Shown: positions 1-64,000 of the stretch, piece after piece
Numbering within the stretch: the stretch's first letter is position 1
Layout: each line of letters begins with the position of its first letter
Assembly (NCBI RefSeq): GCF_009858175.1
Contig: NZ_CP047393.1
Coordinates: forward strand, 186,001-250,000
Length of the DNA stretch: 64,000 bases
Origin: Pontibacillus sp. HMF3514
GTDB lineage: Bacteria > Bacillota > Bacilli > Bacillales > BH030062
Direction: 5' to 3'
Position numbers and translations under genes: made by a program
Notes under the pieces: model-generated
The model's input: the letters and a program-made list of their open reading frames with translations, nothing else
Databases searched by the model: none
What the model was told of the DNA's origin: nothing

Positions 1-432
1 GCTGAAGATATTGCACAAGAAGCATTTCTAAGGGCTTATACGAACATTCATTCATTTGATGAAAACAGGAAATTTTCTACCTGGTTGTATCGTATAGCAA
101 CGAATTTATCGATTGATCGAATACGAAAGAAAAAACCTGACTACTTTTTAGATGCAGAGGTTAAGGGTACCGAAGGGTTAACCATGTATTCTCAAATTTC
201 AGCTGATCAAATTTCACCAGATGAAGAAGTGGAAAGCTTAGAAATTCAAGAGTACATTCATAAAGAAATTCTTTCGTTACCATCGAAGTATCGTTCTGTT
301 ATTGTTTTACGTTATATAGATGAGCTTTCATTACAGGAGATTAGCGATATTTTAGATATCCCCGTCGGTACCGTGAAGACGCGTGTACACCGTGGACGAG
401 AAGCGCTTCGTAAAAAGCTTCGAAACCTGTAG
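1..432 (+). CDS. sigW: ECF sigma factor SigW, 5' end outside window
   Basis: The frame is open from base 1 to TAG at 432, giving the last 143 residues of an extracytoplasmic-function sigma factor. Visible are the end of region 2 (FSTWLYRIATNLSIDRIRKK) and the region 4 helix-turn-helix (LQEISDILDIPVGTVKTRVH). SigW in Bacillus directs the response to cell-wall antibiotics and membrane stress. The assignment to SigW rather than another ECF factor rests on the next gene being a zinc anti-sigma factor of RsiW type and on the following cdaA-cdaR-glmM-glmS order, which is the Bacillus sigW locus. The start codon and promoter lie upstream of the window. Confidence 0.93.
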   Translation, partial: AEDIAQEAFLRAYTNIHSFDENRKFSTWLYRIATNLSIDRIRKKKPDYFLDAEVKGTEGLTMYSQISADQISPDEEVESLEIQEYIHKEILSLPSKYRSVIVLRYIDELSLQEISDILDIPVGTVKTRVHRGREALRKKLRNL

Positions 433-450
433 AAAAGGAGTGAGGGAGTA

Positions 451-1062
451 TTGAAATGTTCAAATGAAGCTGTTGTGTTGATGCATAAACATTTAGACGA
501 CGATTTGACCAAAGAAGAAGAGATAGAATTGCGTCAGCACCTTCAAAACTGTGATGATTGTCAAAAGCATTTTCATGAATTAAAACGAACAATTGCTATG
601 GTGCAGAGTGCAAATCAAGTTCAGGCACCAACAGGCTTTACCGATAAAGTAATGGGGAATCTTCCGCAACAAAAGAAATCTTTAGGCTATAAGCGTTGGC
701 TAAAAGCACATCCGGTGCTAACTGCAGCTGCGATCTTTTTTATACTGATGTTTGGTGGGATATTCTCTACTTGGAGTCAGGATCATCAGATAAGTGTTTC
801 TAAACAAAAGGATATTGTTATTCAAGAAAATACTGTGATTGTTCCAGAAGGTAAAACAGTTGAAGGGGACTTAGTTGTAAAAAACGGGAACCTCAAAATT
901 GAGGGGAAAGTGAATGGCGATGTTATCCTTATTAATGGTGAGAATTTAAAGGCCTCTGCCGGCGAAGTAACAGGAGAGTTAAACCAAGTAAACCAAGTGT
1001 TTGAGTGGATGTGGTATAACTTGAAAAAGACTGCGAAAGATATCTTTTCATTAGGTAAATAA
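451..1062 (+). CDS. rsiW: Anti-sigma-W factor RsiW
   Basis: This encodes 203 residues from a TTG start preceded by AAAGGAGTGAGGG. The N-terminal zinc-binding anti-sigma domain shows the H-x3-C-x2-C signature (LRQHLQNCDDCQKHF, about residues 27-41), followed by one membrane segment near residues 89-106 (VLTAAAIFFILMFGGIF). The extracytoplasmic part (about 120-170) has a bactofilin-like run (VVKNGNLKIEGKVNGDV). RsiW holds SigW at the membrane until site-1 and site-2 proteolysis releases it. It lies 18 bp after sigW and is presumably co-transcribed; a terminator follows. Confidence 0.93.
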   Translation: MKCSNEAVVLMHKHLDDDLTKEEEIELRQHLQNCDDCQKHFHELKRTIAMVQSANQVQAPTGFTDKVMGNLPQQKKSLGYKRWLKAHPVLTAAAIFFILMFGGIFSTWSQDHQISVSKQKDIVIQENTVIVPEGKTVEGDLVVKNGNLKIEGKVNGDVILINGENLKASAGEVTGELNQVNQVFEWMWYNLKKTAKDIFSLGK

Positions 1063-1067
1063 ATATT

Positions 1068-1103
1068 AAAACAAGCTGCTCAGTTCGGGTAGCTTGTTTT
1101 TTT
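1068..1103 (+). terminator. Rho-independent terminator after sigW-rsiW
   Basis: The arms AAACAAGCT and AGCTTGTTT surround a short loop and are followed by a T run. This ends the sigW-rsiW unit before the cdaA promoter. Confidence 0.8.
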
Positions 1104-1146
1104 ACACATTATGAACTGCTTTGTGTTATTTTTCATAAAGAGAAGT

Positions 1147-1156
1147 ATGCTATAAT
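1147..1156 (+). promoter_or_regulatory. Extended -10 promoter element before cdaA
   Basis: TATGCTATAAT carries both the TG extension and a perfect TATAAT hexamer about 65 bp upstream of the cdaA ATG. No good -35 hexamer is visible at 17-18 bp, which fits an extended -10 promoter. It would let cdaA-cdaR-glmM be transcribed independently of sigW. Confidence 0.5.
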
Positions 1157-1221
1157 TAATGTGATGTATTATAGATTGTATTATATTAAATTTGACGTTT
1201 AGGACAGAAGGAAGTGTAGAC

Positions 1222-2043
1222 ATGCTTGATGGGGGATTAGACGCATTAGGTTACGTACGGATCGTTATAGATATAGCCCTTGTCTGGTTTGTTTTATATA
1301 AATTAATCATGTTGATTCGCGGAACGAAAGCTGTCCAGTTACTGAAAGGGATCTTTGTCGTTTTAGGTATCTGGTTAATTAGTTACTTTTTACAGCTTAA
1401 GACGCTCATGTGGTTAATGTCGCAGGCTTTGACATGGGGTTTTCTTGGTGTAATTATATTATTCCAACCTGAACTACGCCGAGCACTAGAACAGCTTGGT
1501 AGAGGAAGCTTTTTTGCTCGAAACTCAACGAATGAAGAAGAAACATTTAAAGAAACCGTTTCGGCTATCATGAAATCATGTAATTATATGGCCAAGCGCC
1601 GTATCGGTGCATTGATAACGATTGAAAGAGAGACTGGAATGGGAGACTATGTTGAGACCGGTATTCCGGTGAACGGAACACTGACAAATGAGCTTTTAAC
1701 GAATATATTTATACCGAATACACCACTACACGATGGGGCAGTTATACTTACGAATAATGAAATAACAGCTGCTGCTTGTTACTTGCCGCTTTCAGAGAGT
1801 CCTTTTATCTCAAAAGAACTTGGAACGAGGCACAGGGCAGCACTTGGTATTAGTGAAGTGACAGATGCACTTACGATCGTGGTATCTGAAGAAACAGGTA
1901 ATATATCATGTACGAAAAATGGTGAGCTTCACCGAGACTTGGATCAAGACGATTTAAGAAATATTCTTGAGCGAGAATTGGACATGGTACCGAAAGCCCC
2001 TACGACGAAAAGTTGGAATTGGAGGGGGAATAAAGATGGATAA
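1222..2043 (+). CDS. cdaA: Diadenylate cyclase CdaA
   Basis: CdaA makes cyclic di-AMP from two ATP at the membrane. The ATG at 1222 follows AGAAGGAAG and gives 273 residues, the usual length of Bacillus CdaA; an upstream in-frame TTG at 1192 is less likely. Three N-terminal membrane segments (about residues 10-85) precede the DAC domain, which shows the catalytic DGA motif (LHDGAVILT) and the RHR motif (GTRHRAALGISE). It overlaps cdaR by 8 bp and sits before glmM, the conserved cdaA-cdaR-glmM module in which CdaR and GlmM modulate cyclase activity. c-di-AMP controls potassium and osmolyte transport, relevant to a salt-tolerant host. Confidence 0.96.
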   Translation: MLDGGLDALGYVRIVIDIALVWFVLYKLIMLIRGTKAVQLLKGIFVVLGIWLISYFLQLKTLMWLMSQALTWGFLGVIILFQPELRRALEQLGRGSFFARNSTNEEETFKETVSAIMKSCNYMAKRRIGALITIERETGMGDYVETGIPVNGTLTNELLTNIFIPNTPLHDGAVILTNNEITAAACYLPLSESPFISKELGTRHRAALGISEVTDALTIVVSEETGNISCTKNGELHRDLDQDDLRNILERELDMVPKAPTTKSWNWRGNKDG

Positions 2044-3268
2044 ATGGCTAAAGAGTCCGTGGTTCATTCGTGTTCTCTCTTTTCTGCTTACGTTATTATT
2101 ATTTGCATCCGTTAATTTGGATGAAGGAAATACGCGTTCAGATTCTACATTCTTTTCTGAGGGGAACAATGAACTGGCAACGATGAACAATGTTCCGTTG
2201 CAGGTTTACATGGATGAAACAAAATATGTTGTAAAAAATGTGCCTGAGAACGTCACAGTTACGGTGGAAGGACCGAATAGTGTGGTTACGAAAACCATAC
2301 GTCAAAAGAATTTTGATGTGTTCATTGACTTGGAAGATCTAGAGGCAGGTACACATACGGTTCCTATTCAGGCAAGTGGCTTAGCTAACCAATTGTCAGT
2401 GTACATACAACCAGAAAATATTCAAATTACTTTAGAAGAGCGCTTAACGGAGACATTTGGAGTCGAAACAGATTTTATGAATCGAAAATCGATAGAGGAT
2501 GGATATACAATTGATGATCCCACAGTTACTCCAAGAGAGGTCCAAGTAACTGGATCTAAATCAGAAGTTTCGAAAGTATCTTTGGTAAAAGCAATTGTGG
2601 ATGTAACCGGAAAAAGTGAGACCTTTACGAAAAAAGAAGCTCCAGTTAAAGTGTATGATGAGCAAGGAAATGAATTGAATGTGTTTGTGGAACCTTCATC
2701 AGTTAAAGTAAAAGTACCTATTGTATCTCCTCATAAAGAGGTGCCTGTAGAGTTCCAGACGCAAGGGGAGTTACAAGACGGTTTAAGTCTTAAATCAATT
2801 ACGGCGAATCCGTCATCTGTTGAAGTATATGCTCCTAATGATGTGTTAGACAAAATCGAATCACTTAATAATATAAGTGTCGACCTTTCTCAAGTCACAA
2901 AAGATACGATGCTTACCCTTGATGTGCCAATGCCATCTAAAGCCAATAGAGTAGAACCAAAGAAGGTAGAAGCGATCGTAGATGTAGAAAACACAATTGA
3001 AAAAACAGTGAATAATGTTGAATTAGAAGTAGAAAATCTCCAGCAAGATCAATCAATTACATTTATCACCCCAGAAGATCAAACTATCAACATTACGGTA
3101 ACGGGAACTGAATCTTCATTAGCAGACCTTTCAGCAGAGGACTTTACTGCTTTCATTGATGTTCAAGATGCTGAAACTGGAGAGTCTAGTGTCCCGATCG
3201 AAGTGGATGGTCCGGAAAATTTAGATTGGCAACTTAGTAACGAAGAAGCACAAATTCGTATAGAGTAA
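2036..3268 (+). CDS. cdaR: CdaR/YbbR-domain regulator of CdaA
   Basis: The start is the ATG at 2036, eight bases after GGAGGGGG and inside the end of cdaA. It encodes 410 residues with one N-terminal membrane anchor (FIRVLSFLLTLLLFASVNL, about 10-28). The extracytoplasmic part holds several YbbR repeats with the recurrent pattern of short beta strands ending in a V-x-V-P or A-x-V-D-V element. YbbR proteins bind CdaA through the membrane and adjust c-di-AMP synthesis. Translational coupling with cdaA is indicated by the overlap. Confidence 0.93.
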   Translation: MDKWLKSPWFIRVLSFLLTLLLFASVNLDEGNTRSDSTFFSEGNNELATMNNVPLQVYMDETKYVVKNVPENVTVTVEGPNSVVTKTIRQKNFDVFIDLEDLEAGTHTVPIQASGLANQLSVYIQPENIQITLEERLTETFGVETDFMNRKSIEDGYTIDDPTVTPREVQVTGSKSEVSKVSLVKAIVDVTGKSETFTKKEAPVKVYDEQGNELNVFVEPSSVKVKVPIVSPHKEVPVEFQTQGELQDGLSLKSITANPSSVEVYAPNDVLDKIESLNNISVDLSQVTKDTMLTLDVPMPSKANRVEPKKVEAIVDVENTIEKTVNNVELEVENLQQDQSITFITPEDQTINITVTGTESSLADLSAEDFTAFIDVQDAETGESSVPIEVDGPENLDWQLSNEEAQIRIE

Positions 3269-3308
3269 TAAACTATTCACTTGCCAAGAATGAAGGAGCG
3301 ATTGAAGC

Positions 3309-4658
3309 ATGGGAAAATATTTTGGTACAGACGGTGTTCGAGGAGTAGCAAACACAGAATTGACACCAGAGTTAGCATATAAAGTCGGACGCTTTGGAGG
3401 ATATGTTCTTACAAAAGGACAATCTAAACCAAAAATTCTAATTGGTCGTGATCCACGTATCTCAGGCCAAATGCTAGAGAATGCATTAACGGCAGGTTTG
3501 TTATCCATTGGTGCAGAAGTTATGCGCTTGGGCGTTATCTCAACACCAGGTGTAGCTTTTCTAACGAAGGCAATGGGTGCTGAAGCGGGTGTGATGATTT
3601 CAGCTTCTCACAACCCTGTAGAGGATAATGGCATTAAATTTTTCGGTCCGGATGGCTTTAAACTAACGGATGATCAAGAAAATGAAATTGAAACATTGAT
3701 GGATCAAGAAGAGGATGAATTACCACGTCCATCTGGTGCAGATATTGGCCAAGTAAATGATTACTTTGAAGGCGGCCAAAAGTATATTCAGTATCTTAAA
3801 CAAACGATTGATTATGATTTTGAAGGACTTCACGTTGCGCTAGACTGTGCACATGGTGCCACATCTGCAATTGCACCACATTTATTTGCAGATTTAGAAG
3901 CGGATATTTCGACAATTGGAGCATCTCCAGATGGACTTAATATCAATGATGGTGTTGGTTCAACAGATCCAGAAGCTCTTCAGGACTTTGTGAAAGAAAA
4001 AGGTGCAGACATTGGTCTTGCTTTTGATGGAGATGGAGATCGTCTTATTGCTGTTGATGAAAACGGCGAAATCGTAGATGGAGATCAAATTATGTTCATT
4101 TGTGCTAAGCATATGAATGACAAAGGTCGCTTACGTCATAATACTGTTGTGTCAACTGTTATGAGTAATATTGGTTTCTATAAAGCGCTTGAAGCAAACG
4201 GTATGAAGAGTGATAAAACTTCTGTTGGAGATCGTTATGTAATGGAGGAAATGCGTAAAGGCGGCTATAGCCTTGGTGGAGAGCAGTCTGGTCATATCAT
4301 TTTCTTAGATTACAATACGACAGGTGATGGTTTACTTTCTGCACTTAAACTTGTAGATGTATTAAAGGATACAGGTAAAACATTATCGGAGCTTGCTGGT
4401 GAAATGAAAAAGTATCCTCAGGTTCTTAAAAACATACGTGTAATTGATAAAAATAAAGTAATGACAAATCCACGTGTAACTGAAGCTATTGAAGTAGTTG
4501 AAGAAGAGATGGGTGAGCACGGACGTGTGCTTGTACGCCCTTCAGGAACAGAACCTCTTGTTCGTGTGATGGTCGAAGCACCTACTGAAGAAGAATGCGA
4601 AAAATATGTAGAAAAAGTAGTTTCCGTGGTTGATCAAGAATTAGGCATGAGAGACTAG
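3309..4658 (+). CDS. glmM: Phosphoglucosamine mutase GlmM
   Basis: GlmM converts glucosamine-6-phosphate to glucosamine-1-phosphate for UDP-GlcNAc and peptidoglycan synthesis. The 449-residue length is typical. Motifs seen are the N-terminal FGTDGVRG, the phosphoserine loop [12 protein letters not shown] with Ser near residue 100, the metal-binding FDGDGDR loop and the sugar/phosphate loop [12 protein letters not shown] near the C terminus. The ATG at 3309 follows AAGGAGCGATTGAAGC. It is third in the cdaA-cdaR-glmM operon and a strong terminator follows, so glmS is a separate transcript. Confidence 0.97.
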
Positions 4659-4665
4659 TATATAC

Positions 4666-4709
4666 TATGCGCAAATGGCACCAAACGAGCCGTTTGCGCA
4701 TATTTTATT
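4666..4709 (+). terminator. Terminator after glmM
   Basis: The arms ATGCGCAAAtGGC and GCCgTTTGCGCAT enclose a loop of nine bases and are followed by a T/A-rich tail. It separates glmM from the glmS leader. Confidence 0.85.
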
Positions 4710-4788
4710 ATACAAGGTTCTACCAAAAAAACATTGCTCTTTTTCAAACTCTTGTCATTTTTGCAATGAAGTTGTAACACAAACGTTA

Positions 4789-4818
4789 TTGACCAACAAT
4801 TTCAAATTAGAGTAAAAT
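4789..4818 (+). promoter_or_regulatory. Predicted sigma-A promoter of glmS
   Basis: TTGACC at 4789-4794 and TAAAAT at 4813-4818 are separated by 18 bp. Transcription would start near 4825, about 130 bases before the ribozyme cleavage site. The assignment is by pattern only. Confidence 0.55.
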
Positions 4819-4950
4819 GAGAAATGTTCCTTGTTTTTCTTTAGATTAGAGGTTTAACACACTCTAATGATGGATATTAACACAAGGAATGCTCTTTAAG
4901 GCATTCAAAATGGGTGAGGGGGATAGAAGGTCATTCACCATATAATAAAA

Positions 4951-5107
4951 AAGCGCCTGGACTATTCCTTGCAAAAGGTATAGTTGACGAGGAGGAGGTT
5001 CATCGAGTTTTCGGCGGATGCCTCCCGGTTGTTTACACCTCAACCGAAACATACTCATCTAAAACAAAGAGGCGACTCTTTGCACAAAAGATGCGTATAA
5101 GGTGACA
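4951..5107 (+). ncRNA. glmS self-cleaving ribozyme
   Basis: The conserved core of the glucosamine-6-phosphate-dependent ribozyme is present. GCGCCTGGACT follows an A-rich run at the cleavage site (cut expected between 4952 and 4953); GTTGACGAGGAGG and TTTTCGGCGGATGCCTCCC form the catalytic pseudoknot region; a 3' part holds the AGAGGCGACTCTTT stem. When GlcN6P accumulates the RNA cleaves itself and the downstream glmS mRNA is degraded by RNase J1. It lies about 85 bp upstream of the glmS start. Confidence 0.93.
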
Positions 5108-5118
5108 ACATTCATGAG

Positions 5119-5168
5119 AAAGGGGCAAACAACTGCCCCGAAAATAAGGCTCGTTTGTTTGCCCCTTT
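5119..5168 (+). promoter_or_regulatory. Long hairpin between glmS ribozyme and glmS ribosome site
   Basis: A perfect 14-bp inverted repeat pairs 5119-5132 (AAAGGGGCAAACAA) with 5155-5168 (TTGTTTGCCCCTTT) around a 22-base loop. The left arm can instead form a 6-bp hairpin (GGGGCA 5122-5127 with TGCCCC 5134-5139). The 3' arm ends just before the AAAGGAGG ribosome site. No T run follows, so it is not an ordinary terminator. Confidence 0.6.
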
Positions 5169-5190
5169 ACTAAAAGGAGGAAACAACGAT

Positions 5191-6996
5191 ATGTGTGGAA
5201 TTGTAGGATATATTGGAACACAAGATACAACAGAGATTTTACTAAAAGGACTTGAAAAGCTTGAATACCGCGGATATGATTCAGCAGGGATCGCAGAATT
5301 AAATGACGCAGGTGTTCACATCACGAAGGTGAAAGGACGTATCGCAGCACTTCGTGAAGAAGTTGAGAAAAAAGACGTTAGTGCAACGCAAGGAATCGGC
5401 CATACCCGCTGGGCGACACACGGTGCCCCAAGTTACGAAAATGCGCACCCTCACCAGAGCGCGTCTGGTCGCTTCACGATCGTTCACAACGGAGTAATTG
5501 AAAACTACGAAGAGGTACAGCGTGAGTACCTATCAGATGTAGATATGAAAAGTGAAACGGACACGGAAATCATTGTCCAACTAGTTGAGAACCTTTATAA
5601 CGAGATGGGAGATGTGCAAGAAGCATTCACCAAAGCAATTTCTCTTATGAAAGGCTCTTATGCAGTAGCGATTATGGATGTTGAGAACCCTGACATCATT
5701 TACGTAGCGAAAAATAAAAGCCCATTGCTTGTAGGCCTAGGAGATGGCTTTAACGTCGTTTCAAGTGACTCAATGGCAATGCTACAAGTTACGGATCAAT
5801 TCGTTGAACTAGAGGATAAAGAAATTGTTATTGTTCAGCGTGATCAGGTTCAGATCCAAAAACTAGACGGTACAAAGGTAGACCGTGAACCATTCACAGC
5901 TGAAATTGATGAAAGTGATATTGAAAAAGGAACGTACCCACACTTCATGCTCAAAGAAATTGATGAGCAACCATTTGTTATTCGTCGTATTATCCAAGAG
6001 TATAAGGATGATAACGACCAAATTAAGCTTGATCCAGACGTACGCCAAGCTATGATGGATTGTGATCGTGTTTATATTATTGCATGTGGCACAAGTTATC
6101 ATGCTGGTCTAATTGGGAAGCAGTTTATTGAGAAGCTAGCAAAAGTTCCAGTAGAAGTTCACGTAGCTAGCGAATTCTCTTACAATATGCCATTGCTTTC
6201 TGAAAAGCCACTGTTTGTTTACATCTCTCAGAGTGGGGAGACTGCAGACAGCCGTGCAGTACTTGTTGAAACAAAAGAGATGGGTCACCCATCCCTTACG
6301 ATTACAAACGTCCCTGGATCAACCCTTTCTCGTGAATCTGATTACACACTACACTTACATGCCGGTCCTGAGATTGCTGTAGCTTCTACAAAAGCTTACA
6401 CAGCTCAAATGGCCGTATTAGCCATTCTGGCGGTTGATACAGCCCAAGCTAAAGGCATTGATATGAAATTTGATCCAATGAAAGAGCTTGGAATTGCAGC
6501 TAACGCAATGGAAGCTCTATGTGATCAAAAAGAGGAAATGGAGAAGATCGCAGCAGACTTCTTACCAACGACAAGAAACTGCTTCTTCATTGGCCGTAGT
6601 ATTGACTACTATGTTGTATTAGAAGGAGCGCTAAAACTTAAAGAGATCTCTTATATTCAAGCTGAAGGGTTTGCTGGAGGCGAGCTAAAACATGGTACCA
6701 TTGCTCTAATTGAGGAAGGTACTCCAGTGGTAGCACTAGCTACACAAAAAGACGTTAACGGATCGATCCGAGGAAACGTAAAAGAGGTAGCAGCTCGAGG
6801 AGCGAATCCATGCGTGATCAGCATGAAGGGAATGGAACAAGACGGTGACACGTTCGTTCTTCCTGAGGTGGATGAACTTCTAGCGCCACTTGTTTCTGTA
6901 GTACCATTACAGCTTATTTCTTATTACGCAGCACTTCACCGTGACTGTGACGTAGATAAACCACGTAACTTAGCTAAAAGTGTTACAGTTGAGTAA
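5191..6996 (+). CDS. glmS: Glutamine-fructose-6-phosphate aminotransferase GlmS
   Basis: GlmS makes glucosamine-6-phosphate from fructose-6-phosphate and glutamine, the entry step to amino-sugar synthesis. The ATG at 5191 follows AAAGGAGG and starts MCGIVGYIG, in which Cys2 becomes the N-terminal nucleophile of the glutaminase domain. The protein has 601 residues, the usual length. Two SIS domains follow: [12 protein letters not shown] and [11 protein letters not shown] in the first, [14 protein letters not shown] in the second. The C terminus [13 protein letters not shown] is typical. Expression should be controlled by the upstream ribozyme. Confidence 0.98.
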
Positions 6997-7002
6997 ATGA
7001 AT

Positions 7003-7040
7003 GTGAGAGGCACCCAATGTTGGGTGCCTCTCATTTGTTT
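7003..7040 (+). terminator. Terminator after glmS
   Basis: TGAGAGGCACCCA and TGGGTGCCTCTCA form a perfect 13-bp stem with loop ATGT, followed by TTTGTTTT. Confidence 0.92.
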
Positions 7041-7206
7041 TATAGGTCCCAAAGAAATCATCAGTTAATAAAGGACCTCTTATTCGGTACGTTAATAAGC
7101 TAAGAGCTAAAGGCTCTTGGCTTTTTTTAACGGTTAAGCTTTGATGTCAAAATGGTATGAATCCATCACAACCTGCTCAACCTAATCTACAAGGAGGTGT
7201 GACATC

Positions 7207-7362
7207 ATGGCAAAAGATGTATTGTGCGAAGTAAACAATTGCAAGTATTGGGGTCAAGGTAACAAGTGTCATGCTGAAGAAATTTATGTAGTTAGTCACA
7301 GAGGAGATCAAGCCTCTACAAGTGAGGAAACAGATTGTAAAACATTTGTACCTGAAGTGTAG
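7207..7362 (+). CDS. DUF1540 small cysteine protein
   Basis: This 51-residue protein starts at ATG 7207 after CAAGGAGGTG. It shows the DUF1540 pattern: an early C-x4-C (LCEVNNCKYW), then W-x2-G-N-x-C-x-A with IYV, and near the end S-E-E-T-D-C-x-T-F-x-P. Four cysteines suggest a small metal-binding fold. DUF1540 proteins are common in spore formers and their function is not established. It is monocistronic, with its own terminator. Confidence 0.85.
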   Translation: MAKDVLCEVNNCKYWGQGNKCHAEEIYVVSHRGDQASTSEETDCKTFVPEV

Positions 7363-7368
7363 GTAATC

Positions 7369-7404
7369 AAAAAGAGGTAGCATCAAATCTGTCTACCTCT
7401 TTTT
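7369..7404 (+). terminator. Terminator after DUF1540 gene
   Basis: AAAAAGAGGTAG and CTACCTCTTTTT pair around a 12-base loop. On the minus strand the same stem could end transcription through the decayed reductase fragment. Confidence 0.8.
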
Positions 7405-7419
7405 GAATATGTCCTTTTA

Positions 7420-7718
<299 letters not shown>

Positions 7719-7785
7719 CAGGCTACAAGTGTCATAATAAAATTAGCTGAAACTACGCATACTGATATTTAAAAAGAGTGGTTAA

Positions 7786-8238
7786 ATGCTGACGAATGTT
7801 ATTATAGGTATGTTGATCCCTTGGATATTTTGTATTTTTCTTTTTATAAAAGCATCGAAAATCGTTATCTTGATGTTTCCTTTAGGGATATCCATTGCAT
7901 TTATGGCAAATGATTGGGGATATAATTTGTTTTGGGTTGTCACCCCAACTCATGAAAATCCGTCATTATCAGCGATGCCATTTAGCATAGGCTACTTCCC
8001 ATTGTTGACTTGTGCATTTACGTATATAAAAATAAGATATAATGTGGGTTCGATTTTTTTAATTGTGTTATTCACAATCACCACTACATCCTTTGAGTTT
8101 TTCGCTGTGAGTATAGGAAAGGTGAACTATTATGGTGGGTGGAATATAGGATTTACATTTTTAATTTATTTGGCAGGGTTTATAGTTTGTGCTTTGTACA
8201 TGAAAGTATTGTACAGATATAGAATATTTGTTAAATAA
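7786..8238 (+). CDS. Four- to five-TM membrane protein, CBO0543-like
   Basis: This encodes 150 residues, almost all hydrophobic, with about four or five membrane segments and a basic C-terminal end (LYRYRIFVK). The motif GKVNYYGGWNIGFTF near residue 120 resembles the conserved K-x-x-Y-x-x-W-N pattern of the small CBO0543 membrane family of Firmicutes, which has no known function. The ribosome site is poor (AAAAAGAGTGGTTA). It stands alone between a pseudogene and the convergent arsC. Confidence 0.6.
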   Translation: MLTNVIIGMLIPWIFCIFLFIKASKIVILMFPLGISIAFMANDWGYNLFWVVTPTHENPSLSAMPFSIGYFPLLTCAFTYIKIRYNVGSIFLIVLFTITTTSFEFFAVSIGKVNYYGGWNIGFTFLIYLAGFIVCALYMKVLYRYRIFVK

Positions 8239-8263
8239 AAGAGCTCAGTTCAATACTGAGCTC
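8234..8263 (-). terminator. Terminator of the ars operon (minus strand)
   Basis: GAGCTCAGT and ACTGAGCTC pair around a 5-base loop. Read on the minus strand the stem is followed by TTTTATTT, so it should end arsR-arsB-arsC; on the plus strand the tail is poor. Confidence 0.7.
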
Positions 8264-8271
8264 ATTGCTTA

Positions 8272-8697
8272 TTATTTTCCTGTCTCTGCGAATACTTTAA
8301 TACGGTCACCAATTTCATCACGAACACGTTGAAAGAAAGCCCATTTTTCTTCTTCTGTTCCTTCAGCCTTAGCAGGATCATCAAAACCCCAATGTTCGTT
8401 TCGTACATGAGGAGGTGTCATTGGACACTTGTCACGAGCATCCCCACATAATGTTACGACAAATTCAGCGTTGTTTAAGATTTCAGGATCAATGATATCA
8501 GATGATTGACCTGTAATATCCATTCCAATTTCATTCATTGCTTTCACAGCATTTGGGTTTAAACCATGCGCTTCAATACCTGCACTTTTTACTTCCCATT
8601 TATCTCCTAAATAATGTTTTCCCCAAGCTTCAGCCATTTGACTACGGCAAGAGTTCCCTGTGCATAAGAAGTAAAGTACTGGTTTTTTGTTTGTCAT
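8272..8697 (-). CDS. arsC: Arsenate reductase ArsC (thioredoxin-coupled)
   Basis: ArsC reduces arsenate to arsenite for export. The 141-residue protein has the low-molecular-weight phosphatase P-loop C-x5-R ([15 protein letters not shown], Cys near residue 12) and the two resolving cysteines in [12 protein letters not shown] (about 83-90). These residues define the thioredoxin-dependent class rather than the glutaredoxin class. It is the last gene of arsR-arsB-arsC, about 30 bp after arsB. Confidence 0.95.
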
Positions 8698-8724
8698 ATC
8701 GATCTAACTCCTTTGACTTAAATA

Positions 8725-10023
8725 TTATAGAAGTAATAAAGTGAGGTAAAGACCCACTAATGTAATGATTAAGGTTGGAATCGTTAGAATGATTCCGATT
8801 TTAAAGTAGTATCCCCAAGAGATCTTAACCCCTTTTTGAGATAATACGTGTAGCCATAATAATGTGGCTAGAGAGCCAATTGGTGTGATTTTTGGACCAA
8901 GATCACTACCTATGACATTGGCATAAATAAGTCCTTCTTTCATGATGCCAGAAGCACTGGAGTCTGCGATAGCTAAAGCGTCAATCATAACAGTAGGCAT
9001 GTTATTCATAACAGATGATAAAATCGCTGCGATGAAGCCCATGGATATGGTACCAATAAAGAGTCCCTGATCAGCTGCTGCTTCGATTACATTCGCTAGC
9101 ACATCTGTAAGCCCTACATTACGTAAACCATAAACCACAACGTACATTCCGATAGAGAAGAAAACGATGGCCCATGGTGCACCTTTTACAACAGTAGCGG
9201 TTTCTACTGCAGGACTGCGTCTCGCCATAATTAAGAAAAAGATAGAGACGATACCAGCTATAATGGATACCGGTATGGTGAAAAATTCACTTGCAAAATA
9301 ACCAATAAGTAGAATCCCCAATATCCACCAAGATAAACGAAACATCTTGTGGTCTTGAATTGCATCACTTGGTGTTTTTACTTGGTTCATATCATACGTT
9401 CTTGGTATATCATTTCGGAAAAATAAATATAGAACAAGAATGCTAGCACCGAGAGAAAAGAAGTTTGGAATAATCATTCTAGATGCATACTCTAAAAAGC
9501 CAATATCAAAAAAGTCAGCTGATACGATGTTAACCAGGTTACTTACGACAAGGGGTAAGGAAGTCGTGTCGGCGATAAAACCACTTGCCATAATAAACGG
9601 GAAGATCATGCGCTCTTTAAAGTTCAAGGCACGGACCATCGCCAGTACAATTGGCGTTAAGATTAACGCTGCACCATCATTTGCGAACAAAGCAGCTACT
9701 CCTGCACCAAGTAATGTAATGTAGATGAACATTTTTATCCCATTTCCATTTGAAATGCGTGCCATGTGTAAAGCAGACCATTCGAAAAAACCAATTTCAT
9801 CTAGGATTAAAGAAATTATTATGATAGCAATGAAAGCTAGTGTTGCATTCCATACAATCCCTGTAACGGTTGCAACATCTTGAAAATTAACAACACCTAC
9901 AAGAAGTGCAAGGATTGCACCTCCACATGCCGACCAACCAATTCCTAGGTTTTTGGGTTGCCAGATGACAAGAACTAATGTAAGTAAAAATATTAAAATA
10001 GCTAATAGTACTGATGCTTGCAA
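8725..10023 (-). CDS. arsB: Arsenite efflux transporter ArsB
   Basis: ArsB exports arsenite or antimonite across the membrane. The frame extends upstream to 10152, through the arsR coding region, but the TTG at 10023 has AGGGGGAATC at proper spacing and yields 432 residues, the family length. About 11-12 membrane segments are seen, with the signature [16 protein letters not shown] and, near the C terminus, [20 protein letters not shown]. It is the ArsB type, not Acr3. It is co-transcribed between arsR and arsC. Confidence 0.93.
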
Positions 10024-10039
10024 AAAAGATTCCCCCTTC

Positions 10040-10384
10040 TTATTCACATGTAATACGTTTACCACTTTTCTCGAGTTCAATAATTTTCTCTTTTTGATCT
10101 GGAATATATTTGATAATCTCCGATATGAGCTCAAATGCTTCGTGGCTTTCATTTAAAGAGTAAAAGATCCAGTGTCCTTTGCGTTTCTCTTTTACAATTC
10201 CAACATCGCGCAACTTCCTCAAATGCTGACTTATGGCAGGTTGAGACATCTCTAAAATCTCAACAAATTCACAAACACAGCATTCGTTATCTTTGAGTAA
10301 GCCTAGTATGGTTAAACGAGTCTGATCTCCTAATAGCTTCAACGCTTTAGATGTTTCTTGCAAGGATAAAACTGTCTTGTTCAT
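10040..10384 (-). CDS. arsR: ArsR-family arsenite-responsive repressor
   Basis: A 114-residue winged-helix regulator of the ArsR/SmtB family, starting at ATG 10384 after CGGAGGTGCAGGTGG. The recognition helix region is [19 protein letters not shown]. The metalloid-sensing cysteines are in the [11 protein letters not shown] segment (about residues 34-44). It leads the arsR-arsB-arsC operon and should repress it by binding the ATCAA/TTGAT operator at 10451-10466. Confidence 0.92.
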
Positions 10385-10450
10385 CCACCTGCACCTCCGT
10401 GCATCATTATATAATTATTTACTTATATAAACAATGAATTTTATGTAAAA

Positions 10451-10466
10451 ATCAACTTTTTTTGAT
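10451..10466. promoter_or_regulatory. ArsR-type operator, copy 1 (intergenic, divergent)
   Basis: ATCAA-CTTTTT-TTGAT is an interrupted palindrome in the 158-bp gap between the divergent arsR (minus) and ArsR-like (plus) genes. It resembles known ars operators with ATCAA half sites. A TTGTTT-N17-TATAAT promoter for the minus-strand arsR can be drawn just beside it. Confidence 0.6.
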
Positions 10467-10509
10467 TTAGTGGTTGAATTAAAAGGAAAACTATGTAAAT
10501 ATTATATTA

Positions 10510-10525
10510 ATCAATAATTTTTGAT
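10510..10525 (+). promoter_or_regulatory. ArsR-type operator, copy 2
   Basis: ATCAA-TAATTT-TTGAT lies directly before the ribosome site of the second ArsR-family gene and is followed by TTAAGGGAAGG. It shares the TTAATCAA...TTGATTTAAGG frame with copies 3 and 4. Confidence 0.6.
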
Positions 10526-10542
10526 TTAAGGGAAGGGTGAAC

Positions 10543-10869
10543 ATGATGAAAGAACTTCCGGTTCTAGAAACCGATAATACAGTCGATTTTGCTCCTTATG
10601 TCCAAAAGTTCAAAGCTTTGGCTGATGAACAACGCTTGCAAATCATGAACATATTAACGAGAAGGGGAAAAACATGTGTATGTGATTTAGTAGACGATAT
10701 GAATCTCTCTCAGTCTAAACTATCTTATCATTTGAAAATTCTTCTAAAAGCTGATCTTATTCATAAAGAAACGAAAGGTACGTGGAGCTACTATTGGATT
10801 AAAGAAGAAACTGTAAACGCTTTGCTATCTGAAGAACTATGTTGTTTATTTAAGCCGAGCGGTCAATAA
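10543..10869 (+). CDS. Second ArsR-family transcriptional regulator
   Basis: The ATG at 10543 is five bases after GGAAGGG and gives 108 residues; a GTG at 10537 abuts the ribosome site and is unlikely. The winged-helix motif is MNLSQSKLSYHLKILLKADL. A cysteine pair CVCDL (about residues 45-49) and a C-terminal CC (EELCCLF) are candidate arsenic ligands, a placement unlike the first ArsR and similar to regulators of aromatic or methylated arsenicals. It precedes the ArsP-like permease, so it likely senses the substrate of that exporter. Confidence 0.85.
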   Translation: MMKELPVLETDNTVDFAPYVQKFKALADEQRLQIMNILTRRGKTCVCDLVDDMNLSQSKLSYHLKILLKADLIHKETKGTWSYYWIKEETVNALLSEELCCLFKPSGQ

Positions 10870-10897
10870 ACCTCTTATAAGGTTTATTGTGCACAAT

Positions 10898-10913
10898 TAA
10901 TCAAAATAATTTG
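10898..10913 (+). promoter_or_regulatory. ArsR-type operator, copy 3
   Basis: ATCAA-AATAAT-TTGAT sits between the regulator and permease genes, immediately before the permease ribosome site (TTAAGGGGTTGG). An operator inside an operon at this place is unusual. Confidence 0.55.
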
Positions 10914-10931
10914 ATTTAAGGGGTTGGTCCT

Positions 10932-11801
10932 ATGATAGGAGAAACGTTAAAAAGTTTTGTCATGATTGCATTGGAATTGGTTGTTCTGTTTATAGGTGTG
11001 TCTTTACTCATGAATTATTTACAGAAATACATCCCGTATCAAAAAGTTGAGAAATTACTTTCAAACAGTAATAAGCTTGTAGGTTCTTTGATTGCAGTCT
11101 TTTTTGCATTTATAACACCCTTCTGTTCATGCTCAACCATTCCAGTGGTGGTTAATATGCTGAACAAAAAACTAAATTTCGGTATGGTGATGATTTTTCT
11201 ATTCGCCTCTCCATTATTAGATCCTACGATATTAACAGTTATGGGCGTAATTCTAGGGTGGAAAGTGACGATTGTTTACACGGTGATCACCACTGTTTTC
11301 TCCATTGTAATAGGTTTACTCCTTCATACATTTGGATTCGAAAAATCCGTTAAAGATGAAGTTGTTACAGGATTTGCTCCAGATGAAGAATCGGATACAT
11401 CCTTAAGAGTTGCATGGAAAGAAACGGTAGGTCTCATGAAAACAGTACTCCCATATTTAGTATTGGGTGCTTTTATCGGAGCGGTTATACATGGCTTAGT
11501 ACCAACTGAATTTGTCGCTAGTGTATTTGGAGAAGAAGCATGGTGGTTAGTTCCTGTAGCTGCAATATTAGGAATTCCTTTGTATATACGTCTTTCGAGT
11601 ATGGTGCCGATATCTCAAGTACTGATTTTAAAAGGTATGGCTTTAGGACCTGTAATGGCTATGCTTATAAGTTCAGCAGGTGCAAGCTTGCCAGAAGTCA
11701 TTCTGTTAAAGTCTATTTTTAAGAAAGAACTCGTTGTAACTTTTGTCGTGTCAGTCATTGTTATGTCCACCGTGTCAGGATGGATATTTTATATGATTTA
11801 A
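10932..11801 (+). CDS. ArsP-like (DUF318) permease, predicted organoarsenical exporter
   Basis: This encodes a 289-residue membrane protein of the DUF318 permease family with about eight membrane segments. It carries the hallmark TPFCSCSTIPVV motif near residue 65 and a long central cytoplasmic loop (about 138-170). ArsP members export trivalent organoarsenicals, with these cysteines implicated; other family members have unknown substrates. Adjacent ArsR regulators and the arsBC operon support an arsenical substrate. Start ATG 10932. Confidence 0.85.
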   Translation: MIGETLKSFVMIALELVVLFIGVSLLMNYLQKYIPYQKVEKLLSNSNKLVGSLIAVFFAFITPFCSCSTIPVVVNMLNKKLNFGMVMIFLFASPLLDPTILTVMGVILGWKVTIVYTVITTVFSIVIGLLLHTFGFEKSVKDEVVTGFAPDEESDTSLRVAWKETVGLMKTVLPYLVLGAFIGAVIHGLVPTEFVASVFGEEAWWLVPVAAILGIPLYIRLSSMVPISQVLILKGMALGPVMAMLISSAGASLPEVILLKSIFKKELVVTFVVSVIVMSTVSGWIFYMI

Positions 11802-11804
11802 TTA

Positions 11805-11819
11805 ATCAAAAAAATTGAT
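11805..11819 (+). promoter_or_regulatory. ArsR-type operator, copy 4
   Basis: ATCAA-AAAAA-TTGAT, with a 5-base spacer, lies between the permease stop and the ribosome site of the CC micropeptide and is followed by TTAAGGAGGTGG. It repeats the arrangement of copies 2 and 3. Confidence 0.55.
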
Positions 11820-11837
11820 TTAAGGAGGTGGAGAAGT

Positions 11838-11930
11838 ATGAAAAAACTTATTCAAGCATTAACAGGTAAAGGGAATAAGAAGAAGGATTGCTGTAAAGTA
11901 GAGATTAAAGAGAAAGAGGAAAAGAAGTAA
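11838..11930 (+). CDS. 30-residue lysine-rich CC micropeptide of the ArsP-like operon
   Basis: An ATG at 11838 follows a strong AAGGAGGTGGAG site. The peptide starts MKKLIQALTGKGNKKKD, then has a vicinal CysCys pair (DCCKVEIK) and a charged tail ending EKEEKK. It is very hydrophilic, without a membrane segment. Its position after the permease, with the same operator-plus-ribosome-site module, argues that it is a real gene. A role as arsenical-binding chaperone or permease partner is speculation based on the CC pair. Confidence 0.6.
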   Translation: MKKLIQALTGKGNKKKDCCKVEIKEKEEKK

Positions 11931-11999
11931 CATCACATAAGCACATCTAGATTGGGAAAACTATTTAACGATATAAAATACTAGGCGAGCTTTGGAGTG

Positions 12000-12599
12000 A
12001 TGAGGGTGTACACGAGAATGAAATGGATATTAGCATCAGTAGTAATAGGGTTGATTTATATTCAATGTTCAAGTACTTCATATGCAACAACTGTTAAAGC
12101 TAAAGAAACACAAAATAAACTAGATCTCAGTAAAGTAGAGTATATGAACTCTGAAACCCTTCCAGATTCAAAGCTAGAACAAGCGTTTAGCAAGGCTTAT
12201 GATTTAGAGAAAGGTAAAGATCAGATTACCTATTACTACAACCGAATTGATCTTAATGATGATCAAGTACCAGAAACATTTGTATTCTTGGTTGGTCCAT
12301 ACGTTTGTGGGACAGGTGGATGTAGTGGACTTATTTTCACACAAGACTATGATCTGATTTCTAAGTTTTCATTAGTTCGTAATCCCGTTATTATTCGGAA
12401 GAAGAAAACGAATGGTTGGAAAAACATTGTCATGTATGTTGCTGGTGGAGGTATGGAGCCGAGGTACAAAGAATTAAAATTTAATGGTAACGCTTATCCT
12501 TTAAATCCTTCCATTCAACCTGATGTACAAGATAAACAAATTGAAGGAATTGGGATTATTAATGATGAATTAGGTGGAAATAGCGGAATTAAATATTAA
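12000..12599 (+). CDS. Secreted protein of unknown function
   Basis: This encodes about 199 residues from ATG 12000; an ATG at 12018 (MKWILASVVIG) would give a cleaner signal peptide and a better-spaced AGGGTG site. A signal peptide (about 7-30, ending SYA) is followed by a soluble domain with a Cys pair in VCGTGGCSGLIF (about residues 103-114). The segment DLNDDQVPETFVFL resembles a calcium-loop-like acidic turn. No family is recognised with certainty. The gene stands alone and has its own terminator. Confidence 0.65.
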   Translation: MRVYTRMKWILASVVIGLIYIQCSSTSYATTVKAKETQNKLDLSKVEYMNSETLPDSKLEQAFSKAYDLEKGKDQITYYYNRIDLNDDQVPETFVFLVGPYVCGTGGCSGLIFTQDYDLISKFSLVRNPVIIRKKKTNGWKNIVMYVAGGGMEPRYKELKFNGNAYPLNPSIQPDVQDKQIEGIGIINDELGGNSGIKY

Positions 12600-12631
12600 A
12601 AAATCACCCGAGTTTCGGGTGATTTTTTTAT
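12600..12631. terminator. Bidirectional terminator
   Basis: AATCACCCGA and TCGGGTGATT pair around GTT with A and T runs on both sides. It serves the secreted-protein gene and the convergent tetR-type gene. Confidence 0.88.
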
Positions 12632-13176
12632 GACTGTTCTTTAGAATGGGTTTGTTGTAGCAAGGTTTCTAATACACGCTTTCGCATCTCTTGATCTAAT
12701 GTTCCAAGTCCAAATATTTCAGAAAGCCATAAGCCATCTACGGCTAAACGCAAAATCGTAGCCTGTACTTCATCAAGTCCATCTTGTTGGATCTGCTCTT
12801 GCCAATGATCATACGTTTCTTGAAGCGGCTTTAATAAATCAGGGTTAATTCCTTGTGCGGCAAGCATACCTGCGCTAATTTCTTTATTTTCAAGACTTTG
12901 TTTATACATCGTATTGACGAAGGCTCTCGTCCATTTTCCAGTTTCCTCTGAGTCATCTTTAGTAGAACCTTCTACATTTTCACGGTATATATTGTCCATA
13001 TGTTGAACGAGCCCTTTTACTAGAGCCTCTTTACTCTCAAAGTGATATAACAATCCACCCTTACTCACTTCAGCTTGTTTCGCTACAGCATCAAGGGTGA
13101 GTGCATCAATACCTTGGTTATGCACGATTAAAGCTGCTGCTTCTAATAATTTCTGCCGTTTCGATACTCTAGGCAT
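12628..13176 (-). CDS. TetR-family regulator, likely of the carnitine operon
   Basis: A 182-residue TetR-type protein. The N-terminal helix-turn-helix is visible (LTLDAVAKQAEVSKGGLLYH, about 27-46), followed by the FESKEALVKGL helix, and the C-terminal ligand domain is of the type found in regulators of acyl or quaternary-amine metabolism. It is divergent from the carnitine degradation operon, 186 bp away, so it is the natural candidate to bind the inverted repeat over that promoter. The ligand is not known. Confidence 0.85.
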   Translation of the reverse strand: MPRVSKRQKLLEAAALIVHNQGIDALTLDAVAKQAEVSKGGLLYHFESKEALVKGLVQHMDNIYRENVEGSTKDDSEETGKWTRAFVNTMYKQSLENKEISAGMLAAQGINPDLLKPLQETYDHWQEQIQQDGLDEVQATILRLAVDGLWLSEIFGLGTLDQEMRKRVLETLLQQTHSKEQS

Positions 13177-13295
13177 AATTTTTCCCTCACATAGTTAGGT
13201 TTTATTTATCCATCTAATCGTAACAATACCGAAATGCTTTTTCAATTTGCCTTAGAATAATGACCTATGTTGTGGAAATATTACATAAAAGAAGC

Positions 13296-13333
13296 ATTTG
13301 AAACTTTACAGTCCAGATGGTATAGTTTCAAAT
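13296..13333 (+). promoter_or_regulatory. Carnitine operon promoter inside an inverted repeat
   Basis: TTGAAA (13298-13303), a 17-bp spacer and TATAGT (13321-13326) form a good sigma-A promoter. The perfect 10-bp inverted repeat ATTTGAAACT (13296-13305) / AGTTTCAAAT (13324-13333) covers both hexamers. A protein bound to the repeat would block RNA polymerase, as expected for TetR control. Confidence 0.65.
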
Positions 13334-13362
13334 AGTGATTTAATTCGAAGGAGGAGTTCATA

Positions 13363-14253
13363 GTGAAAAATAAAGTCTTACTAACAGCAGCCGTAACAGG
13401 TGCAGGAGATACAACACAGAAGAACCCAAACGTACCAGTGACACCTAAGGAGATTGCAGATTCCGCAATTGAATCAGCAAAAGCAGGAGCAACAGTAGCT
13501 CACGTTCATGCACGTGATCCAAAAACTGGTGGTATTAGCCATGATTTAGATCATTACCGTGAAATTGTAGATCGCATTCGTGAGTCTGAGACAGATGTCA
13601 TTATTAACATTACATCTGGTGGAGGTGGAGACTTTATTCCAAGTCTTGCAACTCCAGCTGCAGGTGGGGATGGAACGGATATTCAAACACCATCTGAACG
13701 TCACGAACCGGTAGGCGAACTTCTACCAGAAATGTGTACGCTTGATTGTGGAAGTACAAACTTCGGCAATATGATCTATATGAGTCCAACAGATTGGTTA
13801 CGTGAACAAGCAAAACTAGTGCAGGAAAGTGGCGTAAAGCCAGAACTTGAATGTTTTGATACAGGTCATCTTCGCTTTGCTAAACAACTTATCCAGGAAG
13901 GACTTGTAGATGGAGATCCAATGTTCCAATTTTGCCTAGGGATCCCATGGGGAGCAGAAGCTGATGCAGAAACGATGATGTATATGAAAAATCGCTTACC
14001 TGAAAATGCCCATTGGTCTGCATTTGGAATTGGACGCATGCAGTTCCCAATCGCTGCTCAAGCAGCTCTTTTAGGTGGAAATGTTCGAGTGGGTCTTGAA
14101 GACAACATGTACCTTTCAAAAGGCGTCTTAGCTAAAAATGAACAATTGGTAGACAAAGCTGTATCAATGCTTGGCGGACATGGCATTGAACCGATGACAC
14201 CACAAGAAGCACGAGAGTATTTAAATCTACGCAATCCGCATGGAGGGAAGTAA
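13363..14253 (+). CDS. cdhC: Beta-keto acid cleavage enzyme: 3-dehydrocarnitine to betainyl-CoA
   Basis: A 296-residue member of the BKACE family (formerly 3-keto-5-aminohexanoate cleavage enzyme), a TIM barrel. Typical motifs are LTAAVTGAG at the N terminus, the metal-binding VAHVHARDPKTGG, ELECFDTGHL and GIGRMQFPIAAQA. With carnitine dehydrogenase and thioesterase genes directly after it, the expected reaction is 3-dehydrocarnitine plus acetyl-CoA giving acetoacetate plus betainyl-CoA. The GTG start at 13363 follows GAAGGAGGAG. The next gene starts three bases after its stop. Confidence 0.88.
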   Translation: MKNKVLLTAAVTGAGDTTQKNPNVPVTPKEIADSAIESAKAGATVAHVHARDPKTGGISHDLDHYREIVDRIRESETDVIINITSGGGGDFIPSLATPAAGGDGTDIQTPSERHEPVGELLPEMCTLDCGSTNFGNMIYMSPTDWLREQAKLVQESGVKPELECFDTGHLRFAKQLIQEGLVDGDPMFQFCLGIPWGAEADAETMMYMKNRLPENAHWSAFGIGRMQFPIAAQAALLGGNVRVGLEDNMYLSKGVLAKNEQLVDKAVSMLGGHGIEPMTPQEAREYLNLRNPHGGK

Positions 14254-14255
14254 GT

Positions 14256-15215
14256 ATGACAGCACAGATCAAGAAGGTTGCAGTAGTTGGTACAGGCGTT
14301 ATCGGAAACGGGTGGATTACTCGCTTTTTAGCACATGGTTATGATGTAGTGGCGACAGATCCTGCTGATGGCGCAGAAGAACGTATGCGAAAAGCGGTTG
14401 ATCATGCTTGGCCTTATGTGGAAGAACTAGGTTTGGCTGAAGGAGCTTCAAAGGATCGTTTAACGTTTGAAAAGGATCTTGCAAAAGCTGTAGCAGGTGC
14501 TGATTTCATTCAAGAAAATGTTCCGGAGGTTGAAGAATTAAAGCAAACTGTGCTACAAAATATTGATCAGCATGCTAAGTCTGATGCGGTAATTGGATCA
14601 AGCACGTCAGGTATTATGCCGTCGGAGTTACAAGCTAATTTGCAACATCCGGAGCGTTTCGTTGTGGCGCATCCATTCCATCCAGTTTATATCTTACCAT
14701 TGGTTGAAGTAGTACCAGGAAAAGCAACGACAAAAGAAAATGTGGAGAAAGCGCAAGGCTTCTTTGAAGGTCTAAATATGAAAGCATTACTTGTCCGTCA
14801 TGAAATTGAAGGGCATATAGCGGACCGTTTAATCGAAGCCATTTGGCGCGAGTCTCTTCATATTGTGAATGAAGGCATTGCAACTACTGAAGAGGTGGAC
14901 CAAGCGTTTATATATGGAGCAGGACAACGTTATGCTCAGTATGGCCCATTCCTTACCTTCCACTTAGCAGGAGGAGAAGGTGGTATGCGTCACATGCTTA
15001 AACAATTTGGACCAGCATTGAAAAAGCCATGGACAAAACTTGAAGCACCAGAATTAACCGATGAGCTTTATGACAAGGTCGTATCAGGTTGCGAGCAGCA
15101 AGCAGGCGATTTATCTATGTCTGAATTAGATCAGAATCGAAATGAATTTTTAGTTCGTCTGCTTGATCTCGTGAAGGAATATTGGCCTGAAGAACAGAAG
15201 AAAGAAAAAGCATAA
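14256..15215 (+). CDS. cdhA: L-carnitine dehydrogenase
   Basis: A 319-residue enzyme of the 3-hydroxyacyl-CoA dehydrogenase fold. The NAD-binding Rossmann motif VVGTGVIGNGW is at residues 9-19. SSTSGIMPSELQ and HPFHPVYILPLVEVVPG mark the carnitine dehydrogenase branch rather than fatty-acid beta oxidation. It would oxidise L-carnitine to 3-dehydrocarnitine. Start ATG 14256 is nearly contiguous with the upstream gene, with GGAGGGAAG as ribosome site inside that gene's end. Confidence 0.88.
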   Translation: MTAQIKKVAVVGTGVIGNGWITRFLAHGYDVVATDPADGAEERMRKAVDHAWPYVEELGLAEGASKDRLTFEKDLAKAVAGADFIQENVPEVEELKQTVLQNIDQHAKSDAVIGSSTSGIMPSELQANLQHPERFVVAHPFHPVYILPLVEVVPGKATTKENVEKAQGFFEGLNMKALLVRHEIEGHIADRLIEAIWRESLHIVNEGIATTEEVDQAFIYGAGQRYAQYGPFLTFHLAGGEGGMRHMLKQFGPALKKPWTKLEAPELTDELYDKVVSGCEQQAGDLSMSELDQNRNEFLVRLLDLVKEYWPEEQKKEKA

Positions 15216-15230
15216 ATCGGAGGTGTAAGC

Positions 15231-15701
15231 TTGGAACAAACATTTAGCTTTGAACAAAAAGTGCTCCCTGAATGGGTGGATTACAATGGTCACATGAACG
15301 ATGCGGAATATGCTCGAGCGTTTAGTTGGGCTGGAGAAGCGTTTTTAGACTATATTGGTTTGGGTGAAAGTGGACGTGCAGAGCATTCTTACACGATTTT
15401 TACCTTGGAAACCCATATTTGTTACCTAAAGGAAGCTCATGAAGGGGAGACCCTTACAATCAAAAGTCAGCTTCTAGATACTGATGAAAAACGATTGCAT
15501 CAGTTCCTAACGATGGTAAATGCTCAAGGAGACATTGTTTCAACGATGGAACTGATGCTTATGGGTATGGATCAAAAAGAAGGTCGTCCAGCTCCTTTTC
15601 CTGAAAAAGTAGCTAAGAAAGTTGAAGAGATTTTCGTAGTAGATTCAAAAAAGGATCGTCCTAAACAAGCTGGTAGGCAGATTGGTATTCGAAAAAAATA
15701 G
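15231..15701 (+). CDS. cdhB: Hotdog thioesterase, predicted betainyl-CoA thioesterase
   Basis: A 156-residue single-hotdog thioesterase. The N-terminal WVDYNGHMNDAEYARAFSWA carries the conserved Asp/Asn-Gly-His-Met motif. In this operon the expected reaction is hydrolysis of betainyl-CoA to glycine betaine and CoA, finishing conversion of carnitine to the osmoprotectant betaine. It starts at TTG 15231 after CGGAGGTGTAAGC and ends the three-gene operon. The substrate is inferred from context. Confidence 0.82.
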   Translation: MEQTFSFEQKVLPEWVDYNGHMNDAEYARAFSWAGEAFLDYIGLGESGRAEHSYTIFTLETHICYLKEAHEGETLTIKSQLLDTDEKRLHQFLTMVNAQGDIVSTMELMLMGMDQKEGRPAPFPEKVAKKVEEIFVVDSKKDRPKQAGRQIGIRKK

Positions 15702-15711
15702 AGCAGTTTTT

Positions 15712-15745
15712 AAAAGACCTCGGAACAAGATCCGAGGTCTTTTTT
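15712..15745 (+). terminator. Terminator of the carnitine operon
   Basis: AAAAGACCTCGGA and TCCGAGGTCTTTT pair around a 6-base loop, followed by TT. Confidence 0.9.
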
Positions 15746-15817
15746 GGTACTTTGATTTTCCAGATTATGAAACTTAATAAAAATAAAAACGTACTAATAA
15801 TATAAGAGGTGATAAAA

Positions 15818-15991
15818 ATGGAAGCATTATTTGTTATCTTTATTATTATTATTGTCGTAATTAATATAGGTAAGAAGGCATCAGGTGGAGGATTTCATAG
15901 CGGCGATCATCATGACCATTCCGACTCTGGTGGCGGAGGTTTCTTTGGTGGTGATGGAGGCTTCGGCAGTGACGGCGGAGGTGGGGAATAA
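15818..15991 (+). CDS. Small single-TM protein with Gly/His/Asp-rich tail
   Basis: The ATG at 15818 follows AAGAGGTGAT and gives 57 residues. One membrane helix fills residues 4-18 (LFVIFIIIIVVINIG). The rest is a low-complexity tail: a His/Asp stretch (GDHHDHSDSGGGG) and then Gly/Asp/Phe (FFGGDGGFGSDGGGGE). The tail resembles those ending TPM/YgcG-type membrane proteins, but no such domain is present. The gene starts a three-gene cassette whose last gene has a similar layout. Metal binding by the His/Asp tract is only a possibility. Confidence 0.7.
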   Translation: MEALFVIFIIIIVVINIGKKASGGGFHSGDHHDHSDSGGGGFFGGDGGFGSDGGGGE

Positions 15992-15994
15992 GTA

Positions 15995-16471
15995 TTGAGT
16001 AAATGGAAAATGATAATCTGGTTTATCTGTCTAGTAGTTACTTATGGTTGTTTCTTCATGATGAACATTGGAACAGCATCACCAGAAGCTTCACATGGAA
16101 ACGGTAATCCTTGGTTGCTTCTTCTAATGATACTTTGGCCGTTTTTTATGGTTTTTTATTATTTTACGATTGAATTGGTTACACGTTGGCTTCTTGCAAC
16201 AAGAAGCAAGCGTATTGTGCTAAGTTTTTTAACTCTTTGTGTGATTGGCTTTGTGGGTGTATTTTTCCCAATCAAATCAAAAGCACAAGCTGTACGGAAT
16301 GCTTTATTGGGGTCTAATAATGAAGAGTATCATATAGGGTGGAATCAGTTCACAAATTCCATATACTTTAACACATTTACATTTCTGCTAAGTGTATTGC
16401 TTTGTGGTTTGGTGGCAGCTTTTTTAACCATGTGCATTCTTTTGGTACAAAATCGAAGGGAGGAGGAATAG
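15995..16471 (+). CDS. Four-TM membrane protein of unknown function
   Basis: It starts at TTG 15995 after GGAGGTGGGG, three bases beyond the previous stop, so the two genes are probably translated together. The 158 residues contain about four membrane segments (roughly 5-25, 42-65, 74-93 and 128-152) and one soluble loop (about 95-127). No family is recognised. It lies between two micro-proteins with Gly/Asp-rich tails, suggesting that the three form one membrane complex. Confidence 0.65.
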   Translation: MSKWKMIIWFICLVVTYGCFFMMNIGTASPEASHGNGNPWLLLLMILWPFFMVFYYFTIELVTRWLLATRSKRIVLSFLTLCVIGFVGVFFPIKSKAQAVRNALLGSNNEEYHIGWNQFTNSIYFNTFTFLLSVLLCGLVAAFLTMCILLVQNRREEE

Positions 16472-16473
16472 CA

Positions 16474-16665
16474 ATGGGAGGGTTTATCTTATTTTTTGCT
16501 CTTCTCATTATTATAATCATTGTACTTAAATTAGCTAAATTCGATAAAGGTGGAGTAGCTGCAAAGAAAGATAATCTCACAGCACGTAGTCGGAGAGGAG
16601 ACGTTAGTACAGGAGGCTTCTTTTATGGTGGAGATGGTGATGGTGGAGGAGATGGCGGTGAATGA
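16474..16665 (+). CDS. Small single-TM protein with Gly/Asp tail, paralog-like
   Basis: ATG 16474 follows GGGAGGAGG and lies three bases after the preceding stop. The 63 residues have a membrane helix (FILFFALLIIIIIVLKLA, about 4-21), a basic linker (KKDNLTARSRRGD), and a tail FFYGGDGDGGGDGGE that mirrors the first gene of the cassette. The repeated architecture on both sides of a membrane protein suggests duplication or a matched pair. Function unknown. Confidence 0.7.
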   Translation: MGGFILFFALLIIIIIVLKLAKFDKGGVAAKKDNLTARSRRGDVSTGGFFYGGDGDGGGDGGE

Positions 16666-16688
16666 TTATCTTCCGCATTTTTGCTTAT

Positions 16689-16729
16689 GAAAAAACACCT
16701 AACCCACAAGAGGATTAGGTGTTTTTTAG
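16689..16729. terminator. Bidirectional terminator
   Basis: AAAAACACCTAA and TTAGGTGTTTTT pair around a 12-base loop with A and T runs on both sides. It ends the Gly/Asp-tail cassette and the convergent YjcZ gene. Confidence 0.88.
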
Positions 16730-16744
16730 GTTACATTTATCGGC

Positions 16745-16834
16745 TTAATAGAAAGATGCACCAACAATGATAAGAAGGATGAACAGTACAACAATCAACA
16801 CAAAGTTACTTCCATAGCCGTATCCGCAAGACAT
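16745..16834 (-). CDS. YjcZ-family micro-protein (29 aa)
   Basis: Reverse-strand ATG at 16834 after GAAGGGAGA encodes [11 protein letters not shown], a single hydrophobic helix ([15 protein letters not shown]) and SFY. This is the typical YjcZ/YhcC-like layout of tiny sporulation-associated membrane proteins in Bacillaceae: a Gly/Tyr-rich head followed by a V/L/I helix. Two relatives lie at 50666 and 50880. Confidence 0.85.
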
Positions 16835-17026
16835 AGAAAAATCTCCCTTCATCATAGTTTAGGTAAGATAAGGTCAAATGAGATGAGCACCTTACCCATT
16901 AATACATCATATGGATGAGGGACCAGTTTTGTATGGTGTAATGCCCAATGGGACAACATCCTTTTTATAATGATAGATTGGCCTACTCATGTTTTGCTAA
17001 ATAGATAAGTTAAAAGGAGATCGTAT

Positions 17027-17491
17027 ATGGGATATGTTATGGACCTAAGAAAGGTTTTGGGAAGGAGACCTTTAATAGTAGTGGGGGCCAGTGTTCTTCT
17101 TATGGATAAGGAGCGGCGCTTGCTTCTACAGAAAAGAACAGACAATCAATGCTGGGGATTGCCTGGAGGTTCTCTGGAGCCAGGAGAGGAACTGCAGGAA
17201 GTAGCAGCTCGTGAACTTCAGGAGGAAACTGGACTAAAAGCGCATCATCTTGAATTTTTTCAGATATTTTCTGGAGAAGAGCTTTATTATAAATATCCTC
17301 ATGGTGATGAAGTGTACAATGTGATCGCCTCTTACGTTTGTACAGAATTCTCAGGTGAACTAAGGAAAGAGCCAGAAGAAGTCGAAGCATTGCAATATTT
17401 TAACTTAGATGACCTTCCATCTCCTTTAAGCCCACCTGACAAGAAAGTTTTGGAGAATTTTATTACATATATTAATGATAACAAGAGGTAA
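17027..17491 (+). CDS. NUDIX hydrolase
   Basis: A 154-residue NUDIX protein, ATG 17027 after AAAGGAGATCG. The NUDIX box G-x5-E-x7-R-E-x2-E-E-x-G is complete (GGSLEPGEELQEVAARELQE, then ETGL, about residues 46-69). NUDIX enzymes cleave nucleoside diphosphates linked to another moiety; the substrate cannot be told from sequence. It is monocistronic with its own terminator. Confidence 0.88.
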   Translation: MGYVMDLRKVLGRRPLIVVGASVLLMDKERRLLLQKRTDNQCWGLPGGSLEPGEELQEVAARELQEETGLKAHHLEFFQIFSGEELYYKYPHGDEVYNVIASYVCTEFSGELRKEPEEVEALQYFNLDDLPSPLSPPDKKVLENFITYINDNKR

Positions 17492-17519
17492 GCTGCTCCT
17501 TAATACAGAGCAGCTTTTC
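17490..17519 (+). terminator. Terminator after NUDIX gene
   Basis: AGCTGCTC and GAGCAGCT pair around a short loop, followed by TTTT. Confidence 0.75.
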
Positions 17520-17531
17520 AACCTAATATAA

Positions 17532-17702
17532 TTAGATAACAATCAAATTAGTTGGTATGGTTTTCTAACAGAATCTGATCATGATATTGATCATTTGCAC
17601 TTAGAATATTGGGACGAATGCATTGATGCTAACTATGAACCAGTAGATCTACATACTGAAGTGGTTATGGTTCCAGAGAAGGTTAGGGAGATCATGAAAT
17701 AA
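17532..17702 (+). pseudogene. Start-less coding remnant
   Basis: An open stretch of 56 codons ends at TAA 17700-17702. It reads like real protein (ISWYGFLTESDHDIDHLHLE, then YWDECIDANYEP) but is preceded by an in-frame TAA and has no usable start codon or ribosome site. It sits directly after the NUDIX terminator and before another terminator. It is most likely the 3' end of a lost gene; the family is not recognised. Confidence 0.4.
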
Positions 17703-17715
17703 TTATACAATAAAT

Positions 17716-17745
17716 AAAGGCGCCTTTTTAAAGGGCGCCTTTTTC
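17716..17745. terminator. Terminator, possibly bidirectional
   Basis: AAAGGCGCC and GGCGCCTTT pair, with a T run on the plus strand and TTTATTTATT on the minus strand. On the minus strand it directly follows the orphan T-box stem I. Confidence 0.75.
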
Positions 17746-17759
17746 TAATTCTGTTAATA

Positions 17760-17898
17760 AAGCTTCGGGAACGTACTTCATGACACTCCTGTGTACTAGT
17801 TCTCACCAACCACTAGCTCTCTGGAACAGGGAAGAGTCTCATTACTGCAAATCCGTCTACGCCAAAGAAATATCATTCAAATATAAATTGTTTGACTC
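17760..17898 (-). promoter_or_regulatory. Orphan T-box stem I (tRNA-binding leader without aaRS gene)
   Basis: Read on the minus strand, the hallmark apical part of a T-box stem I is present (CCAGAGAGCTAGTGG followed by TTGGTGAGAACTAG), with the AGTA specifier-loop element 5' of it (GCAGTAATGAG) and ATGAAGTACG on the 3' side. Alignment with the ileS leader in this window suggests a TAC (Tyr) specifier; GTA is an alternative. The conserved antiterminator T-box (GGGTGG) is missing, and the next element is the terminator at 17716-17745. No synthetase or amino-acid gene follows. Confidence 0.7.
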
Positions 17899-17904
17899 CT
17901 TTCT

Positions 17905-17934
17905 ATCTTAGACGCTTTCAAGCATTAAAGTCAA
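17905..17934 (-). promoter_or_regulatory. Promoter of the orphan T-box transcript
   Basis: On the minus strand TTGACT (17934-17929), an 18-bp spacer and TAAGAT (17910-17905) form a plausible sigma-A promoter with start near 17898. Confidence 0.55.
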
Positions 17935-18025
17935 TAGTGTGAATGAATTTTTTTATTAAAAATTCAAACATTTAATCAGTTAAGGATAATCGTTAATATA
18001 AATTGCTAAATAATTTCCAAAAAAA

Positions 18026-18052
18026 TGAAACGTCCTATCCCTTTCATTCGTC
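18026..18052 (+). promoter_or_regulatory. ECF-type promoter (TGAAAC-N17-CGTC)
   Basis: TGAAAC (18026-18031) and CGTC (18049-18052) with a 17-bp spacer match ECF sigma promoters of the SigM/SigV kind. It lies about 195 bp upstream of the large SLH protein, consistent with envelope-stress control. Only pattern evidence. Confidence 0.45.
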
Positions 18053-18073
18053 TTTATAGTAGAGGATAAAAAT

Positions 18074-18138
18074 GGTTTAAATTTCCTTTCGATTTGAGAA
18101 GAAGATATAAAGTTTAGTTATTGGTTTAAATTTCCTTT
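18074..18138 (+). repeat. Direct repeat pair GGTTTAAATTTCCTTT
   Basis: The same 16-bp word occurs at 18074-18089 and 18123-18138, 49 bp apart, in the leader of the SLH gene. The purpose is unknown; a regulator site or a local duplication are both possible. Confidence 0.6.
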
Positions 18139-18248
18139 TATAATCATATTTTATATTTTACTTCGTAAGTATCTGAGGGAGTGAAATTTTCCAACCATGA
18201 TACACCACTAGAGTAAACACGGAATAACAAAAGGAAAGGGAGAGATGG

Positions 18249-20531
18249 ATGAAGAAAAAATGGATGTCTGGAATGCTGTGTACGGTGATGATTGCAGGTA
18301 GCATGACACCGGTATATGCAGCGACCGATCGCAATTCAAGTAATGAAAAGGTTGATGAAGTCGCATTAGAAGAGGCAAAGAAAGAAGCCAAGATCTCTAA
18401 AGAAGAAGCTATTAAATTAGCAAAGCAGGCTATTGAGATTCCAGAAGATTATGAGCGTGAAGACGTTCGTTTTGATACTCGTTATCGTGACACACAAGTA
18501 TGGCAAATTAGATGGAATAAACGAGATGATCGCTCATATCATAATATTCGTGTAACGGTTGATGCAGAAACAGGAGATGTTATTTCTTTGCATCAACATC
18601 ATAACGAACAAGATGAAGAACGAAATTTCCCACCAGAAGTTGATTATAATAAGGCTGTTTCTATTGCACAGTCCTATATCATGAAACACCACTCAGGTTT
18701 AAAGGGTGGCCTTGTACTCGATGAAGTGACGAAGAAAAGATCTCAAGAAAGACCCTTCCGTCGTTCTTATGAACATCAAGTAGAGTTTCATCAACAAGTG
18801 AATGGAGTGCCTTATAAACGCAATAGTATTCATTTTTCCATCAATGGGAATGGAAAGATTACAAGTATGAGATTTAACTGGGAATATGATTTAAACTATG
18901 AAAATCCAAGTGAAGTCCTTTCGAAAAAAGAAGCGGCAGATAAACTCTATGAACAGTTTACGGCAGGACTACAATATCAGATGAATCGTTATGCTTATCG
19001 TCCTGGGGTTGAAGCAGAACCAAGACTTGTTTATATTCCGGTTAGCAAGTTTGAAGAAGGGTATAGAGGCTTTGGCCTACTAGATGCTGAAACGGGTGAG
19101 TGGTTAAACCGTTATCAAGAGCCGTATGGAGAGAGTGATGAATATAAGATTTCTGAAGATCCTGTATCAGACGAAGCTACTCCACTAAAAGAACGACACA
19201 ATGAGTTAACACAAGAAGAAGCTCTTGAAGTTGTAACTGGAGCTTTCGATATTCCAGAGAATTATGAACTTCAGGATGCGAGTTATGATGAAAATAACTA
19301 CCGAGGTGACGAAAACCCTACATGGAGGTTCTATTGGAGAAACGATGAACAGCGACCTCATCCAATGGAGGACATTCGGGTCACTGTGGATGCTAAAACA
19401 GGAGAGCTTATGAGTTACCGGGATGATCGAGACCGCTATTACGGTGATAAGATGCCGGATGACTTTGAGGTAAAAGTAACAAAAGAGGAAGCAAAAGAGA
19501 AAGCTGTGAACCTTGTGAAAAAGGTAGCTTCAAGCAAATTAGACCGTCTGTACGTAAGAACACCACGAGAAAATACATACAGAGAAAAAGATGTACCGCG
19601 TTCCTATACAGTAACTTTTGTTCGCAAAGAAAATGGCTTACAAGTACAAGGCCAGCAAATTTCAGTATCCGTGTTAAGCGATACAGGTAAAATCGTTAAT
19701 TATCATCAACGTTGGAACCACGATATTGAGTTCCCTAATGTAGAAGATGTTATATCAGAAGAGAAAGCAAAAGAAATCCTTTTTGATAATTACAAAATGG
19801 ATTTAACTCATCATTTACCTGTTCCAAGAAGTGAAGAGGAAGAAGATATCAAGGATACCAATCTGATCTATCAACCAACACGTGAAATTACTGATTATCG
19901 TGTATATCTAGATGCTAAAACTGGAGAATGGATTGATGAGGAGACAGGTGAAATTTACAGTAAAGAAGAAAAAGAAGCGAAAGATATCGCTGATCATCCA
20001 AACAAAAAGCAGCTTCAGGATATGTTAGACTACAACATTTTAGAGCTTGACAAGGATGGGAATCTGAACCCAGACGAAGAGCTGACAAGAGCTGAATTAG
20101 TAAAATTCATGATGAAAGCTTTAGGGTATGATGGCTATTATTACGGACGTAATGACGAACTGCCATTTGAAGATGTGACAGAAGAGCATGCAGACTTTAG
20201 TTATATTCATAGTGCTGTTCAGCGTAATATTCTAGATGACGATGAAAACAAATTCTATCCGGATCAGGAAGCGGATCGAGCATTTATGGCAAAGCTTCTA
20301 GTAGAAGCTTTGGGCTACGATCAACTTGCCAGCTTTGAGGGAGTATTTCAACCAGCATTTGAAGATGTTGAAGGTGAGGAGTATGCTGGTCACATCGCTC
20401 TAGTAAACCGTCTAGGTATCGTAAAAGGGAATGGAGATGAATTCCATCCAGATAAGGCGGTAACGAAAGCCGACTTAGCTATTGCGATTATGAAGTTTTT
20501 AGAGATTGAGCCAAAATTAAATGAACATTAA
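18249..20531 (+). CDS. Secreted SLH protein with two YcdB/YcdC-like (PepSY-type) modules
   Basis: A 760-residue protein with a signal peptide (about 1-25, ending VYAA). Two modules follow, each starting with a PepSY-like unit: SKEEAIKLAKQAIEIPEDYE near residue 50 and LTQEEALEVVTGAFDIPENY near 328; each continues with IRVTVDAETGDV or IRVTVDAKTGEL and YcdB/YcdC-like strands. Three S-layer homology repeats close the protein (about 595-755), with the recurrent ELTRAELVKFMMKALGY type sequence. SLH domains bind pyruvylated cell-wall polymer, so the protein should be displayed on the cell surface. PepSY-like modules often inhibit or chaperone proteases. Start ATG 18249 follows AAAGGGAGAG. Confidence 0.85.
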   Translation: MKKKWMSGMLCTVMIAGSMTPVYAATDRNSSNEKVDEVALEEAKKEAKISKEEAIKLAKQAIEIPEDYEREDVRFDTRYRDTQVWQIRWNKRDDRSYHNIRVTVDAETGDVISLHQHHNEQDEERNFPPEVDYNKAVSIAQSYIMKHHSGLKGGLVLDEVTKKRSQERPFRRSYEHQVEFHQQVNGVPYKRNSIHFSINGNGKITSMRFNWEYDLNYENPSEVLSKKEAADKLYEQFTAGLQYQMNRYAYRPGVEAEPRLVYIPVSKFEEGYRGFGLLDAETGEWLNRYQEPYGESDEYKISEDPVSDEATPLKERHNELTQEEALEVVTGAFDIPENYELQDASYDENNYRGDENPTWRFYWRNDEQRPHPMEDIRVTVDAKTGELMSYRDDRDRYYGDKMPDDFEVKVTKEEAKEKAVNLVKKVASSKLDRLYVRTPRENTYREKDVPRSYTVTFVRKENGLQVQGQQISVSVLSDTGKIVNYHQRWNHDIEFPNVEDVISEEKAKEILFDNYKMDLTHHLPVPRSEEEEDIKDTNLIYQPTREITDYRVYLDAKTGEWIDEETGEIYSKEEKEAKDIADHPNKKQLQDMLDYNILELDKDGNLNPDEELTRAELVKFMMKALGYDGYYYGRNDELPFEDVTEEHADFSYIHSAVQRNILDDDENKFYPDQEADRAFMAKLLVEALGYDQLASFEGVFQPAFEDVEGEEYAGHIALVNRLGIVKGNGDEFHPDKAVTKADLAIAIMKFLEIEPKLNEH

Positions 20532-20536
20532 TAAAG

Positions 20537-20574
20537 AGAAAAAGGTGCCAGGCTAGGGTCTGGCACCTTTTTTC
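20537..20574 (+). terminator. Terminator after SLH gene
   Basis: AAAAAGGTGCCAG and CTGGCACCTTTTT pair around a short loop with a T run. Confidence 0.9.
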
Positions 20575-20709
20575 GTGCATCAAATTATCTACGATGTCGA
20601 TGGAATTTCATAGGATGTATTTATTAAAATAAACTTTTGTGAAAATGCTCATTTCTTCTTCCTTTCCTCTAGACATGTTATAATCTCAGAATCTGGAAGG
20701 GGGGGTTCT

Positions 20710-21186
20710 ATGGATATTAAGGTTCAAATGGGGGATGTGAAGTTTAACTTTCGTGTTGCTGGTGTTTGGTTGAATCAGGACTATGTGTTGCTTCATCGGA
20801 TTAAGCATGAAACATTTTGGTCACTCCCGGGTGGTCGAGTAGCAGCTGGAGAAGAATCTAGCACGAGCATTAAGAGAGAGTTCATGGAAGAGTTAGGGGT
20901 CGATATCAAAATCGATCGTTTGTTAGGTACGAGTGAAAACTTTTTTGTACATAATGGTAAGAAGGTGCATGAGGTAGGCCTTTATTATATCGTTCATTCA
21001 GAGGACGTGGACACCAATACACTAAACAAATCAGGAGAGTTTTACGGAGTAGAAGGTGATGATCTAGTGTATCAATGGGTGAAAATAGATCAACTCCCCT
21101 CTATAGATGTTCGACCGGGTTTTCTATACGATACGTTGAAGGATTTACCTGTTGGAGCACAGCATTGGGTTAATCATGATCATTAA
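20710..21186 (+). CDS. NUDIX hydrolase
   Basis: This encodes 158 residues from ATG 20710 after GGAAGGGGGGG. A complete NUDIX box is present (GGRVAAGEESSTSIKREFME, then ELGV, about residues 41-64). It is not closely similar to the NUDIX protein at 17027 outside the box. The N-terminal FRVAGVWLNQDYVLLHRI strand is typical of YjhB-like hydrolases. The substrate is unknown; the gene stands alone upstream of the guanidine riboswitch. Confidence 0.87.
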   Translation: MDIKVQMGDVKFNFRVAGVWLNQDYVLLHRIKHETFWSLPGGRVAAGEESSTSIKREFMEELGVDIKIDRLLGTSENFFVHNGKKVHEVGLYYIVHSEDVDTNTLNKSGEFYGVEGDDLVYQWVKIDQLPSIDVRPGFLYDTLKDLPVGAQHWVNHDH

Positions 21187-21202
21187 GTGATTTGGTAAAT
21201 AA

Positions 21203-21230
21203 GTGACGATATGATAGTATATTTTATAAT
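21203..21230 (+). promoter_or_regulatory. Promoter of the guanidine riboswitch transcript
   Basis: GTGACG (21203-21208) and a perfect TATAAT (21225-21230) with a 16-bp spacer lie just before the riboswitch. Confidence 0.5.
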
Positions 21231-21244
21231 AAAATTTGAACGGT

Positions 21245-21367
21245 TTTCTAGGGTTCCGCAGCTTTAAACTGGCCTGGTCCGAGAGAAAACACACAGCTCA
21301 GCTGTGACACGGAGGGACAAAAGCCCGGGAGATTTCTGTTATGACAGATGTCTCTCGGGCTTTATCT
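21245..21367 (+). promoter_or_regulatory. Guanidine-I (ykkC) riboswitch with terminator platform
   Basis: The conserved guanidine-I aptamer words appear in order: TCTAGGGTTCCG, CTGGTCCGAGAG, ACACGGAGGGACAAAAGCCCGGGAG. The 3' part AGCCCGGGAGA can pair with TCTCTCGGGCT (21351-21361) to form a terminator followed by TTATCTTT. Guanidine binding should stabilise the aptamer and block the terminator, turning on the SMR genes downstream. Confidence 0.93.
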
Positions 21368-21399
21368 TTGGCAGTAATATAGGTAGGAGGAAGAATCCC

Positions 21400-21744
21400 A
21401 TGAACAAGGAATGGTTAAAGGTCGTTGTTGCTTCGTTTTTTGAAGTTGTATGGGTTGTTGGATTAAAACATGCAGATTCAGCTTTAGAATGGAGCTTAAC
21501 AATCATTGGAATCATCATCAGTTTCTACTTTATGGTGATGGCAGGTAAGTACCTACCAGTCGGAACAGTATATGCAGTGTTTGTAGGTTTAGGAACAGCC
21601 GGTACAGTTTTATCAGAGATTCTATTCTTTGGGGAACCTTTACAATTCGCCAAAATTGCTTTGATTCTTTTACTTATTATAGGAGTAGTTGGATTGAAGC
21701 TTGTAACAGAGGAATCTCCAGTTGATAAGGAGGCAGAGTCATAA
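21400..21744 (+). CDS. ykkC: SMR-family guanidine/drug exporter subunit (YkkC-like)
   Basis: ATG 21400 follows GTAGGAGGAAG and gives 114 residues with four membrane helices. The essential glutamate of SMR transporters is in [18 protein letters not shown] (Glu near residue 14). [19 protein letters not shown] and the [10 protein letters not shown] helix are family features. With the next gene it forms a paired SMR transporter. Control by the guanidine riboswitch indicates guanidinium export. Confidence 0.9.
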
Positions 21745-22058
21745 TGGCGTGGGTATCATTAATAGCTGCTGGGCTCTTTGAAATGCTTGGCGTAACGTCA
21801 ATTAACTTAATTCATAAATATCGAAATGCTTTTTCTGTATTCACTATGTTGATAGCTTTTACCGGAAGCTTTATTTTCCTTTCTATTGCTATGGAAGAGC
21901 TCTCTATGGGTATCGCCTATTCTGTGTGGACTGGAATAGGGGCAGCTGGGGGAGCTATTATGGGAATGCTTTTTTATGGAGAACAAGTAGATATGAAGCG
22001 AATATTTTTTATCAGTCTTATTATACTTTCCGTCATGGGCCTAAAGTTTATTAGCTAA
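21744..22058 (+). CDS. ykkD: SMR-family exporter partner subunit (YkkD-like)
   Basis: A 104-residue, four-helix SMR protein. ATG 21744 overlaps the stop of the first subunit by one base (TAATG), so translation is coupled. The key glutamate is in ISAAGLFEM-like context (SLIAAGLFEMLGVTSINL, Glu near residue 13), and AYSVWTGIGAAGGAIMGMLF is conserved. Paired genes normally assemble as antiparallel heterodimers. Confidence 0.9.
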   Translation: MAWVSLIAAGLFEMLGVTSINLIHKYRNAFSVFTMLIAFTGSFIFLSIAMEELSMGIAYSVWTGIGAAGGAIMGMLFYGEQVDMKRIFFISLIILSVMGLKFIS

Positions 22059-22175
22059 GTTCAGCATGTGTTGCGACTAAGGTTATATTAAACTGGAGGA
22101 TGGAAGAGTTTATTGCTCATTATAAATTAATATTCTAAAAACAAAGCGGCGTACTAGAACTTTATAGGATAAATT

Positions 22176-22230
22176 AAAGGTAGTAAATCCCTGTCATATC
22201 AAGAGGGAGGCGCTACCTTTTTATTTTTTA
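22176..22230 (+). terminator. Terminator after the SMR pair
   Basis: AAAGGTAG/CTACCTTT with an inner TCCCT/AGGGA stem, followed by a long T-rich tail. It lies about 120 bp after the second SMR gene; nothing else is seen between 22059 and 22345 apart from the ribosome site TCAGGAGG of the next gene. Confidence 0.75.
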
Positions 22231-22345
22231 TAAAAAAAATCTAGAAAAATGTGATCCAAATTGATAGCTGCTTCGATAGCTAAGTAGAAAAGAAAATATA
22301 GAAGCTTTAAAAATCTAATCTAAATTACAATCAGGAGGTATTTTC

Positions 22346-24100
22346 ATGAACTTGAAAAAGACATTTGTAGCGATTCCGTTGAGTGTATCCTTATTGGTAC
22401 CATCTCTAGCGGATGTTGTGTCAGCAGAGGATCACACGAAGCCTAAGGTAGATACTGCAGCTGTCGAATTAAGAGCTGATTTGGATCGCATGTTTTCTGA
22501 ACACGTTTACTTGGCTATGACAGCAATGCGTAAAGGAGCAAACCAAGATCCAGACTTTGAACAAGCCGTTGCAGCTTTAGAAGGGAATACACAAGATTTA
22601 ACTGCTGCAATCACAAGTGTGTATGGTGAAGAAGCTGGTAATCAGTTCAACGAATTCTGGAGTAACCATATTGGATTCTTCGTTGATTATGTAAAAGCAA
22701 CAGCAAATGAAGACGAAGCGGCTAAACAAGAAGCTCTAGATAATTTGGAAAACTATAAAGAAGAATTCTCTACCTTTATGTCCGAAGCTACAGACAATCA
22801 GTTAAAATCTGATGCTCTAGCAGAAGGTCTGCAAACACACATTAATCAACTTATCGGAGGATTCAACGCATTCGTAGAAGGGGATTATGAAGAAGCATAT
22901 GAAACACAAAGTAACGCAATGGAACACATGTATATGACCAGTAAAGGTCTTTCAAGCGCCATTGTGAACCAATTCCCAGATAAATTTAATAACACAAAAG
23001 CTGTAACAAAAGCAGCTCAACTTCGATCAGATCTAGACTTCTTACTATCTGAACACTTCGCATTAGCTCAACAAGCTATGCAAAATGGTATTCAGGGAGC
23101 GCCTGAATTTGAAGCAAACGTTGCGACACTACAACAAAATACAGAAGAGCTATCTGCAACAATTGGATCTGTATATGGTGAAGAAGCAGGTCAAAAGTTT
23201 AAAGACCTATGGAGCTCTCACATTGGTTATTTCGTTGATTATGTAAAAGCAACAGGAAAAGACGATGAAGAAGCTAGACAAGAAGCTCTTGCTGAATTAG
23301 ATGACTACCGTAAAGACTTCTCTCAATTCATGAGTACAGCAACGGAAGAACGCGTTCCATCTGACGGACTTGCTCAAGGATTACAGGTGCACGTTGATCA
23401 GCTAACAGGTACTTTTGATCAATACGTGAACGAAAATTATGGTCAATCTTGGGACATTGCTCGTTCTGGTTATGACCATATGTTTACACCAGCTAAATTG
23501 TTCAGTGGAGCAATTGCTGCACAGTTCCCAGAAAAGTTTTCTAAGTCTGAAGAAAAAGATATGAAGTTTACTGACGTTTCCGCTGAATTTTGGGCTTCTG
23601 AGTATATTTACGGCCTAGCTAATGCTGGAATTGTTTATGGAATGAATGAAGATCAATTCATGCCTAAAGAAGAAGTAACACGTGGACAGTTCACAGCGAT
23701 GCTAGCTCGAACACTTAATCTAGAAGCATCAATTGACTTACCATTTATCGATGTTTCTGAAACGTTCTCTGCTGAAATTGCAGCAGCTTATGAAGCGGGT
23801 ATTACAAATGGTATGACAGAAGAAACATTCGCTCCGAACGAGAAAATCACACGTCAACAGATGGCTGCAATGGCAGTTCGTGCATATAACGCGAAGATGA
23901 ACACGGAATATGAACCAAAAGAAGATTATATGTATGAAGATGAAGCGCATATTAGCCCACGATTCAACGCACATGTAGATGCAGCTCGTGAACTTGAGCT
24001 AATGGTGGGTAACGGTGGAGACCAATTTAACCCAATGGCAAATGCTAACCGTGCTCAAGCAGCTAAAGTGATGTTCTTGTTACACCAAATGAATCAATAA
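22346..24100 (+). CDS. SLH-anchored surface protein with duplicated helical domain
   Basis: A 584-residue protein with a signal peptide (1-27, ending VVSAE). Two tandem, clearly homologous all-helical domains follow (about residues 35-215 and 222-405). Each starts with LRxDLDxxxSEH, contains VYGEEAG and HIGxFVDYVKAT, and ends near GLxxHxxQL; several histidines recur in both copies. Three SLH repeats (about 408-584) should bind the cell wall. The paired helical domain is of unknown function; conserved Glu/His pairs would fit metal binding but this is inference. Start ATG 22346 follows TCAGGAGG. Confidence 0.85.
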   Translation: MNLKKTFVAIPLSVSLLVPSLADVVSAEDHTKPKVDTAAVELRADLDRMFSEHVYLAMTAMRKGANQDPDFEQAVAALEGNTQDLTAAITSVYGEEAGNQFNEFWSNHIGFFVDYVKATANEDEAAKQEALDNLENYKEEFSTFMSEATDNQLKSDALAEGLQTHINQLIGGFNAFVEGDYEEAYETQSNAMEHMYMTSKGLSSAIVNQFPDKFNNTKAVTKAAQLRSDLDFLLSEHFALAQQAMQNGIQGAPEFEANVATLQQNTEELSATIGSVYGEEAGQKFKDLWSSHIGYFVDYVKATGKDDEEARQEALAELDDYRKDFSQFMSTATEERVPSDGLAQGLQVHVDQLTGTFDQYVNENYGQSWDIARSGYDHMFTPAKLFSGAIAAQFPEKFSKSEEKDMKFTDVSAEFWASEYIYGLANAGIVYGMNEDQFMPKEEVTRGQFTAMLARTLNLEASIDLPFIDVSETFSAEIAAAYEAGITNGMTEETFAPNEKITRQQMAAMAVRAYNAKMNTEYEPKEDYMYEDEAHISPRFNAHVDAARELELMVGNGGDQFNPMANANRAQAAKVMFLLHQMNQ

Positions 24101-24108
24101 TAGATCAA

Positions 24109-24140
24109 AGAAGCCACTAGCTATTATGCTAGTGGCTTCT
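24109..24140. terminator. Terminator between convergent genes
   Basis: AGAAGCCACTAGC and GCTAGTGGCTTCT pair perfectly around a 6-base loop. It overlaps the stop codon of the minus-strand gene at 24124. The T tails are modest on both sides. Confidence 0.7.
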
Positions 24141-24729
24141 CTGTGCTTATAGATGCTTCCTCCGGTGGGATTGGAGGGTGATCGTCCAGTTTCATATACT
24201 TCCTGAGGAGTACAAGAAACATAATCTCTAAAATTATGAAAAATACAATGGCTACTATTGTAAGACCAACGAGCGCTTCACTAGATAGATTGATGAATAA
24301 CGCATCAAAAATAATTAAGGCAAGATTAGATAGGATATAAACTTTGAAGAATTTCCTTGTATAAGTTTCTAATGCTTCTTCTTGATAGTCTTTAACAACT
24401 TCCAACATTAACTGAAAAATAAAGAATATAAGAATCAAATCAATAATCATCATAACTTCGCTATAAACCCACCACATCGTAAATGGAGAATCCATAGGGT
24501 TCATTGTGCCGGATTCATTTATAAACACTGTCGGAATTGACAATACAGCGAGTATAGCAGCAAGCACTTGAGCTTTGTTTCCAATTGGATATTTCTCAAC
24601 TAATGTTTGCAGTCCAAGAAATATTAAAAAATAGCCAACTGGATCTGGTAAGATATCGATAAATTGAATATGGATTTCTAATAGAGTTAATAAAAAACCC
24701 CAAAATATCTTAGAAAATGCACTTCTCAC
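24124..24729 (-). CDS. Multi-pass membrane protein, possible SigW target
   Basis: This encodes 201 residues from GTG 24729 after AAAAAGGAGG. About five or six membrane segments are visible (for example FWGFLLTLLEIHIQFIDILP, VLAAILAVLSIPTVFI, IDLILIFFIFQLMLEV, LVGLTIVAIVFFIILEIMFL), ending in a soluble tail (DDHPPIPPEEASISTEK). No family is recognised. A SigW-type promoter 150 bp upstream suggests induction by envelope stress. Confidence 0.7.
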   Translation of the reverse strand: MRSAFSKIFWGFLLTLLEIHIQFIDILPDPVGYFLIFLGLQTLVEKYPIGNKAQVLAAILAVLSIPTVFINESGTMNPMDSPFTMWWVYSEVMMIIDLILIFFIFQLMLEVVKDYQEEALETYTRKFFKVYILSNLALIIFDALFINLSSEALVGLTIVAIVFFIILEIMFLVLLRKYMKLDDHPPIPPEEASISTEKPLA

Positions 24730-24883
24730 TACGTATTTCCTCCTTTTTATATAATAATTTCATTTTCAATGCTTCAATTAACTGAAGTCATAAACGAATT
24801 TAGATGAAGTAATGATCTTTCCCTTCAGAAGCTCTTTTTTATCTTATGTAATAAATTGGTTCAAAAATTACTATGAAATGAAA

Positions 24884-24910
24884 TACGAATAAGGTAGATT
24901 AAAGGTTTCA
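24884..24910 (-). promoter_or_regulatory. SigW-type promoter (TGAAAC-N17-CGTA)
   Basis: On the minus strand TGAAACCTTT (first hexamer 24910-24905) and CGTA (24887-24884) are separated by 17 bp. This matches the SigW consensus, including the T-rich extension after TGAAAC. Transcription would run toward the gene starting at 24729. The rest of 24730-25065 shows no gene. Confidence 0.6.
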
Positions 24911-25065
24911 GTCGAAAGATGTAGAGGTTGTAACTGATAAGGTGGATGTATGAGGAAGTTAGACCTTATAAGCTTTTGGTAAAGGTTGCTGTTTGGTCGA
25001 GGTTTTGCTAATAAAAGAGTAGCACTCCAATCTCAGTAACTTCTAACCAAAGGAGGGATTACATA

Positions 25066-25209
25066 ATGGAATCGAACTAAAGATCCCCTATCAAAAGAGG
25101 CCCAATGACAGCTGTGTAAATAGTTGGTAGCTTTATTGGGATTATCCTTTCCTTCTTTATAAATGAAAAGGGATCTAAACAAACTCAAGAAGCATGTATG
25201 CAAGGTTAA
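25066..25209 (+). pseudogene. 47-codon micro-gene with two in-frame TAA codons
   Basis: A strong AAAGGAGGG site precedes ATG 25066. The frame continues to TAA 25207 but is broken by TAA at codon 5 (25078) and codon 18 (25117). Ignoring these it reads RSPIKRGPM, then a hydrophobic helix (IVGSFIGIILSFFINEK) and SKQTQEACMQG. Both stops would be glutamine (CAA) with one C-to-T change. It looks like a recently inactivated small membrane peptide gene; no family is recognised. Confidence 0.45.
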
Positions 25210-25472
25210 GTCTGATTTCCTTTCTTATCCTTTACTTTACCGTAAACAGATTTAGAGTTTTTATAAAGTCCTGAAGAGGAAAGACCAATGATAAGGCCAG
25301 CTAAAACTTGATAACGAAGGGTAACATCAACATAAATAAAAGCGAACAAGACACCAAGAATCAGGGCTAGAATGGGTTCATATTTTTCTGGTAAACCGAA
25401 GCGGTTCGTTAGAGCTGTGAGACCAGTCACAACAGCTATAAGTACAGTTAAGTCACCAACAGGGTTGTTCAT
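25206..25472 (-). CDS. Small holin-like membrane protein
   Basis: An 88-residue protein starting at ATG 25472 after AAGGAGGC. It has three hydrophobic segments (VLIAVVTGLTAL, PILALILGVLFAFIYV, VLAGLIIGLSSSGLY) and a basic tail (KVKDKKGNQT). The layout resembles small phage holin families of Firmicutes (holin_5_2 type), but no phage genes are nearby, so it may be a domesticated holin-like protein. The stop overlaps the micro-pseudogene on the other strand by four bases. Confidence 0.6.
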   Translation of the reverse strand: MNNPVGDLTVLIAVVTGLTALTNRFGLPEKYEPILALILGVLFAFIYVDVTLRYQVLAGLIIGLSSSGLYKNSKSVYGKVKDKKGNQT

Positions 25473-25617
25473 ATAATTTAGCCTCCTTATAGACAGTATA
25501 TCGTCTTTACCTAGTAGAAATGGATAGGTCTAAGGAGTCAAAATACATCATAAAGATGGTGGAAGGACCTCATAGCGCTATATAATGAAAGCATTTAATG
25601 GAAAGTAGGAGAAGCTA

Positions 25618-26427
25618 ATGGAAAACATGATTATAATAGGACTTCTTATCCTTACTGCTTTTTTGTTATGGGAGTTGTTTTTTATTTTCCCAACCAAGTG
25701 GTTAAAGGTAGAGCGTATTTATTGGGATACGAAGACACGTAAGAAAATACTGCAAATTAGTGATATTCACATTCGCCATCTCCGTGTATCATATGAAAAA
25801 ATTCAATCAATCATAGAAGAGGAAACACCCGATTATGTTTTTTTGACAGGAGATTTTATTGATAAACATGAGCGAGAGTTTGATTCTCTCAAATTGCTAT
25901 TACAAATGATCCAAAAGACAGGCATTGAAATGTACGGTGTTCTAGGTAATCATGATCGATATATTGATGAGGATAAAGTAGAGGAATTGGAGAAGTTGCT
26001 TCATGAGTGCGGAGTGAATCTATTGAAAAATGATTACGTGGAAAAGGATGACGTTTTCATTGTAGGGGTCGATGATTATTGTAAGGGACATTGTGACATC
26101 AATAAAAGCTTTGATTTCAATAACACTGAGAATAAAGAGGTATTAGTTCTAACACATGATCCTGATGCTATATTGGAGATCGATCAACCATTTTCGTTTT
26201 TTGTATCCGGACATCTTCATGGAAAGCAAGTAAATGTTCCATTCTTTTTCAAAATAAAAGATATGGGAAAGGTTGCTCAGCAAGGCATGTATCAGGGAAA
26301 GCACCAGCATGATAAAGGACCAATCTATATCTCAAAAGGCATAAGTCAGACGGCACTAAATATACGGTTTTGGGTGAGAAGTGAGTTAACCGTCCATCAC
26401 TTGGCACCGAGTGCAAAGGGTAAATAA
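25618..26427 (+). CDS. Membrane-anchored metallophosphoesterase (YkuE/YaeI-like)
   Basis: A 269-residue calcineurin-like phosphoesterase with an N-terminal membrane segment (about 4-25). The five metal-binding motifs are present: ISDIHIRH (D-x-H), LTGDFID, GVLGNHDRY, LTHDPD and SGHLHGKQ. Related proteins such as YkuE and YaeI act on lipid pyrophosphates or phosphodiesters at the membrane. ATG 25618 follows AGTAGGAGAAG. It shares a terminator region with the convergent DUF2935 gene. Confidence 0.88.
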   Translation: MENMIIIGLLILTAFLLWELFFIFPTKWLKVERIYWDTKTRKKILQISDIHIRHLRVSYEKIQSIIEEETPDYVFLTGDFIDKHEREFDSLKLLLQMIQKTGIEMYGVLGNHDRYIDEDKVEELEKLLHECGVNLLKNDYVEKDDVFIVGVDDYCKGHCDINKSFDFNNTENKEVLVLTHDPDAILEIDQPFSFFVSGHLHGKQVNVPFFFKIKDMGKVAQQGMYQGKHQHDKGPIYISKGISQTALNIRFWVRSELTVHHLAPSAKGK

Positions 26428-26480
26428 AAAACTGGCTGAATCCTAGTCATGATTTTGACTATGGAACTCAGCCAGTTTTT
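26427..26480. terminator. Bidirectional terminator overlapping a gene end
   Basis: AAAAACTGGCTGA and TCAGCCAGTTTTT form a perfect 13-bp stem. The right part lies inside the 3' end of the minus-strand DUF2935 gene, so the stem serves both convergent genes. Confidence 0.8.
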
Positions 26481-27207
26481 GTACGTAATATTGTTCTTCA
26501 CGAGCCATATGATCGGCCATCAGTTCAGAAAAACTATCTAATAAGTTTGGTGATAAATTCATATCTTGAACTTCATTTAAGAAGGTATGGAACAATTTCC
26601 GTTCAAGGTCTATATGAGTATTGAATTTATCTAGAATTGGGAAAGATTGAAAATTTGTTTTAATGTAACCAGTTAATTCAACCGCTTTTGCATAAAAGTG
26701 ATTAAATTGCTTTTGGAAATCCTGCGATTTTCGTTGTAAGTAGGTGTCATCTAGTTCGTCTTGAAGGGCTTCTGCATGTGCTGAAGCATCTGTAAGCCAA
26801 AGCATATGGTGATGTAATTCATGAAAAATAGGAGGCTCTTCACCTTTACCAAGAAACCCAATCACCAGTAAATATTCTTCGAGTTCAGTAACCATATGAT
26901 GAAGAAATGATGTTGATAAATCAATAGAAATCTCATCATTTATAGATTGTTCAATAAGGGAGAGCTTCAAACGACGAAAATTACGTGCATCCTTTCCAAT
27001 CTCTTGCGTGAAAGCAGGTATATCTTCAATGTATTGCTCACATATGGTTTGAAGGTAGGTATCGAATGTTTGTATGAAATTCTCTGCTTGAGCCACGAGT
27101 TTATATTCTTTTGAAGAGAGTGCATGATGAATAAAACGGGCGTGATCTCCAAGAACCTGTAGCCAAAAACTATGTTCATACAGGGCAGCATCCTGATAGG
27201 ACTTCAT
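26443..27207 (-). CDS. DUF2935 protein (ferritin-like helical bundle)
   Basis: The chosen ATG at 27207 follows AGGAGGG by eight bases and gives 254 residues; ATG 27228 after AAGGAG is an alternative. The protein is all-helical, with two copies of the DUF2935 unit. His/Glu motifs suited to metal binding are visible: YEHSFWLQVLGDHARFIHHA near the N terminus and MADHMAREEQYYVQKL near the C terminus. DUF2935 proteins are found in Bacillus and have no established role; a metal-binding bundle is likely from the motif pattern. Confidence 0.8.
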   Translation of the reverse strand: MKSYQDAALYEHSFWLQVLGDHARFIHHALSSKEYKLVAQAENFIQTFDTYLQTICEQYIEDIPAFTQEIGKDARNFRRLKLSLIEQSINDEISIDLSTSFLHHMVTELEEYLLVIGFLGKGEEPPIFHELHHHMLWLTDASAHAEALQDELDDTYLQRKSQDFQKQFNHFYAKAVELTGYIKTNFQSFPILDKFNTHIDLERKLFHTFLNEVQDMNLSPNLLDSFSELMADHMAREEQYYVQKLAEFHSQNHD

Positions 27208-27296
27208 CTTAGTGACCCTCCTAGACATGACTTCTCCTTCATCATATGCGGAAGAAACGGTGAGCATGTGCTTTTTCTTAAATATCCCATTCTAAA

Positions 27297-27332
27297 CAAA
27301 AAAGTTACGCCCCATTTAGGACGTAACAAGGT
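27297..27332 (-). terminator. Terminator of the sunset-domain gene
   Basis: On the minus strand GTTACG and CGTAAC pair and are followed by TTTTTT. Confidence 0.65.
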
Positions 27333-27341
27333 GAATGTAAA

Positions 27342-27650
27342 TTATCGTTGTGACTTCCGGTAGCCGGCTTGTTGGGCTTCTTCTTCAGTTTGGAAGAATA
27401 CCTGACCTTTAACGCGATTATAGTACTGGCCACCTGGAACATGATAGATAAGCTCGCCTCTACCATTACGATTTCCTTTAATTTGAGGTGTAGGTGGCTG
27501 CTGAGTTGGGGCGAGTTCTTGTGTTGCTGGAACCGATGGGCTTTTACTTGTGTCCGTTTTACGGGTGGAGGCACTTGAATAGACCATCCCCATCAAAAAT
27601 CCACTCGCGATCAGACCGGCATATGTAAGAACCTTTACAATGATCTTCAT
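27342..27650 (-). CDS. Small membrane-anchored sunset-domain protein
   Basis: A 102-residue protein with one N-terminal membrane helix or signal (about 4-24), a Pro/Thr/Ser linker, and a C-terminal domain: IKGNRNGRGELIYHVPGGQY, then FQTEEEAQQAGYRKSQR. This matches the sunset (Ada-like, formerly SSL1-type) domain often fused to thermonucleases and surface proteins, with the conserved IYH-P-G-Q-Y and AGYR-S-R elements. The canonical role is not established. ATG 27650 follows GGGAGGGG. Confidence 0.82.
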   Translation of the reverse strand: MKIIVKVLTYAGLIASGFLMGMVYSSASTRKTDTSKSPSVPATQELAPTQQPPTPQIKGNRNGRGELIYHVPGGQYYNRVKGQVFFQTEEEAQQAGYRKSQR

Positions 27651-27831
27651 GTTTTCCCCTCCCTAACGTTAGCCTATTCCCCATCAAATCAAATGTGAAA
27701 CTACTACCTAATTTTGTAACTTAAGTATATATCCAAACGTCTTATAAATGAAAGAGGAAAAAGGGTGAAATCTATGACTCACAAAGTACTATTTATCCTA
27801 TTTTCCTGTTCATTTTTTGAAAGAAATCTAA

Positions 27832-28036
27832 GAATTTGAAGAGCAATTCAATTTTTAGTTGTCTAATTTAGAGGATGAAAAATCTATACAAATTCAAACC
27901 CTGCAGATCCCTCATACTACTTTGAAAGAAATGGTTCCAATCGGCTTTTACAATATTGAATGCGGAAGAACGTAAGACCTTAGAAAAAATTAAGCGTATT
28001 GGAGAAGAGAACGATTTAGAAGAGCAGTCAGATTAG
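27832..28036 (+). pseudogene. Decayed small gene with stop and frameshift
   Basis: Protein-like sequence runs on in two frames. The first has a TAG at 27856, then LSNLEDEKSIQIQTLQIPHT and KEMVPIGFYN before ending at 27973. A -1 shift near 27955 joins LNAEERKTLEKIKRIGEEND to a TAG at 28034. No intact start or ribosome site is seen. The parent family is not recognised. The remaining bases between 27651 and 28051 show nothing else. Confidence 0.45.
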
Positions 28037-28051
28037 TGAACCTGAGTGAGG

Positions 28052-28696
28052 TTAATCTTCCTCACTCAGAATTTTACTAAGGACCTCTAAATCTTTATAA
28101 ATCTCCTGCAGTAATCCACCATTATAAAAAATAGCAGCGGGATGATAGAGTGGAAATACTTTGTAGACTTTATCAGACCATTCATAGAGCTTATCATCTA
28201 GTTCTTGTAATTGTAAAATGGGGCTTTTAAGAAGCTTCCCATGTGACTCTGAAATTTTGCAGGATTTCCCTAATAAGCGTTTTAATGCAATGTTTCCTAA
28301 CGTAACAATAATCTCAGGGTTCATTTCTTGAATTTGATAATCCAAAAGCGGAGCGTGCGCTAATATTTCTTTTTGATTAGGAGCCCGATTCGGCGTTTTA
28401 GTGACTTCGTTACCCTCTTTATCCGTTGTTTCTAAAATTTTATACGGGCGGCTACGAACCACACTCGTAATGTATATTTCTTCTCGAGTTAGTCCTATAT
28501 ATTCCATGAATTCGGTTAGTTTATCACCAGCTCGTCCAATAAATGGCTCACCTTGCACGACTTCATTTCGTCCAGGAGCTTCACCAATAAGCATGATTTT
28601 AGGGTTTTGGGGACCTTTCCCTGGTACGAATCCCTCTGTTTGATAAGGTTCTATGCGCTCAAGCCCAAGTTTCTTTAAATGTTCAGGAAACATCAT
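28052..28696 (-). CDS. Uracil-DNA glycosylase, family 4-like without Fe-S cysteines
   Basis: ATG 28696 follows AAAGGAGGCTTC and gives 214 residues. The family motifs are GEAPGRNEVVQGEPFIGRAG (catalytic loop) and VFPLYHPAAIFYN (the H-P-A minor-groove loop). The enzyme would remove uracil from DNA. Family 4 enzymes usually carry four cysteines for a 4Fe-4S cluster; only one Cys is present here, as in a subset of Bacillus homologs. It is monocistronic. Confidence 0.87.
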   Translation of the reverse strand: MMFPEHLKKLGLERIEPYQTEGFVPGKGPQNPKIMLIGEAPGRNEVVQGEPFIGRAGDKLTEFMEYIGLTREEIYITSVVRSRPYKILETTDKEGNEVTKTPNRAPNQKEILAHAPLLDYQIQEMNPEIIVTLGNIALKRLLGKSCKISESHGKLLKSPILQLQELDDKLYEWSDKVYKVFPLYHPAAIFYNGGLLQEIYKDLEVLSKILSEED

Positions 28697-28813
28697 GAAG
28701 CCTCCTTTCACAGATCTTTCCTAATATTAACATGATCCTTCTTTATTCTTTCACAAAAATCCTCTATACTACTAATAATTAAACTCTTTGAAGTCGACAT
28801 GAGGTGAACACAC

Positions 28814-29365
28814 ATGAAGGGAATTGCAGTGTTTTGTGGCTCGCGTTTAGGCGCAACAGAAGCATATAAAGAAGGAGCGATTAAGCTTGGAAAAGTAATG
28901 GCTGACCAAGGGATTACGCTCATATACGGGGGGTCAAGTGTTGGACTTATGGGTGCTTTAGCAGATACCGTTTTAGAAAATGGTGGAGATGCTATTGGTG
29001 TGATCCCACAGACACTTGTTGAAAAAGAAGTCGCTCATCATAGCCTAACCGACTTACATATCGTGAACACGATGCATGAACGTAAAGCAAAAATGGCTGA
29101 ACTAGCTGACGCATTTATTACCATGCCTGGTGGTGCTGGAACGATGGAGGAATTTTTCGAAGTGTACACATGGGCTCAAATTGGTATTCATGATAAGCCA
29201 TTTGGACTCTATAATGTAAATCAGTATTACACTCCGCTTATCTCCTTATTCGATCATATGGTGAATCAGGAATTTTTAAGTCAGGAGAACCGAGATATGG
29301 TGATGATTGATAAGGATGCTGAAGCATTATTACAGAAGTTTGATTCATTTAAAGAAAAACATTAA
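28814..29365 (+). CDS. yvdD: LOG-family nucleoside monophosphate phosphoribohydrolase
   Basis: A 183-residue LOG protein (TIGR00730). The signature MPGGAGTMEEFFEVYTWAQI (P-G-G-x-G-T-x-x-E) is at about residues 107-126, and YGGSSVGLMGALAD at about 39-52. In plants LOG enzymes release cytokinin bases from riboside monophosphates; bacterial YvdD-type members act as AMP or CMP nucleosidases or have uncertain roles. ATG 28814 follows GAGGTGAACAC. Confidence 0.9.
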   Translation: MKGIAVFCGSRLGATEAYKEGAIKLGKVMADQGITLIYGGSSVGLMGALADTVLENGGDAIGVIPQTLVEKEVAHHSLTDLHIVNTMHERKAKMAELADAFITMPGGAGTMEEFFEVYTWAQIGIHDKPFGLYNVNQYYTPLISLFDHMVNQEFLSQENRDMVMIDKDAEALLQKFDSFKEKH

Positions 29366-29386
29366 AGAGAATGTTCTCTATCAAGT

Positions 29387-29425
29387 AGAAACGTGAGAGT
29401 CTTCCCCATAGGACTCTCACGTTAT
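29387..29425. terminator. Terminator between convergent genes
   Basis: AACGTGAGAGTC and GACTCTCACGTT pair around a 10-base loop; T-rich on the plus side. It overlaps the stop of the minus-strand lipoprotein gene. Confidence 0.8.
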
Positions 29426-29796
29426 TTATGTTTAAAGAATGATATCATTTCTTCGGGAACAACCTTAACGTCCACAATTTTATATTCTTCTTCATCTTCC
29501 TGTTTCGGAGCAAACTCTATAAGAAACATTTCTCCATTTTCAAAGGTTAATAGTTCATAGTTTTTAAAGTTTGTTCCTGCTGTTGTGATCTCCTTTAAGT
29601 TTTGGAATTTTTCTTTTGATACTTGATCTCCAGTATCTTCATAGAAAAGGGATTGAAAAGCATCATAATTCCCTTGGTCGATTTGAAACTTCATTAGCCA
29701 TGCTGCATTTGTCGGTGTATCTGGTTCCATAACCTTTTTAGTTTTACATGATGTAAGAATAGATAATAAGGCTATGATGATAAATAGCTTTTTCAC
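29422..29796 (-). CDS. Small lipoprotein of unknown function
   Basis: GTG 29796 is chosen because AAAGGAG lies seven bases upstream; an in-frame GTG at 29805 overlaps that site. The 124-residue protein begins KKLFIIIALLSILTSCKTK with lipobox LTSC, so it should be lipidated and anchored outside the membrane. The rest is acidic and soluble, with TPTNAAWLMKFQIDQGNYDA resembling small NTF2-like or YybS-type lipoproteins. No family is assigned. Confidence 0.75.
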   Translation of the reverse strand: MKKLFIIIALLSILTSCKTKKVMEPDTPTNAAWLMKFQIDQGNYDAFQSLFYEDTGDQVSKEKFQNLKEITTAGTNFKNYELLTFENGEMFLIEFAPKQEDEEEYKIVDVKVVPEEMISFFKHK

Positions 29797-29805
29797 TGTA
29801 TTCAC

Positions 29806-30061
29806 TCCTTTTGCTCAATACCATCATTTACGGATAACCTCTTTAGATGTTTCGACTTTAGTTATATTTCCTGATTTGTAAATATTTAATATTTTAATAT
29901 AAAAATATAACGCAAAATAGAATAAAATGTTCAAAACCTGCTACAAAGAGTGACAGGTTTTTGCTAAGTGAAAAGTTTACTTTTTACCAACCATGCACAT
30001 CAGGTATTAGCCCTGAATACAGTATAAAAGCATAGTTTTTATAAATTTTCGGAGGGGTTTT
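29806..30061. other. AT-rich intergenic region before cwlJ
   Basis: No gene is seen. AATACAGTA at 30016-30024 resembles a SigE -10 element (CATACAATA, seven of nine), in keeping with SigE control of cwlJ in Bacillus, but no clear -35 is present. The left part contains A/T-rich imperfect palindromes. Confidence 0.3.
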
Positions 30062-30493
30062 ATGGCTGTAGTTAAAGCTACATCTAAAGATAAAAAGCTG
30101 CTTGCTCGTTTAATGCGAGCAGAAGCGGAGAGTGATGGGAAGTTAGGGATGCTTATGGTGGGAAACACAGGGGTTAACCGTGTGCGGGTACGTTGCTCAG
30201 ATTTTGATGACATTAACTCAATTGAACGAATGGTCTATCAGCGACCTGGTGGATTTGAAGCAACATTAAAGGGATATTTTTATCAACGAGCCAGGGAAAA
30301 GGATATCCGGTTAGCAGAAAAAGTAATTGCTGGTAAGCAGTATTATCCTGCAAAATATTCACTTTGGTTCTTTGCTCCGGAAGGGGATTGTCCTCCAACT
30401 TGGTTTGGTCAAAATTTAGAAGGACGCTATAAAACACATTGTTTCTATAAACCAACATATGAAGAGTGTAAAGAAGTATTTACAACTTGGTAG
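30062..30493 (+). CDS. cwlJ: Spore cortex-lytic enzyme CwlJ
   Basis: This encodes 143 residues of the Hydrolase_2 (SleB/CwlJ) family without signal peptide or peptidoglycan-binding domain, which distinguishes CwlJ from SleB. Motifs are LLARLMRAEAESDGKLGMLM with the catalytic Glu near residue 20, VGNTGVNRVRVRC, YFYQRARE, and SLWFFAPEGDCPPTWF near the C terminus. CwlJ is loaded in the spore coat during sporulation and degrades cortex during germination triggered by Ca-dipicolinate. ATG 30062 follows CGGAGGGG. Its usual partner gerQ is not adjacent. Confidence 0.95.
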   Translation: MAVVKATSKDKKLLARLMRAEAESDGKLGMLMVGNTGVNRVRVRCSDFDDINSIERMVYQRPGGFEATLKGYFYQRAREKDIRLAEKVIAGKQYYPAKYSLWFFAPEGDCPPTWFGQNLEGRYKTHCFYKPTYEECKEVFTTW

Positions 30494-30498
30494 AAAAA

Positions 30499-30533
30499 GA
30501 AAAAGGAGCTTACACTTGTAAACTCCTTTTTCG
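30499..30533. terminator. Terminator between cwlJ and ileS
   Basis: AAAAGGAGcTTACA and TGTAAaCTCCTTTT pair with A and T runs on both sides, serving the convergent cwlJ and ileS. Confidence 0.8.
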
Positions 30534-30553
30534 ATACCCATTATCAGACAACC

Positions 30554-33500
30554 TTATGATTCAATATGCAAGCCAACTTTTTCATCTTCAAGCTCTACAT
30601 ATTTCATGTCTTCTTTTTGATCAAAGTTCATCTCTTTCACAAGGAGGTTATTTTGTAAAAGCTCTTGGAACTGCTTGATAACCTCTTTCATCGTTTCACT
30701 AGCGTCGAAAGAAAGGTTTACACGTTGTTCAACAGATAAATTCAGCTCTTTACGGTATTGTTGTACTGCACGGATAAGCTCACGTGCTAGCCCTTCTTTA
30801 CGAAGATCTTCCGTTATTTCAGTGTTTAGAAAGACCATGTACGTTTGATTGGACGCCATTTCCATCCCTTGTTGTGTCGTCTGATTCACAATAAGATCCT
30901 CTTGCTCGACACGAACCGTTTCGCCTGAAGGAGATTCTGTTTCAAAATATCCTTGGTCGACGACCTGCTTCGCATCATCAGCAGACAAGCCTTTTAACGC
31001 TTTTTGAACAACGCCAACGAGTTTACCAAGCTTTGGTCCGGCAGTTGGGAAGTTCAGTTTGATTTCGTATTGAACAGCAGCTCCAGCGCTCTCAGTTAAT
31101 TGAACATCTTTTACGTTGATCTCATCTTCAATAATATAAGAGTACTGCTCTAACGCTGTATTATCCTCTTTTGAACCAACAACGGTTAGCTCAGCAAGCG
31201 GTTGTTTCGTTTTAATATTTGTTGCGTTACGGCTGTGACGTGCAAGCTCAACAACTTGGAGTACACGATCCATATCTTTCTCAAGAGCATGATCTTTTTC
31301 TGATACATCTGGTTGAGGGAAGTCAGCTAAGTGAACACTTTCTCCTGTTAAGTTCAAATGAATATCATCAGCGATAAATGGTGTGTATGGAGCAAGTAAC
31401 TGACTCGTACGGATTAATACTTTGTGTAACGTATGGTAAGCAGCAAGCTTATCGTCATTCATACCTTCACTCCAGAAACGGTCTCGGGAACGACGGATGT
31501 ACCAGTTACTCACTTGTTCAACAAAGTCAGATAGCTCACGAGCACCTGCTGTGAAATCATAGTCATCCAAGTGCTTCGTTACATTTTCCGTCACCGTTTG
31601 TAGGCGTGATAGAACCCACTTATCAAGCAAAGAACATTCGCCTTGTTCATGTTTGGTTGGATCGAAGCTATCGATATTTGCATAAAGCGTATAGAAAGAA
31701 TGCACGTTATTAAGTGTATCGATTAGCTTTGATTTTGCCTGACTAACAATGTTGGCAGAGAAACGTTTGTTATTCCAAGGGGCACTGTCTGCTAGTAATG
31801 CCCAACGTAATGCATCTGCTCCGTAATTCTCAACGAGTTCCATTGGTGCGATAACATTTCCTTTACTCTTCGACATTTTACGGCCATTTTCATCTAAAAT
31901 GTGGCCGAGAGAAAGAACACGCTTATATGGTGCTTTCCCTGTGAAGAGAGATGAAACAGCTAATAAACTGTAGAACCACCCACGCGTTTGGTCAACACCT
32001 TCTGCAATGACATCTGCTGGGAACTGCTTTTCAAATAACTCTTTGTTTTCAAATGGATAGTGGTATTGTGCGAATGGCATAGAACCACTGTCGAACCAAA
32101 CGTCGATAACTTCTTTTGTACGTTCCATGTCACCAGAACATGAAGGACATTCAAGTGTTACATCATCTACATATGGCTTATGAAGTTCGATGTCTTCTGC
32201 CACATGACCTTTTGCATGATCACGCATATCCTGTACGCTTTTCGGGGCATACTGGTGATCGCAGCTATTACATACCCAAACGTTTAATGGTGTACCCCAG
32301 TAACGATTGCGTCCAAGGTTCCAGTCGACCATGTTTTCGAGAAACTTCCCGAATCGTCCGTCACGCATGTGGTCTGGATGCCAATTCACAGATTGGTTAT
32401 TCGCCATGATTGTATCTTTAATATCTGTTGTTTTGATAAACCAACCTTCCATTGCGTAGTAGATTAATGGAGAGTCACAACGCCAGCAGTGCGGGTAGCT
32501 GTGTTCATATTTTTCTTTAGAGAATAGGAGGTCCTGATCAGCTAACATTTTGATGATGCTTACGTCACAGTCCTTTGCAAATTCTCCTGCTAATGGTTTA
32601 ATTTCGTCTGTGTAGCAGCCAGCCTGGTCAACTACGTTCACAAAATCTAAGCCGCTTTCTTTAATCGCATTGTAGTCATCTTCACCATGTGCAGGGGCAA
32701 GATGAACCACACCTGTACCGCTATCATCTGTTACGAAACTAGCAGAGATGACCTCATGGCCGCGATCAAGGTTTATGAAATCAAATGGAGGCTGGTAGGA
32801 TAGACCAACAAAATCGCTACCTTTATGCTCACTAACTACTTTGTATTCCTCACCCAATACATCCTCAGCTAAGTTTTTTGCGACGATATAAACATCATCG
32901 CCTTGTTTCGCTTTTACATAATCGAGGTCTTCATGGATCGCTAAAGCAACGTTTGCAGGGAGCGTCCAAGGTGTTGTTGTCCAACCTAGGAAGAACTCAT
33001 TTTCTGATCCTTCTACTTTAAACTTTGCTGTAACAGATAGGTCTTTAACGTCTTTATAACCTTGTGCTACTTCATGTGAGCTTAGGGAAGTCTGGCAGCT
33101 CGGGCAATAGGGGGCTACACGGTGACCGCGATCAAGCAAACCTTTTTCATGGATCGTTGAAAGGATGTACCATACACTCTCGATGTAGTTATTTTGCAAG
33201 GTTACATAAGGGTCATCCATGTCGACCCAATATCCAATGGCTTCAGTGAATGTACGCCATTGACGTTCATAGTCAAATACGCTCTTTTTACACTCTTCAA
33301 TGAATTTTTCTACACCATATTCTTCAATCTCGTGTTTACCAGAAATGCCGATTTTCTTTTCTACGCCAAGTTCTACAGGGAGACCATGTGTATCCCACCC
33401 AGCTTTACGAATGACCTGATAACCACTCATCGTTTTGTACCGTGCAACGAAGTCTTTAATGACACGCCCTAACACGTGACCGGCATGTGGTAAACCATTC

Positions 33501-33655
33501 GCAGTTGGAGGACCTTCATAGAAGACGAAGGTTTCCTTTCCTTCACGATTTGTGACAGATTGTTTGAATGTATCTTGCTCCTGCCAAAGCTCTTTGACAC
33601 GATTCTCACGCTGAAGCGCGTTCTCGTTCACATCAACTTTTTTCAAGTTACTCAC
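30554..33655 (-). CDS. ileS: Isoleucyl-tRNA synthetase, IleS2-type
   Basis: A 1033-residue class I synthetase. The HIGH-type motif is in [20 protein letters not shown] and the KMSKS loop in [25 protein letters not shown], the editing domain, the WFIK region and the DALRWALL core follow. Length and the GLPHAGH form (rather than the YANGDIHIGH of the shorter Bacillus enzyme) place it in the IleS2 group, whose members often tolerate mupirocin. The HxGH motif here is canonical, not the changed form of hyper-resistant enzymes. A T-box leader with ATC specifier precedes it. Confidence 0.96.
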
Positions 33656-33702
33656 TCCTGATTTGTTTTTAAAAATAATTTCGTTTCCTTTTACAGAACT
33701 AG

Positions 33703-33954
33703 AGAGCGACTCTATCCGGAATCATGAAGCCTCTATCCAGAATTAGAGCGACTCTATCCGGAATCATGAAGCTTCTATCTAGAATTAGAGCGACTCTATC
33801 CGGAATTGTGAAGCCTCTATCCAGAACTAGAGCGACTCTATCCGAAATCATGAAGCCTTTATCCAGAATTAGAGCGACTCTATCCGGAATTATGAAGCCT
33901 CTATCCAGAACTAGAGCGACTCTTTTCGGAATCATGAAGCTTCTACCCAAAGCT
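33703..33954. repeat. Six tandem 42-bp repeats in the ileS 5' untranslated region
   Basis: Six near-identical units of 42 bp, each starting AGAGCGACTCTATCCGG, run head to tail. Every unit is itself two imperfect 21-bp halves (CTATCCGGAATCATGAAGC and CTATCCAGAATTAGAGC). Divergence increases in the last unit. The array lies between the T-box terminator and the ileS start codon and so is transcribed into the leader of read-through mRNA. It contains AGAGcgaCTCT and TCCGGA palindromes. Open frames across it are repeat artefacts. Confidence 0.92.
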
Positions 33955-34009
33955 AGGCCACTCAATTTAGCTCTAAATAAATATCTCTTCACCAAATAAC
34001 CGTAAAATA

Positions 34010-34300
34010 CAAAAAACTCGCCCCCTAAAATAGGGACGAGTTCTACCCGTGTTACCACCCTGATTCCAGAATGCGCTCATTTAGATAGAGCATTATTCTG
34101 GCACTCATACGACGTACCATCATACGCGTTCCGTTTAACGGTGGAATTCCGGGAAAACCTAAATCTAGCTTCAGCTTTCCTTCTCGGAGAGGATTTTCAA
34201 CGGGATCTGAACATTGGCTCACAGCGATTCACCAACTCTCTGGGGAACAGGACTCACGTTTACTCGTTCTCGTCTACGAATTTCTAACGATATTTGTTAC
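34010..34300 (-). promoter_or_regulatory. ileS T-box riboswitch (ATC specifier)
   Basis: On the minus strand: stem I with CCAGAGAGTTGGTGAATC, the AGTA element (GAACGAGTAAACG), an ATC isoleucine specifier triplet at 34206-34204, the T-box AGGGTGGTAACACGGG at 34061-34046 and the terminator stem AACTCGTCCCT/AGGGGGCGAGTT with a T run ending near 34010. The UGGU bulge matches an A73 tRNA. Uncharged tRNA-Ile should favour antitermination and ileS expression. Confidence 0.95.
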
Positions 34301-34305
34301 GTCTA

Positions 34306-34334
34306 AGCATATAGCAAGCCTTTTACCGTGTCAA
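34306..34334 (-). promoter_or_regulatory. ileS promoter
   Basis: On the minus strand a perfect TTGACA (34334-34329), 17-bp spacer and TATGCT (34311-34306). Confidence 0.7.
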
Positions 34335-34445
34335 TAGGCATGAGCGGATGTTCAGCCTCCGTCTAAAGTCGTAAACGTTTTCCCCCCTTGTTCCGAGTAC
34401 ATGAATAACATACACCACTAAGATAGAGGTAAGGAGGTTGTTCAT

Positions 34446-34910
34446 ATGATTAAAGGTTTATATGAAACCCATTTACCAGTGAGTGATATAAAGCAATCCA
34501 TTGAATTTTATGAAAAACTAGGGTTACAGCTAGCGTTTGAGGGGGAACGCGTAACTTTTTTATGGATCGATAAGGGGAAGAGTTGGCTTGGGCTATGGGA
34601 AGGTGAGTCAGTAGAAATCCCATACCACCCCTCCATTCGTCATCTTGCTTTTCATGTGGAACTGGCGGATATAAAAAAGGCTAAATCATGGTTAGAGGCA
34701 AAGGGGATTGAGGTGCGTGAAGCTTTTGGTTTTTCAAAAGATCATCAGCCACTTGTCTTAATGAACGCCCCAAATGCTCATGCGGCTATTTACTTTAATG
34801 ATCCAGATGGAAACTCGATTGAATTGATGACGCCAATAGATTTTGAAATGAATGAAAAAAGAAACATGATGTCTCTACAGCAATGGGAAGAAGAAATCGG
34901 ATTTGTATAG
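34446..34910 (+). CDS. VOC-superfamily (glyoxalase/dioxygenase fold) protein
   Basis: A 154-residue protein with two beta-alpha-beta-beta-beta units. Candidate metal ligands are His near residue 8 (YETHLPVSD), His in RHLAFHVEL (about 67-72) and Glu in DPDGNSIELM (about 127). This is the vicinal-oxygen-chelate pattern; the activity (glyoxalase, dioxygenase, thiol transferase) cannot be decided. ATG 34446 follows AAGGAGGTTGTTC. It stands alone next to the ileS promoter. Confidence 0.85.
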   Translation: MIKGLYETHLPVSDIKQSIEFYEKLGLQLAFEGERVTFLWIDKGKSWLGLWEGESVEIPYHPSIRHLAFHVELADIKKAKSWLEAKGIEVREAFGFSKDHQPLVLMNAPNAHAAIYFNDPDGNSIELMTPIDFEMNEKRNMMSLQQWEEEIGFV

Positions 34911-34976
34911 AGTTCGATGCATACGTTCCTAGAAACGTGATATGTTAATAGGAAAAGGGTATGCAAAGGAGTACGT

Positions 34977-35741
34977 ATGAGACAACAACAGGTGATTAAC
35001 GCAGATGATTATGGGGATGGTATTCCAATTATATTTATTCACCCACCTGGGATGGGGCGGACAGTATTTTCATATCAGCGACAACTGTCTGCGATGTATC
35101 GAATTATCTTACCAGATTTGAGTGGACACGGAGACTCTCAAACACAAACAAAGGATGTCACAATCGATACATATGTTGAGGAACTTAGAGAGCTATTAGA
35201 TTCCAAAGATATCGAGAAGGCAGTAATATGTGGTTATTCTGCTGGTAGTATGGTGGCGCAGCAGTTTGTCTTAACATATCCGAATCGAACACAAGGATTG
35301 ATTTTATCGGGAGGCTTTCCAAAAGTTAATACTAAGGGGTTAAAGATTGAGTACACCCTTGGTATGAAGTTACTATTGAAGTCCCCTCGTCGATTAATGA
35401 ATGTTCTTGCAAAAGGACACACGAGTATTAAGGAATTCAAAGAATTGTTAATATCAGAGATGGAGAAAAATGATACAGAAGTGTGGTACAAGTTTTATAA
35501 TGAATCCCTGCAATTTGATTGTTCAGAGAGGTTGCAACAGATTAAGTGTCCGACTTTATTGATGTACGGTAATCGGGCATTCTGGATAAATGCTCATAAA
35601 AAGTTTTATCAAAACCTCTCGAACTGTGAATGTTTATATGTGAAGGGTGCATTTCACCAATTACCTACTAAGCATTTTGACGTTTTTAATGCGAATATCC
35701 ATAACTTTATACAAGATCGAGTTGTGCCTGCTACTTGGTGA
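34977..35741 (+). CDS. Alpha/beta hydrolase
   Basis: A 254-residue alpha/beta-hydrolase. The oxyanion segment HPPGMGRTVFSY, the nucleophile elbow GYSAGSMVAQ (Ser near residue 85), a likely acid in the LLMYGNRA region and the catalytic His in GAFHQLP (about residue 224) are visible. Substrate unknown. ATG 34977 follows AAAGGAGTACGT. A terminator follows. Confidence 0.87.
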   Translation: MRQQQVINADDYGDGIPIIFIHPPGMGRTVFSYQRQLSAMYRIILPDLSGHGDSQTQTKDVTIDTYVEELRELLDSKDIEKAVICGYSAGSMVAQQFVLTYPNRTQGLILSGGFPKVNTKGLKIEYTLGMKLLLKSPRRLMNVLAKGHTSIKEFKELLISEMEKNDTEVWYKFYNESLQFDCSERLQQIKCPTLLMYGNRAFWINAHKKFYQNLSNCECLYVKGAFHQLPTKHFDVFNANIHNFIQDRVVPATW

Positions 35742-35765
35742 AAACACCAAGGGCAGGCTTTTTTC
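35726..35765 (+). terminator. Terminator after the hydrolase gene
   Basis: GCCTGC and GCAGGC with an inner TTGGTG/CACCAA stem are followed by TTTTTT; the stem overlaps the stop codon. Confidence 0.82.
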
Positions 35766-35839
35766 TATTCCATTTCATGCATTGATCCTCTCTTTTTTCA
35801 CCATACTAAAGGTTAGAATCGTGAACGGGAGGTTTCTTT

Positions 35840-36868
35840 GTGGGGTCACAATCTTGGAAAGAGTTATTAAAAAAAGGGAATAAATCTTCTGCTACTGCTG
35901 CAGGGGGGAATTTAATTATAGCTATTGCTAAAACTGTTGGTGCTGCTGTTAGTGGAAGTGGCGCAATGCTTGCTACAGCACTTCACTCCTATGCTGATAC
36001 GATTAACCAAGGGTTTGTGTATTTCGGAAGTGTGTTAGCTCAAAAAGATCCTACTCCTCGTTTCCCTACGGGGTTTGGGCGCGTGATTAATTTATTTGTA
36101 ATGGTAGCTGTTCTTATCGTTACCGTACTTGGATATGAATCCCTTAAAGAAGGCTGGCATCTTATTCAACATCCTAAAGAAAGTGGTGCATTTTGGCTAA
36201 ATATTTCGATCCTCATTTTAAATGTAGTCATTGATGGTGGGATATTGATCAAGGTGATGAAAGAGATTAATAAAGAAGCACGTGATGAGAGTGTGTCTGG
36301 CTTTCAAATCATACCTGGCGCAATACGCAACCTTTCAGATGCTACTCCCCCGACCCGTCTTGTTTTCTTTGAAGATGTAGTAGCTGTTACAGGGGCTTTT
36401 CTAGCTATCATTGCTGTTATTGTAACGACCTTTACGAACATTGCGATATTAGATGGAATTTCTACATTATTAATTGGAGTGCTGATGCTTGCTGTAGCGC
36501 TTCGAATTGGTTATGAAAACACACTTGGGTTAATTGGAGTTTCAGCACCAAAGGATGTCGAAGAAGAGGTAGGGTACATGATTTTGGAACATGACAAAGT
36601 TGAGGATATCCGAAAGTTACGTGTAGTAAAAGAAGGACGAGCGTATCATGTAGAGGCGATGCTGGAATTAACACCTGGTCTCTCTCTAGCTGAAGCGGAT
36701 GATATAAAGTTCAAAGTGTGGGATAAACTCTTGAATAGTCCGGAAATATCAGATGTAACGCTTGGTATTATTGAATCCAATGAGAAGAAAGATTGGGACC
36801 CAGATCAACAAGAGCAAAAAGAAGTTAAAGAGTGGAATAACCCAAAGGAAAATGAAGAGGAAAAGTAG
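35840..36868 (+). CDS. Cation diffusion facilitator family transporter
   Basis: A 342-residue CDF protein, GTG start 35840 after GGGAGGTTTC. Six membrane segments are predicted; the TM2 metal site shows HSYADT and the TM5 site FFEDVVAVTG, an Asp/Glu variant of the usual His-x3-Asp. The C-terminal cytoplasmic domain (about 225-310) is followed by a charged Lys/Glu tail. Divalent cation efflux (Zn, Mn, Co or Fe) is expected from the family; the metal is not predictable. Confidence 0.88.
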   Translation: MGSQSWKELLKKGNKSSATAAGGNLIIAIAKTVGAAVSGSGAMLATALHSYADTINQGFVYFGSVLAQKDPTPRFPTGFGRVINLFVMVAVLIVTVLGYESLKEGWHLIQHPKESGAFWLNISILILNVVIDGGILIKVMKEINKEARDESVSGFQIIPGAIRNLSDATPPTRLVFFEDVVAVTGAFLAIIAVIVTTFTNIAILDGISTLLIGVLMLAVALRIGYENTLGLIGVSAPKDVEEEVGYMILEHDKVEDIRKLRVVKEGRAYHVEAMLELTPGLSLAEADDIKFKVWDKLLNSPEISDVTLGIIESNEKKDWDPDQQEQKEVKEWNNPKENEEEK

Positions 36869-36897
36869 GAGGGAAAATGTAAAGAATTCGTCGAAAA

Positions 36898-36983
36898 CCC
36901 CCGATATTTGCCGCTTTTATCAAGCGTGATTCACGTGAAACATTGTGAATACACGCTTCTTTTCTTTCGACAAATTTCGGGGG
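36898..36983. repeat. Two-tier hairpin enclosing a parS-like site
   Basis: The outer arms CCCCCGATATTTG (36898-36910) and CAAATTTCGGGGG (36971-36983) pair with one mismatch. Inner arms AAGCGTGATTCAC (36922-36934) and GTGAATACACGCTT (36945-36958) pair with one bulge. The tail is T-rich but broken, so it may act as a weak terminator for the CDF gene. Confidence 0.7.
36927..36942. promoter_or_regulatory. Candidate parS chromosome-segregation site
   Basis: TGATTCACGTGAAACA matches the Bacillus parS consensus TGTTTCACGTGAAACA at 15 of 16 positions and keeps the central TCACGTGA. ParB/Spo0J binds such sites near the replication origin. A near-origin location is consistent with the sigW-glmS gene block. 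Confidence 0.6.
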
Positions 36984-36988
36984 AATAT

Positions 36989-37090
36989 TTAATTTTTGCG
37001 ATTTAAAATTTGCTTCTTTGGATCATTATTCCCGACAGCTTTGATCGCAATTTCGGAAAGCTTATTAAGTCCATGCTTTGTTGGTGCCTT
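36989..37090 (-). pseudogene. Start-less coding remnant
   Basis: On the minus strand 33 codons read as KHGLNKLSEIAIKAVGNNDP and end QILNRKN before TAA. An in-frame TAA lies directly upstream and no start or ribosome site exists. It may be the end of a lost small gene; not recognised. Confidence 0.3.
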
Positions 37091-37148
37091 TTAATTTAAA
37101 GGAGAGTGAAACTTCGATATACTCTTAATCAGATAAGGAGGCAGTTCT

Positions 37149-37466
37149 ATGAGGGCTTTATTTGTAATAGGCATCATTGCACTTATTTTGGGTGTAACAA
37201 ACCCATCTGAAACGGAATATAATGATTGGTTTACGAACCAAATGAAAGATAGAAGTGATTCTGATTTATTGGATTATGGCATTGATTTATTGGGACCTAG
37301 TTATGTTGAAAAGGAAACTAGCTACACGAATTATATTCTTTTCTCTGTTTACAAAACACAACTTCCAGGGCCAACAGAAGTGACAACGGTTGGAATCTTT
37401 AATAACTTCTTTTTTGTTTCCAAGTCCCAACAAGAGCAAGAATCTAAAGCAATAAATCTCAAATGA
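37149..37466 (+). CDS. Small DUF4359-like protein
   Basis: A 105-residue protein, ATG 37149 after AAGGAGGCAG. An N-terminal hydrophobic helix (LFVIGIIALILGVTNP) is followed by NPSETEYNDWFTNQM and, near the C terminus, VGIFNNFFFVSK. This pattern resembles DUF4359 proteins of Bacillaceae, which have no assigned role. The helix may serve as signal peptide or anchor. The next gene starts 17 bp later and may be co-transcribed. Confidence 0.65.
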   Translation: MRALFVIGIIALILGVTNPSETEYNDWFTNQMKDRSDSDLLDYGIDLLGPSYVEKETSYTNYILFSVYKTQLPGPTEVTTVGIFNNFFFVSKSQQEQESKAINLK

Positions 37467-37483
37467 TATATAAAAGGATATGA

Positions 37484-37936
37484 ATGAGTATGAAGTGGAT
37501 GTATAAAAGCTATGAAGAACTAACGAAGCAAGAATTACACGATATGATTAAAGCGCGTATTGATGTTTTTGTAGTAGAGCAAAATTGTCCGTATCCGGAA
37601 GTGGATGGGTATGATCCTGAGGCTAATCATTTATGGTTGGAGGATCAGCATGGAAAAATAATAGCTTATTGTCGCTTATTTTTGTCTGGAGTAAAATACA
37701 GTGAAGCTTCTATTGGGCGTATCCTTGTCCTGAAAGAGATGCGTGGAAAAGGGTATGCAAAAAAACTTATGACTAGGGCTCTTAGTGTGATCAAAGACCA
37801 ATATGGTGAACAAGCTGTTAAGATTCAAGCTCAAGAATACTTGCTTGATTTCTATGGATCATTTGGATTTGAAGGGGTTACTGAAATCTATTTAGAAGAT
37901 GGCATACCTCATGTAGACATGGTTTTGCATTATTAA
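37484..37936 (+). CDS. ElaA-type GNAT acetyltransferase
   Basis: A 150-residue GNAT protein. The ElaA-specific start IKARIDVFVVEQNCPYPEVD is followed by the acetyl-CoA loop RILVLKEMRGKGYAKKLM (R/Q-x-x-G-x-G/A near residue 90) and a C-terminal FYGSFGFEGV strand. Substrate unknown. ATG 37484 follows AAAAGGATATGA, a moderate ribosome site. Confidence 0.88.
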   Translation: MSMKWMYKSYEELTKQELHDMIKARIDVFVVEQNCPYPEVDGYDPEANHLWLEDQHGKIIAYCRLFLSGVKYSEASIGRILVLKEMRGKGYAKKLMTRALSVIKDQYGEQAVKIQAQEYLLDFYGSFGFEGVTEIYLEDGIPHVDMVLHY

Positions 37937-38004
37937 ATACTAACCAATTTGACTAAATTCCTTTTCAACCGTGCAACCTAAGCAAAAAGAGAAGGAGTGG
38001 TCGA

Positions 38005-38193
38005 ATGGGGGAACCTACAGGTAGAAAAGTGTTTATGCGAGTTGTATTTCTTGTCTTTTTCCTTATTATTTTAACTGGCATAGCTTTGTTCATTGCCTAC
38101 GGTGCATACGAAGATAAACAAACATTAGAGGCTCCTATGTTAACAGATACAACTTGCACATTAGAATACTTTTCCAATGTGCTAACCATATAA
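38005..38193 (+). CDS. Small single-TM protein
   Basis: A 62-residue protein from ATG 38005 after GAGAAGGAGTGG. One membrane helix occupies about residues 11-33 (MRVVFLVFFLIILTGIALFI). A short C-terminal part carries one Cys (DTTCTLEY). No family recognised. The good ribosome site and following terminator support a real gene. Confidence 0.55.
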   Translation: MGEPTGRKVFMRVVFLVFFLIILTGIALFIAYGAYEDKQTLEAPMLTDTTCTLEYFSNVLTI

Positions 38194-38206
38194 TTATCAT
38201 AAAAAA

Positions 38207-38235
38207 ACCCGCTACCTGAATTCAGGTAGCGGGCA
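38207..38235. terminator. Terminator with perfect palindromic stem
   Basis: CCCGCTACCTGAATTCAGG begins a fully self-complementary stretch ending GTAGCGGG; an A run precedes it. It probably serves the small membrane protein and may block transcription from the subtilase side. Confidence 0.75.
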
Positions 38236-38311
38236 CATTTATTTTATGAATGAGTAAGGGGAGTTCATTCATGAAATCCATACACATGTACAGGTTTAAC
38301 ACCTGTAAGAC

Positions 38312-40048
38312 TTATTGGTCAGATGTTTGTGTTAGGCTGTTTGCTCCAGCACTTGTATCGAAGAAGTAGTCTCCTGCATCAGAATAGGAGTACACTTCAA
38401 CTGTGTAAGTTCCCGTACTTGCAGGTTGGAAGGAAACCGTTTCTTGACGTTTGGTTCCTTCAGACTTTGCAACAACATTACCAGATCCGTCGTAAACGTA
38501 AACATCAAAGTCTGGAGAAGAACCATAGAACCAAGAAGAAGACCAATCTGGCATGATAGTAGTAAGGGCTACTGGGTAATCGGTATTTGTTACTTCTAGT
38601 TCGTAAACGTCAGAAGCACCAGTTCCAGATAGGTTACCATCAGCATAGAAGTGGTCAGGTTTAGCAATGTTTGTTCCACTTAAGCCACCTGCTGATTCAA
38701 TAGCTGCATAACCATCTAATAGACCATGTCCATAATCAATATCTTTCCCTGCAGGACCCCAGTCTTCAGAAGTACCTGTTAAGTGACTCTCTAACTGAGC
38801 TGGTGTTAGAGATGGATTAGCATCTAATAATAACAGAGCAGTACCAGCTGTAAATGGTGTAGCCATACTTGTACCACTATGCGCAATGTAACCATTCCCA
38901 GTGTTTGCTTCAGGAGCAGTGATGTTATACCCAGGAGCTACAATGTCTGGCTTAATGCGCTCATCAGCAGTATAACCACGGCTGGAGAAATCAGCTAGGA
39001 AATAACCACCTTCACCTGGATCAGCAGCTGCACCTACAGTAATGGCTTTTTCAGCTGCACCTGGAGAACCAACTGTGTAAGTTTCTGGTCCAGAGTTTCC
39101 TGCAGCAACCATAACGACTAAACCTGCATCAACAGCGTTATTTACAGCTTCAGATGTGATGTCAGTTCCATCAGAACTAGCGCTTGAACCTAGGCTCAAG
39201 TTTAATACTTCAATTCCATATTTATCTTTATTTTGGACAGCCCAATCAACTCCTGCAGCGATATCGCTCATGCTACCGCTACCTTGACTGTCTAGAACTT
39301 TGATTCCCACAAGGCCAGCTTCAGGTGCAACACCTTTATAGGTCGCATTCGCTTCACCTTCACCAGCTGCAATACCTGCAACGTGTGTACCGTGACCTTG
39401 GTCGTCATAAGGATTCGCTTGTCCATTTACATAGTCTTTCCATCCAAGTACTTTACCTTCATCTAAATCAGTATGTGATGCATCGATACCTGTATCGATA
39501 ACCGCTACAACGTAATCATCTTTAGAGTAGGAATCAGGATTTCCATCACCATCTCCAGATAATCCGAAGTCACCTCGAGCTTTTTCAGTTCCAAACCACT
39601 CATTGGCAGTACCATTGCGCATTTGAACTTCAACGTCTAGTTCGACCTGTTTAACAAAAGAGATATGTTTCATTTTCTCGATTTGCTTTTTATTTAATGT
39701 TGCAGCAACTCCGTTTACAACACTATAAGTATGCTTTGTTGAATAATTACCAACCTGCTTCTTCAACTTCTTGTCTAGTGCTTCTGAAGATTTCCCTGGC
39801 ATGTTGGATGTGTCAAACTGAATCATAACTGGGAGCTTTTCGTTTTGTTGCATCTCCTTCAGCTTTTGTTCAAGGTTATCATGCAGCTTGTTTTGGTCTT
39901 TATCCACCATTGCTGCAGGAGTCTCTTTAGCCTGCTTAGGATCATTCTTGTTGGCGTCGTGTTGTCCAACCGAATCTGCACTCGCTAGTGTTGGTGTTAA
40001 CGCTAGTGATGTAACTAGAAAAGCCGACAACCATTTGTTCTTGTTCAT
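38312..40048 (-). CDS. Secreted subtilisin-family (S8) serine protease with PPC domain
   Basis: ATG 40048 (MNKNKWLSAFLVTS) after GGGAGGGAG gives 578 residues with a signal peptide ending ASA. An I9-type inhibitory propeptide (about 65-140) ends before the catalytic domain. The triad motifs are VVAVIDTGIDASHTDL (Asp about 185), GHGTHVAGIAAG and HSGTSMATPFTAG. A C-terminal pre-peptidase (PPC) domain follows (about 485-570), with DFDVYVYDGSGNVV and TGTYTVEVYSY. The many Asp/Glu residues fit a salt-tolerant extracellular enzyme. Confidence 0.93.
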   Translation of the reverse strand: MNKNKWLSAFLVTSLALTPTLASADSVGQHDANKNDPKQAKETPAAMVDKDQNKLHDNLEQKLKEMQQNEKLPVMIQFDTSNMPGKSSEALDKKLKKQVGNYSTKHTYSVVNGVAATLNKKQIEKMKHISFVKQVELDVEVQMRNGTANEWFGTEKARGDFGLSGDGDGNPDSYSKDDYVVAVIDTGIDASHTDLDEGKVLGWKDYVNGQANPYDDQGHGTHVAGIAAGEGEANATYKGVAPEAGLVGIKVLDSQGSGSMSDIAAGVDWAVQNKDKYGIEVLNLSLGSSASSDGTDITSEAVNNAVDAGLVVMVAAGNSGPETYTVGSPGAAEKAITVGAAADPGEGGYFLADFSSRGYTADERIKPDIVAPGYNITAPEANTGNGYIAHSGTSMATPFTAGTALLLLDANPSLTPAQLESHLTGTSEDWGPAGKDIDYGHGLLDGYAAIESAGGLSGTNIAKPDHFYADGNLSGTGASDVYELEVTNTDYPVALTTIMPDWSSSWFYGSSPDFDVYVYDGSGNVVAKSEGTKRQETVSFQPASTGTYTVEVYSYSDAGDYFFDTSAGANSLTQTSDQ

Positions 40049-40498
40049 AATATTTCTCCCTCCCTGTTTGAACACTTCAATTGTTTGAATGTTCTTAAAT
40101 TCACTATATCAGGGAATATGCATGGTTCGCTTTGAGAAAAGTATCTTATGAAAAGGTTGCCAATAAGTGGTTTAAGAGGTTATTTGCGAAAAGGGGGAGA
40201 AAAGAATGGTGAAAGTGTATGTAGGTTAATATTAACGAATCATAACTTTTGTTATTTATAGACCTTGTTATGTAGGGGGTTAAGTGTAATTAAAAAGGAA
40301 TATGAAAAGATTTAGGGAGGAAAAGGAAACTAAAATTCAATGGATTTAAGGGTGAAATCAAAGACCATTTGAGAAAATCTATTTAATCGTTAAAATGACT
40401 CCCCCTCTTTTAATGCTTATTTAAAATAATGGACATGTTATAATGAAGGTGAGTAGTGGGAATAGAATAGTGAAGGCTTACTGAAAGGAGCCGAGTAT
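40049..40498. other. Intergenic region between subtilase and DUF1232 gene
   Basis: About 450 bp without a gene. Near the subtilase start TGTTTGAA is directly repeated 17 bp apart (40067-40091) with a TTGAAcacTTCAA palindrome, a possible operator. At the other end an extended -10 (TGTTATAAT, ending 40444) could drive the plus-strand DUF1232 gene. Nothing else is recognised. Confidence 0.35.
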
Positions 40499-40795
40499 AT
40501 GTTAAAACTCAAACGAAGATTAAAGTTCCTGTTGCAGTTAAAAAAATCCGGTCCATTTTTACTTGATTTCTTTCGCTCCCATGAAGTGGAAAACTCAAAA
40601 AAGATTCTTTCAGTATTACTGTTTGTAGGCTATTTCTTGCTCCCGATTGATATCATCCCTGATCCACTTCTTTTCTTAGGATTTGTGGATGATGCAGCTG
40701 TACTTGCTTTTGTACTAGAGCGAATTGTGAAAATGGCACCTGATTCTTTAAAACAAAAATATGGATTATTAGATGAAAAAGCTTGGAGTCGTTAA
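40499..40795 (+). CDS. DUF1232 (YkvA-like) membrane protein
   Basis: A 98-residue protein from ATG 40499 after AAAGGAGCCGAG. The DUF1232 core GYFLLPIDIIPDPLLFLGFV, then DDAAVL, is at about residues 47-72, with a preceding amphipathic helix region. Function unknown for the family. Confidence 0.85.
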   Translation: MLKLKRRLKFLLQLKKSGPFLLDFFRSHEVENSKKILSVLLFVGYFLLPIDIIPDPLLFLGFVDDAAVLAFVLERIVKMAPDSLKQKYGLLDEKAWSR

Positions 40796-40812
40796 TCTCC
40801 CGGCTTTTTTTC
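40778..40812 (+). terminator. Terminator overlapping the DUF1232 stop
   Basis: AAGC..GGAG and CTCC..GCTT form an interrupted stem followed by TTTTTTT. Confidence 0.65.
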
Positions 40813-40846
40813 TTACCATAAAGGGAGTAAAGTTGAAAAAAAGAAT

Positions 40847-40883
40847 CTCGCTCCATTTTTGATAACATAAGAATGGAGCGAGA
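40847..40883 (-). terminator. Terminator of the minus-strand secreted protein gene
   Basis: CTCGCTCCATT and AATGGAGCGAG pair; on the minus strand ATTCTTTTTTT follows. Confidence 0.8.
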
Positions 40884-40890
40884 GGCTGTT

Positions 40891-41316
40891 TTACTGTGTG
40901 ATTTTTTCATTAAATTGAATCAGCTTATCAGTCGTTTCTGGAATTAGCTTATTTAAAGTTTTTATATTAGGAGATTTCTTTTTAGATTCTGCAATCAAAG
41001 GATAAAGGCTGTCTTCAATGTTTTTATAATCTTTCGGATACGTTTCTTCAACTCTTTCTTCAATTAGATCCCACTTTTCATCTAGCTTATTACCAAGTTG
41101 ATTTAGTTTTTCCGTATTTTTAGGGTCTAATTTGATGGCACCTTTCATTTCTTCAATCGTTGCTACAACGATATCGACACCTTCTGTAATCGTGACTTCC
41201 TCGTTGTTTTCTTGTGTTTCTACATTTCCATTCCCTTCGTTAACCTGAGCTGCTTGTGCAGTAAATAAACCAACTCCTACTACAAATAAAGGAATGATTA
41301 AATAGATCGGTTTCAT
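40891..41316 (-). CDS. Secreted helical protein of unknown function
   Basis: ATG 41316 is chosen over ATG 41325, which overlaps the AAAGGAG ribosome site. The 141-residue protein starts MKPIYLIIPLFVVGVGLFTA with cleavage near AQAA, and continues as a charged, all-helical domain (EEMKGAIKLDPKNTEKLNQL, then EERVEETYPKDYKNIEDSLY). It resembles small periplasmic-type helical bundles, but no family is certain. Confidence 0.7.
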   Translation of the reverse strand: MKPIYLIIPLFVVGVGLFTAQAAQVNEGNGNVETQENNEEVTITEGVDIVVATIEEMKGAIKLDPKNTEKLNQLGNKLDEKWDLIEERVEETYPKDYKNIEDSLYPLIAESKKKSPNIKTLNKLIPETTDKLIQFNEKITQ

Positions 41317-41454
41317 ACTCTGCATCTCCTTTCGCTATTATCGTTGCTTACTTTTTCCTCTAGTGGCGTATTTTATTCAAGACTATTTAATAAGAAGGAA
41401 TTCATCTATTTTTTTAGAATTAGTATGGATATAAAGCATTAGGAGGGATCTGCC

Positions 41455-42384
41455 TTGCAAGGTGTGCGCTCGATTTTAGAGGAGATACCATCGCTTCAAA
41501 ATATCAAGGAAGCATTGTACGTTGAAAAAGGTTTTTCCCAAGATGATAAATGGGTGCTTGAAACGGATGAAGGCCCCCGATTGTTTATTAAAGTTTGTGA
41601 TGAAAAAGTAGCAGATCACAAAGAGGAAGAGTTTCGTTATATGCGTCATTTTTATGATAAAGGCATACCCTTGCCTGAGCCGAAGCAGTTTGAGAGGTTA
41701 TCCCATCACAATAAATGTGTGCAGGTCTTTGGTTATGTATCAGGTCAAGATGCTGAAGTTGCTCTTCCGCTGTTACCTGAAGCCACCCAATACGAAGTGG
41801 GTGTTCAAGCAGGGGAAGTGTTGAGAGATATTCATAAATTACATAAAGAAAAACCTAGCGAAACATGGGAAGAGTACCGTTGGGCGAAATATCAAAGGTA
41901 TAATAACGCTTTAGAAGAAATGAAAGATGATATTCCACATACGTTCAGCATGGACCCTGTAATCTCATTCGTACAAGAACATAAACATTTGTTAAAAAAT
42001 CGACCGGTCGTTTTTATGCATGATGATTATCACCCTGGGAATATGATGGTAGGAGACGGTCAGTTTAATGCTGTTATTGATTTTGATCGTTTTGAGTGGG
42101 GAGATCCTTATCATGATTTTTACAAAATGGCACTCTTTACGAGGAACGTGAGTATTCCATTTGCCATTGGCCAACTCCACGGCTACTTTGATGGAGAACC
42201 ACCAATGAAATTCTGGCAACACTATGCTCTCTATGTTGCAATGATTTTTCATTCAGATATTGTGTGGTCAATACGCATTGGGGGAAAACAACCTGAGCAA
42301 TCGCATAAGAGATTAACTCAAATGTTAAAGGACCATGAAGGTTTTACACGTTACATTCCAACATGGTATGACAATTCATTTTAG
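41455..42384 (+). CDS. Aminoglycoside phosphotransferase-fold kinase
   Basis: A 309-residue APH-family kinase, TTG start 41455 after TAGGAGGGATCTGCC. The catalytic loop FMHDDYHPGNMMVGDGQF and the metal-binding IDFDRFEWGDP motif are complete. The family includes antibiotic, choline, fructosamine and homoserine kinases. Nothing here points to antibiotic resistance. It lies 11 bp before an SDR gene, likely the same operon. Confidence 0.87.
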   Translation: MQGVRSILEEIPSLQNIKEALYVEKGFSQDDKWVLETDEGPRLFIKVCDEKVADHKEEEFRYMRHFYDKGIPLPEPKQFERLSHHNKCVQVFGYVSGQDAEVALPLLPEATQYEVGVQAGEVLRDIHKLHKEKPSETWEEYRWAKYQRYNNALEEMKDDIPHTFSMDPVISFVQEHKHLLKNRPVVFMHDDYHPGNMMVGDGQFNAVIDFDRFEWGDPYHDFYKMALFTRNVSIPFAIGQLHGYFDGEPPMKFWQHYALYVAMIFHSDIVWSIRIGGKQPEQSHKRLTQMLKDHEGFTRYIPTWYDNSF

Positions 42385-42395
42385 GAGGCGATATT

Positions 42396-43385
42396 ATGCG
42401 TATTTTAATTTTAGGAGGGACTGTGTTTCTCGGGCGTAATATAGTTGAAGCAGCGTTAGAGAAGGGACATGAGGTAACACTTTTTAATAGAGGAAAAACG
42501 AATCAAGATCTATTTTCAGATGTTGAGAAATTGACTGGAGATCGGGCGAGTAATCTTGAAAGTCTGAAGGGCCGGGAGTGGGATGTAGTTATTGATCCAT
42601 CAGGATACCTTCCTGGAGTGGTTGCAGAAACAGCCTCATTATTAAAGGATGCGGTGGAGCGCTACATTTTCATTTCTTCCATTTCTGTATATCGTGATTT
42701 TCAAGAGCAGTATATTGATGAAGGATATCCTGTAGGTGAATTAGAAGATGAATCAGTAAAAGAAATTAATGGAGAAACGTACGGTCCTTTAAAAGCACTA
42801 TGTGAAAAGACAGTCGAGGATATAATGCCAGGTCGGACATTGTCTATTCGACCAGGTTTGATTGTTGGTCCTCATGACCCTAGTGATCGTTTTACATATT
42901 GGGTTGAGAGGTTTGCACGTGGGGGCGATGTCCTTGTTCCAGGTGAAAAAAATCGACCTGTCCAGTGGATTGATGTGCGTGATCTCTCACGGTGGATCAT
43001 TCAAATGGCTGAACAAAAAGAGACGGGGGTTTATAACGCTACCGGTTATGATAAAGAACTGACGATGGGGGAGTTTGTGAATGTTTTAGATCATCATCAT
43101 GAGGATGCGAATCCAGTGTGGGTTGATGATGCCTGCCTTCTAAAGCATGAAATTAGTCCTTTCACGGAGTTACCCATGTGGATTCCTGTAACCGACAAAC
43201 ACCCTCACGGATTTATTTTAGCAAGTAACCAGAAAGCACTTGATAAAGGTCTAAGCTTCCGCCCGATTTCAGAGACTATTAAAGATACACTAGCTTGGTA
43301 TCAATCACGCCTAGATCCCGAGTTGAAAAATGGTTTAGATGCTGAGAAAGAAGCTCGTGTTTTGGAAGAATGTACTTCAACATGA
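42396..43385 (+). CDS. NAD-dependent epimerase/dehydratase (extended SDR)
   Basis: A 329-residue protein starting ATG 42396 after TTAGGAGGCG. The Rossmann motif ILGGTVFLGRNIVEAA is at residues 4-19, FISSISVYRDF holds the substrate-binding Ser region, and the usual Tyr-x3-Lys appears as YGPLKALCEK. Members of this subgroup resemble mRNA-binding/isoflavone reductase-like SDRs. Substrate unknown. The stop overlaps the next start (ATGA). Confidence 0.85.
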   Translation: MRILILGGTVFLGRNIVEAALEKGHEVTLFNRGKTNQDLFSDVEKLTGDRASNLESLKGREWDVVIDPSGYLPGVVAETASLLKDAVERYIFISSISVYRDFQEQYIDEGYPVGELEDESVKEINGETYGPLKALCEKTVEDIMPGRTLSIRPGLIVGPHDPSDRFTYWVERFARGGDVLVPGEKNRPVQWIDVRDLSRWIIQMAEQKETGVYNATGYDKELTMGEFVNVLDHHHEDANPVWVDDACLLKHEISPFTELPMWIPVTDKHPHGFILASNQKALDKGLSFRPISETIKDTLAWYQSRLDPELKNGLDAEKEARVLEECTST

Positions 43386-43800
43386 TAAGAGCAGTTATTT
43401 TTGATTTTGATGGTCTCATAGTTGCTACGGAGTCAGTCTGGTTTGATGTATTTCAAGAGATTTCACAAGAATATGGAGTCGACCTATCATTAGAGACTTT
43501 TTCAAAATGTGTAGGCTCGACTGATGATGCATTATTCGATCATATGGAGATTCATGCAACGAAACCGTTTGATCGGTTGGAGATTGATAGAAAAGCGGAA
43601 AATCGATACCGAGATTTTGTAGAGGATCTAGTTTTTTCGTAATGGTGTGTTAGATTACTTGAAAGAAGCAAAAAGTTTAGGAATTCGAATTGGGCTAGCA
43701 TCGAGCTCAGAGATTGATTGGGTAGAGAGTTATTTAAATCAATTTGGGATATTAAAGTACTTTGATGTAATGTGAACTGGTGATCAAGTAAGATTGAGGA
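43382..43800 (+). pseudogene. HAD-superfamily hydrolase, frameshifted and truncated
   Basis: ATG 43382 begins IRAVIFDFDGLIVATESVWF, HAD motif I of the beta-phosphoglucomutase type, but the frame stops at 43642. A frameshift near 43636 restores RNGVLDYLKEAKSLGIRIGL, then ASSSEIDWVESYL with motif II Ser. A TGA at about 43771 and loss of motifs III and IV complete the decay. The gene was probably the third member of the kinase-SDR operon. Confidence 0.75.
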
Positions 43801-43825
43801 AGGTCGAGCTGTGCTCGGCCTTTTA
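43795..43825 (+). terminator. Terminator after the HAD remnant
   Basis: AAGGTCGAGC and GCTCGGCCTT pair with a T-rich tail. Confidence 0.7.
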
Positions 43826-43848
43826 TTATGTTCAGGGGAGTTATATAG

Positions 43849-44069
43849 TTCCGTTAAAGCCCCCTTATCTGGAAGACTTGGAATTGAGATAAAGTGAGAG
43901 GAGTCCGTTGCTGGAAAAAGAGTAAGGGGTTCATTGAAACGGCGATACTCCTGTGGAAGACCGTCCGAGCCTCCTCGTTCACTCCGTTCTCTGCGGGGTC
44001 TCGGCCGCCCTTTCTACCACTGGAGTTCGCCGTTTCCTTCACCCCTTGCAATTATGGAGGATAACGGAC
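43849..44069. repeat. Intergenic repeat element, copy A
   Basis: The element is bounded by TTCCGTTA (43849-43856) and TAACGGA (44062-44068). Inner arms AAGGGGT...GAAACGGCGA and CGCCGTTTC...ACCCCTT (43924-44047) make a long hairpin. The core holds GGAAGACCGTCCGAGC, CCTCCTCGTTCACTCC and CTCGGCCGCCCTTTCTACC. The core is shared, in opposite orientation, with copy B. GC content is visibly higher than the surroundings. Confidence 0.85.
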
Positions 44070-44210
44070 CCATGGCTGATATCTTTTAATCTCTTACATA
44101 AGGAAAATGCGATCTCAGATACTAAAACCCTTTATATAGAGCTTTAGATCACTTTGAAGCATATATGATGTAACCACATATTCTAAACTAGAAAACCTTA
44201 CGATATCTGC

Positions 44211-44381
44211 GGTTCCGTTAGTCACCATTATGGCTAAGGTGGGCTGTGGAACGGGTTGACTCCTCCGGTAGAAAGGGCGAGCGAGATCCCGCAGGAGTGA
44301 AGTGACGAGGAAGCTCGATCGGTCTTCCGGGGAAAGCAACCCGTTCCACAGCCTGCCGCACTGCAAAAACGTAACGGAACC
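44211..44381. repeat. Intergenic repeat element, copy B (inverted)
   Basis: The outer arms GGTTCCGTTA (44211-44220) and TAACGGAACC (44372-44381) are perfect inverted repeats. The inner arms GGCTGTGGAACGGGTTG (44242-44258) and its exact complement (44337-44353) form a perfect 17-bp stem. The reverse complement of the core reads GGAAGACCGATCGAGC and CTCGCTCGCCCTTTCTACC, matching copy A. Open frames crossing either copy are artefacts. Confidence 0.87.
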
Positions 44382-44494
44382 AACCCGCACCAGCTTATTC
44401 AAGATAACTGCCATATAACTGAATAACTAAATTTCTAAGATAAACAAAATTCAAAAAGAAAAACTAACTATTTTTTCAAAAAATTGAAATCTAC

Positions 44495-44523
44495 TGTAAT
44501 ATGAAGCTAGAAAGTTCGTCTAA
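44495..44523 (+). promoter_or_regulatory. Candidate autoregulatory ECF promoter
   Basis: TGTAAT (44495-44500), a 16-bp spacer and CGTCTAA (44517-44523) form an ECF-like promoter upstream of the ECF sigma gene. ECF genes commonly drive their own transcription. Pattern evidence only. Confidence 0.4.
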
Positions 44524-44557
44524 TTAAGGAGAGAAACAGGAAGAAGGGGATTTAGGG

Positions 44558-45061
44558 ATGGATTCTACCGTCGTAGTCGAAGAATGGTTCGAAAAATACA
44601 GTGATGGCCTATATAACTTTCTTATATATTACACACGTTCCTCGGAAGTAGAAGGTATTGTTCAAGAAACGTTCATCCGAGCAATTCGTAACTTTCATTC
44701 CTATGAAAAGAAAGCTAAACCGAAAACCTGGCTCTATCACATTGCTAGAAATGTAGCCATTGATGAAGCACGTAAGAAAAAACGCACCCAATGGGAAGAG
44801 GAGGTGCCTATTATGGAGGATAAAATAGATTCCGGTGAGCGTCCCGAAGAAGTTTATCAGCTTCAAGAGACTAAACGTACAATCTATCACTCCATCAATC
44901 GTCTTAAAGATAGTTATCGGGATGTTTTGCTTTTGAGATGTATGAATGATTTTTCAATAGATGAGACAGCTCAGATTTTGGAATGGACTCAGAACCAGGT
45001 GCGCGTGACGTATCACCGAGCGCTCAAAGCCTTGCAAAAGGAGCTGAATAAGCATGCATGA
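44558..45061 (+). CDS. ECF RNA polymerase sigma factor
   Basis: A 167-residue ECF sigma factor, ATG 44558. Region 2 appears as EGIVQETFIRAIRNFHSYEK and KTWLYHIARNVAIDEARKKK; region 4 as FSIDETAQILEWTQNQVRVT. It differs from SigW in region 4 and lies far from it, so it is an independent regulon. It overlaps the next gene by 8 bp, pointing to a tightly coupled anti-sigma partner. Confidence 0.9.
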   Translation: MDSTVVVEEWFEKYSDGLYNFLIYYTRSSEVEGIVQETFIRAIRNFHSYEKKAKPKTWLYHIARNVAIDEARKKKRTQWEEEVPIMEDKIDSGERPEEVYQLQETKRTIYHSINRLKDSYRDVLLLRCMNDFSIDETAQILEWTQNQVRVTYHRALKALQKELNKHA

Positions 45062-47216
45062 AGATGAACTTAGAAAGCAACTGAAGGAATTTCCTCAACA
45101 TCAAAGGCTGGATGAAGATAAGAAAGAGGAAATGAAGCATACCTTACGAAAAGAAGTCGGAAAAGAGGCGATGCCTTTTCAAAAACGAAAAAGGAAGCCT
45201 TGGATTGCCGGGATAGTTGGGGTGGCAGCCCTAATGATTATGATTTTTTCTGTACTCGCCATTACAGGAGGACAGCCTTTGGGTCAGGCGAATTTTACTG
45301 GTGAAAATGGTGATCAAAGTCTTCGTGCAGCATTTATAAAAGAAGTTGAAGAAAATGAAGATATTACCGACTATTCTTTTTCACCGGATGAAAAGGAGGT
45401 ATTGTTTGTTGAAGTAGAAAATGAAATTTTAATGGTAAAGTTTCGTGACTTGGAAAGCAATACTACGAAATCTCTTTTTCAAGCCCCAAGCATATACCAT
45501 GAATACTCATGGTCACCAAACGGAAGGTATGCTATGTATGCTTCTAGCGGTATAAGTCCAAAAAAGTCCTGGATGATTAACTTAGAAAAAGCGAAAGTCC
45601 AAAGCATGAGCCCTTTTTATAGGACAGGAAGCCCATTATGGGGAGAGTATGGAAATCGGGTTGTATTTGGAGAGGACCACCCAGATCGTGAACTCTCAAG
45701 GATAGTGATGTATGATTTTGAAAAGATGGAAGCTGAAACGTTATATACAGCAAGGAAAGAGTTAGTGAGATATTACGTTGAGAAATGGGAAACGAATAAA
45801 ATCAAAGTGATGGAAGATTTGTTAGAAGAGGAACGTTCAAGACCGATTTTACTCTCCAAAGAGAACAATCAGTGGACCTCTTTGGAGGAGATGACAGAGG
45901 AAGATGCTGAGCCAGGAACCAAAGCGCATATTAACCAAAAGCTTAGGACTCAGCAACAGGTCCAAATTGAAAACATTACTTGGTCTCCTGATGAGTCCTA
46001 TGTTGTGTACACAGAAAGCACATTTAATGCACCTGATCAAAGGACCTTCATTTGGGAAGTGGGCAAAACCGATCCACAGGCTATTAAAAATGACTTTGAG
46101 GAGAATGTCCATACGTTAAAAGGGTTTAAATGGAATGAAGATAGTACCCACTTTATAGAGTTATACAGTTACGGTGGAGATAACAAGTTTTTATGGACTG
46201 TAGTCGATGCAGAAGAAGAAATTCGAACGAAACAATTCCCTGCTACCCACGAGCCAAAATGGTCACCAGGTGGTAACCGTATTGCTTATGTTGAAGGGAT
46301 ACGAGAGGAGAAGGAATCAGGTACGATTAGCTACAATGCACTTAAAGTCTATGGATTGTCTCCTGATAGAATGTTTGATTCATCAGGAAACCAAAAATTC
46401 CGTATTCAAACATTATTTGAATCAGAAGAGTTTGCTCAGTACATTGAAGTGAAATCTTGGAGAGATCGTTCTTCAATAGAAGCGACTTATCGTTCTTACA
46501 TGGCTAATGGAAAAAGTACAATGCTTTTTAATGAAGTCAATGGAGAGTGGAAAAGAGATCGAAACATTCCAATCAATTTAATGGCTTTTAGTACCCCGAT
46601 TTATTTTGGGAGGCATTTAGTAAAAGAAGAGCCTTATTCCTTGTGGGATGAAGAAACATCAAAAGAGGTTGTCTTAGGAAATGATAAAAAGATAATAGTT
46701 TCTCTTTATAACGCTAATGGCGTAGAACACGTTTTTTTAAGGTATAGAGATCGGTGGTTCTCTCTTCAAGAAACGAAATTTAAAAATGCTAACATATCAA
46801 CAGAACCAATTACGGGTAATGAGAACAACGAAATTGTGATTCTGGGTACAGAGGTCCAAGAAGGGGAAGAAATACCGATTAAGCATATTATCAGATTTAA
46901 GCCTGATGACCAAAATGCAAACAACTTTGAACACATAGCCGCAATACCTTATTATCAAGAAGTAGACTTAGACGGCGATTCTAATTCAGAAATGGTGTCT
47001 ATTCATGAATCACAGGTTTTCATTTACGTAACAGACAATAATCAGATGGGAAAAATAAACGTGCTAAAAGCGGTAGGTGCTAAGAGTCATCAAACGATAG
47101 AGCTTAAGAAGGTGGATGATCAATATATATTTGAAATACGATCGGAGAAGACTGGAGAGGTAGATCATTATAAATTTGCTGATTTTGAATTATATAAAAC
47201 AGAATTAGAAGGATAA
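45054..47216 (+). CDS. Large membrane-anchored partner of the ECF factor with TolB/WD40-like propeller
   Basis: A 720-residue protein. A cytoplasmic N-terminal part of about 47 residues (LRKQLKEFPQHQRLDEDKKE) lacks the zinc H-x3-C-x2-C motif. One membrane helix follows (IAGIVGVAALMIMIFSVLAI, about 51-70). The outside part has repeated propeller blades (DYSFSPDEKEVLFVE, YSWSPNGRYAMYAS, ITWSPDESYVVYTES, PKWSPGGNRIAYVEG) and a C-terminal domain with DLDGDSNSEM. The 8-bp overlap with the sigma gene and the topology indicate an anti-sigma factor with an unusually large sensor. Confidence 0.75.
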   Translation: MHEDELRKQLKEFPQHQRLDEDKKEEMKHTLRKEVGKEAMPFQKRKRKPWIAGIVGVAALMIMIFSVLAITGGQPLGQANFTGENGDQSLRAAFIKEVEENEDITDYSFSPDEKEVLFVEVENEILMVKFRDLESNTTKSLFQAPSIYHEYSWSPNGRYAMYASSGISPKKSWMINLEKAKVQSMSPFYRTGSPLWGEYGNRVVFGEDHPDRELSRIVMYDFEKMEAETLYTARKELVRYYVEKWETNKIKVMEDLLEEERSRPILLSKENNQWTSLEEMTEEDAEPGTKAHINQKLRTQQQVQIENITWSPDESYVVYTESTFNAPDQRTFIWEVGKTDPQAIKNDFEENVHTLKGFKWNEDSTHFIELYSYGGDNKFLWTVVDAEEEIRTKQFPATHEPKWSPGGNRIAYVEGIREEKESGTISYNALKVYGLSPDRMFDSSGNQKFRIQTLFESEEFAQYIEVKSWRDRSSIEATYRSYMANGKSTMLFNEVNGEWKRDRNIPINLMAFSTPIYFGRHLVKEEPYSLWDEETSKEVVLGNDKKIIVSLYNANGVEHVFLRYRDRWFSLQETKFKNANISTEPITGNENNEIVILGTEVQEGEEIPIKHIIRFKPDDQNANNFEHIAAIPYYQEVDLDGDSNSEMVSIHESQVFIYVTDNNQMGKINVLKAVGAKSHQTIELKKVDDQYIFEIRSEKTGEVDHYKFADFELYKTELEG

Positions 47217-47223
47217 CTTTTAA

Positions 47224-47262
47224 CACGATAAGCTCAGAGCTGTACATCTGAGCTTATTTCTA
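47224..47262 (+). terminator. Terminator of the ECF operon
   Basis: ATAAGCTCAGA and TCTGAGCTTAT pair around an 8-base loop, followed by TTCTAT. Confidence 0.75.
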
Positions 47263-47343
47263 TAGGATTTACCCTTTTGTTGGAATGATAACCTCTATAC
47301 ATATTTCTTGAAATCAAGGAGACGATGAACTTAATTCCATCGT

Positions 47344-47373
47344 TTGACGAACTTGGCTATATACATATAAAAT
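47344..47373 (+). promoter_or_regulatory. Promoter of the ZIP transporter gene
   Basis: TTGACG (47344-47349) and TAAAAT (47368-47373) with an 18-bp spacer. No metal-regulator box is recognised beside it. Confidence 0.5.
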
Positions 47374-47443
47374 GCCTTAAGCAAGAAAAATTGCACACAC
47401 GCAAAAATATAATAAATACTTTAAATAAATTGAGGTGAGCAAC

Positions 47444-48253
47444 ATGTATGATATGTTTACATCATTAGATCCAGTTATGCAAGCTCTGATTGGGACCCTG
47501 TTTACATGGGGGATGACAGCACTTGGGGCTGCGCTTGTTTTTATAACTAAAGGAACGAATCAAAAATTTATGGATAGCACGCTCGCTTTTGCCGGTGGTG
47601 TTATGATAGCTGCCAGCTATTGGTCTCTGCTTGCACCAGCAATTGAAATGGCTGGAGAACGCTCAGGACCTTCTTGGCTTCCTGCTACTGTAGGTTTTTT
47701 ACTAGGTGGCGCATTCTTGATGCTTGTTGACCGTCTTGCGCCTTTATTAAATAATAGCCAGTATATGAATGATATTAAAGATAACAAGGCAAAGCGCAGA
47801 ACAACGCTGCTTATCTTTTCTATAACGTTACACAATATCCCGGAAGGTCTTGCAATTGGTGTTGCATTTGGTGCACTAGCATCAGGAGCTACTGAAGCGG
47901 CATTAGCTAGTGCAGTTGCCTTAGCTCTGGGTATTGGTATCCAAAACTTCCCTGAAGGAATGGCTGTTTCAATGCCGTTACACCGTGACGGAATGTCAAA
48001 AGGGAAGAGCTTTTTCTTCGGTCAATTCTCCGGAATGGTTGAACCAATATCAGCAGTGATAGGTGCATTAGCTGTTATTTTGATTAAACCAATTCTGCCT
48101 TATGCACTTGCATTTGCTGCAGGCGCTATGATTTTTGTAGTAGCCAAAGAGATCATTCCTGGTTCACAAGAGAAAGGGAATGCCGAACTAGCTTCTATCA
48201 GCTTGATGATCGGTTTTGCTGTTATGATGACATTAGATGTAGCATTAGGATAA
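47444..48253 (+). CDS. ZIP-family metal ion transporter
   Basis: ATG 47444 follows GAGGTGAGCAAC and gives 269 residues; an in-frame GTG at 47435 lies inside the ribosome site. Eight membrane segments are predicted. The TM4/TM5 metal sites are LHNIPEGLAIGVAFGALASG and IGIQNFPEGMAVSMPLHRDG, and FGQFSGMVEPISAVIGAL follows. Such GufA/ZupT-like proteins import zinc or other divalent metals. A terminator follows. Confidence 0.92.
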   Translation: MYDMFTSLDPVMQALIGTLFTWGMTALGAALVFITKGTNQKFMDSTLAFAGGVMIAASYWSLLAPAIEMAGERSGPSWLPATVGFLLGGAFLMLVDRLAPLLNNSQYMNDIKDNKAKRRTTLLIFSITLHNIPEGLAIGVAFGALASGATEAALASAVALALGIGIQNFPEGMAVSMPLHRDGMSKGKSFFFGQFSGMVEPISAVIGALAVILIKPILPYALAFAAGAMIFVVAKEIIPGSQEKGNAELASISLMIGFAVMMTLDVALG

Positions 48254-48259
48254 TTTAGT

Positions 48260-48291
48260 AAAGATGTCTGCGGAAGCAGGCATCTTTTTAT
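48260..48291 (+). terminator. Terminator after the ZIP gene
   Basis: AAGATGtCTGC and GCAGgCATCTT pair around GGAA, followed by TTTTA. Confidence 0.85.
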
Positions 48292-48393
48292 TGGTAAAGC
48301 AGTAGTCCATTCTTTGCTAAACGGGCGCTTGCGCTTTTCTCCTTTGGTTAATATTACAAAAATTATTGTACCTATGTCTCGTTTAGGAGTGAA

Positions 48394-49815
48394 ATGAAGG
48401 GGGAAACTGAGAAGGAGCCTATAAAAAAAGGGGAAAGCCCGATGAAATTTTCTTGGAAAGATTCTTTATTGTGGATACGAATAAGAGATAGCTATTGGTT
48501 TATGCCAAGTATTTATAGTATATTTTCCATAATAGCCGTCGCAATTTCGACGATGATTGACGTATATTATATTCAGCACGTGTCACGTTACATACCCGAT
48601 TTGTTTTTATCAACTCGAAGTACAGCTACGTCACTTTATTCTGCATTGATCACATCCATTTTAACGATGACAACGATTAGTTTTTCATCTATTATGGTTG
48701 TGTTAACAACCTATTCACAGCAATTTTCACCAAGAACACTACAAGATTTCATGACAGACCAAGTGACTCAAAATGTCTTGGGTGTGTATGTGTTTGGGTT
48801 TATTTTTGCACTACTTAATCTTATTCTATTAACAGAAAGCAAGACAAAAGTTCTAGTAAGCCCTTTTTTCACAGTGATCGTGGCCATCATAACGCTCGGT
48901 TTTTTCGTTGTATTTATTCATCACTCATCTCGTTGGGTACAAGTGAATAACTTAATAGGAAAAATACAAGATGAAACCTACAGAGTTATAGGGAAGAAAT
49001 TCTCTGAGAAATCTTATGGTGTTTATGAACAGTGGGATGAAAACGAGGTAGATAGGATTAAGAACAAAGAACGTCAAATTGTTAAAGTTCAACAATCCGG
49101 TTATATTCAACATGTTCAATTTAAGCCATTGATCCAATGGGCGATGGACAAAGACGTGGTTATTGATATTCACTTTCAGGTTGGGGACTACGTAGAAGCT
49201 GGTACACCTCTATTCTCATACTATATAGATGAGGATAGAGATGAGATTAATGAAAGCACATGTCTGAATTATATTATGGTTGGTAAAGAACGAACGAACC
49301 TTCAGGATATTGAATTTGCTATTCAAAAGTTAGTTGAAATAGCATTAAGAGCGATTTCACCAGGGATTAATGATCCTCACACTGCGATTAATTGTATTAA
49401 CCGTATTGGTTCATTACTTGCTGAGTTAGGACGAGAATATAAAGCCTATCGCTATTATTCAGACCAAGAGGATGAGCTTCGTGTTATTTTAGAACCGAAA
49501 CAATATTTTGAATATCTTTATAAAAGCTTTTACCAAATTCGACTATACGGAAAAAATGATGTTTCCGTAATGAATGGTGTCTTAGAGGCCCTTTATAAAA
49601 TTGCTAAAGTTAATGATGAGAAAGTGCGAGAAGTCATTTGGGATTTTACTATATATATGATTAAGGCCATTGAAGATGAACGGTATTATTCCTATGATTA
49701 TGAATTAATCAAACGTATGGCAGATCAGATTGCTGAGGTTTGCGGCAAGGATCCAGACCAAATTCCTCTTACGAATCATACGGAGAGAGGCCGAGTGAAT
49801 AAGGAGAGCTTATAA
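48394..49815 (+). CDS. DUF2254 membrane protein
   Basis: ATG 48394 follows TAGGAGTG; ATG 48442 is an alternative start closer to the family N terminus (MKFSWKDSLLWIRIRDSYWF). The 473-residue protein has four membrane segments in the first 170 residues and a large cytoplasmic domain. Family motifs include MTTISFSSIMVVLTTYSQQF and ALRAISPGINDPHTAINCI. Function unknown. It lies one base before the DUF368 gene, so the two form an operon. Confidence 0.87.
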   Translation: MKGETEKEPIKKGESPMKFSWKDSLLWIRIRDSYWFMPSIYSIFSIIAVAISTMIDVYYIQHVSRYIPDLFLSTRSTATSLYSALITSILTMTTISFSSIMVVLTTYSQQFSPRTLQDFMTDQVTQNVLGVYVFGFIFALLNLILLTESKTKVLVSPFFTVIVAIITLGFFVVFIHHSSRWVQVNNLIGKIQDETYRVIGKKFSEKSYGVYEQWDENEVDRIKNKERQIVKVQQSGYIQHVQFKPLIQWAMDKDVVIDIHFQVGDYVEAGTPLFSYYIDEDRDEINESTCLNYIMVGKERTNLQDIEFAIQKLVEIALRAISPGINDPHTAINCINRIGSLLAELGREYKAYRYYSDQEDELRVILEPKQYFEYLYKSFYQIRLYGKNDVSVMNGVLEALYKIAKVNDEKVREVIWDFTIYMIKAIEDERYYSYDYELIKRMADQIAEVCGKDPDQIPLTNHTERGRVNKESL

Positions 49816-49816
49816 A

Positions 49817-50623
49817 ATGGAGTGGAAAAATATATACCGTGGTATGCTGATGGGAACAAGTGACTTGGTTCCTGGTGTAAGCGGGGGAACAATCGCGGTT
49901 ATTTTAGGTATTTATGATCGACTAATTGAAGCAGTAAATGGGGTTTTTAGTCGAGAGTGGAAAAAACACATTGGTTTTTTCATCCCCTTAATTATAGGGA
50001 TAGGAGCAGCTATTCTGCTGTTAAGTCAAGGGATTCATTGGCTACTTAACCATTATAAAACGCCTACATTATTTTTCTTTCTTGGATTAATTATTGGAGT
50101 CATTCCATTTCTGTTTAAGCAAGCAGGCTATAAAGAGAACTTTAAAGGTCATCATTATGGATATATGGTGGTGAGCGGTGCTTTAGTAGCTTCATTGGCT
50201 GTGTTCAATCAAGGGGATCCAGAAGCTTGGGGCTCATCCCTTTCTACCTTACAAATGGTGTTGCTATTCTTATCAGGATGGCTAGCAAGTATGGCCATGA
50301 TCCTTCCGGGTATTAGTGGTTCTTTACTCCTATTGCTTGTTGGTGTGTATCCAACGGTTATTCAAGCCGTAAAGGAACTACAAATTGGTCGTGTTTTTGT
50401 TTTTGGATTAGGTGTCTTAGTTGGATTAATGATTACGAGTAAGGCCATTCAATGGGTGTTTAATAAGTACCCATCACACACGTATGCGATTATTATTGGA
50501 CTTGTATTTGGCTCTATAATTGTACTCTATCCAGGGATACCATCATTGATGCTTCTTAGTTTTATAGCTTTTGTAGGCGGATTATTTGCAGCCTATTTAT
50601 TAGGACAAGTTGAACACACATAA
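49817..50623 (+). CDS. popT: DUF368 / PopT-family undecaprenyl-phosphate transporter
   Basis: A 268-residue membrane protein with about eight to nine hydrophobic segments. The paired DUF368 motifs are present: SDLVPGVSGGTIAVILGIYD at about residues 16-35 and MILPGISGSLLLLLVGVYPT at about 156-175. DUF368 proteins were identified as flippases that return undecaprenyl phosphate, the cell-wall lipid carrier, to the cytoplasmic face. ATG 49817 follows AAGGAGAGC inside the DUF2254 end. Loss can be tolerated when DedA-type UptA is present. Confidence 0.9.
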   Translation: MEWKNIYRGMLMGTSDLVPGVSGGTIAVILGIYDRLIEAVNGVFSREWKKHIGFFIPLIIGIGAAILLLSQGIHWLLNHYKTPTLFFFLGLIIGVIPFLFKQAGYKENFKGHHYGYMVVSGALVASLAVFNQGDPEAWGSSLSTLQMVLLFLSGWLASMAMILPGISGSLLLLLVGVYPTVIQAVKELQIGRVFVFGLGVLVGLMITSKAIQWVFNKYPSHTYAIIIGLVFGSIIVLYPGIPSLMLLSFIAFVGGLFAAYLLGQVEHT

Positions 50624-50624
50624 A

Positions 50625-50657
50625 AACCAGTACTCATTTGAGTACTGGTTTTTATTA
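50625..50657. terminator. Bidirectional terminator
   Basis: AAAACCAGTACTCA and TGAGTACTGGTTTT form a strong stem with A and T runs, ending popT and the convergent YjcZ gene. Confidence 0.88.
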
Positions 50658-50665
50658 AGATTAAA

Positions 50666-50800
50666 TTAGAAACGGAAAGCTGTTGCGCCAACGATGATTA
50701 GCAAGATGAAGAGTACAACGATTAGCACAAAGCTTCCATAACCGCCACCATAGCCTCCGCCATAGCAGCATCCGTATCCACCATATCCGTACATACTCAT
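50666..50800 (-). CDS. YjcZ-family micro-protein (44 aa)
   Basis: ATG 50800 follows AAAGGGGGG and encodes a Gly/Tyr-rich head with a Cys pair ([20 protein letters not shown]), then a hydrophobic helix ([20 protein letters not shown]) and RF. This is the YjcZ layout of sporulation-associated micro-proteins. A close relative follows on the same strand upstream. Confidence 0.87.
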
Positions 50801-50879
50801 TTCCCCCCTTTCAAAAGAAATCTTTTATATCAGGGTAGCTCTTGCTACATGAAACCGATCGATAAGTGAGTGGGGTGAC

Positions 50880-50984
50880 TTAGTATCCTCCGTATCCTCC
50901 ACCGAACATAGATGCTCCTACGATAATTAGCAAAATGAACAACACAACAATTAGGGCGAATCCGCCACCGTAACCTTGACTCAT
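50880..50984 (-). CDS. YjcZ-family micro-protein (34 aa)
   Basis: ATG 50984 after AAAAGGAGGGG encodes [20 protein letters not shown], then [14 protein letters not shown]. Here Gly/Tyr segments flank both ends of the helix. It lies 79 bp from the next YjcZ gene and the two are probably expressed together during sporulation. Confidence 0.87.
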
Positions 50985-51103
50985 CTAAACCCCTCCTTTT
51001 CTTTGACTTCACTTATAATGTATGTAGATGTCCTTGTTATGGTTGGGCGATTCAGCATATATATCAAAAATGGGCGGGGTATCTTGATAAGTAAGAAAAC
51101 AAA

Positions 51104-51140
51104 AAAAAAGCTGTCTCTTTTTTAAGAGACAGCTTTTAAA
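51104..51140. terminator. Terminator of the OsmC gene
   Basis: AAAGCTGTCTCTT and AAGAGACAGCTTT pair with an A run on the left (T run on the minus strand) and T-rich loop. Confidence 0.82.
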
Positions 51141-51147
51141 TGAATAA

Positions 51148-51585
51148 CTATGCTTTTTCCCAGTTCGCTGTTAATTTAACATCTGCTGCAGCAAGTGTCG
51201 TGTAAACAGGGCAGCGTTCATCGGTGATGCGTTGAAGTTCTTGAACACGTTCTTGAGATTCACTTGTGTTTACTTTTGCGTGTATTTCAACGGTTTGAAA
51301 GTAAGGACGAACACCTTCTGTTCCCATAAGACCACGTGGGTCAAGAGAACCTTTGATATCGAATGAAATATCTTGTAAGTCAAAATCTATTTCTTTTGCA
51401 ACCATATTTGCAATAACGGTTTCACAACCAGCTAATGATCCTAACAGAGTTGATAATGGATCCGCGCCTTGATCAGTACCTCCCATTGATGCCGGCTCGT
51501 CTACAGTGATTGAGTGCTTACCTGCTTCAATGTTTGATTTCATACCTTCTGATTTAGAAGTGATTTGAAATGTTTCTTCAGCCAT
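51148..51585 (-). CDS. OsmC/Ohr-family peroxiredoxin-like protein
   Basis: A 145-residue OsmC-fold protein, ATG 51585 after AAAGGAGGC. The two redox cysteines are in SLAGCETVIANMVA (about 54) and DERCPVYTTLAAAD (about 126), with the usual GADPLSTLLGSLAGC context. Such proteins reduce organic hydroperoxides. A TGTAA-N6-TTACA palindrome lies about 60 bp upstream of the start. Confidence 0.9.
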   Translation of the reverse strand: MAEETFQITSKSEGMKSNIEAGKHSITVDEPASMGGTDQGADPLSTLLGSLAGCETVIANMVAKEIDFDLQDISFDIKGSLDPRGLMGTEGVRPYFQTVEIHAKVNTSESQERVQELQRITDERCPVYTTLAAADVKLTANWEKA

Positions 51586-51644
51586 AATGAAATGCCTCCT
51601 TTAATTGATTTCAATTATATTTTAGTAAGGATACTTATTAAATG

Positions 51645-51662
51645 ATGTAATTTATATTACAT
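51645..51662. promoter_or_regulatory. Palindrome ATGTAA-N6-TTACAT upstream of osmC-like gene
   Basis: A perfect 6-bp inverted repeat with a 6-bp spacer, the geometry of Crp/Fnr-family operators (compare TGTGA-N6-TCACA). The same TGTAA-N6-TTACA core occurs at 59808-59823. Confidence 0.5.
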
Positions 51663-51717
51663 ATTAGCGTAATCTTCCTTACATCACTATAATTCCTTTT
51701 TATATAGAATTAATAAC

Positions 51718-51819
51718 ATGAAAAAGCACATTACATACATTAGGATGATAATCTTGATTGTTTTTGGTTATTTTTGTTTATTGATTGTTTTATATGGAAG
51801 AAAAGGGAAGAGGATTTAG
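51718..51819 (+). CDS. Possible 33-residue membrane peptide
   Basis: ATG 51718 opens KKHITYIRMIILIVFGYFCL and a basic tail GRKGKRI, a credible single-helix peptide. No ribosome site precedes it, so it may be chance. The rest of 51820-52218 holds only weak open frames and no recognised gene. Confidence 0.25.
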   Translation: MKKHITYIRMIILIVFGYFCLLIVLYGRKGKRI

Positions 51820-52218
51820 CGTTTTAAAGCAAGTTAATGCGGTTGGGCAGAGATTTGTTGTAAGTTCGATATAATTTCAATTAATGATTTGGAAAATGAG
51901 GATAATACTTGTGCTTTTTCTAATAATACGGAAGAGAAGTCTTGGATTACTTACATTTCGTTCACAAGTGGATTGTACGATGTTTTTCCTTCGGTTGATT
52001 TTTTGGAAGCTATGTCAACATTACTACTCATGGTTGTAAACGCCTTCGTTAGCTTATTCGTCTGGTTTACTATGTAATCAGCCATTAATAATGCCCTTTT
52101 ACTTTTCCATTGTATCTTTTGCCGTTAAAATATCATTATGTTGATCAGAATCATTCATTTTTCTTCCCCATTGTTTAAACTCTAAAGATAAGATAAACGT
52201 AGTGCATATTATAACTAG

Positions 52219-52446
52219 TTATAGGTGATCATGCTCTAGGTACTCTATAATATCTAACCCTTTTATAACTTTATTATTGGTGACAAGAACGGGTACATAA
52301 ACTTCCCCGATTAAGTCTTTCAGCTGGTTAGGTGCTTGCGGAGTTTGTAAAATATTTATTTCTCGAAATTCAATGTTCTGGCTCTCAAGCTGCTTTTTAG
52401 CCTTAAAACATTTCATGCACCCATCCATGGTATAAAGCTTTTTCAA
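52219..52446 (-). CDS. Glutaredoxin-like protein with CMKC motif
   Basis: A 75-residue glutaredoxin-fold protein, TTG start 52446 after AAAGGAGG. The CxxC active site is in TMDGCMKCFKAKKQL (Cys near residues 10 and 13) and the cis-proline in VYVPVLV. It would take part in thiol-disulfide exchange. It is divergent from the Crp/Fnr regulator gene, with only about 48 bp between starts, so they likely share control. Confidence 0.85.
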   Translation of the reverse strand: MKKLYTMDGCMKCFKAKKQLESQNIEFREINILQTPQAPNQLKDLIGEVYVPVLVTNNKVIKGLDIIEYLEHDHL

Positions 52447-52494
52447 TTGAGAACCTCCTTTTCTTTGATGTCGATATTCTAAGAGGTGAAACTA

Positions 52495-53172
52495 GTGGAT
52501 AAATTGTTAATGCTCTCTCAAATAAGTTTATTTGATGAGCTCCCAAAAGAAGAGTTAATGGTAATTGACGAAATGAGTGAAATGAAACCACTCAAAAAAG
52601 GGACTACGATATTGTCTCCTGAAAACCCAATTCAAGCACTGTTTTTGTTGAAGCAAGGGCAAGTTCGCCTATACCGAATGAACAGTGAAGGAAGACAATT
52701 TACCGTCGATATTTTGGTGGATGGAAATATCTTTGGTGAAACCTCTACCGTATCCTTAACCGATGATCAAATTTATGCTGAAGCTATGGTAGATACATAT
52801 GTGTGTATATTAAGTCATGAGGATTTTGAGCATTTTATTGAAAAAAACCCCAAAATCGCTTTAAAGCTTATTGATATCTTATCCACACGTTTAAAAGAAG
52901 TTTACAGCATTAGTGAAAAGATTGCCTTGAGTGACGTGAAAAACCGCTTATTATATCTACTCCTTATGTTAAGTGAGAAAACAGGTCGTCGCAAAAATCA
53001 CTGGCAAACGATCGAGATGCGCCTCACTCACCAGGATTTAGCCAATATGATCGGTTCAACTAGAGAGACCACCAGTGCAATTATTAGTCAGCTTAAAAAA
53101 GAGGGCTATATCAAAAAAGGCATCTGGTTTTCTGTTCATGCTGAAAAAGTTAAAGAACTTTTGGATGTGTAA
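52495..53172 (+). CDS. Crp/Fnr-family transcriptional regulator
   Basis: GTG 52495 follows AAGAGGTG by seven bases (a GTG at 52486 lies within that site) and gives 225 residues. The cyclic-nucleotide-binding-type domain (about 10-120, with LKQGQVRLYRMNSEGRQFTV and GNIFGETS) is followed by a Crp helix-turn-helix (LTHQDLANMIGSTRETTSAI). The N terminus has no cysteine cluster, so it is not an Fe-S Fnr. The signal is unknown. It sits amid redox genes. Confidence 0.88.
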   Translation: MDKLLMLSQISLFDELPKEELMVIDEMSEMKPLKKGTTILSPENPIQALFLLKQGQVRLYRMNSEGRQFTVDILVDGNIFGETSTVSLTDDQIYAEAMVDTYVCILSHEDFEHFIEKNPKIALKLIDILSTRLKEVYSISEKIALSDVKNRLLYLLLMLSEKTGRRKNHWQTIEMRLTHQDLANMIGSTRETTSAIISQLKKEGYIKKGIWFSVHAEKVKELLDV

Positions 53173-53193
53173 GGAAGAGGTCCTTACACATCC
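53163..53193. terminator. Perfect 13-bp inverted repeat between convergent genes
   Basis: GGATGTGTAAGGA and TCCTTACACATCC pair perfectly around AGAGG. It overlaps the crp/fnr stop and lies six bases before the reductase stop. No T run follows, so termination efficiency is uncertain. Confidence 0.5.
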
Positions 53194-53198
53194 AATCA

Positions 53199-54623
53199 CT
53201 ATCTAAACCAACGTATGAATGTTTGGGTCAGCTTTGGAACAACACCAGAGAATAATTTGTTTCGCCAGTACTGATTACTTGCTTGTTCAATTGCTGCTGT
53301 GTGGTTTGGGTAAGGATAAATCATATTAGAAAGATCTCCGATTTTCATGCCTTTTTCCACGGCTAGAATGAGAACTTGCATCCAGTCCCCAACACCTTTA
53401 CCAATCGCATGAGCACCTACAATCTGACCTTTAGTAGAAGTGATGATTTTCAAGAAACCCTCCGAGGCATGATCTGCCACGTAACGGTCTACTTCATCTA
53501 AGTTCGTTTGATAGATCATCACATCGCCGTGCTCTTTTTGTGCTTCTTCTTGAGTCAATCCGAAGTGGAATACCTCAGGAGTAAGGTAAGTATTCCATGG
53601 AATATTTTCATAGGATACACTTCGGCGCAGACCAAACACAGCATTTTGTACGACAGTCTTGCCTTCGTGACCTGCGACGTGGGTGAAAGGATAAGAACCG
53701 TTCACATCACCGACTGCAAAAATGTGACTTACAGATGTACGCATCGTACCATCAACCTTCACGAATCCTCGCTCATCTAATTTCACACCTGCTTGGTCTA
53801 ACTGGAGAGAGTCCGTGTTTGGTTTACGTCCAGTGGCTAAAAAGACTTTGTCCGTTTCGATTACATGTGTATGATTTCCCACGGAATAGTGTACATGAGT
53901 TTGCCCGTTTTCCCGTGAAGTTTTCTCTACTTTTGCATGAGTGACAATGTTTATTTCTTGCTCAAGAATCTCTTGAGCTTTTTTTTGAATGTCGTAATCT
54001 TCTTTGCCAAGTACAGATGGACCAGCTTCTAAGACCGTAACTTCAGAACCGAGTCTTGAAAATGCTTGAGCAATCTCCAAGCCAATAGGACCGCCACCAA
54101 TAAATACGAGTTTCTTTGGAAGTTCATTCAAATCGAAAACTGTTTCATTCGTAAGGTAGCCAGTCTGATCTAATCCTTCAATTGGTGGAATGTTTGGACT
54201 CGACCCCGTAGAGATTACAATTCGTTTGCCATACACACGTGTGTTGCCTTCAACATCGACTTCATGTTCATTATGAAAGGAGGCATCACCAATATAGACA
54301 TCAATTCCAAGCTCTTTAAAACGGTCGATACTATCGTGCTCTTGAATATGGGAGATTGATTGTTTAATTCGATCGTTAATAGCCTTCATATCAACATCTC
54401 CTGAAGCATGAACTCCATACGCACTTACATTCCTTGCGTGGTAAACTTCATTTGCTACTTCAATGAGTGCTTTTGATGGAACACAACCGTAATGTAGACA
54501 ATCCCCTCCAAGGTCTTCGCGCTTATCAATAAGAGCTGTTTTCGCTCCAAGAGAAGCAGCACCAGCCGCAACGGTTAAACCACCAGCACCACCACCGACA
54601 ATAATTAGGTCATATTTTTTCAT
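53199..54623 (-). CDS. Pyridine nucleotide-disulfide oxidoreductase (mercuric reductase/Lpd-like)
   Basis: A 474-residue FAD enzyme, ATG 54623 after AGAGAGGAGATG. FAD-binding GGGAGGLTVAAGAASLGAKT, redox-active C-x4-C in GGDCLHYGCVPSKAL (about 41-55), NAD-binding VFIGGGPIGLEIAQAFSRLG, the second FAD motif FAVGDVNG and a C-terminal His-x4-Glu-like end (YPNHTAAIEQ) are seen. It lacks the N-terminal HMA domain of true MerA and the lipoamide operon context. It is the last gene of the Ynj-like operon; such reductases are found near TVP38 proteins in many bacteria. Confidence 0.87.
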   Translation of the reverse strand: MKKYDLIIVGGGAGGLTVAAGAASLGAKTALIDKREDLGGDCLHYGCVPSKALIEVANEVYHARNVSAYGVHASGDVDMKAINDRIKQSISHIQEHDSIDRFKELGIDVYIGDASFHNEHEVDVEGNTRVYGKRIVISTGSSPNIPPIEGLDQTGYLTNETVFDLNELPKKLVFIGGGPIGLEIAQAFSRLGSEVTVLEAGPSVLGKEDYDIQKKAQEILEQEINIVTHAKVEKTSRENGQTHVHYSVGNHTHVIETDKVFLATGRKPNTDSLQLDQAGVKLDERGFVKVDGTMRTSVSHIFAVGDVNGSYPFTHVAGHEGKTVVQNAVFGLRRSVSYENIPWNTYLTPEVFHFGLTQEEAQKEHGDVMIYQTNLDEVDRYVADHASEGFLKIITSTKGQIVGAHAIGKGVGDWMQVLILAVEKGMKIGDLSNMIYPYPNHTAAIEQASNQYWRNKLFSGVVPKLTQTFIRWFR

Positions 54624-54638
54624 TGGATCATCTCCTCT

Positions 54639-55220
54639 CTAAGATAAAATTCGTTTGGCTTCAAAGAAGCGTTGTAAGCCTGTGAATATCTCAACAGCTA
54701 AAAAGGCTAACGTGGACCATAATAGAATAGATGGGAATAACATCATAATGCTAAAAAGGATAAATCCTTCTGAACGCTCTGCTAATCCTGCTTGGTAATA
54801 GAATGACTTGATGCCTTGCTTTTCAGAAACAGCTCCTACTGTAAGAAATATAGTCATAGAAAAAATGATGGAAACGCTTAGTAGTAATAAAGACCACATC
54901 AGATCAGGGTGAACAAATGCAATAGCTAAAATAATAGTAATTTCGACCACACGGTCAAACGTAATATCCATTACTGTCCCAAAAGAGGATGGTTTGGTAA
55001 GACGAGCCATCGTACCATCCACTGCATCGAGGAACCCAGAGAACCATAGGACGATAACAGCTATAAGAGGTGATCCTAAAATATAGAAGCCACCAGCTGA
55101 TATTCCGACCAAAAATGCTATAAATGTGACTTGGTTCGGAGTCAGACCTTTATCTACCAGCCATTTCCCTGTTTTTTCTATAGAAGGTTGTACAAATTTT
55201 CTTGCGTGAGTATCTAGCAT
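54639..55220 (-). CDS. CDP-alcohol phosphatidyltransferase (YnjF-like)
   Basis: ATG 55220 follows GAAGGAGTC and gives 193 residues. The family signature D-G-x2-A-R-x8-G-x3-D-x3-D is intact (LDAVDGTMARLTKPSSFGTV, then MDITFDR). About six membrane segments follow. The family joins a CDP-linked lipid or alcohol to an acceptor. E. coli YnjF is the comparable gene of the ynj cluster. Its substrate is not known. Confidence 0.88.
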   Translation of the reverse strand: MLDTHARKFVQPSIEKTGKWLVDKGLTPNQVTFIAFLVGISAGGFYILGSPLIAVIVLWFSGFLDAVDGTMARLTKPSSFGTVMDITFDRVVEITIILAIAFVHPDLMWSLLLLSVSIIFSMTIFLTVGAVSEKQGIKSFYYQAGLAERSEGFILFSIMMLFPSILLWSTLAFLAVEIFTGLQRFFEAKRILS

Positions 55221-55237
55221 GGTATCGACTCCTTCAT

Positions 55238-55888
55238 TTATTCCGTAAGACCAAGCCATTTTTTAACTTGATTTCTTAATAAGTAGGTTAAGCCTAAAAG
55301 AACAACAAATATAATGAGGGCTACTATTATCATGCTCGTATTCCCTGATTCAATGCTAGAACCAAGGAAACTATAGGCGAACGTACCAGGAATAATTCCG
55401 ATTGTGGCCATCATATAAGAACGAAATTTAACTCGTGCAATTCCAGAAATGTAGCTTAAAACGTCGAATCCTATTAAAGGAATTAAGCGTAAGATAAGGA
55501 CATATAGAAAACCTCGTTCTTGTACCTTTTCATACACTTGATCAGACCACTTGAAATTGTGAAATTTTAATATGGAATCGCCAAAATAACGAGCCATCAC
55601 ATATCCTGTTGCTGCCGCACCCGTTGCGCCAATCAGTATATAAAAGAATCCAGGGAATACCCCATAGGCAATCCCGGCAGCAAGAGAAAGAATGGATGTC
55701 GGGAAAAAGACAAAGGGTCCAATGGCGTATATGATAAAAAAGATAAATGGCGACCACCAACCAAAAGATAAGATGAAGTTTTTAATATTTGTTGCTGTGA
55801 TATTGAATTCAAACCGCACAATATAGGCTAGGATTAAAAATATAAGCAAAAAGATAATCGGTTTGATCCAGTTTCTTAGTTGTTTCAT
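55238..55888 (-). CDS. TVP38/TMEM64 (DedA-related SNARE-associated) membrane protein
   Basis: A 216-residue membrane protein with the VTT-domain features: GPFVFFPTSILSLAAGIAYG, an inner GATGAAATGYVMARYFG and a second half ALRLIPLIG-type segment (LRLIPLIGFDVLSYISGIAR). The family includes E. coli YdjX/YdjZ and lipid scramblase relatives. Start ATG 55888, four bases after the ATPase stop. It may handle the lipid used or made by the adjacent phosphatidyltransferase. Confidence 0.88.
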   Translation of the reverse strand: MKQLRNWIKPIIFLLIFLILAYIVRFEFNITATNIKNFILSFGWWSPFIFFIIYAIGPFVFFPTSILSLAAGIAYGVFPGFFYILIGATGAAATGYVMARYFGDSILKFHNFKWSDQVYEKVQERGFLYVLILRLIPLIGFDVLSYISGIARVKFRSYMMATIGIIPGTFAYSFLGSSIESGNTSMIIVALIIFVVLLGLTYLLRNQVKKWLGLTE

Positions 55889-55892
55889 ACAA

Positions 55893-56876
55893 TCATTCCT
55901 TTGATTTGGAATTCATAAACGATTGGACACGCTCTTGGTCTGCTGTTACAAATACATTCGTTCCAATCGAAAGCTCTAATCCGCTCGAGAGTGTTACATT
56001 TTTTTGTAAAGAAGGGATCCTAATTTGATAAAAGCGATTCCCGTGGTAAAAGATTCCGTTTTTAACTATGCCTTCCCAACAATATTGCTCAGTTCGGGGT
56101 TCATTGGTTGTGACAAATAGTGAATGAAGGGGAGCGTAATAATCTTCATCTATAACCAAATGATCTCCAAAGAATTCAGCAACAAATGAGTTAGCAGGAG
56201 TCTGATAAACATCTTTTGGCTCACCTATTTGTTGGAAAAATCCTTCATGGAAGACGCCTACTCGATCCCCCATATACATTGCTTCCTCACGATCATGCGT
56301 GATAAATAGAGCCGTGATGTTCTGATCTTTAAGCAAATCTCTTACCCAAGTTCTCATCTCGTCTCTTAACTGCTCATCAAGACTGCTAAACGGTTCATCG
56401 AGTAAAAGAAGTTCGGGTTGAATAGCTAGCGAACGAGCTAATGATACCCGTTGCTGCTGACCTCCAGAGAGTTCATGAGGAAAAGCTCGTTCATACCCAT
56501 TTAATCCTACATGTTGTAAAAGAGATTGTGCCCGTTCTGTTCGCTCATTCTTATAACGTTTTTGGAACGTTAGTCCATATGCGACATTTTCCAAAATCGT
56601 CATGTGAGGGAATAGCAAAGGCTGTTGAAAAACTAAGCTTACAGGACGCTTGTTAGCATCCATGTTCGTTACGTTTTCCTTATTAATGAGAAAACGGCCT
56701 TGTGTAAAAGGTTCAAGTCCAGCTAAGCAGCGTAATAAAGTGGTTTTACCACTGCCTGAAGGTCCAACAATACTCATGATTTCTCCCTTATCTAGAGAGA
56801 GATCCAATTGTTCGAAAACTGTATTTGTTTGAAAGGATTTCGTTGCTTGCTGTAGTTGGATATAAGGTGATGTCAT
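55893..56876 (-). CDS. ABC transporter ATPase (YnjD-like)
   Basis: The start ATG 56876 overlaps the permease stop (ATGA), giving 327 residues. Walker A SIVGPSGSGKTTLLRCLAG, Q-loop LVFQQPLLFPHM, signature ELSGGQQQRVSLARSLA, Walker B LLLLDEPFSSLDEQ and switch FITHDREEAM are all present. A C-terminal extension of about 100 residues may be a TOBE-like regulatory domain. It energises the two permeases encoded upstream. Confidence 0.92.
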   Translation of the reverse strand: MTSPYIQLQQATKSFQTNTVFEQLDLSLDKGEIMSIVGPSGSGKTTLLRCLAGLEPFTQGRFLINKENVTNMDANKRPVSLVFQQPLLFPHMTILENVAYGLTFQKRYKNERTERAQSLLQHVGLNGYERAFPHELSGGQQQRVSLARSLAIQPELLLLDEPFSSLDEQLRDEMRTWVRDLLKDQNITALFITHDREEAMYMGDRVGVFHEGFFQQIGEPKDVYQTPANSFVAEFFGDHLVIDEDYYAPLHSLFVTTNEPRTEQYCWEGIVKNGIFYHGNRFYQIRIPSLQKNVTLSSGLELSIGTNVFVTADQERVQSFMNSKSKE

Positions 56877-57682
56877 GTGCGAATCCTCCAAGGGTTTTGA
56901 TACGGTAATAAGAGGAACAATAACTCAACCATGATATAAAATAGAAGGGGAAGCAAAGCGAACCATATCGAGAACGCTGCTAGCACAGTACTATTCGCTG
57001 AGTTTAAAAATGGAAAATATACAAGAGCCAAGGTAACTACATTTCCTCCCCCGATGATTGCAGTTATCACATACTGACTCAGGCTGATGACAAATGTTAG
57101 AAAGATTGTGCTCCTTATGGCTGGTTTTAATAAAGGAACGTCAATCGATAAAAATCTTTGCCATGGATTAGGACCTAAAATGCGAGATTGTTCTAACATA
57201 GAAGCACCTAAAGATGTATAACCATTGCGCAAGATTTTTACAGAGTAAGGTATGGTAGGAACTAAGTGAATCAAGACCACACCTATCCAAGTATTAGTCA
57301 TATCTAGACGTATCATCGCAATGTGGACGCCAATTGTAATAGCAAGTAATGGGATAATAATAGGGAAAAGGATGACAGCTTCTAAGAATGATTTCCCTTT
57401 AAAGTCATACATCGCTAGTGCATACCCAGCTGTCAGACCTATGATTAAATTTAGTAATACAACGATTGCTCCAATCCCAAGTGATACCAAGGTAGCATGT
57501 ATGAGTTGGTTCTCTGAGAAAAGAGTTCCCCACCCTTGTAATGTGAAATGGGTGTGAACATGAGCTTCATACCGAGTTGGTAAGGTAAAGCTTTTGAATA
57601 ATAAGAAAAGCACAGGAAAGAGAAACAAAGTTGTTGTATATAACCAGAATTGAATCTTTTTATTTCTTGGTGCTTTCATCAT
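56873..57682 (-). CDS. ABC permease subunit 2 (YnjC C-terminal half-like)
   Basis: A 269-residue inner-membrane permease with six segments. The EAA loop that contacts the ATPase reads LEQSRILGPNPWQRFLSIDV. E. coli YnjC is a double-length protein; here the halves are two genes. It follows the other permease gene by one base. Start ATG 57682. Confidence 0.88.
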   Translation of the reverse strand: MMKAPRNKKIQFWLYTTTLFLFPVLFLLFKSFTLPTRYEAHVHTHFTLQGWGTLFSENQLIHATLVSLGIGAIVVLLNLIIGLTAGYALAMYDFKGKSFLEAVILFPIIIPLLAITIGVHIAMIRLDMTNTWIGVVLIHLVPTIPYSVKILRNGYTSLGASMLEQSRILGPNPWQRFLSIDVPLLKPAIRSTIFLTFVISLSQYVITAIIGGGNVVTLALVYFPFLNSANSTVLAAFSIWFALLPLLFYIMVELLFLLLPYQNPWRIRT

Positions 57683-57683
57683 G

Positions 57684-58544
57684 TTATCTGTTTCCTTTCG
57701 TAAATAACCAACGCTTGCGATTCGTTATCGCGTATAGACCCCAAGACACAATACCAATCAGTATGCTTGTAGAAATCATCGCTGCAAAAGCCAGAGGACG
57801 CTCACTCCAATCTCCAGCGTAAAACCAATCGTATGTTAAGATTGAAATCATTTCAGGAAATGTAGACCCTAGTAAATAAGGCACTTCATAAGCGCTTAAA
57901 ATAAAAGCAAATAGAATGATTCCTGATTCAAGCAAAATAGGAGAGACCCATGGCCACTCTGCATCTTTAAACGCTGCCCAACGACCTCCCCCAAGTGTTC
58001 GAACCAAGTCTTTATACTCGTGATTTTGTTGTACATAGACAGGTAACAGCATCAAGATTACGAAAGGAACTTCTTTACCTACATAAGTGAGGATCATCCC
58101 AATCCCATTTTGATCATTGGTTAGGATAGGGAAGGACTCACGACTTTCGATGACTCCAAGGTGATAGAACATATAAGAAAACAAGCCGCTCTGTTCAAAG
58201 AGTAATAAAACGATATACCCCCATACAAAGTGAGGGAATAGCATCGGAATCCATACACTTAGCTTCCCAGACATTCGATTAATTAGAGGATAAAAAGCTC
58301 GTGTTAGTAAAAGGCCAATCACTAATGAACATCCAGTAGCAATCAAGGTGATACGAAGGCTGTAAAATAAGGAGTACCAAAATGCCTCCTTTTGAAATAA
58401 CTCCTCATAAGTTTGAAGCGATAGACTCCCCTGATGTACTAAGCTACTCCATAGAGCTGAAAATAGCCCGTAAGCAGGTAATAATAAAAATAGTAATACC
58501 GGGAGTAAGAGGAGCCAGATCTTAGTCTTTCCGGATGACTTCAT
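57684..58544 (-). CDS. ABC permease subunit 1 (YnjC N-terminal half-like)
   Basis: A 286-residue permease with six membrane segments. The EAA-type loop is YKDLVRTLGGGRWAAFKDAE. ATG 58544 lies inside the end of the binding-protein gene (23-bp overlap), showing tight coupling. It should pair with the next permease to form the channel of the transporter. Confidence 0.87.
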   Translation of the reverse strand: MKSSGKTKIWLLLLPVLLFLLLPAYGLFSALWSSLVHQGSLSLQTYEELFQKEAFWYSLFYSLRITLIATGCSLVIGLLLTRAFYPLINRMSGKLSVWIPMLFPHFVWGYIVLLLFEQSGLFSYMFYHLGVIESRESFPILTNDQNGIGMILTYVGKEVPFVILMLLPVYVQQNHEYKDLVRTLGGGRWAAFKDAEWPWVSPILLESGIILFAFILSAYEVPYLLGSTFPEMISILTYDWFYAGDWSERPLAFAAMISTSILIGIVSWGLYAITNRKRWLFTKGNR

Positions 58545-59757
58545 TCTTCCAATTCTCCTTTAACCACTCTACATAGGTGGAATCAGCCTCAGGTAAAAAG
58601 CTCTCCTCTAACTTTTTAGCTGGTAAGACAGTCTTACCACGATCAAGAGATTGGAATTTTTCCCGATCCTCGGCTGATAATTTATCAATACTTATTGGCG
58701 TATTGTCCCCCCAATAAGTGGGTTTGAGCTTTTTCAGTTGTGCATTTGGTGATAATAAAAAGTTGATGGCTGTTATGGCACCTTCCTTGTTTGGGCTGTT
58801 GTATGGAATCGCAAGGAAGTGCGTATTTCCAATTGATCCCGACTCCATGACAAAAGAGCGAGTTGACTCAGGAAAAACGCCATCTTCAATCATGTGTTCA
58901 GCCCTGGCTTCGTTATAACCCATGGTCATCCATACGTCTCCATTTCTATATAACCGATCGAGTTGGGATAACGTGGATGGGTAATGCTTTCCCTCGCGCC
59001 ATAAATGAGGTTGGATTTCGTTTAAATAAGACCACATTTGTTCAGAATGCTTTGTGGCATGTTGCTTTGAAAAGGGTTCTTCGATAATGGATTCAGGACT
59101 GTCAGCCGATTGATAGAGTAAATGCCTTAAAAAAGCGTTGCCTGAAAAATCATCTGGGTTTGGATAAGTGAACTTGCCAGGATTGTCTTTCACCCAGACT
59201 TTTAGTTCTTCAAATGATTTAGGAGGCTCTTCGATTTTATTGCTATCGTATTGAAAAACGAACTGTACTTTACCCCAAGGTGCTTCATAACCATCCACAG
59301 CTGTTCCGAAGTCATATTGAAAAGCTAAGCTTTCCTGGTCGTAGTATTTTTTGAAATTGGGGAGCTGGTTTCGAAACGGACCATAAAGTAAATCGCTATT
59401 CTTAGCGTTTTTAAAATTCTCACCATTGATCCAAATCACATCAATGGTTCCTTTCTTTTTACCGGCTCTTTTTTCTGAGTGGAGCTTTTGTAATATGTTT
59501 TGCGTGTCCATTGGCGTTCTCTTTAATGTAATGTTGTATTGTTCTTTAAGTTTAGGAGCGACCCATTCATCTATATAGCGGTTAATGCCTTCATCTCCGC
59601 CCCACATATGAATGTGTACAGTGGTGGCGTCTGCTTTTTGAGTGATGTCTGACCAAGATGTATTTTGAAAATCAATCGATTGAGTGGTTGGATTATTAGT
59701 TTGACCGCATGCCGTTAACAACAGGATGAATAGAATTAAAAAAGGTTGTTTTTTCAT
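58522..59757 (-). CDS. ABC solute-binding lipoprotein (YnjB-like)
   Basis: ATG 59757 after AGGAGGGC begins KKQPFLILFILLLTACGQTN with lipobox LTAC; upstream in-frame codons are rejected. The 411-residue protein has the family motif IDVIWINGENFKNAKNSDLL near residue 110, and MTMGYNEARAEHMI further on. This is the YnjB type, a group 1/thiamine-phosphonate-like binding protein with unknown ligand. It heads the seven-gene operon. Confidence 0.88.
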   Translation of the reverse strand: MKKQPFLILFILLLTACGQTNNPTTQSIDFQNTSWSDITQKADATTVHIHMWGGDEGINRYIDEWVAPKLKEQYNITLKRTPMDTQNILQKLHSEKRAGKKKGTIDVIWINGENFKNAKNSDLLYGPFRNQLPNFKKYYDQESLAFQYDFGTAVDGYEAPWGKVQFVFQYDSNKIEEPPKSFEELKVWVKDNPGKFTYPNPDDFSGNAFLRHLLYQSADSPESIIEEPFSKQHATKHSEQMWSYLNEIQPHLWREGKHYPSTLSQLDRLYRNGDVWMTMGYNEARAEHMIEDGVFPESTRSFVMESGSIGNTHFLAIPYNSPNKEGAITAINFLLSPNAQLKKLKPTYWGDNTPISIDKLSAEDREKFQSLDRGKTVLPAKKLEESFLPEADSTYVEWLKENWKNEVIRKD

Positions 59758-59807
59758 ATATAGCCCTCCTAATAATTTTATTATACAAATACTAAAGTAA
59801 TTTATAA

Positions 59808-59823
59808 TGTAATCCAACTTACA
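59808..59823. promoter_or_regulatory. TGTAA-N6-TTACA palindrome in the divergent region
   Basis: TGTAA-TCCAAC-TTACA lies between the divergent Ynj-like operon and the thioredoxin gene. On the minus strand a TATAAT (59787-59782) follows it. It shares half-site and spacing with 51645-51662, so one Crp/Fnr-type regulator could bind both. Confidence 0.5.
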
Positions 59824-59893
59824 CAATGTGTTTTCGTTCCATGTTATGATATGTTTAAATATAGTAGGTAAGACTTTATAGGAGGCTATGACC

Positions 59894-60211
59894 ATGGAAA
59901 TGATTCATGAAACAGCAACGTTTCAAAACACAATTAACAGCGAAAAGCCTGTTATGATAAAATTCTCAGCAAACTGGTGCCCGGACTGTAAGCGTATGGA
60001 TATGTTCATCGGAGATATCTTAGAAGAGTACAGTGGCTATCAGTGGTTCGAAATTAACCGTGATGAACTTCCTGAAATTGCACAAGAGTATGATGTAATG
60101 GGAATTCCGAGCATTCTAATCTTCCAAAACGGTGCAAAGATCGCTCACTTACACAGTGCAAATGCGAAGACACCTGATGAAGTACAAGAATTCTTAACAA
60201 AATCTCTATAA
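59894..60211 (+). CDS. Thioredoxin-like protein (YtpP-type)
   Basis: ATG 59894 is eight bases after AGGAGG (ATG 59888 is too close) and gives 105 residues. The active site is SANWCPDCKRMDMF (CPDC) and the cis-Pro loop MGIPSILIF. CPDC differs from the CGPC of classical thioredoxin and is found in YtpP-like proteins. Divergent from the Ynj-like operon, it may be co-regulated. Confidence 0.9.
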   Translation: MEMIHETATFQNTINSEKPVMIKFSANWCPDCKRMDMFIGDILEEYSGYQWFEINRDELPEIAQEYDVMGIPSILIFQNGAKIAHLHSANAKTPDEVQEFLTKSL

Positions 60212-60215
60212 AATC

Positions 60216-60250
60216 ATGAAAAAGCATCTGCCACAGGTAGGTGCTTTTGT
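60216..60250 (+). terminator. Terminator after the thioredoxin-like gene
   Basis: AAAAGCATCTG and a partly complementary GGTGCTTTT stem are followed by GTTTTG. Confidence 0.6.
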
Positions 60251-60280
60251 TTTGCTATATCATCCATTTGGATAAATTAA

Positions 60281-60317
60281 AAATGCGTGCCTCCATGAAG
60301 GGGGCACGCATTTTTTA
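60281..60317. terminator. Terminator of the BI-1 gene
   Basis: AAATGCGTGCC and GGCACGCATTT form a strong stem with T runs on both strands; it touches the stop of the minus-strand gene. Confidence 0.85.
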
Positions 60318-60938
60318 ATCATCAGATAGAATTTTTACAAGGCGTAGCAAATCCAAGAATAGATTAAGAAAGTCTAGATAGAGATTTAACGCAAGTAAGG
60401 GAATATCTTTCTCATCATGATAACCGTGTTTAATTTTGTTAATGTCATAGATAATAAAGCCTGAGAATATCAGAATGCTAATGATCGTGATGACTAGAAT
60501 AGCCATTCCACCCAAGTTAAAGATCATATGGATGATCCAAACGAGGATAAGCGCTAGAAGTGCACTCATGAGCATCCCGCCCATAAAGCTTAAGTCACGT
60601 TTAGTCTTCCAAGCATAAATGGAGAGTACTGTGAAAATAACAGCCGTTACGCCGAACACAACGAGTACAGTATATGCTCCAATTGAACTGACGTAGTAGG
60701 ACATAACAGGAAATAGCGTTAAGCCTGATATAAAGGTGAAAAAGAATAGGAATGAGTAGCTGATCTTTTTGGCTTTACGTACAAAGAATACGACAATAAG
60801 TAGTATGAATTCTAATATAATGAGCGGTAAAAAGAGAGCCGGTGGAACCCATTGGCCAGCGAATAATCCAATCAAGGCAAACCCAATGGAGATCGCAAAG
60901 GTTCTTAGCACCGCGGCTAATAATTCACCTTTTTGCAT
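60315..60938 (-). CDS. Bax inhibitor-1 (BI-1/YetJ-type) membrane protein
   Basis: A 207-residue protein with seven membrane segments. The C-terminal signature FSGFIIYDINKIKHG and LNLYLDFLNLFLDLLRLV is the BI-1 family end. B. subtilis YetJ is a pH-sensitive calcium leak channel. ATG 60938 after AAGGAGGATTC. It is monocistronic. Confidence 0.92.
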   Translation of the reverse strand: MQKGELLAAVLRTFAISIGFALIGLFAGQWVPPALFLPLIILEFILLIVVFFVRKAKKISYSFLFFFTFISGLTLFPVMSYYVSSIGAYTVLVVFGVTAVIFTVLSIYAWKTKRDLSFMGGMLMSALLALILVWIIHMIFNLGGMAILVITIISILIFSGFIIYDINKIKHGYHDEKDIPLLALNLYLDFLNLFLDLLRLVKILSDD

Positions 60939-61085
60939 AAGGAATCCTCCTTCATCAAACTCTCCATAGTATAGTAGATTGTGTAACGTTTTGTCGAATC
61001 TACCCGCAGGTTTGGCTGGCCACTTAACTGACCTTCTGTCATGCCACTAATAAATTACTTTAAAAAGTAAACTCAATGATTTTTT

Positions 61086-61784
61086 TTAACCGTTTGCCGA
61101 AGTATATTGGAATTTCGTTTCAATTCTTGCAGTAATCTCGATTTGGCCTGGTTCGACTTGAGTGGATGCTGAACTTACAGCTTCAGCCTGTTTAAATGTC
61201 TGAGGAGTTACGGTTCCTTGAGGGAGCTCTTCGACAATTTGTGTTGGTGTTGGATCTAGGTTTAAATTCATTTGATTCGCTATGGTTTGTGCTTTTGATA
61301 CTGCATTCTCTAAAGCTCGATTTAGTGCTCGCTTGTAATATTGTTGAGGGTTGTCAATTGTAAACTCAATATTCGACACGCGATTCGCCCCATTTTGAAC
61401 AGCTGTGTCGATTACTTTACCCGTTTGGCTTAGATCCTTTATCGTCACCTGAAGCGTATGCGTTACCTGATAACCTCTAAATTCTTGTTTTCCATCTACA
61501 TAATCATATTGGGGGTAAATAAAATAATCTACAGTTTGAATATCCTCACGAGGAATCCCCATTTGTACAAGAGAATCAATCACTTTATTTAAAGTCTGTG
61601 CGTTATCTTGCTGGGCTTTTGTTAATTCCTCGTCTTGGGTTTCGACACCAAGGTTAATTTTAGCTACATTCGGTTGAGTAGATACAGAACCGACTCCAGT
61701 AACTGTCATCAAACGTTTTTTCCCATTATCCTGTTGGTTCCTTACAGGTTTGGGTGCAGGAGAAGGATAGGGCGGATAGTACAT
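61086..61784 (-). CDS. SIMPL-domain (DUF541) protein
   Basis: ATG 61784 follows AAAGGTGGAATC and gives 232 residues; ATG 61802 is weaker. A Pro-rich N terminus (YYPPYPSPAPKP) without signal peptide is followed by the SIMPL domain: TVTGVGSVSTQPNVAKINLG, NRVSNIEFTIDNPQQYY and VEPGQIEITARIETKF. SIMPL proteins form high-order oligomers at the envelope; the function is not settled. Confidence 0.9.
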   Translation of the reverse strand: MYYPPYPSPAPKPVRNQQDNGKKRLMTVTGVGSVSTQPNVAKINLGVETQDEELTKAQQDNAQTLNKVIDSLVQMGIPREDIQTVDYFIYPQYDYVDGKQEFRGYQVTHTLQVTIKDLSQTGKVIDTAVQNGANRVSNIEFTIDNPQQYYKRALNRALENAVSKAQTIANQMNLNLDPTPTQIVEELPQGTVTPQTFKQAEAVSSASTQVEPGQIEITARIETKFQYTSANG

Positions 61785-61909
61785 ATTGATTCCACCTTTC
61801 ATGAATTAGTCGCTACTACTTATTTCATGAAAGAAAATTCCTCATTATGCTTGATCTTTTGAAAATCGGGAAAAAAAAGATACAGATTTGATAAAGGAGC
61901 TAAACAATA

Positions 61910-62509
61910 ATGGGACTACTTTTTTCACAGTTTTCTAAGCCAAAGGGTTTAATTGGTAGAATCGTTGGCTTCATCATGTATAGAGAAAATGCAGCGATTA
62001 GTAAGTGGACGTTATCTTTTTTAGATATTCAATCTGATGAACATGTATTAGAGATTGGATTTGGCCCCGGTTATTGTATTCGAAGCCTCTGTAAAACATA
62101 TAGAGATATTCACGTAACGGGGTTAGATCCATCTGGCACGATGGTAGAAGAAGCAACTCGGCGTAATCAAAAGTGGGTAGATGAAGGTAGGGTGGAATTG
62201 AAAGAAGCTAAAGCAGGAGAAGTGGATGTCGTTTCAAAACCAATAGATAAAGTTATAACCATTAACAACATCACGTATTGGGAAGACCCTGTTAGGACAC
62301 TCAATAACCTTAAAACTCGTATGAGAAAAGCCGGCCGAATTGCGATTACGCTTCAACCTCATGAAAAAGGAGCTTCTGATCAAACGGCTGAATTAGCAGG
62401 TGATCAAATACGCTCCTTCTTAGAACAAGCAGGCTTTGAATATGTACGTGTACACCATCGTCCCGGTAAGCCAAACAAAACAACCTGTGTGGTGGGAAGT
62501 GCTCCTTAA
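61910..62509 (+). CDS. Class I SAM-dependent methyltransferase
   Basis: A 199-residue methyltransferase, ATG 61910 after AAAGGAGC. The SAM-binding motif VLEIGFGPGYCIRSL is at about residues 47-61, followed by acidic loop VTGLDPSGTM and the motif NNITYWEDPVRTL. Substrate unknown; the N terminus (NAAISKWTLSFLDI) resembles small membrane-lipid or arsenite methyltransferase-like proteins only weakly. Confidence 0.87.
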   Translation: MGLLFSQFSKPKGLIGRIVGFIMYRENAAISKWTLSFLDIQSDEHVLEIGFGPGYCIRSLCKTYRDIHVTGLDPSGTMVEEATRRNQKWVDEGRVELKEAKAGEVDVVSKPIDKVITINNITYWEDPVRTLNNLKTRMRKAGRIAITLQPHEKGASDQTAELAGDQIRSFLEQAGFEYVRVHHRPGKPNKTTCVVGSAP

Positions 62510-62589
62510 TAGAGACCTTTAGAATAAAAGTTTGCGAGTGGGATTATACTTTGTTGACTATGTTACAGTATAAGCAAGGAGGGACGAGT

Positions 62590-62847
62590 ATGGATATTAA
62601 AATTTCCAAAGATGACAAAGATCAAATTATCGCTCAGATTCAAGCTTATTTTGAAATGGAACGTGGTGAAGAGCTTGGGATGATCGGAGCTGAACAGTTT
62701 TATCATTATTTTGTAAAAGAGATTGGTCCTTACATATACAATCAAGGCGTGCGAGATGCGAAGAAAATGATTGATGAAAAGATGATGAATATCGACGAGG
62801 ATATTACATCGTTAGAAAAACCTATTTATGTGCAACGTGAACGGTAG
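62590..62847 (+). CDS. DUF2164 protein
   Basis: ATG 62590 follows AAGGAGGGACG, giving 85 residues; an upstream TTG is rejected. The sequence ISKDDKDQIIAQIQAYFEME, then IGAEQFYHYFVKEIGPYIYN and GVRDAKKMI is the DUF2164 pattern. The family is helical and uncharacterised. The stop codon lies in the terminator stem. Confidence 0.88.
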   Translation: MDIKISKDDKDQIIAQIQAYFEMERGEELGMIGAEQFYHYFVKEIGPYIYNQGVRDAKKMIDEKMMNIDEDITSLEKPIYVQRER

Positions 62848-62872
62848 AGTCCTGGTGACTTGCCGTTTTTTA
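62841..62872 (+). terminator. Terminator after DUF2164 gene
   Basis: ACGG...AGTC and GACT..CCGT form an interrupted stem followed by TTTTT. Confidence 0.6.
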
Positions 62873-63072
62873 ATTTTTTGATATTCGTTTTGAGAGGTGG
62901 TTTAATCCCTTAAATAATAAACGTACGAGCTTATACATAATTCAAAATGGAGCTACAATAAGAAAAAGAAGAATGGGCGATTCTGTCTATAGAATCAAAT
63001 GAAGAATTAAAACTTGATATGACCACCTAATATGATTAACATAGATTCATTAACATAAAAGGAGCGTCCTTC

Positions 63073-63573
63073 ATGATTCGAATAGCAAATAAAGACGATA
63101 TAAAAGATATTTTATTCATCTATAACGATGCGGTTGTAAACACTACGGCTGTATATGATTATGAACCCTATTCTTACGAAAACCGTGTTCAGTGGTTTGA
63201 AAAGAAACAAAAAGCTAGCGTACCCATTATGGTTTATGAAGAAGATGGAGAAGTTTGTGGATTTGCTACATATGGTGCCTTCAGGGATTGGCCTGCCTAT
63301 CAATATACTGTTGAGCATTCTGTATATGTGAACCCTAAACATGGTGGTAAAGGTATCGGTGGCACGTTACTAAAAGAGATCATAAAAGCCGCTAAACAGG
63401 ATGGCTATATTACCATGGTTGCAGGGATTGATGGTACGAACAAAGGAAGTATATCCTTGCATGAAAAAGTAGGGTTTACATATAGTGGGACTATTCAGAA
63501 AGCGGGTTATAAATTTGATCGGTGGTTGGACTTAGCATTTTATCAGATCGATTTAGAGCGTGTGAATAATTAG
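63073..63573 (+). CDS. GNAT acetyltransferase of PAT/YwnH type
   Basis: A 166-residue GNAT enzyme, ATG 63073 after AAAGGAGCG. DILFIYNDAVVNTTAVYDYE, GFATYGAFRDWPAYQYTVEH and the acetyl-CoA loop VNPKHGGKGIGGTLL match the phosphinothricin/methionine-sulfoximine acetyltransferase group, as does KVGFTYSGTIQKAGYKFDRW. The natural substrate may be a methionine derivative or another amino compound. Confidence 0.9.
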   Translation: MIRIANKDDIKDILFIYNDAVVNTTAVYDYEPYSYENRVQWFEKKQKASVPIMVYEEDGEVCGFATYGAFRDWPAYQYTVEHSVYVNPKHGGKGIGGTLLKEIIKAAKQDGYITMVAGIDGTNKGSISLHEKVGFTYSGTIQKAGYKFDRWLDLAFYQIDLERVNN

Positions 63574-63653
63574 ATATGGAAACATTTACTACATTAGGGG
63601 GAGCATTCTTTTTGATAAACTCTACTTAACAGATAATGAATAGGGTGTAAGAC

Positions 63654-64000
63654 ATGATCATAAAGAACTTCATTTATAAACTAAGAGACAGTCAAAAGTT
63701 TTATCTCCTTAATTTTGTTTTTATATTAATAGGGTTAGTTTCGTCTATGATCCTTACAAGTGAATCCATCATATGGGGGCAGCGATTAATTATCTTTTGG
63801 ATAGGATTATTGGTGTACATTTCGGTATTTCTAGGAGTAGATCCAATGATTAAAGGAGTAGGATTAGCACTGCTACCGATGGGGATCACAGGAGTATTTA
63901 TACAAATACTAGAAAATGTTCCTGTAATCTATTATAACAAATGGCTTGAGGCGGATACTGTTAGAGGCGGTGGCCCTGTCAGCTTATTTTTCTACATGAT
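63654..64000 (+). CDS. Membrane protein, 3' end outside window
   Basis: ATG 63654 after AATAGGGTGTAAG opens a frame that stays open to the window end (115 codons). Three or four hydrophobic segments are visible (FYLLNFVFILIGLVSSMILT, LIIFWIGLLVYISVFLGV, VGLALLPMGITGVFIQIL). The last part reads ENVPVIYYNKWLEADTVRGG. No family recognised from this part. Confidence 0.65.
   Translation, partial: MIIKNFIYKLRDSQKFYLLNFVFILIGLVSSMILTSESIIWGQRLIIFWIGLLVYISVFLGVDPMIKGVGLALLPMGITGVFIQILENVPVIYYNKWLEADTVRGGGPVSLFFYM

Follow-up and report, generated by a model that had tools for sequence, protein, structure and literature searches.

The window, a stretch of 64,000 nucleotides from Pontibacillus sp. HMF3514, carries at positions 53199-59757 of the minus strand seven open, colinear genes that form a real operon. 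These genes, the hairpin at which the operon ends and the neighbouring genes considered here are as follows.

58522-59757, minus strand, YnjB-type solute-binding lipoprotein (SBP), first gene of the operon (NF008633)
57684-58544, minus strand, ABC permease A (PF00528, BPD_transp_1)
56873-57682, minus strand, ABC permease B (PF00528, BPD_transp_1)
55893-56876, minus strand, ABC ATPase, YnjD-type (PF00005, ABC_tran)
55238-55888, minus strand, TVP38/DedA-family membrane protein (PF09335, VTT_dom)
54639-55220, minus strand, CDP-alcohol phosphatidyltransferase (CDP-AP), YnjF-type, 193 aa from the conserved start (PF01066, CDP-OH_P_transf)
53199-54623, minus strand, MerA-like FAD/NAD(P)H oxidoreductase, last gene of the operon (Pyr_redox_2 and dimerisation domain)
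53161-53195, minus strand, terminator-like hairpin of 15 pairs, where the ends of the operon and the CRP-type gene converge
52486-53172, plus strand, CRP/FNR-family regulator, convergent neighbour and candidate regulator (PF00027, PF13545)
52219-52446, minus strand, small glutaredoxin-like CxxC protein of 75 aa, fold assigned by eye, lineage-specific neighbour
51148-51585, minus strand, OsmC-like protein, lineage-specific neighbour (PF02566)
59888-60211, plus strand, thioredoxin with CPDC, divergent neighbour (PF00085)

The seven-gene operon and its gene families, as first read from the sequence alone, were confirmed by ORF calls and profile matches. The sequence-only reading had put overlaps and gaps at no more than 17 bp; this holds for the gaps (1-17 bp), but of the overlaps, 4 and 23 bp long, one is larger. 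Coordinates are those of the likely starts, the mechanical starts being 59895 for the SBP, a TTG at 56891 for the ATPase and 55259 for the CDP-AP. The likely ATPase start is an ATG behind GGAGG that shares ATGA with the stop of permease B, and the CDP-AP start at 55220 is conserved in relatives. The terminal hairpin has a T-containing tail and belongs to a class of site of which the scan found 11, against 5.6 expected in shuffles.

The SBP has a lipobox (LTAC) and a Shine-Dalgarno sequence, and its score of 482.6 bits against NF008633/PRK11622 (cut-off 203) places it in the YnjB solute-binding family; with the permeases and the ATPase all present, the window holds a YnjBCD-type importer. The AF2 model of the SBP (pLDDT 91.6) resembles PotD, AfuA and iron and thiamine binders. 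Fold scores were similar for polyamine, hexose-phosphate, iron, thiamine and GABA binders, so that the fold does not choose a ligand, and identity was 12-18% among the best 50 fold-matched chains of all kinds. An ordinary importer of polyamines or similar compounds, with its neighbours present by chance or loosely linked, would agree with the PotD-like fold, with a weak similarity of sequence to PotD (E 3.5e-4) and with a review table that lists YnjB among the homologues of polyamine SBPs (PMC9397018), but the other binders score as well by fold and, as described below, the association with the partner genes goes far beyond chance. We regard this explanation as very unlikely.

The gene set was surveyed in 87 dereplicated importer loci, with partners counted within 8 kb. 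Permease A was found in 84 of the 87 loci and the ATPase cluster, which also takes in other ABC ATPases, in 86; in some Bacillota loci the permeases are fused to one protein. TVP38 was present in 65 loci, CDP-AP in 64 and the flavoprotein in 45, and the association was seen in Bacillota, spirochaete and Chloroflexi contigs as well as in E. coli. The idea of a shared function was to fall if the neighbourhood did not recur; it does recur, yet 10 of the 87 loci lack TVP38, CDP-AP and the flavoprotein altogether.

The parallel with E. coli drawn in the sequence-only reading stood in part. In E. coli K-12, ydjX-ydjY-ydjZ-ynjA-ynjB-ynjC-ynjD-ynjE lie on one strand, and the families match: against the Bacillota family profiles the SBP scored 350 bits, the ATPase 189, the two TVP38 proteins 172 and 196, the CDP-AP 99, the rhodanese 116 and YdjY 247, and the permease also matched. 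However, ynjF lies on the opposite strand, convergent to the operon and followed by nudG, and the annotation of the ydjX-nudG stretch contains no flavin disulfide reductase. E. coli also differs from the window in its permease, a single fused protein of 550 aa (ynjC), and in having YdjY, YnjA and the rhodanese YnjE. The E. coli gene set is annotated as putative or by domain, and no paper on its function was found among titles and abstract starts of the open-licence literature. Listings in two screens, ydjZ for silver (PMC6071238) and ynjB for ciprofloxacin persisters (PMC13131330), do not point to the chemistry proposed below.

Among 299 genomes of the order, 94 have both importer and CDP-AP, two the importer only, two the CDP-AP only and 201 neither, and the genomes with both span 36 genera (Fisher p 6e-73, calculated without phylogenetic correction). 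Ten of the 94 genomes have the two unlinked: in six they share a contig at a distance of 97-155 kb, and in four they are on different contigs, which may adjoin in the real genome. Nine of these ten genomes are of one family, so that few events are involved. In one importer-only genome the importer locus is cut by a contig end, and in the other (G176) a methylthioribose kinase and a nucleoside hydrolase stand at the importer locus. Importer and CDP-AP are therefore mostly kept or lost together, which suggests a single pathway of uptake and lipid attachment. The earlier idea of one pathway is thus well supported by recurrence and phyletic profile, at least for these two components. The genome-wide profile covered importer and CDP-AP, and within the order it is for this partner alone that co-inheritance with the importer is shown.

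The catalytic motif of the CDP-AP superfamily, of the type DxxDGxxAR(x7)GxxxDxxxD, is intact in the window protein and in YnjF, and likewise in 49 of 49 related proteins checked (not dereplicated). The spacer from R to G is 7 or 8 residues, 8 being the usual spacing. The nearest solved structures are phosphatidylinositol-phosphate (PIP) synthases, together with IPCT-DIPPS and AF2299, with a TM-score by query of 0.64-0.80 over the best 19 chains, and the best NCBIfam models are archaetidylinositol-phosphate (AIP) and PIP synthases. The protein shares fold and catalytic motif with these synthases (6h59, 6wm5, 5d92; NF040950, NF045883), but differs in lying under their curated cut-offs (100.3 bits against 180 and 66 against 170) and in keeping the basic phosphate-site residues only partly: K135 and R155 of PIP synthase, which we take to be basic residues of its phosphate site, align to S and G in the CDP-AP profile.

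These likenesses suit another explanation, in which the CDP-AP uses an alcohol phosphate of the cell's own to build a PIP-like lipid, while the importer serves an unrelated need and the genes have regulation, for example by low oxygen, but no substrate in common. In accordance with that, a table of the FNR regulon contains E. coli ydjXYZ-ynjABCD and ynjE, with ynjE named as directly activated (PMC3688515). The low scores and the replaced K135 and R155 argue against it, as do some importer-positive genomes that retain a CDP-AP at an unlinked site and the exclusion pattern described below, which points to a shared substrate. We therefore hold it to be unlikely.

The operon TVP38 scored 91.4 bits against PF09335 (cut-off 33.9), which places it in the TVP38/DedA family, and was the best of five matches to this profile in the genome. 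From what is known of the family, it likely moves lipid in the membrane. The flavoprotein shows C42-x4-C47 and Y438, both invariant in 67 of 67 aligned rows (not dereplicated). Classical disulfide reductases such as LPD and GR combine a redox C-x4-C with the catalytic His of HxHPT; here the Cys pair is kept, a Tyr takes the position assigned to the His in all 67 rows, and the scores lie below the LPD and GR cut-offs, indicating that the protein is not of the classical LPD or GR type. The Tyr aligns with a Tyr of a mercuric reductase. MerA has a functional Cys pair at its C-terminus, whereas the flavoprotein has no Cys near its C-terminus and reached 360 bits against TIGR02053 (cut-off 454), and thus is not a mercuric reductase. 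In one locus TVP38 and the flavoprotein are fused, the TVP38 profile matching residues 4-219 (4.5e-36) and the flavoprotein beginning at 239. Fusions of COG0398 TVP38/DedA proteins to a pyridine nucleotide-disulfide oxidoreductase are published (PMC10127716), so that the same two domains are associated there; unlike those fusions, the window has separate genes accompanied by an ABC importer and a CDP-AP, both absent from the available passages of that paper.

In anaerobes the place of the flavoprotein is often taken by a rhodanese and iron-sulfur NAD(P)H reductases, and across the 87 loci the flavoprotein and the iron-sulfur reductases alternate (Fisher p 1e-6). Beyond phylogeny this replacement found no support, with 1.3 opposite and 0.3 same of 7 independent tree pairs. 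Of the redox step that had been predicted, the recurrence of a redox gene of one kind or the other holds, but the flavoprotein carries the invariant Tyr where the catalytic His is usual. The divergent CPDC thioredoxin, cited earlier as strengthening a redox theme, is present in the window but occurs within 8 kb in 6 of the 87 loci, and was ruled out as a conserved partner.

The redox genes might also be understood as part of a stress or detoxification module. A sulfur or thiol compound would then come in through the importer, oxidants, metals or metalloids would be dealt with by the flavoprotein, OsmC, the glutaredoxin-like protein and the CRP-type regulator, and the lipid genes would respond by remodelling the membrane. 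The MerA-like flavoprotein with its invariant C-x4-C and aligned Tyr, the genes for OsmC, CRP and glutaredoxin-like proteins that adjoin some of the Bacillaceae loci, the rhodanese (20 of 87 loci), the YedE/TsuA- and TusA-like genes (5-6 of 87) and the listing of ydjZ in the silver screen are in line with this. However, CRP-type genes occur in 15, glutaredoxin-like genes in 8 and OsmC in 5 of the 87 loci, and OsmC, thioredoxin and CRP are thus local neighbours; the flavoprotein falls short of the MerA cut-off, and the partner known to be co-inherited is CDP-AP, the flavoprotein lying outside the genome-wide profile. Such a module appears fairly unlikely.

A variant of the locus bears on the imported substrate. 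An APH kinase was found in none of the 64 loci with CDP-AP and in 9 of the 23 without, and a nucleoside hydrolase in none of the 64 and 10 of the 23; 9 of the 23 have neither. A genome-wide CDP-AP match was present in 0 of 8 kinase/hydrolase genomes tested, compared with 16 of 18 others. On the tree, seven supported independent pairs gave a mean of 3.9 opposite and 0 same, and the exclusion had no significance after phylogeny (median p 0.125). The kinase of G176 scored 478 bits as a methylthioribose kinase (cut-off 275) and precedes the SBP ORF by 19 bp, and the nucleoside hydrolase lies 13 bp downstream of the ATPase ORF. NCBIfam does not place the commoner kinase, present in 9 of the 87 loci, among the methylthioribose kinases; GntI and thiamine kinase are its best, though weak, matches, and because of this the idea of a ribose rests on one genome and the hydrolase.

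The adjoining of a methylthioribose kinase and the importer recalls methionine salvage and methylthioribose uptake (MtnK, MtrACB, DHAP shunt), whose MtrACB is reported to resemble sugar transporters and to be uncharacterised (PMC3228920, PMC12632272, available passages). Unlike in methionine salvage, mtnA had no match in G176 or the window genome, and methylthioribose kinase (MtnK) had none in the window genome. As the importer-locus kinase is the only methylthioribose kinase match of G176 and mtnA is unmatched there, ordinary methionine salvage was rejected. In six loci of the kinase/hydrolase type the arsenosugar-associated TIGR04282 and TIGR04283 adjoin the importer, one of each being called by NCBIfam and the rest by cluster profile. 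ArsS (TIGR04167) was over its cut-off in none of 12 genomes searched, a set that included the window genome and omitted those of loci L164 and L165, and arsenosugar biosynthesis as such was rejected.

We give a probability of roughly 0.4 to the reading that the seven genes form one pathway of uptake and conversion, comprising import, phosphatidyl transfer, lipid movement and a redox step. YnjBCD would import a small hydroxylated organic molecule, plausibly 5-substituted ribose- or nucleoside-like and possibly containing S, Se or As. The CDP-AP would move phosphatidate from CDP-diacylglycerol onto a hydroxyl of this molecule or its product, and TVP38 would shift the resulting unusual phospholipid within the membrane. 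The MerA-like flavoprotein, or in anaerobes often the rhodanese and iron-sulfur NAD(P)H reductases, would subject the molecule, or the heteroatom in it, to a two-electron redox step. Where the locus is of the kinase type, phosphorylation of the imported molecule would take the place of phosphatidyl transfer. We infer an imported molecule with a hydroxyl group, which may belong to a 5-substituted ribose, and two alternative fates for this molecule, phosphatidylation or phosphorylation. The original suggestion of import and subsequent linkage to a CDP-activated lipid is partly supported: it fits the exclusion between CDP-AP and kinase/hydrolase, while the chemistry is inferred.

In E. coli K-12 both YnjBCD and YnjF are orphans as to function, and the pathway would bring such a transporter and such a lipid enzyme together with the COG0398 DedA proteins. 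The close coupling of importer and phosphatidyltransferase in one order and the kinase/hydrolase variant lead to a testable prediction on the kind of substrate. It is a long shot that bacteria as far apart as E. coli and Pontibacillus scavenge a ribose or nucleoside that is 5-substituted and bears S, Se or As, and make it a phospholipid head group by direct phosphatidyl transfer, with anaerobes phosphorylating it instead; to our knowledge, a lipid class with such a head group has not yet been described in these organisms. We draw no claim of a selenium requirement from the separate observation that SelD was over its cut-off in 166 of the 299 genomes of the order.

The genome carrying the window is a single contig of 3.98 Mb, and Pontibacillus marinus is the closest named relative by the YnjB-type solute-binding lipoprotein (SBP; 92%, among the matches listed). 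The sequence-only reading described seven colinear genes, in which an importer (SBP, permeases A and B, and ATPase) is joined to a TVP38-family membrane protein, a YnjF-type CDP-alcohol phosphatidyltransferase (CDP-AP) and a flavin disulfide reductase (below, the MerA-like flavoprotein). Gene calls, Pfam and NCBIfam bore out both the arrangement and the families:

59757-53199, minus strand: seven-gene operon, from SBP start to flavoprotein end, with overlaps or gaps of at most 17 bp

The 3′ end of the operon holds a 15-pair hairpin common to the convergent CRP-type gene. Our literature search found no described function for the operon or gene set.

Co-inheritance was measured in 299 genomes of the order, using SBP over its cut-off and a CDP-AP profile match at E 1e-20 or better. 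Each was found in 96 genomes; 94 genomes in 36 genera held both, 201 neither, and the discordant genomes numbered two and two. These were G200 (operon truncated by a contig end close to the SBP), G270 (weak CDP-AP match, 86 bits), G289 (strong CDP-AP match without SBP) and G176 (a methylthioribose-kinase variant locus). The two genes were non-adjacent in 10 of the 94, lying 97-155 kb apart on one contig in six and on different contigs, which may adjoin in reality, in four. As nine of the 10 belong to one family (f7), the separation events are few; nevertheless, the coupling in the six one-contig genomes is more than mere linkage.

The neighbourhood was also compared among 141 loci, namely 60 Bacillota neighbourhoods, the window, and 80 named loci that are the best 80 of at least 585 relatives (a relative is encoded in 585 of 597 pattern-matching stretches). 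SBP was called in 138 of them, giving 97 groups at 70% identity; 87 representatives with at least 5 kb on either side were counted, the window's group through another locus, and 10 groups were left out. Within 8 kb, the ATPase was found in 86 of the 87 loci, permease A in 84, TVP38 in 65, CDP-AP in 64 and the flavoprotein in 45. All three partners occurred together in 37 and at least two in 60, so the predicted recurrent association was observed, and the operon is a real, widespread functional unit. Ten loci had none of the three (L076, L089, L093, L129, L149, L163, L165, L171, L177 and L178). Further families, named from one representative apiece or an alignment, and by eye for the CCG protein, were TIGR03169-type flavoprotein (28/87), rhodanese (20), GltD-like iron-sulfur reductase (16), CRP and CCG protein (15 each), nucleoside hydrolase (10), APH-family kinase (9), thioredoxin (6) and OsmC (5). 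In spirochaete importer loci, DUF547 and DUF3047 proteins lie close to TVP38, flavoprotein and CDP-AP (L151:12926-13732, L150:14951-15649).

Nucleoside hydrolase and APH-family kinase occurred in none of the 64 loci with CDP-AP, versus 10 and 9, respectively, of the 23 without it; one or both were present in 14 of the 23 and neither in nine, two of them Halobacillus. TIGR04282/83-type clusters occurred in two of the 64, both weak matches (54-56 bits). Genome-wide, among 26 importer genomes, CDP-AP (E 6e-57 or better) was found in 0 of 8 kinase/hydrolase genomes versus 16 of 18 others (p 2.9e-5), the latter including four (G546, G537, G561, G381) counted without neighbourhood and hence of unassigned variant; the search of the eight gave no match at E 1e-10. 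The two misses were G381 (weak match, SBP cut by a contig end) and G200 (operon broken). Corrected for phylogeny, seven supported independent pairs on the tree ran in opposite directions in a mean of 3.9 cases and in the same direction in 0 (median p 0.125); this makes the exclusion suggestive rather than proven, and less firmly shown than the importer/CDP-AP coupling. NCBIfam identifies the G176 kinase as a methylthioribose kinase (478 bits, cut-off 275), the only such match in that genome, where a search did not find mtnA. Its locus is a closely packed series on one strand, in the order TIGR03169-type flavoprotein, MerA-like flavoprotein, TIGR04283, TIGR04282, kinase, SBP, two permeases, ATPase, nucleoside hydrolase, YdjY and TVP38. 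The hydrolase subfamily (L066:13380-14288 and relatives, alignment A5) carries an unusual FDCDNTxGx4DxDDG, invariant in the 9 of 14 pieces aligned. APH-fold kinases usually read HGDxxxxN; in the 11 of 14 members that were aligned here (L080:4279-5313 and its relatives, alignment A4), this site is mostly NTEVNSxNF.

The likeness to E. coli held, with two exceptions. The K-12 region shares the SBP, ATPase, TVP38 and CDP-AP families, and its YdjY and YnjE rhodanese match clusters of Bacillota loci (YdjY, NF040466, 132 bits against a cut-off of 50, in 4/87 loci), but ynjF is convergent and the MerA-like flavoprotein is absent from the region examined. An FNR regulon table lists ydjXYZ-ynjABCD and ynjE, the latter named in the accompanying text as directly FNR-activated (PMC3688515), and a passage on BaeR gives modest, perhaps indirect, ynjAB induction (PMC2731931).

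CDP-AP has an intact catalytic motif (AF2 model pLDDT 88), and its 19 best solved structural matches are PIP synthases, IPCT-DIPPS and AF2299. In a profile alignment, two basic residues of what we take to be the PIP synthase phosphate site face S and G, and two others are kept; a site of this kind would be compatible with another alcohol, which may be unphosphorylated. Closest in fold to the SBP model (pLDDT 91.6) are PotD, AfuA and proteins that bind iron or thiamine, with which it shares 12-18% identity. All 67 aligned flavoprotein rows, counted without dereplication, have C42-x4-C47 and Tyr438; judging from an APYLTM motif, two of them (541-aa genes in L063 and L067) are apparently true mercuric reductases. 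The flavoprotein is fused with TVP38 in L166. In seven Planococcus loci (L130, L132, L134, L136, L138, L139 and L144) it reaches 627-636 aa through fusion to a C-terminal region resembling DUF1499, which shares 44-48% identity with the stand-alone DUF1499 protein of L142.

The pathway that best fits the genes and comparative genomics is one in which a small molecule would be imported by the SBP-dependent importer, a phosphatidyl group transferred onto a hydroxyl, the lipid moved by TVP38, and a two-electron redox reaction carried out; substrate, product and step order are what we infer. This hypothesis is sharper than the single import, lipid and redox pathway first proposed. A flippase-like LPG_synthase_TM protein in 7/87 loci fits lipid movement, and the PrdB-like genes below fit reductive chemistry.

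A PrdB-like reductase gene lies near the importer in 6/87 loci, and all six copies carry an in-frame TGA within the conserved sequence PG(U)YICHQS:

L053:5345-6103, PrdB-like reductase gene, in-frame TGA
L060:3514-4254, PrdB-like reductase gene, in-frame TGA
L064:7816-8559, PrdB-like reductase gene, in-frame TGA
L124:8967-9758, PrdB-like reductase gene, in-frame TGA
L126:8957-9754, PrdB-like reductase gene, in-frame TGA
L127:14757-15491, PrdB-like reductase gene, in-frame TGA

The L064 protein matches TIGR04483 at 198 bits (cut-off 300). The PrdB-like gene probably encodes a selenoprotein in these Bacillus-type genomes. In the window genome, SelD passes its cut-off and its gene contains a single in-frame TGA (G000:C1:1891374-1892303), which makes it probable that this organism uses selenium and that its SelD contains selenocysteine.
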